A stretch of 35,635 nt of DNA, taken from assembly GCA_021841155.1 (NCBI GenBank), contig JAKBVU010000005.1, positions 1 to 35,635 of the forward strand, given 5' to 3'. The DNA comes from a bacterium (GTDB lineage Bacteria; Patescibacteriota; Saccharimonadia; Saccharimonadales; UBA4665). The position numbers were made by a program, and so were the translations under genes. The notes under the pieces were generated by a model. That model was not told the DNA's origin. It worked only from the letters and a program-made list of their open reading frames with translations, and searched no databases. The number at the start of each line of letters is the position of its first letter. Position 1 is the first letter of the stretch. Of this stretch, positions 1 through 35,635 are shown piece by piece.

Positions 1-37
1 AAATATTCAACACAACAATGAGGCTTGCAGCAGCCAT
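1..37 (-). other. Possible 5' end of a leftward gene
   Basis: A minus-strand ATG at 37 opens a frame that runs off the left edge (MAAASLIVVLNI). The frame is also open for a few codons upstream until a TAA. The hydrophobic start could be a membrane protein, but twelve codons are too few to identify it and no clear ribosome site precedes the ATG. Bases 38-144 hold nothing else I can name. Confidence 0.2.
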
Positions 38-144
38 ATTACTAGCCAGCGAACACAAAAATATTAATTAAGTTTAAAAACATCTAACTAATCTCCCCTA
101 TAACATTAAAGTTGTCCTATAGAACACAATCCAAGTTGATGCAC

Positions 145-172
145 TTTACATATGTGTTTTTTAGTATACAAT
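145..172 (+). promoter_or_regulatory. Promoter of the secreted hypothetical, leaderless type
   Basis: A -35 box TTTACA (145-150), a 16-base spacer and a -10 box TACAAT (167-172) are followed by exactly six bases and then GTG at 179. This spacing puts the transcription start at or next to the start codon. The same -10/N6/start layout recurs at other genes in this window. Confidence 0.5.
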
Positions 173-178
173 ATTACA

Positions 179-736
179 GTGGAACAAAATAAAGAAATTA
201 CCAAAAAACCTATATTATCGGGTAGTTTAGCTGTTGGATTAGTCATTTTAGCCATGAACCTAATTCCTGGCAAACATTCAAATTCTTCTAAAAAGGAGAC
301 GATACCAACTACAAAAATAAGCTATCCCAATAATAATAAAGAACCAGGCATATCAAACTGGAACAACAATATAACTCCCTATCAGTTAGGTCAAGCATAT
401 ATTGAAATATTAGCCAAAGGTGGTCAAATTTTAACGACCAAAAAATCTGTTCAAGTACCTGGTACTGTTTCGGGCTTCGATCAAGGTCATCCAATCGAAT
501 TTAAAGATCCAATCAATAATCAAACTTATTTTGCTTTTCAAAGACAAACACCACTCAAGATTCAGTTAGATAAAGCTAATACCAAAATATTAGATCCAAA
601 TTTAATAGTTATAAAAGGTTATAATACGCCCACTATCGATACTTATGTCAATAAAGCCGGATCAATCATTCAAGCAAATCAAAATACCAAAAACGTTGGC
701 TACGTTACCCCAGTAAATAATAAAACAGTCAAATAA
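179..736 (+). CDS. Single-pass secreted or membrane-anchored hypothetical protein
   Basis: Not a family I recognise. The product has a short charged N-terminus, one hydrophobic helix (LSGSLAVGLVILAMNLIP) and then about 145 polar, Asn/Thr/Lys-rich residues, so it is probably anchored in the membrane with the rest outside. I start it at GTG 179 (185 residues) rather than at the in-frame ATG 152. A -10 box TACAAT lies six bases before the GTG, and the ATG lies upstream of that box. No Shine-Dalgarno sequence is visible at either. The gene is convergent with the PAP2 gene, with three bases between the stop codons. The outer part has no cysteine pairs or known motif that I can see. Confidence 0.6.
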   Translation: MEQNKEITKKPILSGSLAVGLVILAMNLIPGKHSNSSKKETIPTTKISYPNNNKEPGISNWNNNITPYQLGQAYIEILAKGGQILTTKKSVQVPGTVSGFDQGHPIEFKDPINNQTYFAFQRQTPLKIQLDKANTKILDPNLIVIKGYNTPTIDTYVNKAGSIIQANQNTKNVGYVTPVNNKTVK

Positions 737-739
737 AAA

Positions 740-1429
740 TTATTTATTTTTTGTTTTGTTCAATAAAGAAGCGTCGTCGTCTAAATAAAGTTTTTTAGCT
801 AATTTAGTAGGCAATAATTCAACAATACTAAATATTATCAGTCCAACTGAAAAACCAGCAATCACGTCAACTGGAGAATGGGCACCTAAATAAACTCTAG
901 AGATAGCTACTAATAATATCCAAATAATAGATATAAATCGCCATTTTTTAGGTAAAATCAGCCATAAGACTAAAGCCAGAGCTGTAGCTACAACTACATG
1001 GCCAGAAGGAAAACTATAATCACCGGTTGATAATGATCTATTGTTTAAATGATTATGTAACAAAATATACGGTCTAGGTTCTAAAACAACACGCTTAATT
1101 ACTTCCATGACAACACCAGCTAATCCTACAACAAAAAAGAAACGCCAAGCTAATTTATATCTTTTAAAAGCAATTGGTATTAAAACACATAAAGCAATTG
1201 GATAACTAGCGCCTAAACCATTAGTAATCAGCACGGCCGGTTCTTTTAAAAAATTAGGCCAACCATTAATATATAAAAATACAGATTTTTCAAAACCAGT
1301 TAATTGATGTTGAAGCCCAAAAATCAAACAAGGAATAAAAATTATAAGACCTACTATTAAGCCAATAAAATAATTAAAATCAAAAGATTGATTAAATATT
1401 TTAATCTGTTTTCTAGTAATTATATCCAT
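740..1429 (-). CDS. PAP2-family membrane phosphatase
   Basis: An integral-membrane acid phosphatase of the PAP2 superfamily, 229 residues. The three signature motifs are intact: K112 with R119-P120 (KRVVLEPRP), PSGH at 141-144, and SR 177-178 with H184 and D188 (SRVYLGAHSPVD). Several hydrophobic helices surround them. Members dephosphorylate lipid phosphates such as undecaprenyl diphosphate or phosphatidylglycerophosphate; which substrate applies cannot be read here. Recycling of the cell-wall lipid carrier would fit the nearby LytR-CpsA-Psr ligase. A -10 box TAAAAT (1436-1441) lies six bases before the ATG, so the mRNA is probably leaderless. Confidence 0.88.
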   Translation of the reverse strand: MDIITRKQIKIFNQSFDFNYFIGLIVGLIIFIPCLIFGLQHQLTGFEKSVFLYINGWPNFLKEPAVLITNGLGASYPIALCVLIPIAFKRYKLAWRFFFVVGLAGVVMEVIKRVVLEPRPYILLHNHLNNRSLSTGDYSFPSGHVVVATALALVLWLILPKKWRFISIIWILLVAISRVYLGAHSPVDVIAGFSVGLIIFSIVELLPTKLAKKLYLDDDASLLNKTKNK

Positions 1430-1435
1430 AATTTT

Positions 1436-1441
1436 ATTTTA
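1436..1441 (-). promoter_or_regulatory. -10 box of the PAP2 gene
   Basis: TAAAAT on the minus strand is followed by six bases and the ATG at 1429. The -35 region (about 1459-1465) is only a weak match. Confidence 0.45.
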
Positions 1442-1473
1442 ACAAAAAAATGATAAAATAAGAAATACTATTT

Positions 1474-1551
1474 GGCGGATGTAGCTCAGTTGGTTAGAGC
1501 GCCGGATTGTGGCTCCGGAGGCCGTGGGTTCAAGTCCCATCATTCGCCCCA
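1474..1551 (+). tRNA. tRNA-His (GTG anticodon)
   Basis: A full cloverleaf. The anticodon stem CCGGA/TCCGG encloses the loop TTGTGGC, giving anticodon GTG. The extra 5' G (G-1, base 1474) faces C73, the hallmark of bacterial tRNA-His. The 3' CCA is encoded (1549-1551). D-loop and T-loop consensus (GGTTCAAGTCC) are present. Confidence 0.97.
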
Positions 1552-1604
1552 TAAAATATACTGCCACCGTCTAAATAAATTTGATTAGTGATTAAAATAT
1601 AATA

Positions 1605-1633
1605 TTGACAATATTCATACTATATGATAACAT
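1605..1633 (+). promoter_or_regulatory. Promoter of the small membrane ORF / PQ-loop operon
   Basis: A perfect -35 box TTGACA (1605-1610), a 17-base spacer and TAACAT (1628-1633; 4 of 6 consensus). It lies just downstream of tRNA-His and about 35 bases before the small ORF's Shine-Dalgarno sequence. Confidence 0.5.
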
Positions 1634-1667
1634 ACATATAGTATTAACAAAACAAAAAAGGAAAAAA

Positions 1668-1769
1668 TTGTTAGATAAAATTAATCAAGAAAAATATCAA
1701 TTAAACGAAATACTTATTGATAATCATTTTATGCTTATCGTAATGGTTGCTCTTTTAATTGCTTCGTAA
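1668..1769 (+). CDS. Small single-pass membrane protein (33 residues)
   Basis: A TTG start follows a good Shine-Dalgarno AAGGA (1658-1662) by five bases, and a consensus promoter lies upstream. The product has a polar half (LDKINQEKYQLNEILIDNH) and a hydrophobic C-terminus (FMLIVMVALLIAS), so it would be a tail-anchored small membrane protein. It ends 27 bases before the PQ-loop gene and probably shares its transcript. I know no family for it. The support is the signal arrangement and the amphipathic layout; no homology can be tested here. Confidence 0.45.
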   Translation: MLDKINQEKYQLNEILIDNHFMLIVMVALLIAS

Positions 1770-1796
1770 AAAATAAAAGACCAAAAAGAGAAAAAA

Positions 1797-2159
1797 ATGA
1801 ATTTTATAAAAATATTATACTTAATCACAACCATGATTTCAGTTTTAGCAATGTTACCTCAAATAAAAAAGTTGCATCAAACTAAAAAAACAGATCAATT
1901 TAGTGTAACAACTTGGTCTATCTGGACATTCAGTGGTTTTATATCATTACTATATTCTATCAGTCTTAAGAGTGTTCCTTTTTTAATTGCTGAAATTTCT
2001 TGGTTTATTTTTTATTTAATTATGATCTCTATGATAGTTTACTATAAATATAAAGACGATATTCCAAAGCTTTCAATTTCAATCACTAAAAGACATCACA
2101 AAACAACCAAAACCTTCATCACTTCTATTACTTTTCCTAATCATAAAAACGTTCAATAA
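1797..2159 (+). CDS. PQ-loop / SemiSWEET-like membrane protein
   Basis: 120 residues with three predicted membrane helices and a PQ motif near the end of the first (MLPQIKKLHQTKKTDQFS), followed by SVTTWSIWTFSGF. This is the single triple-helix layout of SemiSWEET/PQ-loop transporters, which dimerise to carry small sugars or related solutes. The substrate is unknown. A basic hydrophilic tail of about 35 residues (rich in Lys, His and Thr) extends beyond the usual length. A purine-rich stretch AAAGAGAAAAAA precedes the ATG. The gene sits downstream of the small ORF at 1668 and converges on the LCP gene. Confidence 0.75.
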   Translation: MNFIKILYLITTMISVLAMLPQIKKLHQTKKTDQFSVTTWSIWTFSGFISLLYSISLKSVPFLIAEISWFIFYLIMISMIVYYKYKDDIPKLSISITKRHHKTTKTFITSITFPNHKNVQ

Positions 2160-2185
2160 TTACGTTTTAATAATTAAAGATAGCC

Positions 2186-3757
2186 TTAAAGTTTAAAATT
2201 ACTACCTAAAACAATCACAAAACTGGCTAAATATCCATTAGCTTCACTTGATTCACCGCTATAACCAACTTGACTAGTGATTGGTATTCCCTTAAATTGA
2301 CTTGATAAAGCAGCTAAGGTTTTTGGTTCTCCACCAGCAGATTGGTTAATAATTAAACTATTCGTGTACTGATTTTTTGCATCACCAATATAAGCCACAT
2401 GATAACCTTTTTTAGTCAACATTGCCTTTACTTGACCAGCTAGCCCAACTTTATTCGTTCCATTTAAAATTACTATCGGCGCAGATTCTTGAACCAAAGG
2501 ATTTGATGATGTTAATTGATTAAAATATTGCGTTAAACCAGAATAATTACCGATACCTTTAACTGGAATAATAGCGTCTTGACCCGTTGATTGAGAGAAA
2601 TAATTAGTTAAAAGTGGGTGTGGGTGATTGTAGGTGCTACCGTACGAAAAAGCAAAAGACTCAATTTGATTAATATTAATGTTTCTGGCTACTTTTACTA
2701 AAGCTAAAATATCTTTAAAAGACAGATCTGTTGTAACGTTGTTACCAAATGAATTAAATAAATTCGAGATATTATTAGGGTTAGCTAAGAAATTAAGTTG
2801 AGTAGCTTTTTTAAATATTGCTAATAAAATCTGACGCTGATGCTGAGTTCGATTAAAATCAGCTAAAGGAAAACCATACGACCCCGGGCCGTCTCCTCTA
2901 GCTAAGGCTAAATTTAAAGCTGTTTGAGCATTTAAATGAACTATTCCATTGGGCAATTTTAGATGTGCATAAGGATCATACAAGCCGAGTGGATTTGGGC
3001 TTTGAATATCAACCGTAATTCCACCAACGGCATTGACTGCATCTTTAAAAGCCTGATAATCAACTAAAACTTGATAATCAATTGGGATCCCTAACTGTTT
3101 ATTCAAAATAAATTCTAATTCACCCATACCACCATTCGGATAACCAGCTTTTCTAAAATGAATATCATCAGCAGCAGCATTAATTTTTTGATAAGAATGA
3201 AGTCCCGGCACATAAACCCATAAATCTCGAGGAATAGATAAAACAAATGCTGAACCAGTTTTTATATTCACGCTAACAACCATAATTGAATCAGTTAACG
3301 GACCTTCATCTGATCCTTTACCCTGCCAACCAGCAACCAAAATATTAACTCGACCGTTTTGATTCTTTAAAACATTACTCTCAAACGGTGCAGCTAAGTC
3401 ACTGAAAACATTACCATGAAAAACTTTATTGATAGCATTAAGTCCATTAATTAAGAAATAACCTCCGAAACCAACCAGAAACAAGACAATAACAACAAAC
3501 GACCAAAGCACAAACCGCTTCTTTTTTGATCGAGCTTTCTTGATTTTCTTAGCTTTTTTCTTTTCCTCTTTAATAGAAAAATTGGTTGGTATAGATAAAC
3601 CTATCAAAGAAGGTCTAGCTTGATTTTTTTGTGGTGGTCTATTGTTGGACAAACGTCTTACTCCATCAATTGATTGATTATTATTAAAATTTGGACTAAC
3701 CCTAAAATCATCGTTTCGGTCATCGGAAGACCGATTAAATTGTTGAAAATCATTCAT
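2186..3757 (-). CDS. LytR-CpsA-Psr (LCP) family ligase with LytR_C domain
   Basis: LCP enzymes move glycopolymers from lipid carriers onto the cell wall. From the ATG at 3757 (523 residues) the order is: a disordered Asn/Gln-rich cytosolic tail, a Lys/Arg patch (65-81), one membrane helix (about 82-104), and the LCP domain (about 137-320). The LCP domain carries D156-S157, SIPRDLW (174-180) and the Arg-rich lipid-phosphate motif ending FNRTQHQRQ (301-309). A LytR_C domain follows near residues 430-510 (VILNGTNKVGLAGQVKAML). The frame extends 16 codons upstream to a TTG at 3805, but the ATG gives the more typical start. A TAAAAT box lies 13 bases before the ATG and no Shine-Dalgarno is visible, so the start is not certain. 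Confidence 0.88.
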   Translation of the reverse strand: MNDFQQFNRSSDDRNDDFRVSPNFNNNQSIDGVRRLSNNRPPQKNQARPSLIGLSIPTNFSIKEEKKKAKKIKKARSKKKRFVLWSFVVIVLFLVGFGGYFLINGLNAINKVFHGNVFSDLAAPFESNVLKNQNGRVNILVAGWQGKGSDEGPLTDSIMVVSVNIKTGSAFVLSIPRDLWVYVPGLHSYQKINAAADDIHFRKAGYPNGGMGELEFILNKQLGIPIDYQVLVDYQAFKDAVNAVGGITVDIQSPNPLGLYDPYAHLKLPNGIVHLNAQTALNLALARGDGPGSYGFPLADFNRTQHQRQILLAIFKKATQLNFLANPNNISNLFNSFGNNVTTDLSFKDILALVKVARNININQIESFAFSYGSTYNHPHPLLTNYFSQSTGQDAIIPVKGIGNYSGLTQYFNQLTSSNPLVQESAPIVILNGTNKVGLAGQVKAMLTKKGYHVAYIGDAKNQYTNSLIINQSAGGEPKTLAALSSQFKGIPITSQVGYSGESSEANGYLASFVIVLGSNFKL

Positions 3758-3887
3758 AAGCTTAAACAGAATTTTAACATGAAATACTTTCTTAACGAAA
3801 ATCAAAAAATCAGTTAATACAATTTATTACACTTAGCTGAAAAATAGATTAAGTTTATTTGCTTTATAATTTTAAGCTTAAACTTGA

Positions 3888-3893
3888 TATAAT
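3888..3893 (+). promoter_or_regulatory. -10 box of the P-type-ATPase-like gene
   Basis: A perfect TATAAT nine bases before the ATG at 3903. It implies a leader of only a few bases. No Shine-Dalgarno sequence lies between them. Confidence 0.45.
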
Positions 3894-3902
3894 TTTAGTT
3901 AA

Positions 3903-5753
3903 ATGACACAAAATTCTTTTTGGCAAAATTTATCAAAAATATTTTATAAATTTGATATTTTAATTGGTTCGATAATTATTATAATCATTTATAGTTGTTT
4001 AGAAATATTACATAAAACAACCGATCTAAATACTATTTTATTCATATTAGTAGCGATTCTTTTGATTTTTCAAATTTATAAAATATATTTAAAAATTAAA
4101 TTTAATGAAACTGATATAAATATTTTAATTTTTATAATATTTGGAATTGAATTCTACTATAAAAATGATTTACTTATAGTTATTAATACCATATTAATGG
4201 CCGCATACCCTCTTTTGGTTGAGGTAATAAGTAGTTATTTGAACACTTTATATTCAAAAAATCAAACCAATATTCAATTAGCTCACGCTATAAGAGGAAG
4301 AAACAATATTGATATAACCGCTAACAGCATTCAGCAACAAAACAAATTAATAGTCTTTAAAAATGAATTGGTCCCAGTTGATGGTCAAATTATTAAAGGT
4401 TCTGGTAAATTTTTATTAAATAATAACGTATACGATCTACAAACTGGTAATAATGTTTTACAGGGTGCTGAATTATTAAGCGATTCAGTCATTATAAAAG
4501 CTAATCAAAACTTCTTTGAAAGTTATCAACAAAGCAAATTAAATTTTTTTAACAATAATCTAAAAAGTCAATCTTATTTTAGTCGGTTAATTGAGAATAA
4601 TACTATAAGCTATAGCTTAGTAATTATTGCTTTATCAGTTCTTATTTACATGTTAACTCGAAACAAACTGGATTTTCAGATAACAATTCTTTTATCGACA
4701 CCTTTTTACTTCTTAATGCTAGCCAAAATTGATTTGAAGCCCTTATTATTTAATCTCAGTAATAACAATTTAATTTTTAAATCAATTCATAAATTTGAAA
4801 AATTTACTAACACCAAAACATTAATTTTAAATAAAAACGGCGTAATCACTGAGGATCACACAAGTATTGAAACAATCAAAATCTTAAAAAAAGATCTCAA
4901 TCAATCAGAGATATTAGCCTTAGCCTGTTTAGCTATTCACCCTGATACAAAACTTTATCAAACCATTAAATCTTATATGACAGAAAAACAAATTAAACCA
5001 ATCAAAGTAAAAAATATTATTTTTTTCAAAGACATCAAATTATCACAATTAAATTTTAATCACAAAAATTATTATTTTGGGTCTATAAAATCAATGAAGA
5101 GCTTAGAAAACTTAGACATCAAAGATCAACAAATCAAAAATATCAGCCATTCCAGTCTAGTGGTTGCTAATGAAGATGAGGTAATTGCATATCTCGAATT
5201 TTCACAAAATATTAAACCAGGTATAAAAAAAGCTTTAACAAAATTTCAAAAATCAATTAAAGATATTATTGTATTGACCAGTGATCACAAGAGATCAACT
5301 GAATTAGTCGCTAAAAAATTAAATATAAAAAACTTTTTAAGTGATTTTAACTATAAAGAAAAGATTGATTATCTTGAAAATATTGCAAAACGACCAGTCA
5401 CCATGATTGATTCAACAATAAAAGAAAATCCTCTCAAGGCTCGAACTGAATTTTATATTAATATTGAACAAAATTCTCGTCTAAATAACAAACAATCTGA
5501 TTTAATTATATTCAATGATGATATTAAATTAATTAGTGATATATACATACAAGCTAAACATTTCATTTTCTATCAAAAAACTATTTACTGGATAATATTA
5601 CTGATTAATCTAGCTTTAATTTACTTAGCAATCACATTTCATTTCTCACTTTTAGGATCTATCATAGTTCAAATACTATATTTAACTATAATCACTGTGT
5701 GTTTAATTGTCTTTGCTAATAATTATTATCACAAAAAATTATTTAAAAAATAA
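3903..5753 (+). CDS. P-type ATPase-like protein without catalytic residues
   Basis: The whole P-type ATPase architecture (heavy-metal P1B style) is traceable over 616 residues: N-terminal helices, an actuator domain with VPVDG (157-161), helices with TPF (266-268), P and N domains, and C-terminal helices. Every key motif is degraded. The phosphorylated DKTGT is NKNGV (310-314, Asp to Asn). The actuator TGES is missing (only QTGNN around 180-184). The metal CPx motif is TPF. LTGD is LTSD (458-461) and GDGxND is DSTIKEN (503-509). There is no frameshift or stop, so it has been kept as a protein. It cannot run a normal ATPase cycle and may be a scaffold, sensor or channel-like pseudoenzyme. Its 3' end overlaps the convergent lipid-kinase gene by 15 bases. 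Confidence 0.8.
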   Translation: MTQNSFWQNLSKIFYKFDILIGSIIIIIIYSCLEILHKTTDLNTILFILVAILLIFQIYKIYLKIKFNETDINILIFIIFGIEFYYKNDLLIVINTILMAAYPLLVEVISSYLNTLYSKNQTNIQLAHAIRGRNNIDITANSIQQQNKLIVFKNELVPVDGQIIKGSGKFLLNNNVYDLQTGNNVLQGAELLSDSVIIKANQNFFESYQQSKLNFFNNNLKSQSYFSRLIENNTISYSLVIIALSVLIYMLTRNKLDFQITILLSTPFYFLMLAKIDLKPLLFNLSNNNLIFKSIHKFEKFTNTKTLILNKNGVITEDHTSIETIKILKKDLNQSEILALACLAIHPDTKLYQTIKSYMTEKQIKPIKVKNIIFFKDIKLSQLNFNHKNYYFGSIKSMKSLENLDIKDQQIKNISHSSLVVANEDEVIAYLEFSQNIKPGIKKALTKFQKSIKDIIVLTSDHKRSTELVAKKLNIKNFLSDFNYKEKIDYLENIAKRPVTMIDSTIKENPLKARTEFYINIEQNSRLNNKQSDLIIFNDDIKLISDIYIQAKHFIFYQKTIYWIILLINLALIYLAITFHFSLLGSIIVQILYLTIITVCLIVFANNYYHKKLFKK

Positions 5754-6356
5754 AACTGTCATAATAGGTATAATTAAATTATCTAAACCAAAAACTCCTA
5801 AGTTTTCTATACTAGCTAAACACAAAGCTAAAGTCATCAAATAAACAATAGATAAGTTTAAGTTCCCATAATAATTAACAACCAATAAAATTAAAACTGA
5901 CACAACTAAAAACGTGAAGGTTCCAGCAATACTTTTAAATTGGCCGAATATTTTATAACGATTCTTGAAACCAAATTCTACTCCAAATACTGCAGCTAGA
6001 CCATCAGCTAAACTCATTTGCAATATAGCAGCCATATAAACAAAATTATTTTTAGTTAGATAAGTAATCAGTCCGACAGATACTGCAAAAAAAATTTCAC
6101 CAATTGTTGGTCTTTCTACAGCATGAATAGATTGAAAAATATTAAACTTTTTAGATAACAAAATTGTTACTAGAAAAGCTAAGCTAAGCAAGCGAATTTG
6201 ATTATAGTCAATTAAAAATGGCCAAAAAGCAACAAAACTACCAACACCCAAATGAATGATTTTTCTGTCTAATTCATTAATTTGATGTTTTTTTCGACCA
6301 TAAAATTCATTTATAATTAAAAATAAAAAAATAATTAAAATAATTAAAATAAGCAT
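5739..6356 (-). CDS. CTP-dependent lipid kinase-like protein (dolichol/phytol kinase family)
   Basis: 205 residues, almost entirely membrane helices. It shows the conserved pattern of the SEC59/VTE5/diacylglycerol-kinase (CTP) group: RKIIHLGVG (31-39), RPTIGEIFFAVSVGL (82-96), SLADGLAAVFG (115-125), then K141-S-I-A-G, and near the C-terminus ENLG...LDNL.IP. Members phosphorylate polyprenols or diacylglycerol with CTP, which would allow salvage of lipid alcohols from a host or the surroundings. The exact substrate cannot be decided. The gene is convergent with the dead P-type ATPase. A TATAAT lies 18 bases before the ATG and no clear ribosome site is seen. Confidence 0.72.
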   Translation of the reverse strand: MLILIILIIFLFLIINEFYGRKKHQINELDRKIIHLGVGSFVAFWPFLIDYNQIRLLSLAFLVTILLSKKFNIFQSIHAVERPTIGEIFFAVSVGLITYLTKNNFVYMAAILQMSLADGLAAVFGVEFGFKNRYKIFGQFKSIAGTFTFLVVSVLILLVVNYYGNLNLSIVYLMTLALCLASIENLGVFGLDNLIIPIMTVLFFK

Positions 6357-6446
6357 AAAAAAAGACTTTTTTCAATTATATCATTAAGCAAAACTTAAAA
6401 ATAATTAGTGTAAAAATTACCTCCTTATTAGGTATATCAATAAAAA

Positions 6447-6524
6447 TGGTCGGGAATGCGGGATTTGAACCCGCGACCTCCACGTCCCGAACGTGGCGCG
6501 CTAGCCAAGCTGCGCTAATTCCCG
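6447..6524 (-). tRNA. tRNA-Pro (CGG anticodon)
   Basis: On the minus strand the acceptor stem CGGGAAT pairs with ATTCCCG, the discriminator is A and CCA is encoded (6447-6449). The anticodon stem CCACG/CGTGG holds the loop TTCGGGA, giving CGG for codon CCG. It pairs in function and sequence with the tRNA-Pro (TGG) about 460 bases away. Confidence 0.96.
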
Positions 6525-6565
6525 ATCTATTTTAATATAACCTTTTTTTAATCAAATCGTTGTTA

Positions 6566-6593
6566 TTGATTTTTTAATTTATTATGTTATAAT
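6566..6593 (+). promoter_or_regulatory. Promoter of the LysM protein gene, leaderless type
   Basis: TTGATT (6566-6571), a 16-base spacer and a perfect TATAAT (6588-6593). Six bases (AAGAGA) then lead directly to the ATG at 6600. Confidence 0.6.
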
Positions 6594-6599
6594 AAGAGA

Positions 6600-6962
6600 A
6601 TGAATTTTGTAGATAAAATGCCAATATTAAATAGTGAAAAAAGACAACAAAAACATTATGTTCGACGTTGGATTGGTGTTTTATGTTTAGCACTCGGCGG
6701 AGTATTTATAGAGAATACTTTATCTAACAATAGACCAACTCCTCGTAATACCGAGCAAACAACTGTCCGATCGGGTCAAACAGCATGGTCTATTGCTAGT
6801 CAGGAAAATAATACTGTAGCCAATAATCCTAACCTAATGGCTCAACAAATTCAGCAAATTGATAACCAAATTCCAAAAGATCAAAACGGCATGTTATATC
6901 CAGGCGAAACAATCTATTTACCTGCTGGTTCTAAAAATGGTGTTCCGATTACAAAAAAATAA
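6600..6962 (+). CDS. Membrane-anchored LysM-domain protein
   Basis: 120 residues: a basic N-terminus, one hydrophobic helix (WIGVLCLALGGVFIENTL, about 25-42), a short linker, then a single LysM-like domain starting VRSGQTAWSIAS and ending YPGETIYLPAG. LysM binds N-acetylglucosamine-containing glycans, so the protein probably sits outside the membrane and touches peptidoglycan. An insertion (NNPNLMAQQIQQIDNQIPKD) makes the domain slightly long. The gene lies alone between two oppositely oriented tRNA-Pro genes, and its promoter places the transcript start at the ATG. Confidence 0.78.
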   Translation: MNFVDKMPILNSEKRQQKHYVRRWIGVLCLALGGVFIENTLSNNRPTPRNTEQTTVRSGQTAWSIASQENNTVANNPNLMAQQIQQIDNQIPKDQNGMLYPGETIYLPAGSKNGVPITKK

Positions 6963-6980
6963 TTTTAAATTTAGTTTGTC

Positions 6981-7058
6981 TGGTCGGGATGAGAGGATTT
7001 GAACCTCCGGCCTCACGGTCCCAAACCGCGCGCGCTAGCCAGACTGCGCCACATCCCG
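6981..7058 (-). tRNA. tRNA-Pro (TGG anticodon)
   Basis: On the minus strand the acceptor stem CGGGATG pairs with CATCCCG, the discriminator is A and CCA is encoded (6981-6983). The anticodon stem CGCGG/CCGTG contains one G-T pair, and the loop TTTGGGA gives anticodon TGG. It resembles the tRNA-Pro (CGG) at 6447-6524 in its D-arm. Confidence 0.96.
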
Positions 7059-7107
7059 TAATGATATTTTTCAATTATAGCTAAATTTTATTCAAAATAC
7101 TATTAAT

Positions 7108-7896
7108 TTAGCCCTTTAAATTAATAGATTGTATATAATTAACTTTATAATCTTCATCTAAACTAATATTAACAGCGTTAAATTGCCATTTTCCATCATT
7201 CTCTAATATGTTTTTTGTTTTATGGCCAGTTAGCCAACGGTCAATGATTACGTTTGATTTTACGCCAAGTGACGAATCAAGAGAACCACACATACCAACA
7301 TCAGTTATATGAGCAGTCCCACCTGGTAATATTCTAGCGTCATTTGTCGGAACATGCCAATGATCACCTATGACAGCTTGAACTCGCCCATCAAGATAAT
7401 GACCGATGATAACTTTTTCACTACTATAATCTCCGTGAAAATTCACTATTATAGCCTTAATAGAATGATCATTCTTAATTAATGTCAATATTTCATCGGC
7501 TATTTTTAATGGATTCTCAGTTATTATGCCAGCGTCCTTACCAACAATTTGACCCAATAAACTAAAAAATAATATATTACCTGAGGGTGTGACCAAAATC
7601 TTATATTTTTTTTGAAATCCATAATTTGCTAAACCAACAATCATATGATCGTTACTGTCTATTAATGAATTTATTTCTTTGTAGTGATATATATGATTAC
7701 CGGCCGTGAATCCATCTATTCCAAGAGATTTTAATCTATAAAAATCCTTAATCGAAATACCCTTACCAAAAGTCACATTCTCAGCTTGAGCCAACACAAT
7801 ATCAACTTGATATTTTTTTTTAACAGTGGCTAAATTATTTTCAACGACTTTTATGCCAAATGAACCCATTATGTCGCCAATATACAATATATTCAT
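7108..7896 (-). CDS. ymdB: YmdB-type metallophosphoesterase
   Basis: 262 residues of the YmdB/DR1281 metallophosphatase family (TIGR00282), known in Bacillus as a cyclic-nucleotide phosphodiesterase that affects RNase Y-linked regulation. Metal ligands line up: D8 (GDIMGS), E39-N40 (QAEN), N67-H68 (GNH), H154 (NFHGD), H179 and H181 (GDHWH). The motif TDVGMCG (198-204) is also typical. The usual DFH is NFH here (Asp to Asn at 152). The gene follows rny by six bases with no Shine-Dalgarno, so it is probably translated by coupling in a rny-ymdB operon. The same adjacency is known in Firmicutes and supports a joint role in mRNA turnover. Confidence 0.92.
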   Translation of the reverse strand: MNILYIGDIMGSFGIKVVENNLATVKKKYQVDIVLAQAENVTFGKGISIKDFYRLKSLGIDGFTAGNHIYHYKEINSLIDSNDHMIVGLANYGFQKKYKILVTPSGNILFFSLLGQIVGKDAGIITENPLKIADEILTLIKNDHSIKAIIVNFHGDYSSEKVIIGHYLDGRVQAVIGDHWHVPTNDARILPGGTAHITDVGMCGSLDSSLGVKSNVIIDRWLTGHKTKNILENDGKWQFNAVNISLDEDYKVNYIQSINLKG

Positions 7897-7902
7897 ATAT
7901 TA

Positions 7903-9411
7903 TTATTTAGCAAATTCAATGGCTCTAGTTTCTCTAATGACATTAACCTTAATTGTTCCCGGATATTGCATAGTAGATTCAATTTTAACAGCAATATCTC
8001 TAGCCAACTTAATAGCTGATAAATCATCTATACTCTCAGGTTTTACAAAAACCCTAATCTCTCTTCCAGCACTAATGGCATAAGTTTTTTCAATACCCTT
8101 AAAACTATTAGCAACGTTTTCTAAATCTCGCATTCTTTCACCAAAATTTTCAGCCGATATATTTCTAGCACCAGGCCTAGATGCACTAATAGCATCAACA
8201 ACCCTAATAATTAAAGCTTCAACTGAAGTAGCTTCAACATCATCATGATGTTGTTCAGCTGCTTGAGCTACAGCCTCTGGAGCACCGTATTTTCTTAACA
8301 TTTCACCACTAATGTGATGGTGCTTACCTTCCATTTTATGAGTTAAAGCTTTACCTAAATCATGGACTAAAGCAGAATATTTAGCGATCTTAACATCAGC
8401 ACCTAATTCTTCGGCAATCATGCCTGCAATATGAGCCATTTCAACAGAATGCTTTAAAACATTTTGACCATAACTAGTTCTATATTTTAATTCACCCAAC
8501 AAACGGATCACTTCTTTTGGAATACCAACAACTCCAACTTCACGAGCTGCATCTTCACCAGCTCTAACAATCTCTTTGTCTAGATTAGCTTGTGCTTTTG
8601 CTACAACCTCTTCGATTCGCCCAGGGTGAATTCTACCGTCTTTAATTAACATTTCTAGAGATTGACGGGCAACCTCTCTTCTAATGGGATCAAAACTACT
8701 TAAAACAATATAACCAGGAGTATCATCGACTAAAATATCAACACCTGTTGCTTTTTGAAGAGCTTGAATATTACGACCTTCCTTGCCAATAATTCGTCCC
8801 TTCATTTCTTCATCTTCAAGCTTCAAAGACGTAATTGTTCTTTCAGCCGTAACTTCGCTAGACATTCTCTCCATAGCTGTTGTAATAATTAAAGCTGAAT
8901 GTTCTTCGGCTAGCTCTTTAGCTTCGTTTTGTAATTTGTTAACTAAACCAACTAAATCATTTCTAATGTCTTTTTCGGTCATTTCCATTAATTTTTGGGC
9001 AGCTTCAGTTTTAGATAATTTAGAAATTTTTTCAAGTTTTTCTTGTTGTTTTAATCGAATATCTCTAATTTCATTTTTAAGTTTTTCAATCTCGTCTTCA
9101 CTTTTTCGAACATTTTCTTGCCTTCGATCTAATTCTTCAAGTTTTTTATCTAAATTTTCTTGTCTATCAATTAATCTTTTTTCAAGTTTTTGTGATTCAA
9201 TTCGTCTTTTTTGATCTTCTTCTTTAGAATCTTCCAATAATTTAATACTGTCCTGGTGGGCTTTATTAATTATTTTATCAGCTTCTTTTTTAGCTTTATC
9301 AACTTCATTTTTAGCTAAATTTTCACTCGTTTTAATTCGCTTCTTTGTAATTAACTGATTCCCAAAAAAACCAATGACTAAACCAGCCACCGTTAAAATG
9401 CCTTCAATCAT
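7903..9411 (-). CDS. rny: Ribonuclease Y
   Basis: A membrane-anchored endoribonuclease that starts mRNA decay; 502 residues, the normal length. An N-terminal helix (about 4-18) is followed by a long Lys/Glu-rich coiled coil (about 25-175). A KH domain has the GxxG loop IIGKEGRN (207-214). An HD domain has H321 and H350-D351 (LVHDLGKA) and QHHDD further on. The C-terminus (MQYPGTIKVNVIRETRA) is typical. A clear Shine-Dalgarno AAGGGG precedes the ATG by six bases, and a good promoter lies about 100 bases upstream. The gene heads an operon with ymdB. Confidence 0.97.
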   Translation of the reverse strand: MIEGILTVAGLVIGFFGNQLITKKRIKTSENLAKNEVDKAKKEADKIINKAHQDSIKLLEDSKEEDQKRRIESQKLEKRLIDRQENLDKKLEELDRRQENVRKSEDEIEKLKNEIRDIRLKQQEKLEKISKLSKTEAAQKLMEMTEKDIRNDLVGLVNKLQNEAKELAEEHSALIITTAMERMSSEVTAERTITSLKLEDEEMKGRIIGKEGRNIQALQKATGVDILVDDTPGYIVLSSFDPIRREVARQSLEMLIKDGRIHPGRIEEVVAKAQANLDKEIVRAGEDAAREVGVVGIPKEVIRLLGELKYRTSYGQNVLKHSVEMAHIAGMIAEELGADVKIAKYSALVHDLGKALTHKMEGKHHHISGEMLRKYGAPEAVAQAAEQHHDDVEATSVEALIIRVVDAISASRPGARNISAENFGERMRDLENVANSFKGIEKTYAISAGREIRVFVKPESIDDLSAIKLARDIAVKIESTMQYPGTIKVNVIRETRAIEFAK

Positions 9412-9514
9412 ATTTACCCCTTCTTAAAATCAAAAATAAAAAAATTTATTTAGACTATCAAATATTTAATTAATTTAAGAAAATCACCAATTTTATTGAA
9501 TTTCTCTAATAAAA

Positions 9515-9543
9515 ACTATACATTTGTGATCAAAAATCGTCAA
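9515..9543 (-). promoter_or_regulatory. Promoter of rny-ymdB
   Basis: On the minus strand TTGACG (9538-9543), a 17-base spacer and TATAGT (9515-9520). It predicts a leader of about 95 bases before rny, much longer than at most genes in this window. The AT-rich leader (9412-9508) shows no strong hairpin by eye. Confidence 0.6.
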
Positions 9544-9550
9544 ATCGAAC

Positions 9551-9952
9551 TTATTTTTTAGGTTGAGTTATTTTAATTGGTTGATCATAAATTGGATAAA
9601 CAATTTTATCATTATCTTGATCGAACAATCGATTAATACCTTCAAGAATCCAACTATCATTATTAATTGAAGATGTACCTACAATCGGTATATTAAAACC
9701 ATAACTAATAGCATTCATTAAACTAACACCAATCCTCAAACCGGTAAAGGAACCTGGTCCTCTGTAAACTACCAATCCATCCAAATCAATTAATTTTTTT
9801 TGATTTTTATTTAAAAAGTTTTTTATTTTTTGATTTAACTCTAGGGCTAATCGATGTTGACTTAACCACTCATAATGATCGATCATTTTATTTTTATCAT
9901 ATAAAAACATGAACGAAACGTTTTGATCGGTTCTAAGCGCTAAAATAATCAT
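9551..9952 (-). CDS. tsaB: Short TsaB-type t6A synthesis protein
   Basis: TsaB is the scaffold partner of TsaD in making the t6A modification at position 37 of tRNAs that read ANN codons. The diagnostic stretch YRGPGSFTGLRIGVSLMNAI is present, preceded by an ASKHA-type beta core. At 133 residues it contains little more than the N-terminal half of the usual protein of about 230 residues. The ATG overlaps the tsaE stop by four bases (ATGA), so the two are translationally coupled. The tail (YPIYDQPIKITQPKK) recalls the end of full-length TsaB, so an internal or C-terminal lobe has probably been lost rather than the gene being broken. Confidence 0.85.
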   Translation of the reverse strand: MIILALRTDQNVSFMFLYDKNKMIDHYEWLSQHRLALELNQKIKNFLNKNQKKLIDLDGLVVYRGPGSFTGLRIGVSLMNAISYGFNIPIVGTSSINNDSWILEGINRLFDQDNDKIVYPIYDQPIKITQPKK

Positions 9953-10410
9953 ATTAAATTTATTAAATATTTTAAATTTGGACTACATTTAAGGCTTAAC
10001 TTTCGACTATCATAACCTTCAATTTTAAAATCTATTGTTAAATAATCTTTATTTATTAAGTCTTTAATAATTTGAGCCCACTCTATAACTATAACATCTT
10101 GGCCATTATTAATAATTTCAATTAATTCATTTTTCATTAAACCAGGATCATTCAAACGAAAAAAATCAAAATGGTGAATTATAAATCGCGCACAATTATA
10201 CTGATTTTTAATTAAAAAACTAGGTGAACTTACTTGATCTGAACTACCCGCTCCTTTAGCTATACTAGCCATTAAAGTAGTTTTACCACTACCCAAATCA
10301 CCGTTCAATATTATAACTTCTCCACCCCTCAAATTACGTCCAAGTTTACAACCAATTTGTTGAGTTTTTTTTAAATTATCTGATTTAATTTCTTTCAAAC
10401 ATACGTTCAT
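9949..10410 (-). CDS. tsaE: TsaE-type ATPase for t6A synthesis
   Basis: 153 residues. The Walker A motif is NGDLGSGKTTL, followed by the SSPSFLIKNQY segment and the HHFDFFRL and IEWAQ motifs that mark TsaE. It is the ATPase that recycles the TsaB-TsaD complex. The gene starts a two-gene operon with tsaB. A TTGGTA-N17-TACAAT promoter ends six bases before the ATG, so the message is probably leaderless. It is divergent from the PRC-barrel gene, the two start codons being 52 bases apart. Confidence 0.93.
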   Translation of the reverse strand: MNVCLKEIKSDNLKKTQQIGCKLGRNLRGGEVIILNGDLGSGKTTLMASIAKGAGSSDQVSSPSFLIKNQYNCARFIIHHFDFFRLNDPGLMKNELIEIINNGQDVIVIEWAQIIKDLINKDYLTIDFKIEGYDSRKLSLKCSPNLKYLINLI

Positions 10411-10416
10411 CTTTAT

Positions 10417-10445
10417 ATTGTAAACATTTATTAGTTTGATACCAA
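10417..10445 (-). promoter_or_regulatory. Leaderless-type promoter of tsaE-tsaB
   Basis: TTGGTA (10440-10445), a 17-base spacer, TACAAT (10417-10422), then ATAAAG and the ATG at 10410. It overlaps the divergent promoter of the PRC-barrel gene. Confidence 0.6.
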
Positions 10446-10450
10446 TGATT

Positions 10451-10456
10451 TATAAT
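10451..10456 (+). promoter_or_regulatory. -10 box of the PRC-barrel gene, leaderless type
   Basis: A perfect TATAAT followed by six bases (TAGAAT) and the ATG at 10463. The -35 region is weak. Confidence 0.55.
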
Positions 10457-10462
10457 TAGAAT

Positions 10463-10981
10463 ATGTTAGTTTTAGATTCAAGCATAAATCAAAAACCTAT
10501 TATTTCTTTGAAAGACGGTGAAATAATAGCAACTATCACTAAACCTCTTATTAATCCGGATAACCTGACATTGCCTGCCTTTTATTGTTTAACTAGAAAT
10601 CATCAACTTAAAATTATATTAGATCAAGATATTCGTGAGATCAATTTTAATTATCTAATGATTAATGATGAGTCAAGTCTTAGTGATCCAAATGACTTAA
10701 TTAGACTTCAAAATATTATTAATATTAACTACAGTCTCATTAATAAATCGGTCGAAACGATCAGTCGTAAAAAAATTGGTAGGGTCACAGATTTTACAAT
10801 TAATCTTACATCAATGTATGTTAACAATTTAGAAGTTACTCCTTCAATATATCGAAATTTTCGTGGCTCTAGTTTAAAGATTCATCGTTCGCAAATTATT
10901 GAATTAAATGATCGAAAAATAATCATAGAGGATTTAGATCAAAAAATTAAATCAGGGTTACCGCTGCCAATTATTGATTAG
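10463..10981 (+). CDS. PRC-barrel domain protein
   Basis: 172 residues. The start (LVLDSSINQKPIISLKDGEI) matches the opening strands of PRC-barrel domains, small beta barrels found in photosynthetic reaction-centre H subunits, RimM and sporulation proteins such as YlmC. A second barrel-like half begins near KKIGRVTDFTINL. No catalytic motif is visible; a binding or adaptor role is likely but undefined. It overlaps the convergent recX by 11 bases. The promoter's -10 box sits six bases before the ATG. Confidence 0.6.
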   Translation: MLVLDSSINQKPIISLKDGEIIATITKPLINPDNLTLPAFYCLTRNHQLKIILDQDIREINFNYLMINDESSLSDPNDLIRLQNIININYSLINKSVETISRKKIGRVTDFTINLTSMYVNNLEVTPSIYRNFRGSSLKIHRSQIIELNDRKIIIEDLDQKIKSGLPLPIID

Positions 10982-11555
10982 CTAAAGCTAATTTTATTTG
11001 TTGATAATCAAAACCTTGATTGATTAAATAGTTGATTAATTTTTGAGAATTTTTATAACTACTAATTTTTTGTTTTTTTAAGATTAACTTTTTTAAAACT
11101 TCTTCATCACTATAGTTAACTAAAATTGCATCAATATCGGCTTTTTTAAAGCCTTTTTTTAATAAATTAAATTTTATCATTTTAATTGATCGTAAATTTA
11201 AATTTAAACTATCATTAATAAAAGCTTCAATAAAGCGGTTATCATCCAAAAAATTATTTTGTTTTAATTTTTTAATAATAGCTTCAATAATAGATTGATC
11301 TAAATTAAACTTAGCTAAATATGCTTTAATTTCTTTAGTTGTTCTTTGTCGATAATTAATTAAATTTAAACAACTTAAATAATTCTTATCTATTAAGGCT
11401 GCTATTTCAAATTCTGAAAATATGTCCTGCTCAAATAACTTATTAACTGTTAATCCATAATCAAGCACCAAGGATGCACTAACTAAAAATTTTTGACCAT
11501 CATCAAAAACAACTTGGAATAATTGACCAACTTGTTTAATTTGAATAATTTTCAT
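10971..11555 (-). CDS. recX: RecX-type regulator of RecA
   Basis: 194 residues built of repeated three-helix units. Typical segments are LNLINYRQRTTKEIKAYLAK, FLDDNRFIEAFINDSLNLN and LLKKGFKKADIDAIL. RecX binds RecA filaments and limits recombinase activity. It starts five bases after the recA stop codon, so the two form one operon, the common bacterial order. The 3' end overlaps the convergent PRC-barrel gene. Confidence 0.92.
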   Translation of the reverse strand: MKIIQIKQVGQLFQVVFDDGQKFLVSASLVLDYGLTVNKLFEQDIFSEFEIAALIDKNYLSCLNLINYRQRTTKEIKAYLAKFNLDQSIIEAIIKKLKQNNFLDDNRFIEAFINDSLNLNLRSIKMIKFNLLKKGFKKADIDAILVNYSDEEVLKKLILKKQKISSYKNSQKLINYLINQGFDYQQIKLALANQ

Positions 11556-11560
11556 TAACT

Positions 11561-12580
11561 TTAAGTTTTTTTAGATTCAGCCAACAAAACTTTCTCAGTA
11601 ATATCATCCATAATTTTAGGATTTTCAGCTAAGTAATTTTTAACCGCTTCACGACCTTGACCAATTTTATTTTCCTGATAAGAGAACCAAGCACCAGCCT
11701 TATCAATAATACTATGATTTAATGCCAAATCTAATAAATCGGCTGTTTTAGAAATTCCCTGATTATACATAATATCAAATTCAGCTTCTCGAAATGGCGG
11801 TGCAACTTTATTTTTAACCACCTTAACTTTTGTACGATTACCGATAATACTATCGCCTAGCTTAATTTGTCCGGTTCGACGAATATCCATCCGAACGCTA
11901 GCATAAAACTTAAGTGCATTGCCACCCGTAGTTGTTTCTGGATTTCCGAACATAACTCCAATTTTCATTCTAATTTGATTAATAAAAACAACCGTTACGT
12001 TTGATCGACTAATAATACCTGTTAATTTCCTCAAAGCTTGACTCATTAATCGAGCCTGTAAACCCATGTGACTATCACCCATCTCGCCTTCTATTTCGGC
12101 TCTAGGTACTAAGGCAGCTACTGAATCAATCACTATAATATCAACAGCATTTGATCTAACGAGAGTTTCAACGATCTCTAATGCTTGTTCCCCACTATCT
12201 GGTTGAGAAAGTAACAAATTATCTGTATCAACACCAATTCTTTTAGCATAACTTGGATCTAAAGCATGTTCCGCATCAATAAAAGCTGCGATACCGCCTT
12301 TTTTTTGAACTTCTGCAATCGCATGAAGCGTTAAAGTTGTTTTACCCGAACTCTCTGGTCCATAAATCTCAACAATTCTACCCTTTGGTAAACCACCACC
12401 TAAAGCTAAATCTAACGACAAACTACCCGTCGAAATAGATTCAACCATTTTAGACGAAAAGTCACCTAGCTTCATGATAGAACCTTTACCAAACTGTTTT
12501 TCAATTGATTCAAGAGCTACATTCAAAGCTTTTGATTTTTGCTCAGTCTGATTGTTTTTTACGTCATTATCTTTTTTCAT
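11561..12580 (-). CDS. recA: RecA recombinase
   Basis: Central enzyme of homologous recombination and DNA repair, 339 residues. The Walker A motif is [10 protein letters not shown] near residues 74-83. Also present are [33 protein letters not shown], the L1/L2 loop region ([32 protein letters not shown]) and the RTGQIKLGD segment. I start at ATG 12580 rather than the adjoining GTG 12583, because AAGG lies eight bases before this ATG. The short C-terminal tail is less acidic than in E. coli. It is followed by recX. Confidence 0.98.
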
Positions 12581-12656
12581 CACAATTACCTTATTTTACG
12601 GTTAATATTATCCACCTTTTATAGTAATAGTTTAGCATTAAAAAGATAAATATAAA

Positions 12657-13994
12657 CTAGCAAGCTGTTCCGGCGGCAAAACTAGCTAATTGATAAACTA
12701 CATACTGATTGAGTGAATTTTTCATCAATATTACTCCATATTGATTTTCATATTGTTGGAGGCTTAATTTAGCTGAACTATGAGAGTAAGGTGTTGCAGT
12801 CGATGGAAAATTAGTCTTATAGTATTCTTGAAAAACTGGATTACTAGTTGATAACTGATAAACTTTTTGACTATTTAATTTTCCAACGATAGTTAAGTTA
12901 CCGCTATTTAGGCCGCTAACTGTCATATATCCTTTACCATTTAAAGAGCAAGTTGAAAAAGTATCAACATATTTTTTATTATTCACTTGGCCATTGTTCC
13001 AAATAATCGATGGTGTCGAATTATTAACTATTGGTTGTTTTAATTGATATAGGCCAGCAAAATCGTTTTGTAACGTACCAAAAATTGCATTGTCGTTAAG
13101 AGAAGAGGCTAAATTGCTAGAATAATCAAAATAACTATAATTTCCGTTATGACCAATTAAATTTAAACGATCGATATTTATAGGACTTAAATCTCCAAAA
13201 TTAACCAATATACCAGCTAAATTTTTAATAAACCAATTGCCTCCAACCACAGAATTATCTTTTGTTAGTATAGTGTTATTAGTTAAGTTAACCGTACTTG
13301 GAAATTTTAATGAATTGTTAATTGAATTACTCAAATTAACTGTTATAGATGAGGTTAATTCGTTTTGTGGAGCTGAACTACTAGAGTTGCTACTTAGCTC
13401 ACTATAGTTTGGGTAAAGTTTTAAATTATACTGTTTAATTAACTCATATTTTGAAGCTGATTCTTTAATAAAAACAGCATAGAAATAGCCACCACTTGAA
13501 CCCGCCATTTGTGAGTTAAAATCAACCGCTACAATAATTGGCTTATTGCTGGTGGTTGTACCAACTTGATAAAAATAAAATATATTGCAGTTAGGAATAG
13601 TATTATTCTTTGGCATCGTTTTACAAGCGTTTTTATAAATTGGTTGATATGTTAATAATTTTGGTTGAGATAAAAAACTAGCTTGTCCAACTCTAGTACC
13701 AGTATTTGAATATGAACCAGGAGCAGAACTAGCCGAATTACTTGAATTCAGATAAGACAAGCCGTTATTATTCTTTTTTAATAAATACTTGTAAGCCAAA
13801 AAAGCACCCAAGATAACTACAATCAATACAATGATCAAAATCATAATTTTAAATTTACGATTACTTTTAGTAGGTTTATCATGTGGATTACTGACAACAA
13901 AACTACCTGAAGGATTAACTGTTTGATTTGGATTTGGTTGTGGTGTTATAGGTGGTTGATTGATGTCTTGGTTATTATTAGAATTATTATCCAT
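12657..13994 (-). CDS. Large secreted, membrane-anchored protein divergent from the pilus genes
   Basis: 445 residues from ATG 13994; not a family I can name. The order is a Pro/Asn/Gln-rich cytosolic tail, a basic stretch (KPTKSNRKFK), one membrane helix (IMILIIVLIVVILGAFLAY), then about 370 residues rich in Ser, Asn and Thr. The outer part has cysteines in NACKTMPKNNTIPNC, in DTFSTCSL and at the last residue, which could form disulfides. The start is set by AAGG eight bases before the ATG; the frame extends 20 codons upstream but into the promoter. It is transcribed divergently from pilB with -35 boxes in one shared palindrome, suggesting co-regulation with the pilus and a surface or pilus-accessory role. 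Confidence 0.6.
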   Translation of the reverse strand: MDNNSNNNQDINQPPITPQPNPNQTVNPSGSFVVSNPHDKPTKSNRKFKIMILIIVLIVVILGAFLAYKYLLKKNNNGLSYLNSSNSASSAPGSYSNTGTRVGQASFLSQPKLLTYQPIYKNACKTMPKNNTIPNCNIFYFYQVGTTTSNKPIIVAVDFNSQMAGSSGGYFYAVFIKESASKYELIKQYNLKLYPNYSELSSNSSSSAPQNELTSSITVNLSNSINNSLKFPSTVNLTNNTILTKDNSVVGGNWFIKNLAGILVNFGDLSPINIDRLNLIGHNGNYSYFDYSSNLASSLNDNAIFGTLQNDFAGLYQLKQPIVNNSTPSIIWNNGQVNNKKYVDTFSTCSLNGKGYMTVSGLNSGNLTIVGKLNSQKVYQLSTSNPVFQEYYKTNFPSTATPYSHSSAKLSLQQYENQYGVILMKNSLNQYVVYQLASFAAGTAC

Positions 13995-14025
13995 TGCACT
14001 ACCTTGTCGAATTATAATTAATTCA

Positions 14026-14066
14026 AGTATAATCAATTGCTTAAGCATAAGCAACTTTGGTATTAT
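14026..14066. promoter_or_regulatory. Divergent promoters sharing a palindromic -35 region
   Basis: The palindrome TTGCTTA-AGCA-TAAGCAA (14037-14054) supplies a -35 box TTGCTT to each strand. Rightward, TTGCTT (14037-14042) is 18 bases from TATTAT (14061-14066), which ends six bases before the pilB ATG. Leftward, TTGCTT (14049-14054) is 17 bases from TATACT (14026-14031). A second leftward -10 candidate, TATAAT, lies at 14011-14016. Confidence 0.6.
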
Positions 14067-14072
14067 TGTGTT

Positions 14073-15881
14073 ATGCGTATACCTGATTCACTGGTAGAAA
14101 ATTTACTATTAAGTAATAATTATCTTGATGATGAAAAGTTAAAAAATCTAAAAGAACAAGAAAAAACCACCAAAAAACCACTACAAGATCTAGTGGTTAG
14201 CAATAATGTAATTTCCGAAAAAGAACTTACGAAACTTTATGCTAGCGAAATTGATATTCCATATATTGAATTAAATACTAAAAGTATTAAACCAAATATT
14301 CTAAATTTATTACCTGAAAGAATTGCTAATCAATACAAGGCAGTTGTTTTTGATGTTGACAAAAACAACACAAAACTAATTGCTATGGAAGATCCTGATG
14401 ATATTCAAAGTATTAATTTTCTTCAAAAACAATTAGATAATAATATTCGAATCTATATTACAACCACGACTTTACTAGAAAATGCCCTTGATCAATATAG
14501 AGGCAATATTAATAATGAGTTAACTAGAGTTATTGCCTCACAAGACAATAACGAAGACAAAGAAGAAATTGACACTAATGATCTAGCAGAAGATTCTCCA
14601 ATTGCTCAAACTATTAATCTAATTATTGAATATGGCATCAAGGCTGGAGCTAGTGATATTCACATAGAACCAAGAGAAAATGTAGTTGTTATTAGATATA
14701 GAATCGATGGACTCTTAAAAGAAGCTAACCGTTTACCAATAAAATTATTAGGGTCAATAACTAGTCGAATCAAAATATTAGCTAATTTAAAAATTGATGA
14801 GCATCGGGTTCCTCAAGATGGACGTTTCAAAGTTGAAGTTAATGGTATAGTTTACGCTCTAAGAATTTCAACTTTACCAATTTTAGACGGAGAGAAAATA
14901 GCTATTAGAATTTTAAATGAATCCTCTAAAGCTGCCGACTTTATTGAATTAGGTTTTTGGGGAAATTCTTTAACTGAATTTAATAGCGCTATTACTCAAC
15001 CTCACGGTTTAATTTTAGTCACCGGTCCGACGGGTTCTGGTAAATCAACTACTCTATTTAGTGTTTTAAGCAGTCTTAATACACCAGACGTAAACATCTC
15101 TACTATAGAAGATCCAATTGAATATCATATAATAGGCGTTAACCAAACTCAGGTTAATCCAATAGCTGGTATGACTTTTGCTAACGGATTAAGGGCTTTA
15201 TTGAGACAAGATCCAAACATTATTATGTTGGGAGAGATCAGAGATCATGAAACCGCTGACCTGGCTGTTCAGGCTGCTTTAACTGGCCATCTAGTCTTTT
15301 CAACCCTCCATACCAACAACGCAGCCACCAGTTTACCGAGACTCCTAGATATGGGTGTTGAGCCATTTTTAATTGCTTCAACAGTGCGAGTAGTAGTCGC
15401 TCAACGATTAGTTCGACAATTATGCACTAATTGTCGGATTAGTTTTATTCCAGATGAAAGTTATATAAAAAGAATTAACGGAATTTTTAATTTAAAAAAT
15501 GATATTAAAAAAATTTATCAATTAGAAACAGTTGCTCTTAAAGATGGTATTGGTATTGATAAAACTAATCAAAAATATTCTATCAGCGATCTTAGTAGTA
15601 GTGAGACGAAAATACATCGTTTTTTCAACAACAATCCAGACGGTTGTGATCTTTGTAATCATACTGGCTTTAAAGGCAGAATTGGCATCTACGAAGTTTT
15701 AACTAATTCCAATAATATTCAAAAATTAATCATAAGTAATTCATCAAGTGAAATTATTGAATCAACCGCCAATAATAACGGCATGTTACCTATGCAAATC
15801 GATGGATTGATCAAAGCTTTAAGAGGACAAACAACTGTTGAAGAAATTTTAAGAGTCACCACAACTGAAGTAGTACAATAA
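14073..15881 (+). CDS. pilB: Type IV pilus assembly ATPase PilB
   Basis: A GspE/PilB-family secretion ATPase of 602 residues, the usual length. The N-terminal MshEN-like domain (about 1-140) is followed by the ATPase core with Walker A GPTGSGKST (318-326), the Asp box SDIHIEP (194-200), Walker B IMLGEIRD (384-391) and the His box TGHLVFSTLHT (404-414). A zinc-binding tetracysteine is split between LCTNC (C451, C454) and CDLC further on. It powers pilin polymerisation at the inner membrane. I start at ATG 14073, six bases after the TATTAT box, rather than at TTG 14037 inside the promoter palindrome. pilC follows after four bases. Confidence 0.95.
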   Translation: MRIPDSLVENLLLSNNYLDDEKLKNLKEQEKTTKKPLQDLVVSNNVISEKELTKLYASEIDIPYIELNTKSIKPNILNLLPERIANQYKAVVFDVDKNNTKLIAMEDPDDIQSINFLQKQLDNNIRIYITTTTLLENALDQYRGNINNELTRVIASQDNNEDKEEIDTNDLAEDSPIAQTINLIIEYGIKAGASDIHIEPRENVVVIRYRIDGLLKEANRLPIKLLGSITSRIKILANLKIDEHRVPQDGRFKVEVNGIVYALRISTLPILDGEKIAIRILNESSKAADFIELGFWGNSLTEFNSAITQPHGLILVTGPTGSGKSTTLFSVLSSLNTPDVNISTIEDPIEYHIIGVNQTQVNPIAGMTFANGLRALLRQDPNIIMLGEIRDHETADLAVQAALTGHLVFSTLHTNNAATSLPRLLDMGVEPFLIASTVRVVVAQRLVRQLCTNCRISFIPDESYIKRINGIFNLKNDIKKIYQLETVALKDGIGIDKTNQKYSISDLSSSETKIHRFFNNNPDGCDLCNHTGFKGRIGIYEVLTNSNNIQKLIISNSSSEIIESTANNNGMLPMQIDGLIKALRGQTTVEEILRVTTTEVVQ

Positions 15882-15885
15882 AAAT

Positions 15886-17178
15886 ATGAATTTTATATAT
15901 AAAGCAACCACCAAAGACGGCAGAACAATATCTGGCACAGCTGAAGCTATTAATAAACAAGCTCTTTTAATGTTGCTGCATAAACAAAACATCAACCCAA
16001 TTTTAATTGAAGTTGAAAAAAAAACTAAACTTAGTCTTAATATGGAAATAGGCCTCAAAAAAAAGGTTAAATCTCAAGATCTTGTCATCTTCACAAGACA
16101 ACTATCAACCATGATAAGTGCCGGTGTACCTTTAGCTAGGTCCCTGTCTGCCCTTGCCGATGATAGTGAAAGTCCATATTTAAGGGAAATCCTTAATTCC
16201 GTCACAAAAGATGTTGAAAGCGGAAAAACCTTAGCTGAATCTTTCGCTAAATATCCGACAGTTTTTTCAGAAGTCTTTGTAGCTATGATACGAGCCGGTG
16301 AAGAAGGAGGTATTTTAGATAAAATACTTAAAAGACTAGCTGGACAAGTTGAATTAGATGAATCAATTAAAAAGAAAATTAAATCAGCAATGATGTATCC
16401 AATAGTTATTTTAGTTGTTACGGTTTTAGCTTTTTTTGGAATCATGTTGTTTATTATGCCAAAAATTGCACACATTATTACTTCTCTAGCTGGACCAAAA
16501 GCCAAATTACCAATTTATAGTCAAGTCTTACTTGATTTTTCGAGATATTGCACCGACAACACTATTGTTCATTTCGTTCCAGGTTTAAATGTCATTCCAA
16601 TCATCAAAAGCACTCCAAACTTAATTATAGTTTTTATTATTTTAATAATAGGTTTTTATTATTTTCTTAAATATATCAAAACCGAACAAGGTAAATATCG
16701 TTTTCATAGCTGGTTGCTTAAAATCCCAATTGTTAAAATTATCGTTTTAAAAGTGGCTATTTCTAGATTTTCTAGAACTTTTGCTTCTTTAATGGCGGCC
16801 GGAGTGACTGTTTTGGACGCTCTTGAAATTACCGGTTCAGCTATTGGCAATAAAGTCATTGAAGCCGAATTAAAAGAGGCCGCTAAAGAGGTTCAAGAAG
16901 GTAAACAATTATCTGAACCAATCTCTAAAAGTCAGCATTTTCCACCGATAGTCGCTCAGATGTTACTAGTTGGAGAAGAAACCGGACAAATAGATCAAGT
17001 GCTCAGTAAAATCGCTGATTTCTACGAAGAAGAGGTTGGTGTTCTAATTGATGGCCTGGCCGCTTTAATTGAACCTATTATGATTATCTTTCTTGGAGCT
17101 GCGGTTGGTTTGATCGCTCTATCTGTTATGGGTCCAATTGCTAATTTAACTAGGCAAATTCCAACTAGTAGCAATTAA
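15886..17178 (+). CDS. pilC: Type IV pilus platform protein PilC
   Basis: A GspF/PilC-family inner-membrane platform protein, 430 residues. It contains the two repeated T2SSF domains: one around VIFTRQLSTMISAGVPLARS and one around ISRFSRTFASLMAAGVTVLD. Each is followed by a membrane helix (VILVVTVLAFFGIMLFIMP; the C-terminal IMIIFLGAAVGLIALSVM). It links the PilB motor to the growing pilus. It lies four bases after pilB with no Shine-Dalgarno, so it is translated by coupling in the same operon. Confidence 0.95.
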   Translation: MNFIYKATTKDGRTISGTAEAINKQALLMLLHKQNINPILIEVEKKTKLSLNMEIGLKKKVKSQDLVIFTRQLSTMISAGVPLARSLSALADDSESPYLREILNSVTKDVESGKTLAESFAKYPTVFSEVFVAMIRAGEEGGILDKILKRLAGQVELDESIKKKIKSAMMYPIVILVVTVLAFFGIMLFIMPKIAHIITSLAGPKAKLPIYSQVLLDFSRYCTDNTIVHFVPGLNVIPIIKSTPNLIIVFIILIIGFYYFLKYIKTEQGKYRFHSWLLKIPIVKIIVLKVAISRFSRTFASLMAAGVTVLDALEITGSAIGNKVIEAELKEAAKEVQEGKQLSEPISKSQHFPPIVAQMLLVGEETGQIDQVLSKIADFYEEEVGVLIDGLAALIEPIMIIFLGAAVGLIALSVMGPIANLTRQIPTSSN

Positions 17179-17205
17179 ATTTTACTACCCCCTCACCCCT
17201 ACAAC

Positions 17206-17233
17206 TTGATTTTAAGTATTTATTGATTATAAT
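17206..17233 (+). promoter_or_regulatory. Promoter of the pilin gene
   Basis: TTGATT (17206-17211), a 16-base spacer and a perfect TATAAT (17228-17233). It predicts a leader of about 60 bases ending in AAGGAGG (17287-17293), the strongest ribosome site in the window. This suits a highly made structural subunit. Confidence 0.65.
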
Positions 17234-17302
17234 CTTAATTAGATAACTAGAAATAAAAGTTTTTAGAAATCATTTAACATTTAAACAAGGAGGGTGGGAC
17301 CT

Positions 17303-17794
17303 ATGATCTCCCTAAAAAAACGCCAAGAGGGCTTTACACTAATAGAACTTTTAATCGTTATAGTTGTGATAGGTATACTAGCAACTATTGTTTTGATTAC
17401 TTATAATGGTATTCAAGCTAAAGCTAGAAATGCAAAAAGAGTTACAGATTTAGATGCTATTCAGACTCAACTTGAAGCGTTTTATACTACCAATGGATAT
17501 TATCCATCATATGCTGATTTAAATTCACCATCTTGGGTCAAAACAAACATGCCTAGTTTACAAATCACAGCTTTACTTGACCCTTCCTCGACTTGTACTC
17601 AATCATCTTCTACTAATTGTTTAAGTAGTAGCTCAACTCCTCCAACAGCAGTTGGTAATTATGACTACTATCCAACTGATAGCACTGGTAGCTCAGCCAA
17701 TTGTGAAGCCAACGACACAACTTGTAGCCAATATACGCTTTCAGCTTTCTTGGAAGCTGGTGGTGGTCTTGACACTAAAGTAAGTCTTAATTAA
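17303..17794 (+). CDS. Type IV prepilin (major pilin candidate)
   Basis: 163 residues with a class III signal: a short basic leader ending in Gly (MISLKKRQEG), then FTLIELLIVIVVIGILATI. Cleavage after G10 by a prepilin peptidase (not in this window) would leave Phe1 and the conserved Glu5. The globular part has YYPSYADL and a Cys/Ser/Thr-rich tail with four cysteines. I start at ATG 17303, nine bases after AGGAGG, rather than at GTG 17294 inside the ribosome site. It has its own promoter and a strong terminator between pilC and pilM, so it can be made in excess over the assembly machinery. Confidence 0.93.
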   Translation: MISLKKRQEGFTLIELLIVIVVIGILATIVLITYNGIQAKARNAKRVTDLDAIQTQLEAFYTTNGYYPSYADLNSPSWVKTNMPSLQITALLDPSSTCTQSSSTNCLSSSSTPPTAVGNYDYYPTDSTGSSANCEANDTTCSQYTLSAFLEAGGGLDTKVSLN

Positions 17795-17807
17795 TTTAGG
17801 CTTAAAA

Positions 17808-17845
17808 AATAATAAAAGTCCTCTTTATTGAGGGCTTTTATTATT
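17808..17845 (+). terminator. Rho-independent terminator after the pilin gene
   Basis: A 16-base stem (17808-17823 with 17830-17845, one T-G wobble) encloses the loop TTTATT. The GC-rich core CCTC/GAGG is followed by CTTTTATTATT, so the T tract lies within the stem's lower half. It separates pilin from pilM. Confidence 0.85.
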
Positions 17846-17856
17846 AAAACAACTAA

Positions 17857-17879
17857 AATTTGTTATACTATAACAAATT
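17857..17879. promoter_or_regulatory. Perfect palindrome over the pilM -10 region
   Basis: Eleven-base arms AATTTGTTATA and TATAACAAATT flank a single central C. The -10-like TATACT (17864-17869) lies inside it. It may be a repressor site or an RNA hairpin, directly before the pilM operon. Confidence 0.5.
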
Positions 17880-17890
17880 ATGGTGGTAAA

Positions 17891-18970
17891 ATGAAAAATC
17901 CTAAAATTCCTTATTTCTACAATGATAAACCTGTATTTGGCTTAGATATTGGGCCAAGTTCACTAAAGGTGATGCAAATAAATCTTTCAAAAAATAAAAA
18001 AACACGTATTACGGGATACGGTTTTACTAGCTTCGATCATACTGTTATCGAAAATGGTATTATTATAGATTACAAAAACATTGCTAAATCGGCTTACGAA
18101 TTATTCGATAAATATTTAATCGGGTCGATCAATACTAAAAGAGTGGCTCTAGCTATACCAGCCTATCGAACATTCACTAGATCTATCACTTTACCAAAGT
18201 TAGAAAATAAAGAAATTCACGAAGCAATCAGTTTAGAGGCAGAACAATATATTCCAATACCAATCGAAGAATTATATATTGACTATGAAATCATAAAAAA
18301 ATCCAAGACAACTGATGATTATTTAGTAATTGGTGTCCCTAAAGAAATAGTTGATTCTTACTTAAATTTATCACAAATACTTGGTCTTGAAGCAGTTTTA
18401 ATTGAACCAACTCTGCATTCTTCAGCTAGATTATTTTCACTTGATCCAACCAGTAATCAATCTACTATTATTATTGATTTTGGATCAAAATCAGCCGATA
18501 TCTCGATTTATGATCAAGGACATATTCTAATTACAGGAACGGTTCAAGCAGGAGGATCAATTTTTACGGCTGCAATTCAAAAAAAGCTAAATGTTAATGA
18601 AGAAGAAGCTGGTTTAATAAAAACAAAATATGGCTTACAGGTTAGTAAAAAACAAACTGAAATGAAAGAAGCTTTAAGTCCAATCTTAAATGAAGTCATC
18701 AAAGAAATAAAATCCATGAAACGTTATTATGAAGAACATTACAGCAACAAAAAACCGATCGAACAAATCATCACTCTTGGTGGAGGTGCCAATATGCCAG
18801 GATTAAGTGAATACTTAATCGACTCTATTAGACTACCAGTTAAACATTCTGATCCTTGGCAATATATTAATTTTAAAGGTTTACAACCACCTGCTCTTGC
18901 AGACAAGCCAATGTATGCAACAGTTGCGGGTTTAAGTTTATTAAATCCTTCGGAGCTTTTTCATGATTAA
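17891..18970 (+). CDS. pilM: Type IV pilus assembly protein PilM
   Basis: An actin-like (ASKHA-fold) cytoplasmic pilus protein of 359 residues. The phosphate loops are visible as VFGLDIGPSSLKV near the start, TIIIDFGSKSADISIYDQG in the middle and ITLGGGANMPGLSEYL near the end. The segment EQYIPIPIEELYIDYEII is typical of PilM. PilM binds the N-terminus of PilN and couples the motor side to the alignment complex. I start at ATG 17891 after GGTGGT; the frame extends to a TTG in the terminator loop, which I exclude. The stop overlaps pilN by eight bases. Confidence 0.92.
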   Translation: MKNPKIPYFYNDKPVFGLDIGPSSLKVMQINLSKNKKTRITGYGFTSFDHTVIENGIIIDYKNIAKSAYELFDKYLIGSINTKRVALAIPAYRTFTRSITLPKLENKEIHEAISLEAEQYIPIPIEELYIDYEIIKKSKTTDDYLVIGVPKEIVDSYLNLSQILGLEAVLIEPTLHSSARLFSLDPTSNQSTIIIDFGSKSADISIYDQGHILITGTVQAGGSIFTAAIQKKLNVNEEEAGLIKTKYGLQVSKKQTEMKEALSPILNEVIKEIKSMKRYYEEHYSNKKPIEQIITLGGGANMPGLSEYLIDSIRLPVKHSDPWQYINFKGLQPPALADKPMYATVAGLSLLNPSELFHD

Positions 18971-19547
18971 TTTATTACCTCCTGACATTAAAAAAGATTA
19001 TGAATATGCTAGAAAAAATATAGTTTTAAGAAAATATTTAATAATTTCTTTAGTTGGTTTAGTTGGTTTAATTATTATAACTACGTATGGTTTAATTTCT
19101 TATCAACATAGCTATCAAAACGATCAAACTAAAATTAATATCATAACCGCTAAACTTGAACACGAAAACATCGCTTCAACTAATCAAAAAATTCAAAAGT
19201 TTACGACAACTTTTAGGTTAGTCACTAAAGTCTTATCCCAAGAAATTCTTTTTTCAAAATTAATTACTGCTATCGGTGCTGCAATGCCTTCTGGCACAGC
19301 TTTAACTGGTTTAAGTGTTAACAATACATCAACTGGAATTAATTTAACAGCCAAAGCAACTAATTATAACAGTGCCACTCAAATACAAGTTAATTTAAGT
19401 GATCCTCATCGCAATCTCTTTAAAAACGTTGATATAATTTCGATTGATAATACATCACAGGCTCAATATGCTTATACAATTTCTTTAAGAGCTTTATTTA
19501 ATAATACCAATCAATTTTTAATGATTAACCAAGGTAAAAAATCATGA
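18963..19547 (+). CDS. pilN: Type IV pilus assembly protein PilN
   Basis: 194 residues. It begins MINLLPPDIKKDYEYARKN, the conserved INLLP motif that docks into PilM, followed by one membrane helix (YLIISLVGLVGLIIITTYGL). A periplasmic-type part follows, with a coiled stretch and a ferredoxin-like fold typical of PilN. The start overlaps the end of pilM and the stop overlaps pilO by four bases, so translation is coupled. Confidence 0.9.
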   Translation: MINLLPPDIKKDYEYARKNIVLRKYLIISLVGLVGLIIITTYGLISYQHSYQNDQTKINIITAKLEHENIASTNQKIQKFTTTFRLVTKVLSQEILFSKLITAIGAAMPSGTALTGLSVNNTSTGINLTAKATNYNSATQIQVNLSDPHRNLFKNVDIISIDNTSQAQYAYTISLRALFNNTNQFLMINQGKKS

Positions 19548-20200
19548 CACATAAACAATCTTACTGGTTAATGATTGGGTTATTAATTATAGTTTTATTA
19601 TCGTCAATTTTTTTGACAATTAATATAAGTTCAATCTTTGATAAAAAATCTCAAAGTTTAAATCAAAGTCAAAATCAAATATCTGTTTTAAATCAAAAAC
19701 AACTTAGTCTAATAGCTGCTAAAGGCGAATTAAATAAATATCAATCACTTTATAAAATTGCCCAAACTGTTGTACCACAAAATAAAGATCAAACTCAAAC
19801 TGTGCGTCAAATTGTTAAAATTGCTAGTCAAAATAACATAGTTATCAGTTCGATTACTTTTCCTTCTTCAAGTCTCGGACTCAATAGTGGTGGTTCAGCA
19901 ATTGCTGGAGAAGTAGTACCAAAAAATTTAGGATTGTCTTCCTTAAACAATCCTTCATTATCACAATTATCTCCTGTCGGTAATATTCCGGGTCTTTATA
20001 CTTTACCAATTACCATTACTAGTTCTAATCAAACAAATCAACTATCTACTTTTAATCAATTTATAGGTTTTTTAAATGCTCTAGAAAATAATCGACAAAC
20101 CGCTCAAATAACATCTTTAGTCATTACCCCTAATTCTCAAAATAATAATCTAGTTTCTTTCACTATTTCATTAAATATTTACATTAACCCTAAGATTTAA
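19544..20200 (+). CDS. pilO: PilO-like pilus alignment protein
   Basis: 218 residues: a short cytosolic end, one membrane helix (LMIGLLIIVLLSSIFLTINI), a coiled coil rich in Gln, Lys and Ser (about 32-70), and a C-terminal mixed alpha/beta region (SLVITPNSQNNNLVSFTISL). This order, plus the place after pilN, points to PilO, which dimerises with PilN on the outer face of the membrane. Sequence identity to known PilO is hard to judge by eye, so the call leans on architecture and context. Confidence 0.78.
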   Translation: MTHKQSYWLMIGLLIIVLLSSIFLTINISSIFDKKSQSLNQSQNQISVLNQKQLSLIAAKGELNKYQSLYKIAQTVVPQNKDQTQTVRQIVKIASQNNIVISSITFPSSSLGLNSGGSAIAGEVVPKNLGLSSLNNPSLSQLSPVGNIPGLYTLPITITSSNQTNQLSTFNQFIGFLNALENNRQTAQITSLVITPNSQNNNLVSFTISLNIYINPKI

Positions 20201-20205
20201 TCAAT

Positions 20206-20496
20206 ATGAAAAAAAATACTATTAATTTAAATCAATTAAAAAATATTATAAAAACTGCTGCTAAATATAAATTTTTCATTTATTTAATTTTTATCTTAAT
20301 TTTATATGGTTATTTAATTATTAAAGTTGCCGATCTAAATCAAATAAACACAAATATAGTACCCAATCCCAAAAATAATAATATTTTAATGCCACAAACT
20401 ATTAAGCCAACAGTCATTAATCAGTTAAAAAATCTCAACAATAATAGCGTACAAGTTAAAACTTTATTCCAAAATTCAAGATCTAATCCTTTTTAA
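20206..20496 (+). CDS. Small single-pass membrane protein of the pilus operon
   Basis: 96 residues: a polar, Asn/Lys-rich N-terminus, one membrane helix ([20 protein letters not shown]) and a short outer part ending in SRSNPF. It follows pilO by five bases and is the last gene of the pilM-pilN-pilO transcript. By position it could fill the PilP-like role of bridging to other pilus parts, but no PilP domain is visible. Its 3' end overlaps the convergent ruvB by 14 bases, and the arginine-NPF ending is encoded in that overlap. Confidence 0.65.
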
Positions 20497-21493
20497 TATT
20501 TAAATGCCTGTAAGCTTTGTTAGTAACGATACGTCCTCTTGGTGTTCTTTCAATTAAACCAACTTGCATTAAATACGGTTCATAAAAATCTTCAATAGTA
20601 ATATTATCTTCATTCATAATAGCCGATAAAGCACCCAAACCTATGGGTCCACCATTATAACTTTCTATGATTGTTCTTAAAATTAAACGATCGCCATGAT
20701 CAAGTCCCATTTCATCAACTTCCAGTAAATTAAGTGTCCCAATAGCGGTATCATAATCTATTGATTTTAAACCTTTAACATCAGCATAATCTCTAACGCG
20801 TTTTAAAAGACGATTAGCTATTCTTGGCGTTAATCTAGATCTTAAGGCTAATTCATAAGCGGCCTTTTCTTCAATTACAATATGTAAAATTGCAGCAGAT
20901 CTATGAATAATTTGTTGAATTTCATCGACAGTATAATACTCTAATCTATGCAAAATTCCAAAACGATCTCTTAATGGTGCTGATAATGCACCTGTTCGAG
21001 TAGTAGCACCTATAATAGTAATTTTAGGTAAATCAAATCTCATACTTTCGGCTGTTGGACCCTTCCCAAAAAAAATATCTATTTTAAAGTCTTCCATAGC
21101 ACTATATAAAGATTCTTCAATATTACGACCCAAGCGATGTATTTCATCGATAAAAAGTATGTCGCCGTCTTCTAGTTTCGTTAAAAGACTTGCTAAATCA
21201 CCAATTCGTTCAATAGCTGGACCACTAGTTATTTTCAACTGGGCATTCATTTCAGTTGCTATGACGTTAGCCATTGAGGTTTTACCTAAACCTGGAGGAC
21301 CATAAAGAAGAATATGATCTAATGGTTCTTGACGCATTTTTGCGGCTTTAATTGAGACCTTAAGTGTTCTTTTTAATTTTTCTTGACCAATATAACTTTT
21401 AAAATCTTTTGGTCTTAAAGAATTATCATTATCTTGATTAAAATTTTTAATCAAATCATCATCTTTTGGACTAACTATTCTATCGACTGACAT
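20483..21493 (-). CDS. ruvB: Holliday junction helicase motor RuvB
   Basis: An AAA+ motor of 336 residues that drives branch migration with RuvA. Walker A is GPPGLGKT (65-72) and Walker B is [10 protein letters not shown] (112-121). The sensor [18 protein letters not shown] and the C-terminal winged helix ([20 protein letters not shown]) are present. A TATACT box (21501-21506) lies seven bases before the ATG, inside the end of the upstream aldo/keto reductase gene. ruvB may therefore have its own near-leaderless transcript in addition to read-through from ruvC-ruvA. Confidence 0.98.
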
Positions 21494-21514
21494 TACAAAT
21501 AGTATAACCTAGTT

Positions 21515-22336
21515 TTAAGGAATTCGGGTTGGATTCCAACAAGTTCTTTGGTTACTGGGTAGTTTTTGAATCATTAATAAATCGTCAGAATCTAATTCAA
21601 AATCAAAAATATTAATGTTTTCTTGAAGTCTAATTGGTGTAATGGTTTTAGGTAAAATAACTAAGTTATTTTGAATTAACCATCTCAGCATAACTTGAGC
21701 ATAAGTTTTATGATGTTTAACTGCAATCGACTTAATAATTTTATTGTCCATTGCTTTAGAATGTGCTAAAGGTGAATAGGCTTCAATGGTAATCTGATTA
21801 GATTGACAATATTTAATTAAATCCATCTGTCGTAAAAAAACATGCAATTCAACTTGATTGACAACTGGTTTGTATGAGCTATATTTTTTTAAAGATTCTA
21901 AGTGTTTAATAGTATAATTACTAACGCCAATTGATTTAACTTTTTTGTCTTGTAACAATTTTTCTAGATTCAACCAAGCTTTTTTTCTTAAGACACTAAC
22001 TGGAAAATGAAGTAACAGTAAATCTACATAATCCGTTTGTAACTCTTGTAATGATTGTTCGAAAGATCTTATTAATCTTTTCTTAGAAAAATTTTGAACA
22101 GCAATTTTAGTCGTTAAAAATAAATCTTGTCTTTTCAGTCCAGATCTTTTCCAAGACTGACCAAGTAAATATTCATTTTTATATGCCTGAGCAGAATCAA
22201 AATGTCGATAACCTAGCTTAATTGCCTCATCAAACATTCTATTAAAATCATCTGGATTTTTAACTTGCCATAAGCCTAAACCGACTTGTGGAATTAAATT
22301 ATCATTATACAGTTTAATTAAAGGTATTTGATTCGT
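21515..22336 (-). CDS. Aldo/keto reductase with a non-canonical start
   Basis: An NADPH-dependent carbonyl reductase of the AKR superfamily. The catalytic tetrad is visible; counted from the internal ATG at 22237 it is D14, Y19, K44 and H77. The NADP-binding segment near the end is ILPKTITPIRLQENI. The frame stays open and homologous upstream of that ATG: 30 codons starting IPLIKLYNDNLIPQVGLGLW match the first strands of the AKR barrel. No ATG, GTG or TTG lies between there and the ruvA stop at 22338. Possible starts are ACG (22334-22336), eight bases after AGAGG, or ATA (22325-22327). The upstream limit given here is therefore inferred. It sits inside the ruv operon. Confidence 0.8.
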   Translation of the reverse strand, partial: TNQIPLIKLYNDNLIPQVGLGLWQVKNPDDFNRMFDEAIKLGYRHFDSAQAYKNEYLLGQSWKRSGLKRQDLFLTTKIAVQNFSKKRLIRSFEQSLQELQTDYVDLLLLHFPVSVLRKKAWLNLEKLLQDKKVKSIGVSNYTIKHLESLKKYSSYKPVVNQVELHVFLRQMDLIKYCQSNQITIEAYSPLAHSKAMDNKIIKSIAVKHHKTYAQVMLRWLIQNNLVILPKTITPIRLQENINIFDFELDSDDLLMIQKLPSNQRTCWNPTRIP

Positions 22337-22337
22337 A

Positions 22338-22910
22338 TTAGTTGCCTCTTAAAGCTTGTTTAATTTTATCTAAACTCGATAAATTTTTATCAACACTACT
22401 CAATAAATCACTAGCTTCTTTTTTATTATAACCCATAGCCATTAAACCTCGAACAGCATCATCATCTTGATAAAAATTATTTATAATCGAATTACTTTTA
22501 TTTGATAATGCTAAATTAACCTTATCTTTAAGATCAATGATAATTCTTTCAGCAACTCTTTTACCAACTCCGTTAGCGTGTTGAATATAATCAATATCAG
22601 CTTGATTAATAGCTTGTTTAATTTTTTCAATCGAACCGAGACTTAAAATTGATATAGCCACCTTTGGACCAACACCATTAACATTGATTAATTTAACAAA
22701 AAGGTCTTTTGAGTCTAGATCTAAAAAACCATACAAATCATCAGACTGTTCTCTTATATATTCATAAACAAAAAATTTATATTCCTGATTAGATTCAAGA
22801 TTATTTAGATCAATTAAACTAACCAAAAGTCCGTAACCAACACCATTAACATTAACTGTTATATTGTTGTCATAACTTTTTTCGACTAAACCAGATAACG
22901 AAACTATCAT
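22338..22910 (-). CDS. ruvA: Holliday junction binding protein RuvA
   Basis: 190 residues: an OB-fold N-terminal domain (MIVSLSGLVEKSYDNNITVN), two helix-hairpin-helix units (LINVNGVGPKVAISILS and IQHANGVGKRVAERIIIDLK), a flexible linker, and the C-terminal domain III (AVRGLMAMGYNKKEASDLL) that contacts RuvB. It tetramerises on four-way junctions. It lies 21 bases after ruvC; only a weak GAG precedes the ATG. Confidence 0.97.
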   Translation of the reverse strand: MIVSLSGLVEKSYDNNITVNVNGVGYGLLVSLIDLNNLESNQEYKFFVYEYIREQSDDLYGFLDLDSKDLFVKLINVNGVGPKVAISILSLGSIEKIKQAINQADIDYIQHANGVGKRVAERIIIDLKDKVNLALSNKSNSIINNFYQDDDAVRGLMAMGYNKKEASDLLSSVDKNLSSLDKIKQALRGN

Positions 22911-22931
22911 CTCATTTAGATTAACACAAGA

Positions 22932-23402
22932 TTAACGATTTGTAATAATATGAGTAATGGCAGCTGCTAAAGCATCGGCGCAATCATCTGGTTTTGGAAT
23001 ATAATTTAATTTTAAAAATTTTTTAACCATCATCTGAATTTGCTTTTTTTCAGCTCGACCGTACCCAGTAATTGTGAGTTTAATTTGAAGCGGAGTATAT
23101 TCAAAGATAGTTAAATTGTATTGAGCAGCTAACAACAAGACTACTCCTCTAGCCTGCGAAACAGTCATACCGGTAGTCACATTTTGTGAAAAAAATAATT
23201 TTTCAATCGACATCTGATCAGGATGATTTTCATCAATAATAGTTTTTAAATCATCATAAATAGTTTTTAATCTGACAGCATCCGAATCTTTTGAACTAGT
23301 TTTAATAACCCCAGCATCAATTAAATTCATTTGCCTTTTGATTACATCAATAACTCCAAAACCCAAAATGCCGGTACCAGGATCTATGCCCAAAATTCGC
23401 AA
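22932..23402 (-). CDS. ruvC: Holliday junction resolvase RuvC
   Basis: 156 residues with an RNase H-like fold. The four acidic catalytic residues are present: D7 (GIDPGTG), E67 (SIEKLFF), D140 and D143 (DDCADALA). It cuts junctions processed by RuvAB. The start is TTG at 23402, two bases after the yebC stop codon, so translation is coupled to yebC. Confidence 0.97.
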   Translation of the reverse strand: MRILGIDPGTGILGFGVIDVIKRQMNLIDAGVIKTSSKDSDAVRLKTIYDDLKTIIDENHPDQMSIEKLFFSQNVTTGMTVSQARGVVLLLAAQYNLTIFEYTPLQIKLTITGYGRAEKKQIQMMVKKFLKLNYIPKPDDCADALAAAITHIITNR

Positions 23403-23404
23403 AG

Positions 23405-24136
23405 CTAAATTTTTTCTATCACTTCATCAGCGATATTAAAATTATAAAAAACTTCACTGACATCATCAATTTCATCTAAAGCATCCATTAATCTTAAAAT
23501 TTTACCGGCTATTGAAGGATCGTTAATTTCTATAATTTGATTTGGTAAATAAGTTAAACCAGCTTCTATGATATCAACACCCTGATTTCTTAATCCGTCC
23601 CTAACTAAAGCCATTTTTTTAAGATCAGTATAAACAATAATTTCTTGATCCGCTTCTATAACATCATCAACATCTAAATCTAAGGCTTTTAATAAAATAT
23701 CGTCATAATTACCTCTAAGTTTAATCATACCCTTATGATTAAACTGAAAAACAACCGATCCTTTATCGGCAATTGATCCACCATGTTTTGTAAAAGCCAA
23801 CCTTATTTCCGGATAAGTTCTATTAATGTTATCCGTCAACGCATTAACTAAAATTGCAACTCCACCAGAACCATAACCTTCATATAAAACTTCTTCTAAA
23901 ACGCTAGCGTTTTTATCTAAAACCCGATTAATAGCTCGTTGAATATTAGCCATTGGCATATTATTGGCTTTAGCTTTATCAATGGCGAGTCTAAGACTAA
24001 AATTAGTTTCAGGATCAGTGCCACTTCTAGCAGCAATAACAATAGCATTACTAAGTTTAGTAAAAATTTGACCTTTTGCGGCGTCTTTTAAACCCTTTTG
24101 TCGTTTGATAGTTGACCATTTGGAATGTCCAGACAT
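23405..24136 (-). CDS. yebC: YebC/PmpR-family protein
   Basis: 243 residues of the YebC/TACO1 family, linked to transcription control and to relief of ribosome stalling on proline stretches. The start MSGHSKWSTIKRQKGLKDA and the segments KANNMPMANIQRAINR, LYEGYGSGGVAILV and HGGSIADKGSVVFQF are diagnostic. A Shine-Dalgarno AAGGA lies ten bases before the ATG, with a TATAAT about 20 bases upstream. It heads the yebC-ruvC-ruvA-AKR-ruvB cluster, a common bacterial order apart from the reductase. Confidence 0.97.
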   Translation of the reverse strand: MSGHSKWSTIKRQKGLKDAAKGQIFTKLSNAIVIAARSGTDPETNFSLRLAIDKAKANNMPMANIQRAINRVLDKNASVLEEVLYEGYGSGGVAILVNALTDNINRTYPEIRLAFTKHGGSIADKGSVVFQFNHKGMIKLRGNYDDILLKALDLDVDDVIEADQEIIVYTDLKKMALVRDGLRNQGVDIIEAGLTYLPNQIIEINDPSIAGKILRLMDALDEIDDVSEVFYNFNIADEVIEKI

Positions 24137-24243
24137 TTTGTGCTATCCTTTTATAATTATATCTGTTATTATATCATTTTATTAGATATAATATACTAAT
24201 GTTGTTGGTGATTATATCAATAATAAAGATAATTTAACATCAA

Positions 24244-25875
24244 TTATAAGGACCCATAGCTCAGTTGGTTAGAGCACCTGCCTTTTAAGCAGGGTGTCGT
24301 GAGTTCAAGTCTCACTGGGTCCTCCACTACGACAAAATCTGCGTCTTCGGACGCTTTTTTAGTGCTTCCGTATCTGTAAACTAGGCTAATTTCTTGGGTG
24401 TAAACTTTTTTATCTTGAGTTACTGAAATTCCGCATGGAAATAAGATTTGTTTACACCGACTCATAACGGGCTTATCTAATATCCACCAATTCTGCTTCC
24501 AATTGTTGACATAATCGAGTGCGAAGTCTGTAAATTCAATCAGATCACGTTCAAAATCTTTAGCATTAATAGCAACTATCTCTGCTTCATGTATCTGTTG
24601 CTTTAATTTCTCAATTTCTTCCTTGATGTCTTCAGCTAAATCGGGATTATGAGATAACGATTGTATTAGCTCGCCCTTTTTATCCTTTAATACTTGTAGG
24701 CGTCCTTCAGCAATTTTAGATCTTTCTATTAACTCTGTTTCGTAGTTACGCCATATCTTTCTTAAATGTAGCTTTAATTTGTTTATTTGATCGTCTGTAA
24801 GAACTAAGCTATCAAGGATTTTATCAATTTCAGTGTGTAAATCATCTCGTAATATGTTTTTACCGCATTCTCGACAGCGATAACGGTTATAGTGATGAAG
24901 ATATTTACCTTTTTTACCGTTAGAATGTTTATATCCTACAAGTCTTGGATATTCCTTTTTCTTTTGTAGGCATTCGTAACACTCCATCTCATTAGACATG
25001 AGAAAGATCGGATTGTTGCGGTTAACTATAAACTTCTTACCCTTATTATCAGCTAGCTCACAAAGCTTTAAGTACTCTTCTTTAGTAATCATTTTATCGT
25101 GTAGGCCATTTTCGTTTATAACAGGCCAATCTACCATTTTAACTACTCCACAATAGTAGCTATCAGTCATTAGCTCCTTAAATCTATGCATATCTACAGG
25201 GTGACCACCTACAGCTCTCGGACCGTAATGACTGGTTACAAGTCCTAGTTTTGTTGCTAATTTAAGTCCCTCAGGAACAGTGCATTCTCCGTTGATCATA
25301 GCTCTGAACGCAGTCTGCATAGCTGACCAGATTGGTTCATTAGGTTCATGCAAACCCGGTATATCAGTTGTCTTATAACCAGTGTGTGGATTACTAGGAT
25401 AATAGCCAGCACGAATCTTAGCCATCATCTTTGGAGCCGTCTTCTCGATTCTTTCGTTATTACTTTGCTCTGCACGATATACATCAATTAACTCATCAAA
25501 AACGGCTCGGTCATCATCAGGATCTATGTCTGGACGGTTTGCTAATATTAAGCGCACGCCGATGTTTTGAAACTCCATTTTCCACCAGTAGTACTCATTT
25601 ATAGAGCGCATGAATCTATCGACCTCATCAACAATTAAGAATTTTACAGAACGATGAGATTTACAAAATTCTAGCATTTCGCGCAAGTCTTTACGTTTGC
25701 CGTTTTTACCCTTGCGGCTTGAGACTGCCAGTTTCCACCAATGGATAATTTCAACATCAAGTGTCTTCGCAGCACGAATAATCCGTTCTTCCTGTGGTTC
25801 TAAGTTCCCGTCTAGTAGCTGACCCATGGTGCTGACTCGACAGAGTGCTATGGCTTTAAGTTTGTTGTCTGACAT
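24244..25875 (-). CDS. Large serine recombinase (integrase)
   Basis: 543 residues. The resolvase N-terminal domain has the catalytic S15 in CRVST (R13, Q19) and the second arginine motif DRFMR (86-90). A recombinase domain follows (AGYYPSNPHTGYKT onward), then a zinc ribbon (C299, C302, C334, C337) and a coiled coil (about 380-435), the layout of large serine integrases. The last 27 codons or so (from residue 517) are read antisense through tRNA-Lys and those just before through its terminator. The natural C-terminus in the excised circle must therefore differ. AGG lies eight bases before the ATG, just after a terminator-like hairpin. It marks 24.3 kb onward as an integrated element. Confidence 0.92.
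   Translation of the reverse strand: MSDNKLKAIALCRVSTMGQLLDGNLEPQEERIIRAAKTLDVEIIHWWKLAVSSRKGKNGKRKDLREMLEFCKSHRSVKFLIVDEVDRFMRSINEYYWWKMEFQNIGVRLILANRPDIDPDDDRAVFDELIDVYRAEQSNNERIEKTAPKMMAKIRAGYYPSNPHTGYKTTDIPGLHEPNEPIWSAMQTAFRAMINGECTVPEGLKLATKLGLVTSHYGPRAVGGHPVDMHRFKELMTDSYYCGVVKMVDWPVINENGLHDKMITKEEYLKLCELADNKGKKFIVNRNNPIFLMSNEMECYECLQKKKEYPRLVGYKHSNGKKGKYLHHYNRYRCRECGKNILRDDLHTEIDKILDSLVLTDDQINKLKLHLRKIWRNYETELIERSKIAEGRLQVLKDKKGELIQSLSHNPDLAEDIKEEIEKLKQQIHEAEIVAINAKDFERDLIEFTDFALDYVNNWKQNWWILDKPVMSRCKQILFPCGISVTQDKKVYTQEISLVYRYGSTKKASEDADFVVVEDPVRLELTTPCLKGRCSNQLSYGSL
24250..24326 (+). tRNA. tRNA-Lys (TTT anticodon), integration target
   Basis: The acceptor stem GGACCCA/TGGGTCC, the anticodon stem CCTGC/GCAGG with loop CTTTTAA (anticodon TTT), and an encoded CCA (24324-24326). 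The discriminator base 73 is T (24323), unusual for a lysine tRNA. The whole gene lies antisense within the 3' end of the serine recombinase frame, as expected when an element has inserted next to or in a tRNA. Confidence 0.96.
24341..24360 (+). terminator. Rho-independent terminator of tRNA-Lys
   Basis: GCGTC-TTCG-GACGC (stem of five pairs closed by a UUCG-type tetraloop) followed by six T. It lies 14 bases after the tRNA and inside the recombinase frame on the other strand. Confidence 0.85.
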
Positions 25876-25886
25876 ATTTGCTACCT

Positions 25887-25935
25887 AAATAAAAAGCGGT
25901 CCTTGGGGAACCCTACGACAGGGAGCAAAGACCGC
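25887..25935 (-). terminator. Hairpin with T tract ahead of the recombinase
   Basis: On the minus strand GCGGTCTTTG (25926-25935) pairs with CAAGGACCGC (25896-25905) with one G-T wobble. A smaller CCCT/AGGG hairpin sits in the loop, and TTTTTATTT (25887-25895) follows. It ends about a dozen bases before the recombinase ATG, so it is either the terminator of the upstream genes or an attenuator of the recombinase. Confidence 0.7.
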
Positions 25936-26000
25936 CATTTATGCTGATTATTGATTGTTGTCGTATATTACCCATTTTTATTATCTAGCCTAAATGCTCA

Positions 26001-26564
26001 CTAATCACTGAATGGACCAGAAGTATCTACTACACAGAACTCAATATTTACAGCCATGGAATCTAGATTTTTGCCTAAATCGTTCCCTAAACCAGGATAA
26101 TCCTCTTCCTCTTTAGCTTTCTCTTCGGGGCTTAACGCAGCATACCAACGATAGTTTTGTTCTTCTGTGTGCATATCAATAAATCTGATATCATCGTCAG
26201 CAAATATTAGCTCAACACCGCTATGACTAAACGTTGATTCCCAATAGTAATATTCGACTATAGAGCCAAATACTTGCGGATAAGGGGCAATGATATATTT
26301 AATTCTGTCAGTATCTTTAAGCTTTGATCCACCACGAAGCTGGTTAGTGTCCAGGCAATACTCATACGCTTTTTGTAGTGCGATAGAACTACTTCGGCCA
26401 GTAGTTATACCAATTTGTTTCGCCCAAGCTAATATGTCTAAATTATTATTTTCAGCAAACTTGCTTATAAGTCGTTTCTGTTCACCTATACTTGGCTCAT
26501 CGTCATCTATGGCAGTTCCTACACTACAGTAAGCAATTGCCTTATCTTTATTTGCATTATCCAT
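26001..26564 (-). CDS. Catalytically dead resolvase-domain protein
   Basis: 187 residues that align along the N-terminal domain of the neighbouring recombinase: KAIAYC-V-T against KAIALC-V-T, then EQKRLI, LDI-W-K, DRIKYIIAP, and SIVEYYYWESTFSHSGVELI against SINEYYWWKMEFQNIGVRLI. Every catalytic residue is changed: the nucleophile Ser is Gly16, its Arg partner is Ser14, the Gln is lost, and DRFMR is PQVFG (96-100). There is no DNA-binding recombinase domain; the acidic tail (SPEEKAKEEEDYPG) is unrelated. It cannot cut DNA. It may pair with the active recombinase as an inhibitor or direction factor, which is inference. A good Shine-Dalgarno AGGAGA precedes the ATG. Confidence 0.75.
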   Translation of the reverse strand: MDNANKDKAIAYCSVGTAIDDDEPSIGEQKRLISKFAENNNLDILAWAKQIGITTGRSSSIALQKAYEYCLDTNQLRGGSKLKDTDRIKYIIAPYPQVFGSIVEYYYWESTFSHSGVELIFADDDIRFIDMHTEEQNYRWYAALSPEEKAKEEEDYPGLGNDLGKNLDSMAVNIEFCVVDTSGPFSD

Positions 26565-26577
26565 TGTCGTGATTCTC

Positions 26578-26742
26578 CTAAACTTTAATTAATGTTTTAT
26601 CTTCAGCCTTAACTTTTTCAATCTCAATAAGCTCCTTTCTTTTTCGATATTCCTCAAATAGAAAGGCAGCTAAATTATCAAAAGCTTCATCAAACTGCTT
26701 AGTTGACGTTTTTGTATTAGATTGAAGTGATACACTTTCCAC
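26578..26742 (-). CDS. Small charged helical protein of the recombinase region
   Basis: 54 residues if begun at GTG 26742; the frame also allows GTG 26763. The C-terminal two thirds is a charged, likely helical stretch (FDEAFDNLAAFLFEEYRKRK, then ELIEIEKVKAEDK). No family is recognised. It ends 13 bases before the dead resolvase and shares its direction, so the two probably form one transcript. No ATG start exists and the ribosome site is weak, so the start is uncertain. Confidence 0.45.
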   Translation of the reverse strand: MESVSLQSNTKTSTKQFDEAFDNLAAFLFEEYRKRKELIEIEKVKAEDKTLIKV

Positions 26743-27017
26743 AAGGAGTACCGTTCCTAGCACAGCTAATAAGACTTAAGCTATGTAAATAGTTAAGTTT
26801 AAGAGCTTTGCTTTTACTGGAACGCTACCACACCGCGCGCCTGTCTATATTGATCGATACAATATTCGTGGTCTTTAGTATTTGTTTAAGTATACGGAGT
26901 TGCTCGTGTATCTACGATAATGCAATCATAGCCTAACCTTTAGCGTCTTGCAAACAATATTAGATGTATTACTTACTACGTTATAAGGTGTTAAGGGGTA
27001 GATTTGCTAAAAATGTT

Positions 27018-27046
27018 TTGACACTACGGTCATGACGTAGTATAAG
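27018..27046 (+). promoter_or_regulatory. Strong promoter with operator-like palindrome in its spacer
   Basis: A perfect TTGACA (27018-27023), 17-base spacer and TATAAG (27041-27046). The inverted repeat ACTACG...CGTAGT (27023-27041), with inner TCATGA, fills the spacer, where a bound repressor would block RNA polymerase. Confidence 0.6.
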
Positions 27047-27207
27047 CATTAGGCTTTTCGTGTCTATTTGATCTATGAGTTATAAAAACTACCCAACCCT
27101 TAATAGGATTTATAAACTCGCGAAAATCACTCCCTAGTTGACGAGTAGTTAGCCACCCCTCAAACATTCGAAATCAGTGATGGTTTGGTGCAGGTATAGC
27201 TACCCTC

Positions 27208-27239
27208 AACGGTTATGAAATTACCGAACGGTTACCGAA
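27208..27239 (+). repeat. Interleaved short direct repeats
   Basis: AACGGTTA occurs at 27208-27215 and 27227-27234. TTACCGAA occurs at 27221-27228 and 27232-27239, 11 bases apart, or one helical turn. They may be protein-binding sites. Confidence 0.4.
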
Positions 27240-27398
27240 AAGTTGCCTTACTCCCACGCATAATGAGTTTTACTTACATAGAAGCGATATATGCGCGGTT
27301 ATTCAGCAAGATGTGGAATCATGCGCCTCATAAGAGTAAAGCGTATTAAAACTGCGCCCTGAAGCTTAAAATGATTCGTTTTATCCCTGTTAAAATGA

Positions 27399-27404
27399 TA
27401 TAAT
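27399..27404 (+). promoter_or_regulatory. -10 box ahead of hsdR
   Basis: A perfect TATAAT, giving a leader of about 25 bases before the TTG start. The -35 region is weak (around 27375-27381). Confidence 0.45.
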
Positions 27405-27435
27405 AAGCCTACTTTTATTAAAGAATGGACATTTT

Positions 27436-29829
27436 TTGAGTCAAAAAGAAGCTTATTCCAGAGTCGTTATAGATCGTAAATTACGAGAGGCTGGTTGGGA
27501 TATTGAAGATCAAAATCAGGTTGTATTTGAAGATCATGGTAGCGCAGGTAGAGCGGACTATGTTCTTAAAGATAAAAGTGGTAAACCAATTGCATTAGTT
27601 GAAGCTAAGTCTCCTGACATTGATCCATATTCTGCAAAGCAACAAGCTCTTAATTACGTTGAAACTCAGTATAAAGGTCAGGTCGACTACATATACCTTG
27701 CTAACGACCATCTTATTTATTATTGGGACGTGGCTTCAGGCGACGCAGTACCTGTACCGGCATTTTTCTCTCAAGAAGACTTAGAGCGCAAAAGACATTC
27801 AGGCAGGATAGGTATAGTTGAACCCTTATTACAAAAAATAGTAGATAAAAATTACTTTAACGACATCGATTCAGCCATTGCGTTGCGACCGTACCAAATT
27901 AAAGCTTACGAAAGTATAGCTTCTGGTTATGACGAAGGTAAACGTAGCTTCTTACTAGAAATGGCTACTGGTACAGGAAAGACAGTTTTAGCGGCACTAG
28001 TCATTAGTAAGTTTTTACGAACTCACCAAGCTCAGACAGTTCTATTTGTAGTCGATCGTATTGAACTAGCCTCTCAAACTAAAGGTTCATTTGAACGGCT
28101 ATTAGGTAACTTATCTACGGTTGCTACCTATTGGGGAGGCTCTAAAAAGAATTTAACTGGCGCAAACGTGGTAATAGCGACCATACAATCTCTTGCTCAA
28201 CACGGAAAAGATACTTTTTCATCAGGCTACTTCGATCTAGTTATCCACGATGAAGCACACCGCAGTATCTACAGCCCACAAGCTCGTTTAGCTATGGATT
28301 ATTATGTTGGAGCTACTAGGATTGGGCTAACTGCAACACCAAGAGACTTTTTGAAGAATATAGACATTGAAGATTTATCCATTAATGATCCAAGAGCTGT
28401 AGAAGCTCGTATACAGCGAGATACATATCGTTATTTTGGTTGTGAAGATGGAAATGCTACTTTCCGTTATACCATTCAAGACGGTGTGCGAGATGGTTAT
28501 TTAATCCCACCAAAACTTCACAAGATGAATACTGTCCTAACGCAAGCTGCATTGAGCGATCAAGGGCTTGTACTTAGCGAAGAAGATATCGAAGGAGAAA
28601 ACTACAAAATCCGTGATCTAGAAAAGAAGGTATATTTACCAGAACGCAATAAAGCGATGATGACTGAGTTTCTAGAGTATGCAGAGAAAAATAATCGCAA
28701 TGAAATCGGTAAAACAATCGTGTTTGCAGTATCGCAACGACACGCTTTTGAATTAGAAAAAGTTCTAAATGCCATGCACCCTGAATATAACGGTAGATTT
28801 GCTAAGTCAATAACAAGTAAAGTTACCGGAGCAAGAGATATTGCCAGAGACTTCAGAAACCCTGATATTCAACTACCTCGTATTGCGGTGTCAGTAGATA
28901 TGCTTACTACTGGTTATGACGCTCCTGAAGTGCAGAACATAGTTCTCGCTCGTCCAGTCTTTGAACCTACTACATATCAGCAAATAAAAGGTCGTGGAAC
29001 TAGATTGTGTGAAGAAATTGGTAAGAAGCAATTTGTAATGTTTGATTTCTGTGGGGTGTGCGAATATTTCGATGAGCAATATGATTGGGAGGCGCCACTT
29101 GCTTTACCTAAGAGTGAAGCACTGGCTTCTGCAAACCAAGCTCAAGAATACGAAGCTTCACTATCAGCTAGTATTGATAATAATGTAGCAACTGATCAGA
29201 CAGTTGGTGCAGTTAAAACTGATCCACTAACTTCACATACAGCTGATATGGTTAGTACTCGTGATTTTATAGAAGTGGGTCCTGAGGGAGATAAAGTCGA
29301 CAGAGAAATGTATAAGGAAGAATGGACAAACGCAGTGCGGACATTCGTGGGAGAACACCCTGAAGTTGAATCTATGATTGATGACGAAGATAAAACCGAA
29401 GAACTACTTGAACTTATAAACAGTGAACTTCTTAATCGCCCTAAGCATTACTTTAACGAAGAAAATTTGATAAATTCACACAGAGTAATCGCTTCAATTA
29501 AAGACTTTTTATTATCTGCACTTGATAAAAAACCTTTACCACAACGCGAAGAACAATTAGACCAATGGCGAGACGGAATGATTGAGAAGTTTGGCAAGAA
29601 ACAAGGCGCCACACAAAGACGGGTGTTGATGGTGGATATGATTGCTACTGAAGTAGTACAGGACAATAACTTGAGAAATGCTATTCAGCAATCACCGAGT
29701 ATAAGTTTTCTGCAAGACGAACCATTTAATCAGGGTTACACTGTGCGTGAATGGCTAGATACTTTTGGTAAGGACGAGCTAGAAGACATCGTCTCCGATA
29801 TTAACAGTAATAGGTTACTTAAAGTCTAA
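27436..29829 (+). CDS. hsdR: Type I restriction enzyme subunit R
   Basis: The DNA-translocating and cutting subunit of a type I restriction-modification system, 797 residues, in the range of the EcoEI-like group. The N-terminal nuclease domain shows D41 (GRADYVL), E56-A-K58 and QQALNYVE. The helicase core has Walker A MATGTGKT (176-183), DEAH (272-275), GLTATP, and later MLTTGYDAPEV and QIKGRGTRLC. A C-terminal helical part binds the methylase complex. The start is TTG 27436 after GGA; the nearby ATG is out of frame. hsdMS follows after one base. The coding is less AT-rich than the host genes to the left. Confidence 0.95.
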   Translation: MSQKEAYSRVVIDRKLREAGWDIEDQNQVVFEDHGSAGRADYVLKDKSGKPIALVEAKSPDIDPYSAKQQALNYVETQYKGQVDYIYLANDHLIYYWDVASGDAVPVPAFFSQEDLERKRHSGRIGIVEPLLQKIVDKNYFNDIDSAIALRPYQIKAYESIASGYDEGKRSFLLEMATGTGKTVLAALVISKFLRTHQAQTVLFVVDRIELASQTKGSFERLLGNLSTVATYWGGSKKNLTGANVVIATIQSLAQHGKDTFSSGYFDLVIHDEAHRSIYSPQARLAMDYYVGATRIGLTATPRDFLKNIDIEDLSINDPRAVEARIQRDTYRYFGCEDGNATFRYTIQDGVRDGYLIPPKLHKMNTVLTQAALSDQGLVLSEEDIEGENYKIRDLEKKVYLPERNKAMMTEFLEYAEKNNRNEIGKTIVFAVSQRHAFELEKVLNAMHPEYNGRFAKSITSKVTGARDIARDFRNPDIQLPRIAVSVDMLTTGYDAPEVQNIVLARPVFEPTTYQQIKGRGTRLCEEIGKKQFVMFDFCGVCEYFDEQYDWEAPLALPKSEALASANQAQEYEASLSASIDNNVATDQTVGAVKTDPLTSHTADMVSTRDFIEVGPEGDKVDREMYKEEWTNAVRTFVGEHPEVESMIDDEDKTEELLELINSELLNRPKHYFNEENLINSHRVIASIKDFLLSALDKKPLPQREEQLDQWRDGMIEKFGKKQGATQRRVLMVDMIATEVVQDNNLRNAIQQSPSISFLQDEPFNQGYTVREWLDTFGKDELEDIVSDINSNRLLKV

Positions 29830-29830
29830 T

Positions 29831-32359
29831 ATGTCTACATTTTTTAGCACTGGTTTAAACAAAAAAATAGACGCTCTAATGGATCGTCTGTTTGGTGCTG
29901 GTGTTGCCAGTCATGCGACTATTATCGAGCAAATTAACTACCTAATGTTTTTACGAGCGCTAACTTCTCATGATGACGAGGCTAAACTTTTAAATCCTGA
30001 TCACGAGGAAATCTTTAAAGGTGAACTGGCAAAATATAGATGGGACAATTTACTAATGCTTAATGCCGAAGTTCTATTTGATACTTTGGAGGAAGCCTAC
30101 CGTAAACTACCTGAGTTAACGACCGATAAAACTGTAGCCTTACTGTTTCGTAATGCTCACATAAAAGTTTACGACAAGCCTACGTTACGCGTTCTGCTTC
30201 ACGAAATAGAAAAACTGGTTACAGAACTTGATGACGTAGCTAGGCATGGATCGAAAGACATTTTTGGAGATATGTACGAGTATCTACTTTCAAAGCTTGC
30301 ACAAGCTGGCACAAACGGTCAGTTCAGAACACCACGACATATTATTAAATTCATATTAGATGTAGTTGATCCTGAAAAAGGCGAAACAATACTCGACCCT
30401 GCTTGTGGAACAGCTGGATTCTTAGTAGCTGCCTTAGATCACTTACGACATAAATATAGTTCAGAGCGGTTTATAAAAGATGGTGCGTTTCCAATGGATA
30501 AGCTAACAGGTAATGAACGAGACTTTATCTTTAATCACGCATTCACGGGTTTTGATAGTGATGAGGATATGGTTAAGTTCGGCGTCATGAATCTATTCCT
30601 TCACAACCTAAGCAATGCCAGCATTAAACGACAAAATACGCTGGTTGATACAGCAGGAGATAGAACCAAATGGGACGTAATACTTGCTAATCCACCATTT
30701 GCAGGAAAGATTGAACCCGAAAGTGTTTCTGAAGATTTGCGTATGGGAACAAGAGCAACAGAAGTTCTATTTGTACGTTACATGATAGATCACCTATCCT
30801 CAAAAGGGAAAGCTGGAATTATTGTCCCAGAAGGAGTTATATTCCAATCAACGAATGCTCATAAGCAACTCAGGCAAAAATTGGTTGACGCTGGTTTATG
30901 GTGCGTAGTTAGTTTACCTTCTGGAGTATTCCAGCCATATAGTGGAGTTAAGACATCGATTCTATTTATTGATAAGGATCTGGCGAGTAAGTTTAATCGG
31001 ATTATGTTCTTAACAATTAATTCAGATGGTTTTGATCTTAGTGCTAACCGACGATCTATTTTACAGAATGATTTACCAAATGCCTTGAAGCTTATTCAGT
31101 ACTGTAAAAAAGAGATTGAAGCAAGACACATTAGAGATAACTATTACTTTCCTTTCGAGGATTCAGATCACTCAATAAGCATTGCACCACTCCTTTATTC
31201 GTTCGAAAAGGTAAGTAGAATCAATGAGGAAGAAGATATAACACTACAATCGGAACGCTATAAAGTCAGAGAAGTCGGTAATCAAAGGTGGCCTTTGATC
31301 GAGCTTGAAAAGTTACTAGATTACGAACAGCCGACAAATTATATTGTTCAAACTACAGATTACAGTAATAAATACACAACCCCCGTCTTAACTGCAGGAA
31401 AAAGTTTTATATTGGGATATACGAATGAAAAAATCGGAGTATATGATAAAAGACTACCCGTTATCATTTTTGATGATTTTACAACTGCGACAAAACTCGT
31501 TGACTTTAACTTTAAAGTAAAATCTTCTGCGATGAAAATACTCCAAGCAAGAACTTCAGATATCGATATTAGTTACGTTTACTATGCTATGCAGAATATT
31601 GATTTTAAGCCAAAAGAGCATAAACGTTTTTGGATCTCACAGTATTGTAAGTTCAAGATTCCTGTGCCACCTATTGATATACAAAGACAAGTTACAATTG
31701 AATTAGATAATTATCAAAAAGTTATAAATACTACTAGACAATTAATAAGTTTATTTAAACCATCGTTTCAAATAAATCCTAAGTGGGAAAGCCGAAAACT
31801 TAAAGAACTGGCAACTATTACATCTAGTAAAAGGATATTTCAATCAGACTACGTTAATAAGGGCGTGCCGTTCTTCAGGACCAAAGAAATAGCAGAACTT
31901 GAGCTTGGTAAGAAAATTTCGACTGAGTTGTTTATAAGCGAAGAAAAATATAGAGAAATATCAGCTAGTTTTGGTAAGCCTGTTGCCAATGATATTTTAG
32001 TTTCAGCTGTAGGCACAATCGGTAAGGTGTGGCGTATACCAGAGGGCTTTTATGATTTTTACTTTAAGGATGGCAATCTTCTTTGGTTAAAAGATATCAA
32101 AGATCTTGTGTTACCAGAATATCTAGAAGTAGTAACTCGTAGCTTACTAGTTAATCAAACAATGTCTGCAGGTGCCGCATACCAAGCACTAACAATTGTT
32201 AAATTTAAAGAATTGGAAATTCCTATAGCACCGATGGACGAACAGAAACAAGTCGTGGCTCAATTTAACAAAGAGCAACAGATCATTAATTCCAATAAAG
32301 ACCTCATTAAAATATACGAAGACAAGGTTAATTCAAAAATTAACGAACTATGGGCTTAG
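29831..32359 (+). CDS. Fused type I methyltransferase-specificity subunit (HsdM-HsdS)
   Basis: 842 residues joining two subunits that are normally separate. Residues 1 to about 480 form HsdM: an N-terminal helical domain, SAM motif DPACGTAGFL (189-198) and catalytic NPPF (287-290), which marks an adenine N6-methyltransferase. From about 487 two target-recognition regions follow. The first begins WPLIELEKLLDYEQPTNYIV and the second, near 651, KWESRKLKELATI. Each ends in an IPxPPID/IPIAPMDEQ segment with a helical spacer. The two regions read the two halves of a bipartite target; the site itself cannot be read here. The gene is coupled to hsdR (one base) and to the AlbA_2 gene (three bases). 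Confidence 0.92.
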   Translation: MSTFFSTGLNKKIDALMDRLFGAGVASHATIIEQINYLMFLRALTSHDDEAKLLNPDHEEIFKGELAKYRWDNLLMLNAEVLFDTLEEAYRKLPELTTDKTVALLFRNAHIKVYDKPTLRVLLHEIEKLVTELDDVARHGSKDIFGDMYEYLLSKLAQAGTNGQFRTPRHIIKFILDVVDPEKGETILDPACGTAGFLVAALDHLRHKYSSERFIKDGAFPMDKLTGNERDFIFNHAFTGFDSDEDMVKFGVMNLFLHNLSNASIKRQNTLVDTAGDRTKWDVILANPPFAGKIEPESVSEDLRMGTRATEVLFVRYMIDHLSSKGKAGIIVPEGVIFQSTNAHKQLRQKLVDAGLWCVVSLPSGVFQPYSGVKTSILFIDKDLASKFNRIMFLTINSDGFDLSANRRSILQNDLPNALKLIQYCKKEIEARHIRDNYYFPFEDSDHSISIAPLLYSFEKVSRINEEEDITLQSERYKVREVGNQRWPLIELEKLLDYEQPTNYIVQTTDYSNKYTTPVLTAGKSFILGYTNEKIGVYDKRLPVIIFDDFTTATKLVDFNFKVKSSAMKILQARTSDIDISYVYYAMQNIDFKPKEHKRFWISQYCKFKIPVPPIDIQRQVTIELDNYQKVINTTRQLISLFKPSFQINPKWESRKLKELATITSSKRIFQSDYVNKGVPFFRTKEIAELELGKKISTELFISEEKYREISASFGKPVANDILVSAVGTIGKVWRIPEGFYDFYFKDGNLLWLKDIKDLVLPEYLEVVTRSLLVNQTMSAGAAYQALTIVKFKELEIPIAPMDEQKQVVAQFNKEQQIINSNKDLIKIYEDKVNSKINELWA

Positions 32360-32362
32360 TCT

Positions 32363-33034
32363 ATGATAACTCCAACTGATCCAGATAATGTTATCCAGGG
32401 TATCTTACTAAGCCCTAATGAAACCAGATCCGTAGAATTAAAGCCCTGTATGGATTGGCCTTCAGATAGGACTGCACTTCAGAATCATCTCAAAGCACAA
32501 GAAATTATTGTTAGTATCTTAGCGATGTCAAACACCGCAGACGGCGGATTGATTATTGTTGGAGTTAAAAAGGACACAGAGGGAAAGTACTCTCTTGAGG
32601 GCGTTAAGGAGGAGAGCCTAGCTACTTATGATCAAGATAATATATTCGAACAAGTTAGAAGTTGCGGTGACCCAGAACCTCAATTTGAAGTATTAAATAT
32701 TGCTTATGAATCTAAGAATTATATTGTTTTTGATGTTAAGAGTTTTGCTTTTACTCCGATAGTTAGTCGTAACTCAAAAAATTTACCGAAACTAGATTCT
32801 GGGTTTATGTACATACGAACATTTAAGCCTGAATCAAAGAAAGCAGTAACACCAACTGATGTTAGAAGCATAGTAGATTTATCGGTCGAAAAAGAACTTA
32901 CAGCTTTTTCTTCCAGAGTCCAGAATCTTATAAGTAATGGTCAATTGCTACTACCATCGCAAGAGCAGGTTCAACCTAACAGTAAGGATAATGCCTCATT
33001 CAATGAAGAGTTAGAGGATCTTAAAAATGGATAA
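32363..33034 (+). CDS. Schlafen/AlbA_2-type domain protein in the restriction operon
   Basis: 223 residues. The N-terminal two thirds matches the AlbA_2 putative nucleic-acid-binding domain: an ExK strand (SVELKPCMDW), then IIVSILAMSNTADGGLIIVG with the glycine-rich turn, and a later strand FMYIRTFKPESKKAVTP. Related Schlafen-type domains bind or cut RNA or DNA. Whether this one is active is unknown. The C-terminal 60 residues are helical and end in a polar tail. It starts three bases after hsdMS and overlaps the next gene by eight bases, so it belongs to the restriction operon. It may be a defence add-on or a guard module. Confidence 0.7.
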   Translation: MITPTDPDNVIQGILLSPNETRSVELKPCMDWPSDRTALQNHLKAQEIIVSILAMSNTADGGLIIVGVKKDTEGKYSLEGVKEESLATYDQDNIFEQVRSCGDPEPQFEVLNIAYESKNYIVFDVKSFAFTPIVSRNSKNLPKLDSGFMYIRTFKPESKKAVTPTDVRSIVDLSVEKELTAFSSRVQNLISNGQLLLPSQEQVQPNSKDNASFNEELEDLKNG

Positions 33035-34097
33035 GAAAGCACTAATATTAAAAATTAAAGGCGGCGGGTATTGGGAAGTTAATATTAGACCCGTTGTATA
33101 CCCTGAGACTAAGCTAACTCACCCACGATTAAAGTCATTAACACAAGAGTCAGTAGTGACGTTAAGGGGTTGGGATTATCCGCATTATCGTGATAGGAAC
33201 GGAGAGCCGGTTAATATTCAAAATGGCATAGAAAAATACACGGACTTCGATGATATAGGTGCTTATGAACTTTGGCGTATGACAATGTCGGGTAACTTTT
33301 ACCATATATTCGGTTTAACGGAGGATCATTTCGATCGCGCATATGATAGTTACTACACGAGAGGTGAATCCGCAAAAGACAAAAGAGTTCTTAGTGTATG
33401 GGGTACTTTATATACGTTGACAGAGATTTTCGAGTTTGCAAGGCGATTAGCCCTCAAAGATTTATTCGGTAAGCAGATTTACATTGACGTTAGTCTTCAT
33501 TCAATACAGGATAGAGAACTTATTGTAGATAACAGTCAAAAAATACCTTTTTCATACTCACGAAAGTCAGTTGAATATTCCTGGAGCAATAAACAAAAAA
33601 TATATCAGACCAAAAACTTTATAAATTCATCGTCTGACATTTCTTTTGAAGCATTTATTGACTTAATGGCTCTTTTTCAATGGGACAATCCACCCATAAG
33701 CAATCTTAAGGACGATCAATTAAAATTTTTAAAAGTTCCAGCAACTACAGAACAAATACCTGAAATAACTTTGCAGATAAATGGTCAAGCAAATAAAAAC
33801 AATCTTGAATTAGGTTTTGTAAACCAGTCTGGTAGAAACCTGGTGATAGAATCAATAGAAGTTGACGGAGCTAAGACAATATTCAACCAGCAGTTCCTTA
33901 AACTTTTTAAACCAGGGAGTATAGAAACGCCTACAGGTATATTTGACGAACCTCGTGACGCGGTATCTATAAGAGTAATATACAGAACGCTCGATAATAG
34001 AATATATGAGCTAACTCAAAAAGGAATCCAAGAATCAAGGGCTGACGGACGCTTTAATATTATATTTCCATCCCCATCATCAATAAAAGCTATTTAA
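33027..34097 (+). CDS. Unrecognised protein, last gene of the restriction operon
   Basis: 356 residues with no motif I can assign. The N-terminal half is rich in aromatic residues (GGGYWEVNIRPVVYPETK, then VVTLRGWDYPHYRDR) and a helical stretch WGTLYTLTEIFEFARRL. The C-terminal third looks like a beta-sandwich (ITLQINGQANKNNLELGFVN, SIRVIYRTLDNRIYEL). No membrane helix or signal peptide is seen, so it is probably cytosolic. The ATG lies inside the end of the AlbA_2 gene (eight-base overlap), so both should be made in a fixed ratio and may form a complex. A new accessory component of a defence operon is my leading guess. Confidence 0.6.
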   Translation: MDKKALILKIKGGGYWEVNIRPVVYPETKLTHPRLKSLTQESVVTLRGWDYPHYRDRNGEPVNIQNGIEKYTDFDDIGAYELWRMTMSGNFYHIFGLTEDHFDRAYDSYYTRGESAKDKRVLSVWGTLYTLTEIFEFARRLALKDLFGKQIYIDVSLHSIQDRELIVDNSQKIPFSYSRKSVEYSWSNKQKIYQTKNFINSSSDISFEAFIDLMALFQWDNPPISNLKDDQLKFLKVPATTEQIPEITLQINGQANKNNLELGFVNQSGRNLVIESIEVDGAKTIFNQQFLKLFKPGSIETPTGIFDEPRDAVSIRVIYRTLDNRIYELTQKGIQESRADGRFNIIFPSPSSIKAI

Positions 34098-34138
34098 TAA
34101 ATCTATAACGATCGATGTAATACTGCAAACATTTTTCA

Positions 34139-34202
34139 GTCGTCGGAAAAATCTAAATCTTCACGGCGCCGTGACTTTTCAACATTTTCCCGCCGACGGG
34201 AA
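34139..34202. terminator. Cluster of GC-rich hairpins between convergent genes
   Basis: A 14-base perfect palindrome TCACGGCGCCGTGA (34161-34174) and a hairpin TTCCCG-CCGA-CGGGAA (34187-34202). Each is followed by a near-identical ACTTT(T)CAAC. An outer GTCGTCGG (34139-34146) could also pair with CCGCCGAC. Probably a bidirectional terminator for the hsd operon and the leftward gene; no classical long T tract. Confidence 0.5.
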
Positions 34203-34221
34203 CTTTCAACTTACTGAATAA

Positions 34222-35340
34222 TTAGAAATCATATGGTCCACGAGGTTTATCTGTTAGCTGAACTTTGTCATATTCCGATAAAGTATCCGCTAGTTTATTT
34301 AATGACTCTGGATATTTGTTGTCTTTAAGCTGTTGATATTCGATCCACGAACCATTGCTTGGCCTCAAACTCGAATTTGCTTGCTTATTTTCTAAGAAGT
34401 AAAACCAGACTGATACATGCCTTGCATTATCGGTATGGATGAAAAATGATTTAATGTTTTCTTCTTTTACGCCCGTAATATTTGATAAAGTTCTTTCTCC
34501 GTATTCACCTGCGTAAATAGGGGATGAAGCCACAATGGGATCTTGATCTACCATTAGGATTTTATTTTTATCTCGAAGTATTAGAGCCGCTTCACCGTAC
34601 CAATAACCTTTATCAATAACCAGTTTAATTGGTAGCTGTTTACGAACTGAATTGGAGTTATCTTTACTAGCATTAACTAACCTATCTTCACCGACTTTAA
34701 TACCTTTTGTTTCTGGGTAAATAGGATAGTCGTATATTGCTCCTACATATCTGGCACCAAAATCTACTAAGGGATATGTAGCTCCACCAGAGTTACTCCA
34801 TGTACCTATACCACTTTGATCTATACCAAGTAGCCCAACAGTAACAAATTCCTGCAAAGCATAGCCCGGCATACTTCCTGGATCGCCTAGATAGCAATTA
34901 AGTAAGTAGTTCAGGTTTTCTACGTTTATCCTATTACTGGCGTGTATCATCCTAATAGTTTCGTCATAATTTATTTTGCCCTTATAATAGGCGACCACTA
35001 CTTTTCCAACTAATTCTGATCTTCTTTTATCGTCATGATTTTGAATACTCGTAAATATTAAGCTCCAAAAATGAGTTTTATGCTTTCCTGTTAGTTTTTT
35101 ATTTAATTTTTTGAGATTGTGATCGCTTAAATTACTTGCTTCATAAAATGCGTCAAACTTATGCATAAAGATAGCATCTGAAATACTACTCGGTGCTTTA
35201 AGTAACATTAGAATTGTTCTTAAATGCGACTCATCCTTGAATACTGTGTTTAATGACTTAGCTAACGGCTCAATATGCTTATAAGTAGAGCTAGCTAATG
35301 CCATAGCAGATTTAATATCACTATCAGAACTATTCTTCAT
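34222..35340 (-). CDS. Unrecognised 372-residue protein
   Basis: No family recognised. The N-terminal 150 residues are mostly helical and charged (KSAMALASSTYKHIEPLAKS, LKKLNKKLTGKHKTHFWSLI). The C-terminal half is mixed alpha/beta with YWYGEAALILRDKNKILMVD, an order of strands that recalls Nudix folds, but the REXXEE Nudix box is absent. There is no membrane helix. A TATACT box lies eight bases before the ATG, and a perfect 15-base palindrome overlaps the promoter, suggesting specific repression. It is convergent with the restriction operon and lies on the mobile element, so a defence, toxin or maintenance role is possible but unproven. Confidence 0.55.
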   Translation of the reverse strand: MKNSSDSDIKSAMALASSTYKHIEPLAKSLNTVFKDESHLRTILMLLKAPSSISDAIFMHKFDAFYEASNLSDHNLKKLNKKLTGKHKTHFWSLIFTSIQNHDDKRRSELVGKVVVAYYKGKINYDETIRMIHASNRINVENLNYLLNCYLGDPGSMPGYALQEFVTVGLLGIDQSGIGTWSNSGGATYPLVDFGARYVGAIYDYPIYPETKGIKVGEDRLVNASKDNSNSVRKQLPIKLVIDKGYWYGEAALILRDKNKILMVDQDPIVASSPIYAGEYGERTLSNITGVKEENIKSFFIHTDNARHVSVWFYFLENKQANSSLRPSNGSWIEYQQLKDNKYPESLNKLADTLSEYDKVQLTDKPRGPYDF

Positions 35341-35348
35341 ATATTATA

Positions 35349-35378
35349 AGTATAGCTTCCTTATTACATACTATGTAA
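35349..35378 (-). promoter_or_regulatory. Promoter with palindromic operator candidate
   Basis: On the minus strand TATACT (35349-35354) precedes the 372-residue gene. The perfect palindrome TTACATA-C-TATGTAA (35364-35378) covers the spacer and -35 region. Confidence 0.45.
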
Positions 35379-35392
35379 CTCTGACTAGGAAT

Positions 35393-35515
35393 CTATACTA
35401 GAGAATTATGGATCTTAGACTGTTTGTACTTAATGTAATCGTTACCGATAATATCCTTCCAACGCAACATTTCTTCAATAATGAGTGGTAACTTATCGTC
35501 CCGGTCGACCTCCAT
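35393..35515 (-). CDS. Possible small charged protein (40 residues)
   Basis: An ATG at 35515 opens a 40-codon frame beginning MEVDRDDKLPLIIEEMLRWK and ending in a Lys/Tyr-rich stretch. Its mix of charged and hydrophobic residues looks like real protein rather than chance translation. It ends 52 bases before the 372-residue gene in the same direction. No ribosome site lies at the usual distance (AGAGG is about 15 bases away). It could be a small partner protein or a remnant of a longer gene. Confidence 0.3.
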   Translation of the reverse strand: MEVDRDDKLPLIIEEMLRWKDIIGNDYIKYKQSKIHNSLV

Positions 35516-35567
35516 ATTATTTTTGCTTCAACCTCTGTGTTTTCTAAAAATTTTTGCTTAAAAAGTA

Positions 35568-35596
35568 TTGACAATATAATCCATTGTATATACACT
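35568..35596 (+). promoter_or_regulatory. Promoter of the right-edge gene
   Basis: A perfect TTGACA (35568-35573), a 17-base spacer and TACACT (35591-35596), seven bases before the ATG at 35604. Another leaderless-type layout, here on the mobile element. Confidence 0.5.
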
Positions 35597-35603
35597 AGAT
35601 TAT

Positions 35604-35635
35604 ATGAAAACAGCTGTAATAAACTTCAAAACTGA
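35604..35635 (+). CDS. Start of a possible RelB/DinJ-like antitoxin gene (cut by the window edge)
   Basis: Only ten codons are visible, MKTAVINFKT, then the window ends. This opening strand (M-K-T-x-x-I-N-x-K-T/V-D) is typical of RelB/DinJ ribbon-helix-helix antitoxins, which pair with RelE/YafQ toxins and control their own promoter. A toxin gene would be expected just to the right. Ten residues are few, so the call is tentative, though the strong promoter supports a real gene. Confidence 0.4.
   Translation, partial: MKTAVINFKT

Follow-up and report, generated by a model that had tools for sequence, protein, structure and literature searches.

A recurrent serine-less companion of large serine integrases in Saccharibacteria, and its possible role in restraining integrase assembly

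Introduction

Why should an element encode, directly upstream of its integrase, a second protein that resembles the integrase's catalytic domain and yet has lost the residues with which such enzymes cut DNA? The question is raised by a 35,635-nucleotide stretch of DNA from a minute parasitic bacterium of the Saccharibacteria (hereafter the window), in which the following features can be placed:

24244-25875, minus strand: large serine recombinase (LSR), 543 aa, with R13, S15 and D86-R87-R90 intact, a C-rich zinc region and a coiled coil
24250-24326, plus strand: tRNA-Lys(TTT) gene, the integration target, whose antisense strand encodes the 3' end of the integrase ORF
25890-25938, minus strand: terminator-like hairpin with a T-tract between the companion and integrase genes, oriented along their transcription
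26001-26564, minus strand: companion protein, 187 aa, a serine-less, catalytic-domain-only serine recombinase homologue (translation, BLASTP, alignment, AlphaFold, Foldseek)
26575-26579, minus strand: Shine-Dalgarno AGGAG of the companion gene, 10 nt before its ATG (sequence TTTAGGAGAATCACGACAATG)
26578-26763, minus strand: small ORF of up to 61 aa, with an alternative internal GTG at 26742, from a family encoded upstream of many related LSRs
27436-34097, plus strand: probable cargo, comprising a type I restriction HsdR, an HsdM-HsdS fusion, a Schlafen AlbA_2 protein and an unknown 356-aa protein

Results

The companion has a recombinase-like predicted fold and a degenerate active site

Translation of the companion ORF bears out the earlier sequence-only reading of this DNA, which had described a 187-residue protein aligning with the catalytic domain of the neighbouring integrase and bearing Ser14, Gly16 and PQVFG at its active site. 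BLASTP between the two gave E=1e-9 and 28% identity over 122 aa. In the alignment, C-R-V-S-T of the integrase is matched by C-S-V-G-T, and S14, G16 and PYPQVFGS of the companion are the counterparts of integrase R13, S15 and VDRFMRS. The DNA-binding domain is missing from the 187 aa, as had also been noticed, and nothing beyond residue ~155 resembles a recombinase or zinc domain. Since the companion gave no match to the Pfam Resolvase model above chance level and only a weak match to integrase in PHROGs (E=0.0054), the case for its homology is made by the pairwise hit, the predicted structure and the relatives described below.

An AlphaFold model built on a 46-row alignment reached a mean pLDDT of 74, exceeding 90 in parts of the core and falling to low confidence over the last ~30 residues. 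Its best PDB matches by Foldseek were serine-recombinase catalytic domains (3guv, 3bvp from the TP901-1 integrase, and IS607 TnpA), and an earlier four-row model matched the same family. By this predicted resolvase-type alpha/beta catalytic fold, the companion belongs to the serine recombinase superfamily. It is not expected to be an enzyme, lacking the nucleophilic Ser, the Arg two residues earlier and the DR..R motif, and it is no large serine recombinase, having neither recombinase nor zinc-ribbon DNA-binding domains in its 187 aa. The ORF is more than a chance one, because shuffling the gene left the frame open in 0 of 20,000 trials and because another genus has a counterpart in an equivalent position. 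On its sequence and predicted structure, then, the companion is a pseudo-recombinase, which appears to have kept the catalytic-domain fold and lost both active site and DNA-binding domains.

The adjacent integrase and its tRNA target

The window integrase matches Pfam Resolvase at 8e-14 and, given its intact catalytic residues, is probably active; no other intact serine recombinase turned up in the host genome assembly. The 3' end of its ORF (24244-24326) is the antisense of the target tRNA-Lys gene, giving the tail LELTTPCLKGRCSNQLSYG, and integration there would alter the C-terminus of the integrase. Antisense-tRNA 3' ends are also found at G407 and G331 (L020:10820-10896; L027:3232-3308), and tRNA-like tails end several other Saccharibacteria LSRs. 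Rfam detected only the tRNA in the window, plus one antisense tRNA artefact, and neither the window nor the genome, whose assembly is fragmented, yielded a repeat of the tRNA 3' end that would mark the far attachment site.

The hairpin between the two genes has an 11-bp stem in both the MFE and centroid structures, with a z-score of -1.2 for the whole spacer. A terminator scan picked out its inner part (25912-25898) but performs no better than chance here, since shuffled sequences yielded as many terminator-like sites. The hairpin lies ~15 nt upstream of the integrase start and carries CCCTACGACAGGG in its apical part, which has CTACGACA in common with the sequence immediately past the tRNA (24327-24334). 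Among the probable cargo, HsdM and an HsdS-like specificity region are fused into one 842-aa protein (29831-32359), which is encoded next to HsdR and on the same side of the tRNA as the LSR. Near the element genes of G407, L020:4607-6631 encodes a protein of 674 aa that has two C-5 cytosine methylase domains.

Companions recur beside integrases across Saccharibacteria

The sequence-only reading had proposed searching Saccharibacteria for the gene pair. We searched 393 genomes of the class, followed by a profile search and an inspection of the upstream DNA at about 115 LSRs; since sampling was non-random and partly guided by similarity to the companion, the resulting count is not a frequency. 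The pair was found: serine-less, mostly catalytic-domain-only ORFs occur at seven other loci, of which six have the ORF directly upstream of an LSR, so that with the window included the companion adjoins an LSR at 7 of 8 loci.

The counterpart in G407, a different genus, is a 157-aa protein lying upstream of an LSR that is 66% identical to that of the window, with a tRNA-Lys(TTT) gene at the end of each LSR frame. Its Ser is replaced by Ala, with the Arg and DRLARS kept. G389 and G229 each carry two companions as overlapping tandem pairs, in which Arg has become Asn or Ser and Ser has become Leu or Phe (the motif of these four proteins was placed by eye); in the genus of G389, these two are the only ones of 174 genomes with this type. 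In G108 the companion (Ser to Asn) is 257 aa long and retains a portion of the recombinase domain. The companions of G108b and G131 are one identical sequence (Ser to Ala), counted once, and the G154 companion (Ser to Val) is an orphan with no LSR in the surrounding 15 kb. G293 has a truncated copy, a 76-aa fragment. The earlier suggestion that the Ser-to-Gly change might be conserved thus holds for the loss of the nucleophile and not for Gly itself, the replacements being Gly, Ala, Asn, Val, Leu and Phe. The closest LSR relative without a companion, in G331, uses the same tRNA-Lys site and has a small ORF.

When genome contigs were scanned with the LSR pair, only the G407 contig matched (JAICKY010000005.1, Candidatus Saccharibacteria). 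Scans of viral contigs with the companion, the LSR pair and the companion alignments gave no relatives, nor did tblastn against phages and plasmids.

Several candidates were set aside. A second one in G154 was spurious, and short Ser-positive ORFs at L038 and L065 look like broken or contig-edge LSRs. Tandem overlapping recombinase genes at L072, L075, L080, L090, L104, L106 and L107, in seven genomes of one genus, were rejected as further cases because both members (the first of ~450-525 aa, the second of ~435-565 aa) keep Ser, with Arg likewise intact. Two other observations concern further loci: L120 and L121, in different species-level genomes, share 4,156 identical bases including the companion and the LSR start, through either recent transfer or contamination, and at L037:4383-7001 (G232:C12) the LSR lies in a 954-aa open frame that runs well past the usual end.

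Companion frames stay open while the active site is lost

All nine companions with a readable N-terminal motif lack the Ser. Of 116 distinct intact recombinases none does; these all keep both Arg and Ser, and one Gln and three further Arg columns are invariant in them too. R52 is lost in 8 of 9 companions and Q12 in all five aligned at that column, while the fold columns A1, L55 and G97 are mostly kept. Companion frames are open and are preceded by good Shine-Dalgarno sites. In every companion pair the fewest changes fall at codon position 2, a result that protein-guided alignment somewhat favours. A genuinely decayed LSR in G234 (L046) presents the reverse picture, with broken frames and an intact active site. 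At G389 and G229 each companion frame overlaps the next gene and at G108b the companion abuts the LSR, implying coupled synthesis. What might have told against the sequence-only reading, namely homologues with intact catalytic residues, frequent frameshifts or a lack of co-occurrence with serine integrases, was for the most part not seen, with the truncated copy in G293 and the orphan in G154 as the exceptions. Taken together, recurring dead partners beside integrases suggest a selected regulator of DNA mobility and not a broken gene. The window and G407 companions are only 33% identical, as compared with 75% for the catalytic domains of their LSRs; the companion thus evolves much faster than the LSR, which also fits weak constraint.

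Trees reject descent of the window companion from its own integrase

In the tree, the window and G407 companions group together (93/84), outside the clade of their LSRs, and by sequence the two are a fast-evolving lineage. Holding them with their own LSRs was rejected with two taxon sets (AU p=0.0005 and 0.0004), as was an own-LSR origin of the shorter-branched G407 companion alone with a third (p=0.003). The proposed origin by duplication of the integrase itself is rejected for this pair on these tests. For the G389 and G229 companions, origin from their own LSR was not rejected (p=0.23), and neither was a single clade of all nine companions (p=0.24). All these tests are limited by long branches and by the fact that the companions have lost the same residues.

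A small ORF family precedes many related LSRs

The small ORF, whose family motif resembles FLYELYK, precedes the LSRs of the window, G407, G331, G389 and G229 and of about ten other related loci (L009, L008, L013, L027, L037, L039 and L041 are among the loci at which the family was seen). In the search for it, 16 of 52 matches had E<=0.01, a few rows being redundant. The gene order is small ORF-companion-LSR in the window versus companion-small ORF-LSR in G407. The small protein is a candidate recombination directionality factor (RDF) or regulator, and a better RDF candidate than the companion.

Discussion

What, then, might the companion do? Since its gene is coupled to that of the LSR and its fold has been kept while DNA binding and catalysis have been lost, action by contact with the LSR would fit. 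Our leading reading, which we hold tentatively and at somewhat less than even probability, is that the companion attaches to the catalytic domain of the LSR and holds assembly back, much as a truncated-transposase inhibitor does. Encoded in one cluster with the integrase, it would dock either on the LSR catalytic domain or on the oligomerisation helix and, since it could neither cut nor hold att DNA, would lower the formation of productive LSR dimers or tetramers. The outcome would be a dose-dependent, dominant-negative brake, which would keep the integrated element stable or block a second insertion. As a guess, the window hairpin, if real, could let the companion exceed the LSR in amount, as a brake requires. 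Isolated Sin catalytic domains (5c31, 3pkz) assemble into tetramers without their DNA-binding domains, and we infer a brake from the recurrence upstream of LSRs, the loss of Ser, the open frames and the coupled genes. Against it, companions are rare (the 2 of 174 genomes above), so that the LSR does not need one; several are without most of helix E, the usual oligomerisation helix; they evolve fast, and the G154 copy has no LSR nearby. Matching interfaces cannot be assumed either, given the companion's origin outside the lineage of its own LSR. More tentatively still, these dead serine-recombinase domains may be an unrecognised family that forms a built-in LSR switch in Saccharibacteria elements, with coupled amounts setting when and whether recombination occurs.

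Other readings account for parts of these data. The rapid evolution, the truncated and orphan copies and the rarity would all be expected of a functionless, decaying remnant of a second recombinase, which we nevertheless consider unlikely, because every readable copy has lost Ser and yet frames remain open and Shine-Dalgarno sites persist, because conservation is highest at codon position 2 in all pairs, and because the decayed LSR of G234 took the opposite course. It is similarly doubtful that the companion is a positive accessory subunit, joining the LSR synaptic complex for a particular reaction or topology, for example by stabilising a heteromeric synapse: gene coupling, the preserved fold and the tandem pairs at G389 and G229 are in keeping with such a role, but fast evolution is unusual for an obligate subunit and the companion-free LSR of G331 uses the same tRNA site. 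An origin outside the adjacent LSR's lineage and the orphan in G154 would suit a domain that the element has recruited to some other task, such as binding the small ORF product or serving as a decoy against other recombinases or host factors, and not acting on the LSR; adjacency to an LSR at all but one locus, with overlapping frames at two, makes this rather improbable.

Lowest of all we place the direction-factor role raised by the sequence-only reading, in which the companion would act as an RDF that switches the LSR to excision. The companion is encoded in the element beside the LSR, and RDF sequences are very diverse (PMC5814800), but an RDF should be separable from its integrase, and companion genes overlap or directly precede the LSR, so that both proteins would be made together. 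In C. difficile, by comparison, the RDF is expressed apart from a constitutive LSR (PMC5025042). The characterised RDFs gp3 and gp44 act at the zinc/coiled-coil region of the LSR (PMC5814800), and many related LSRs are preceded by the separate small ORF, which G331 has without any companion.

The preferred reading, a brake on assembly, can be set beside several known systems. The companion has its catalytic fold and sequence ancestry in common with LSRs (PF00239 plus recombinase and zinc domains; phiC31, Bxb1, TP901-1, XisF), from which companions differ in having no nucleophile and no recombinase or zinc domain, the part retained in G108 excepted, so that DNA cutting is not expected of them. 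Like the RDFs phiC31 gp3, A118 gp44 and C. difficile CD1234, it is element-encoded and possibly an LSR partner; its expression logic differs from theirs, and we know of no serine-recombinase fold in any of the three. A functional analogy may be drawn with truncated-transposase inhibitors such as Tn5 Inh, in that an inactive partial relative of a recombinase could poison oligomers. Tn5 Inh is a product of the transposase gene itself, whereas the companion has a gene of its own that is distantly related to that of the LSR. Rows of several serine recombinase genes, as here, are also seen in the triplet integrases of streptococcal ICEs (PMC4701971) and in the tandem Saccharibacteria pairs. Those proteins are full-length, however, and the conserved serine, reported in all the streptococcal ICE integrases studied (PMC4701971) and kept in the Saccharibacteria pairs, is what companions lack. 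Our survey, which covered the open literature, met with no published account of such an LSR partner. What is known of the control of serine integrases comes mainly from RDFs that act on the C-terminal coiled coil; a partner consisting of a dead catalytic domain, if borne out, would mark a different control point, the assembly of the catalytic core, and could offer an off-switch for integrase tools, an idea that recurrence with the nucleophile always lost makes directly testable.
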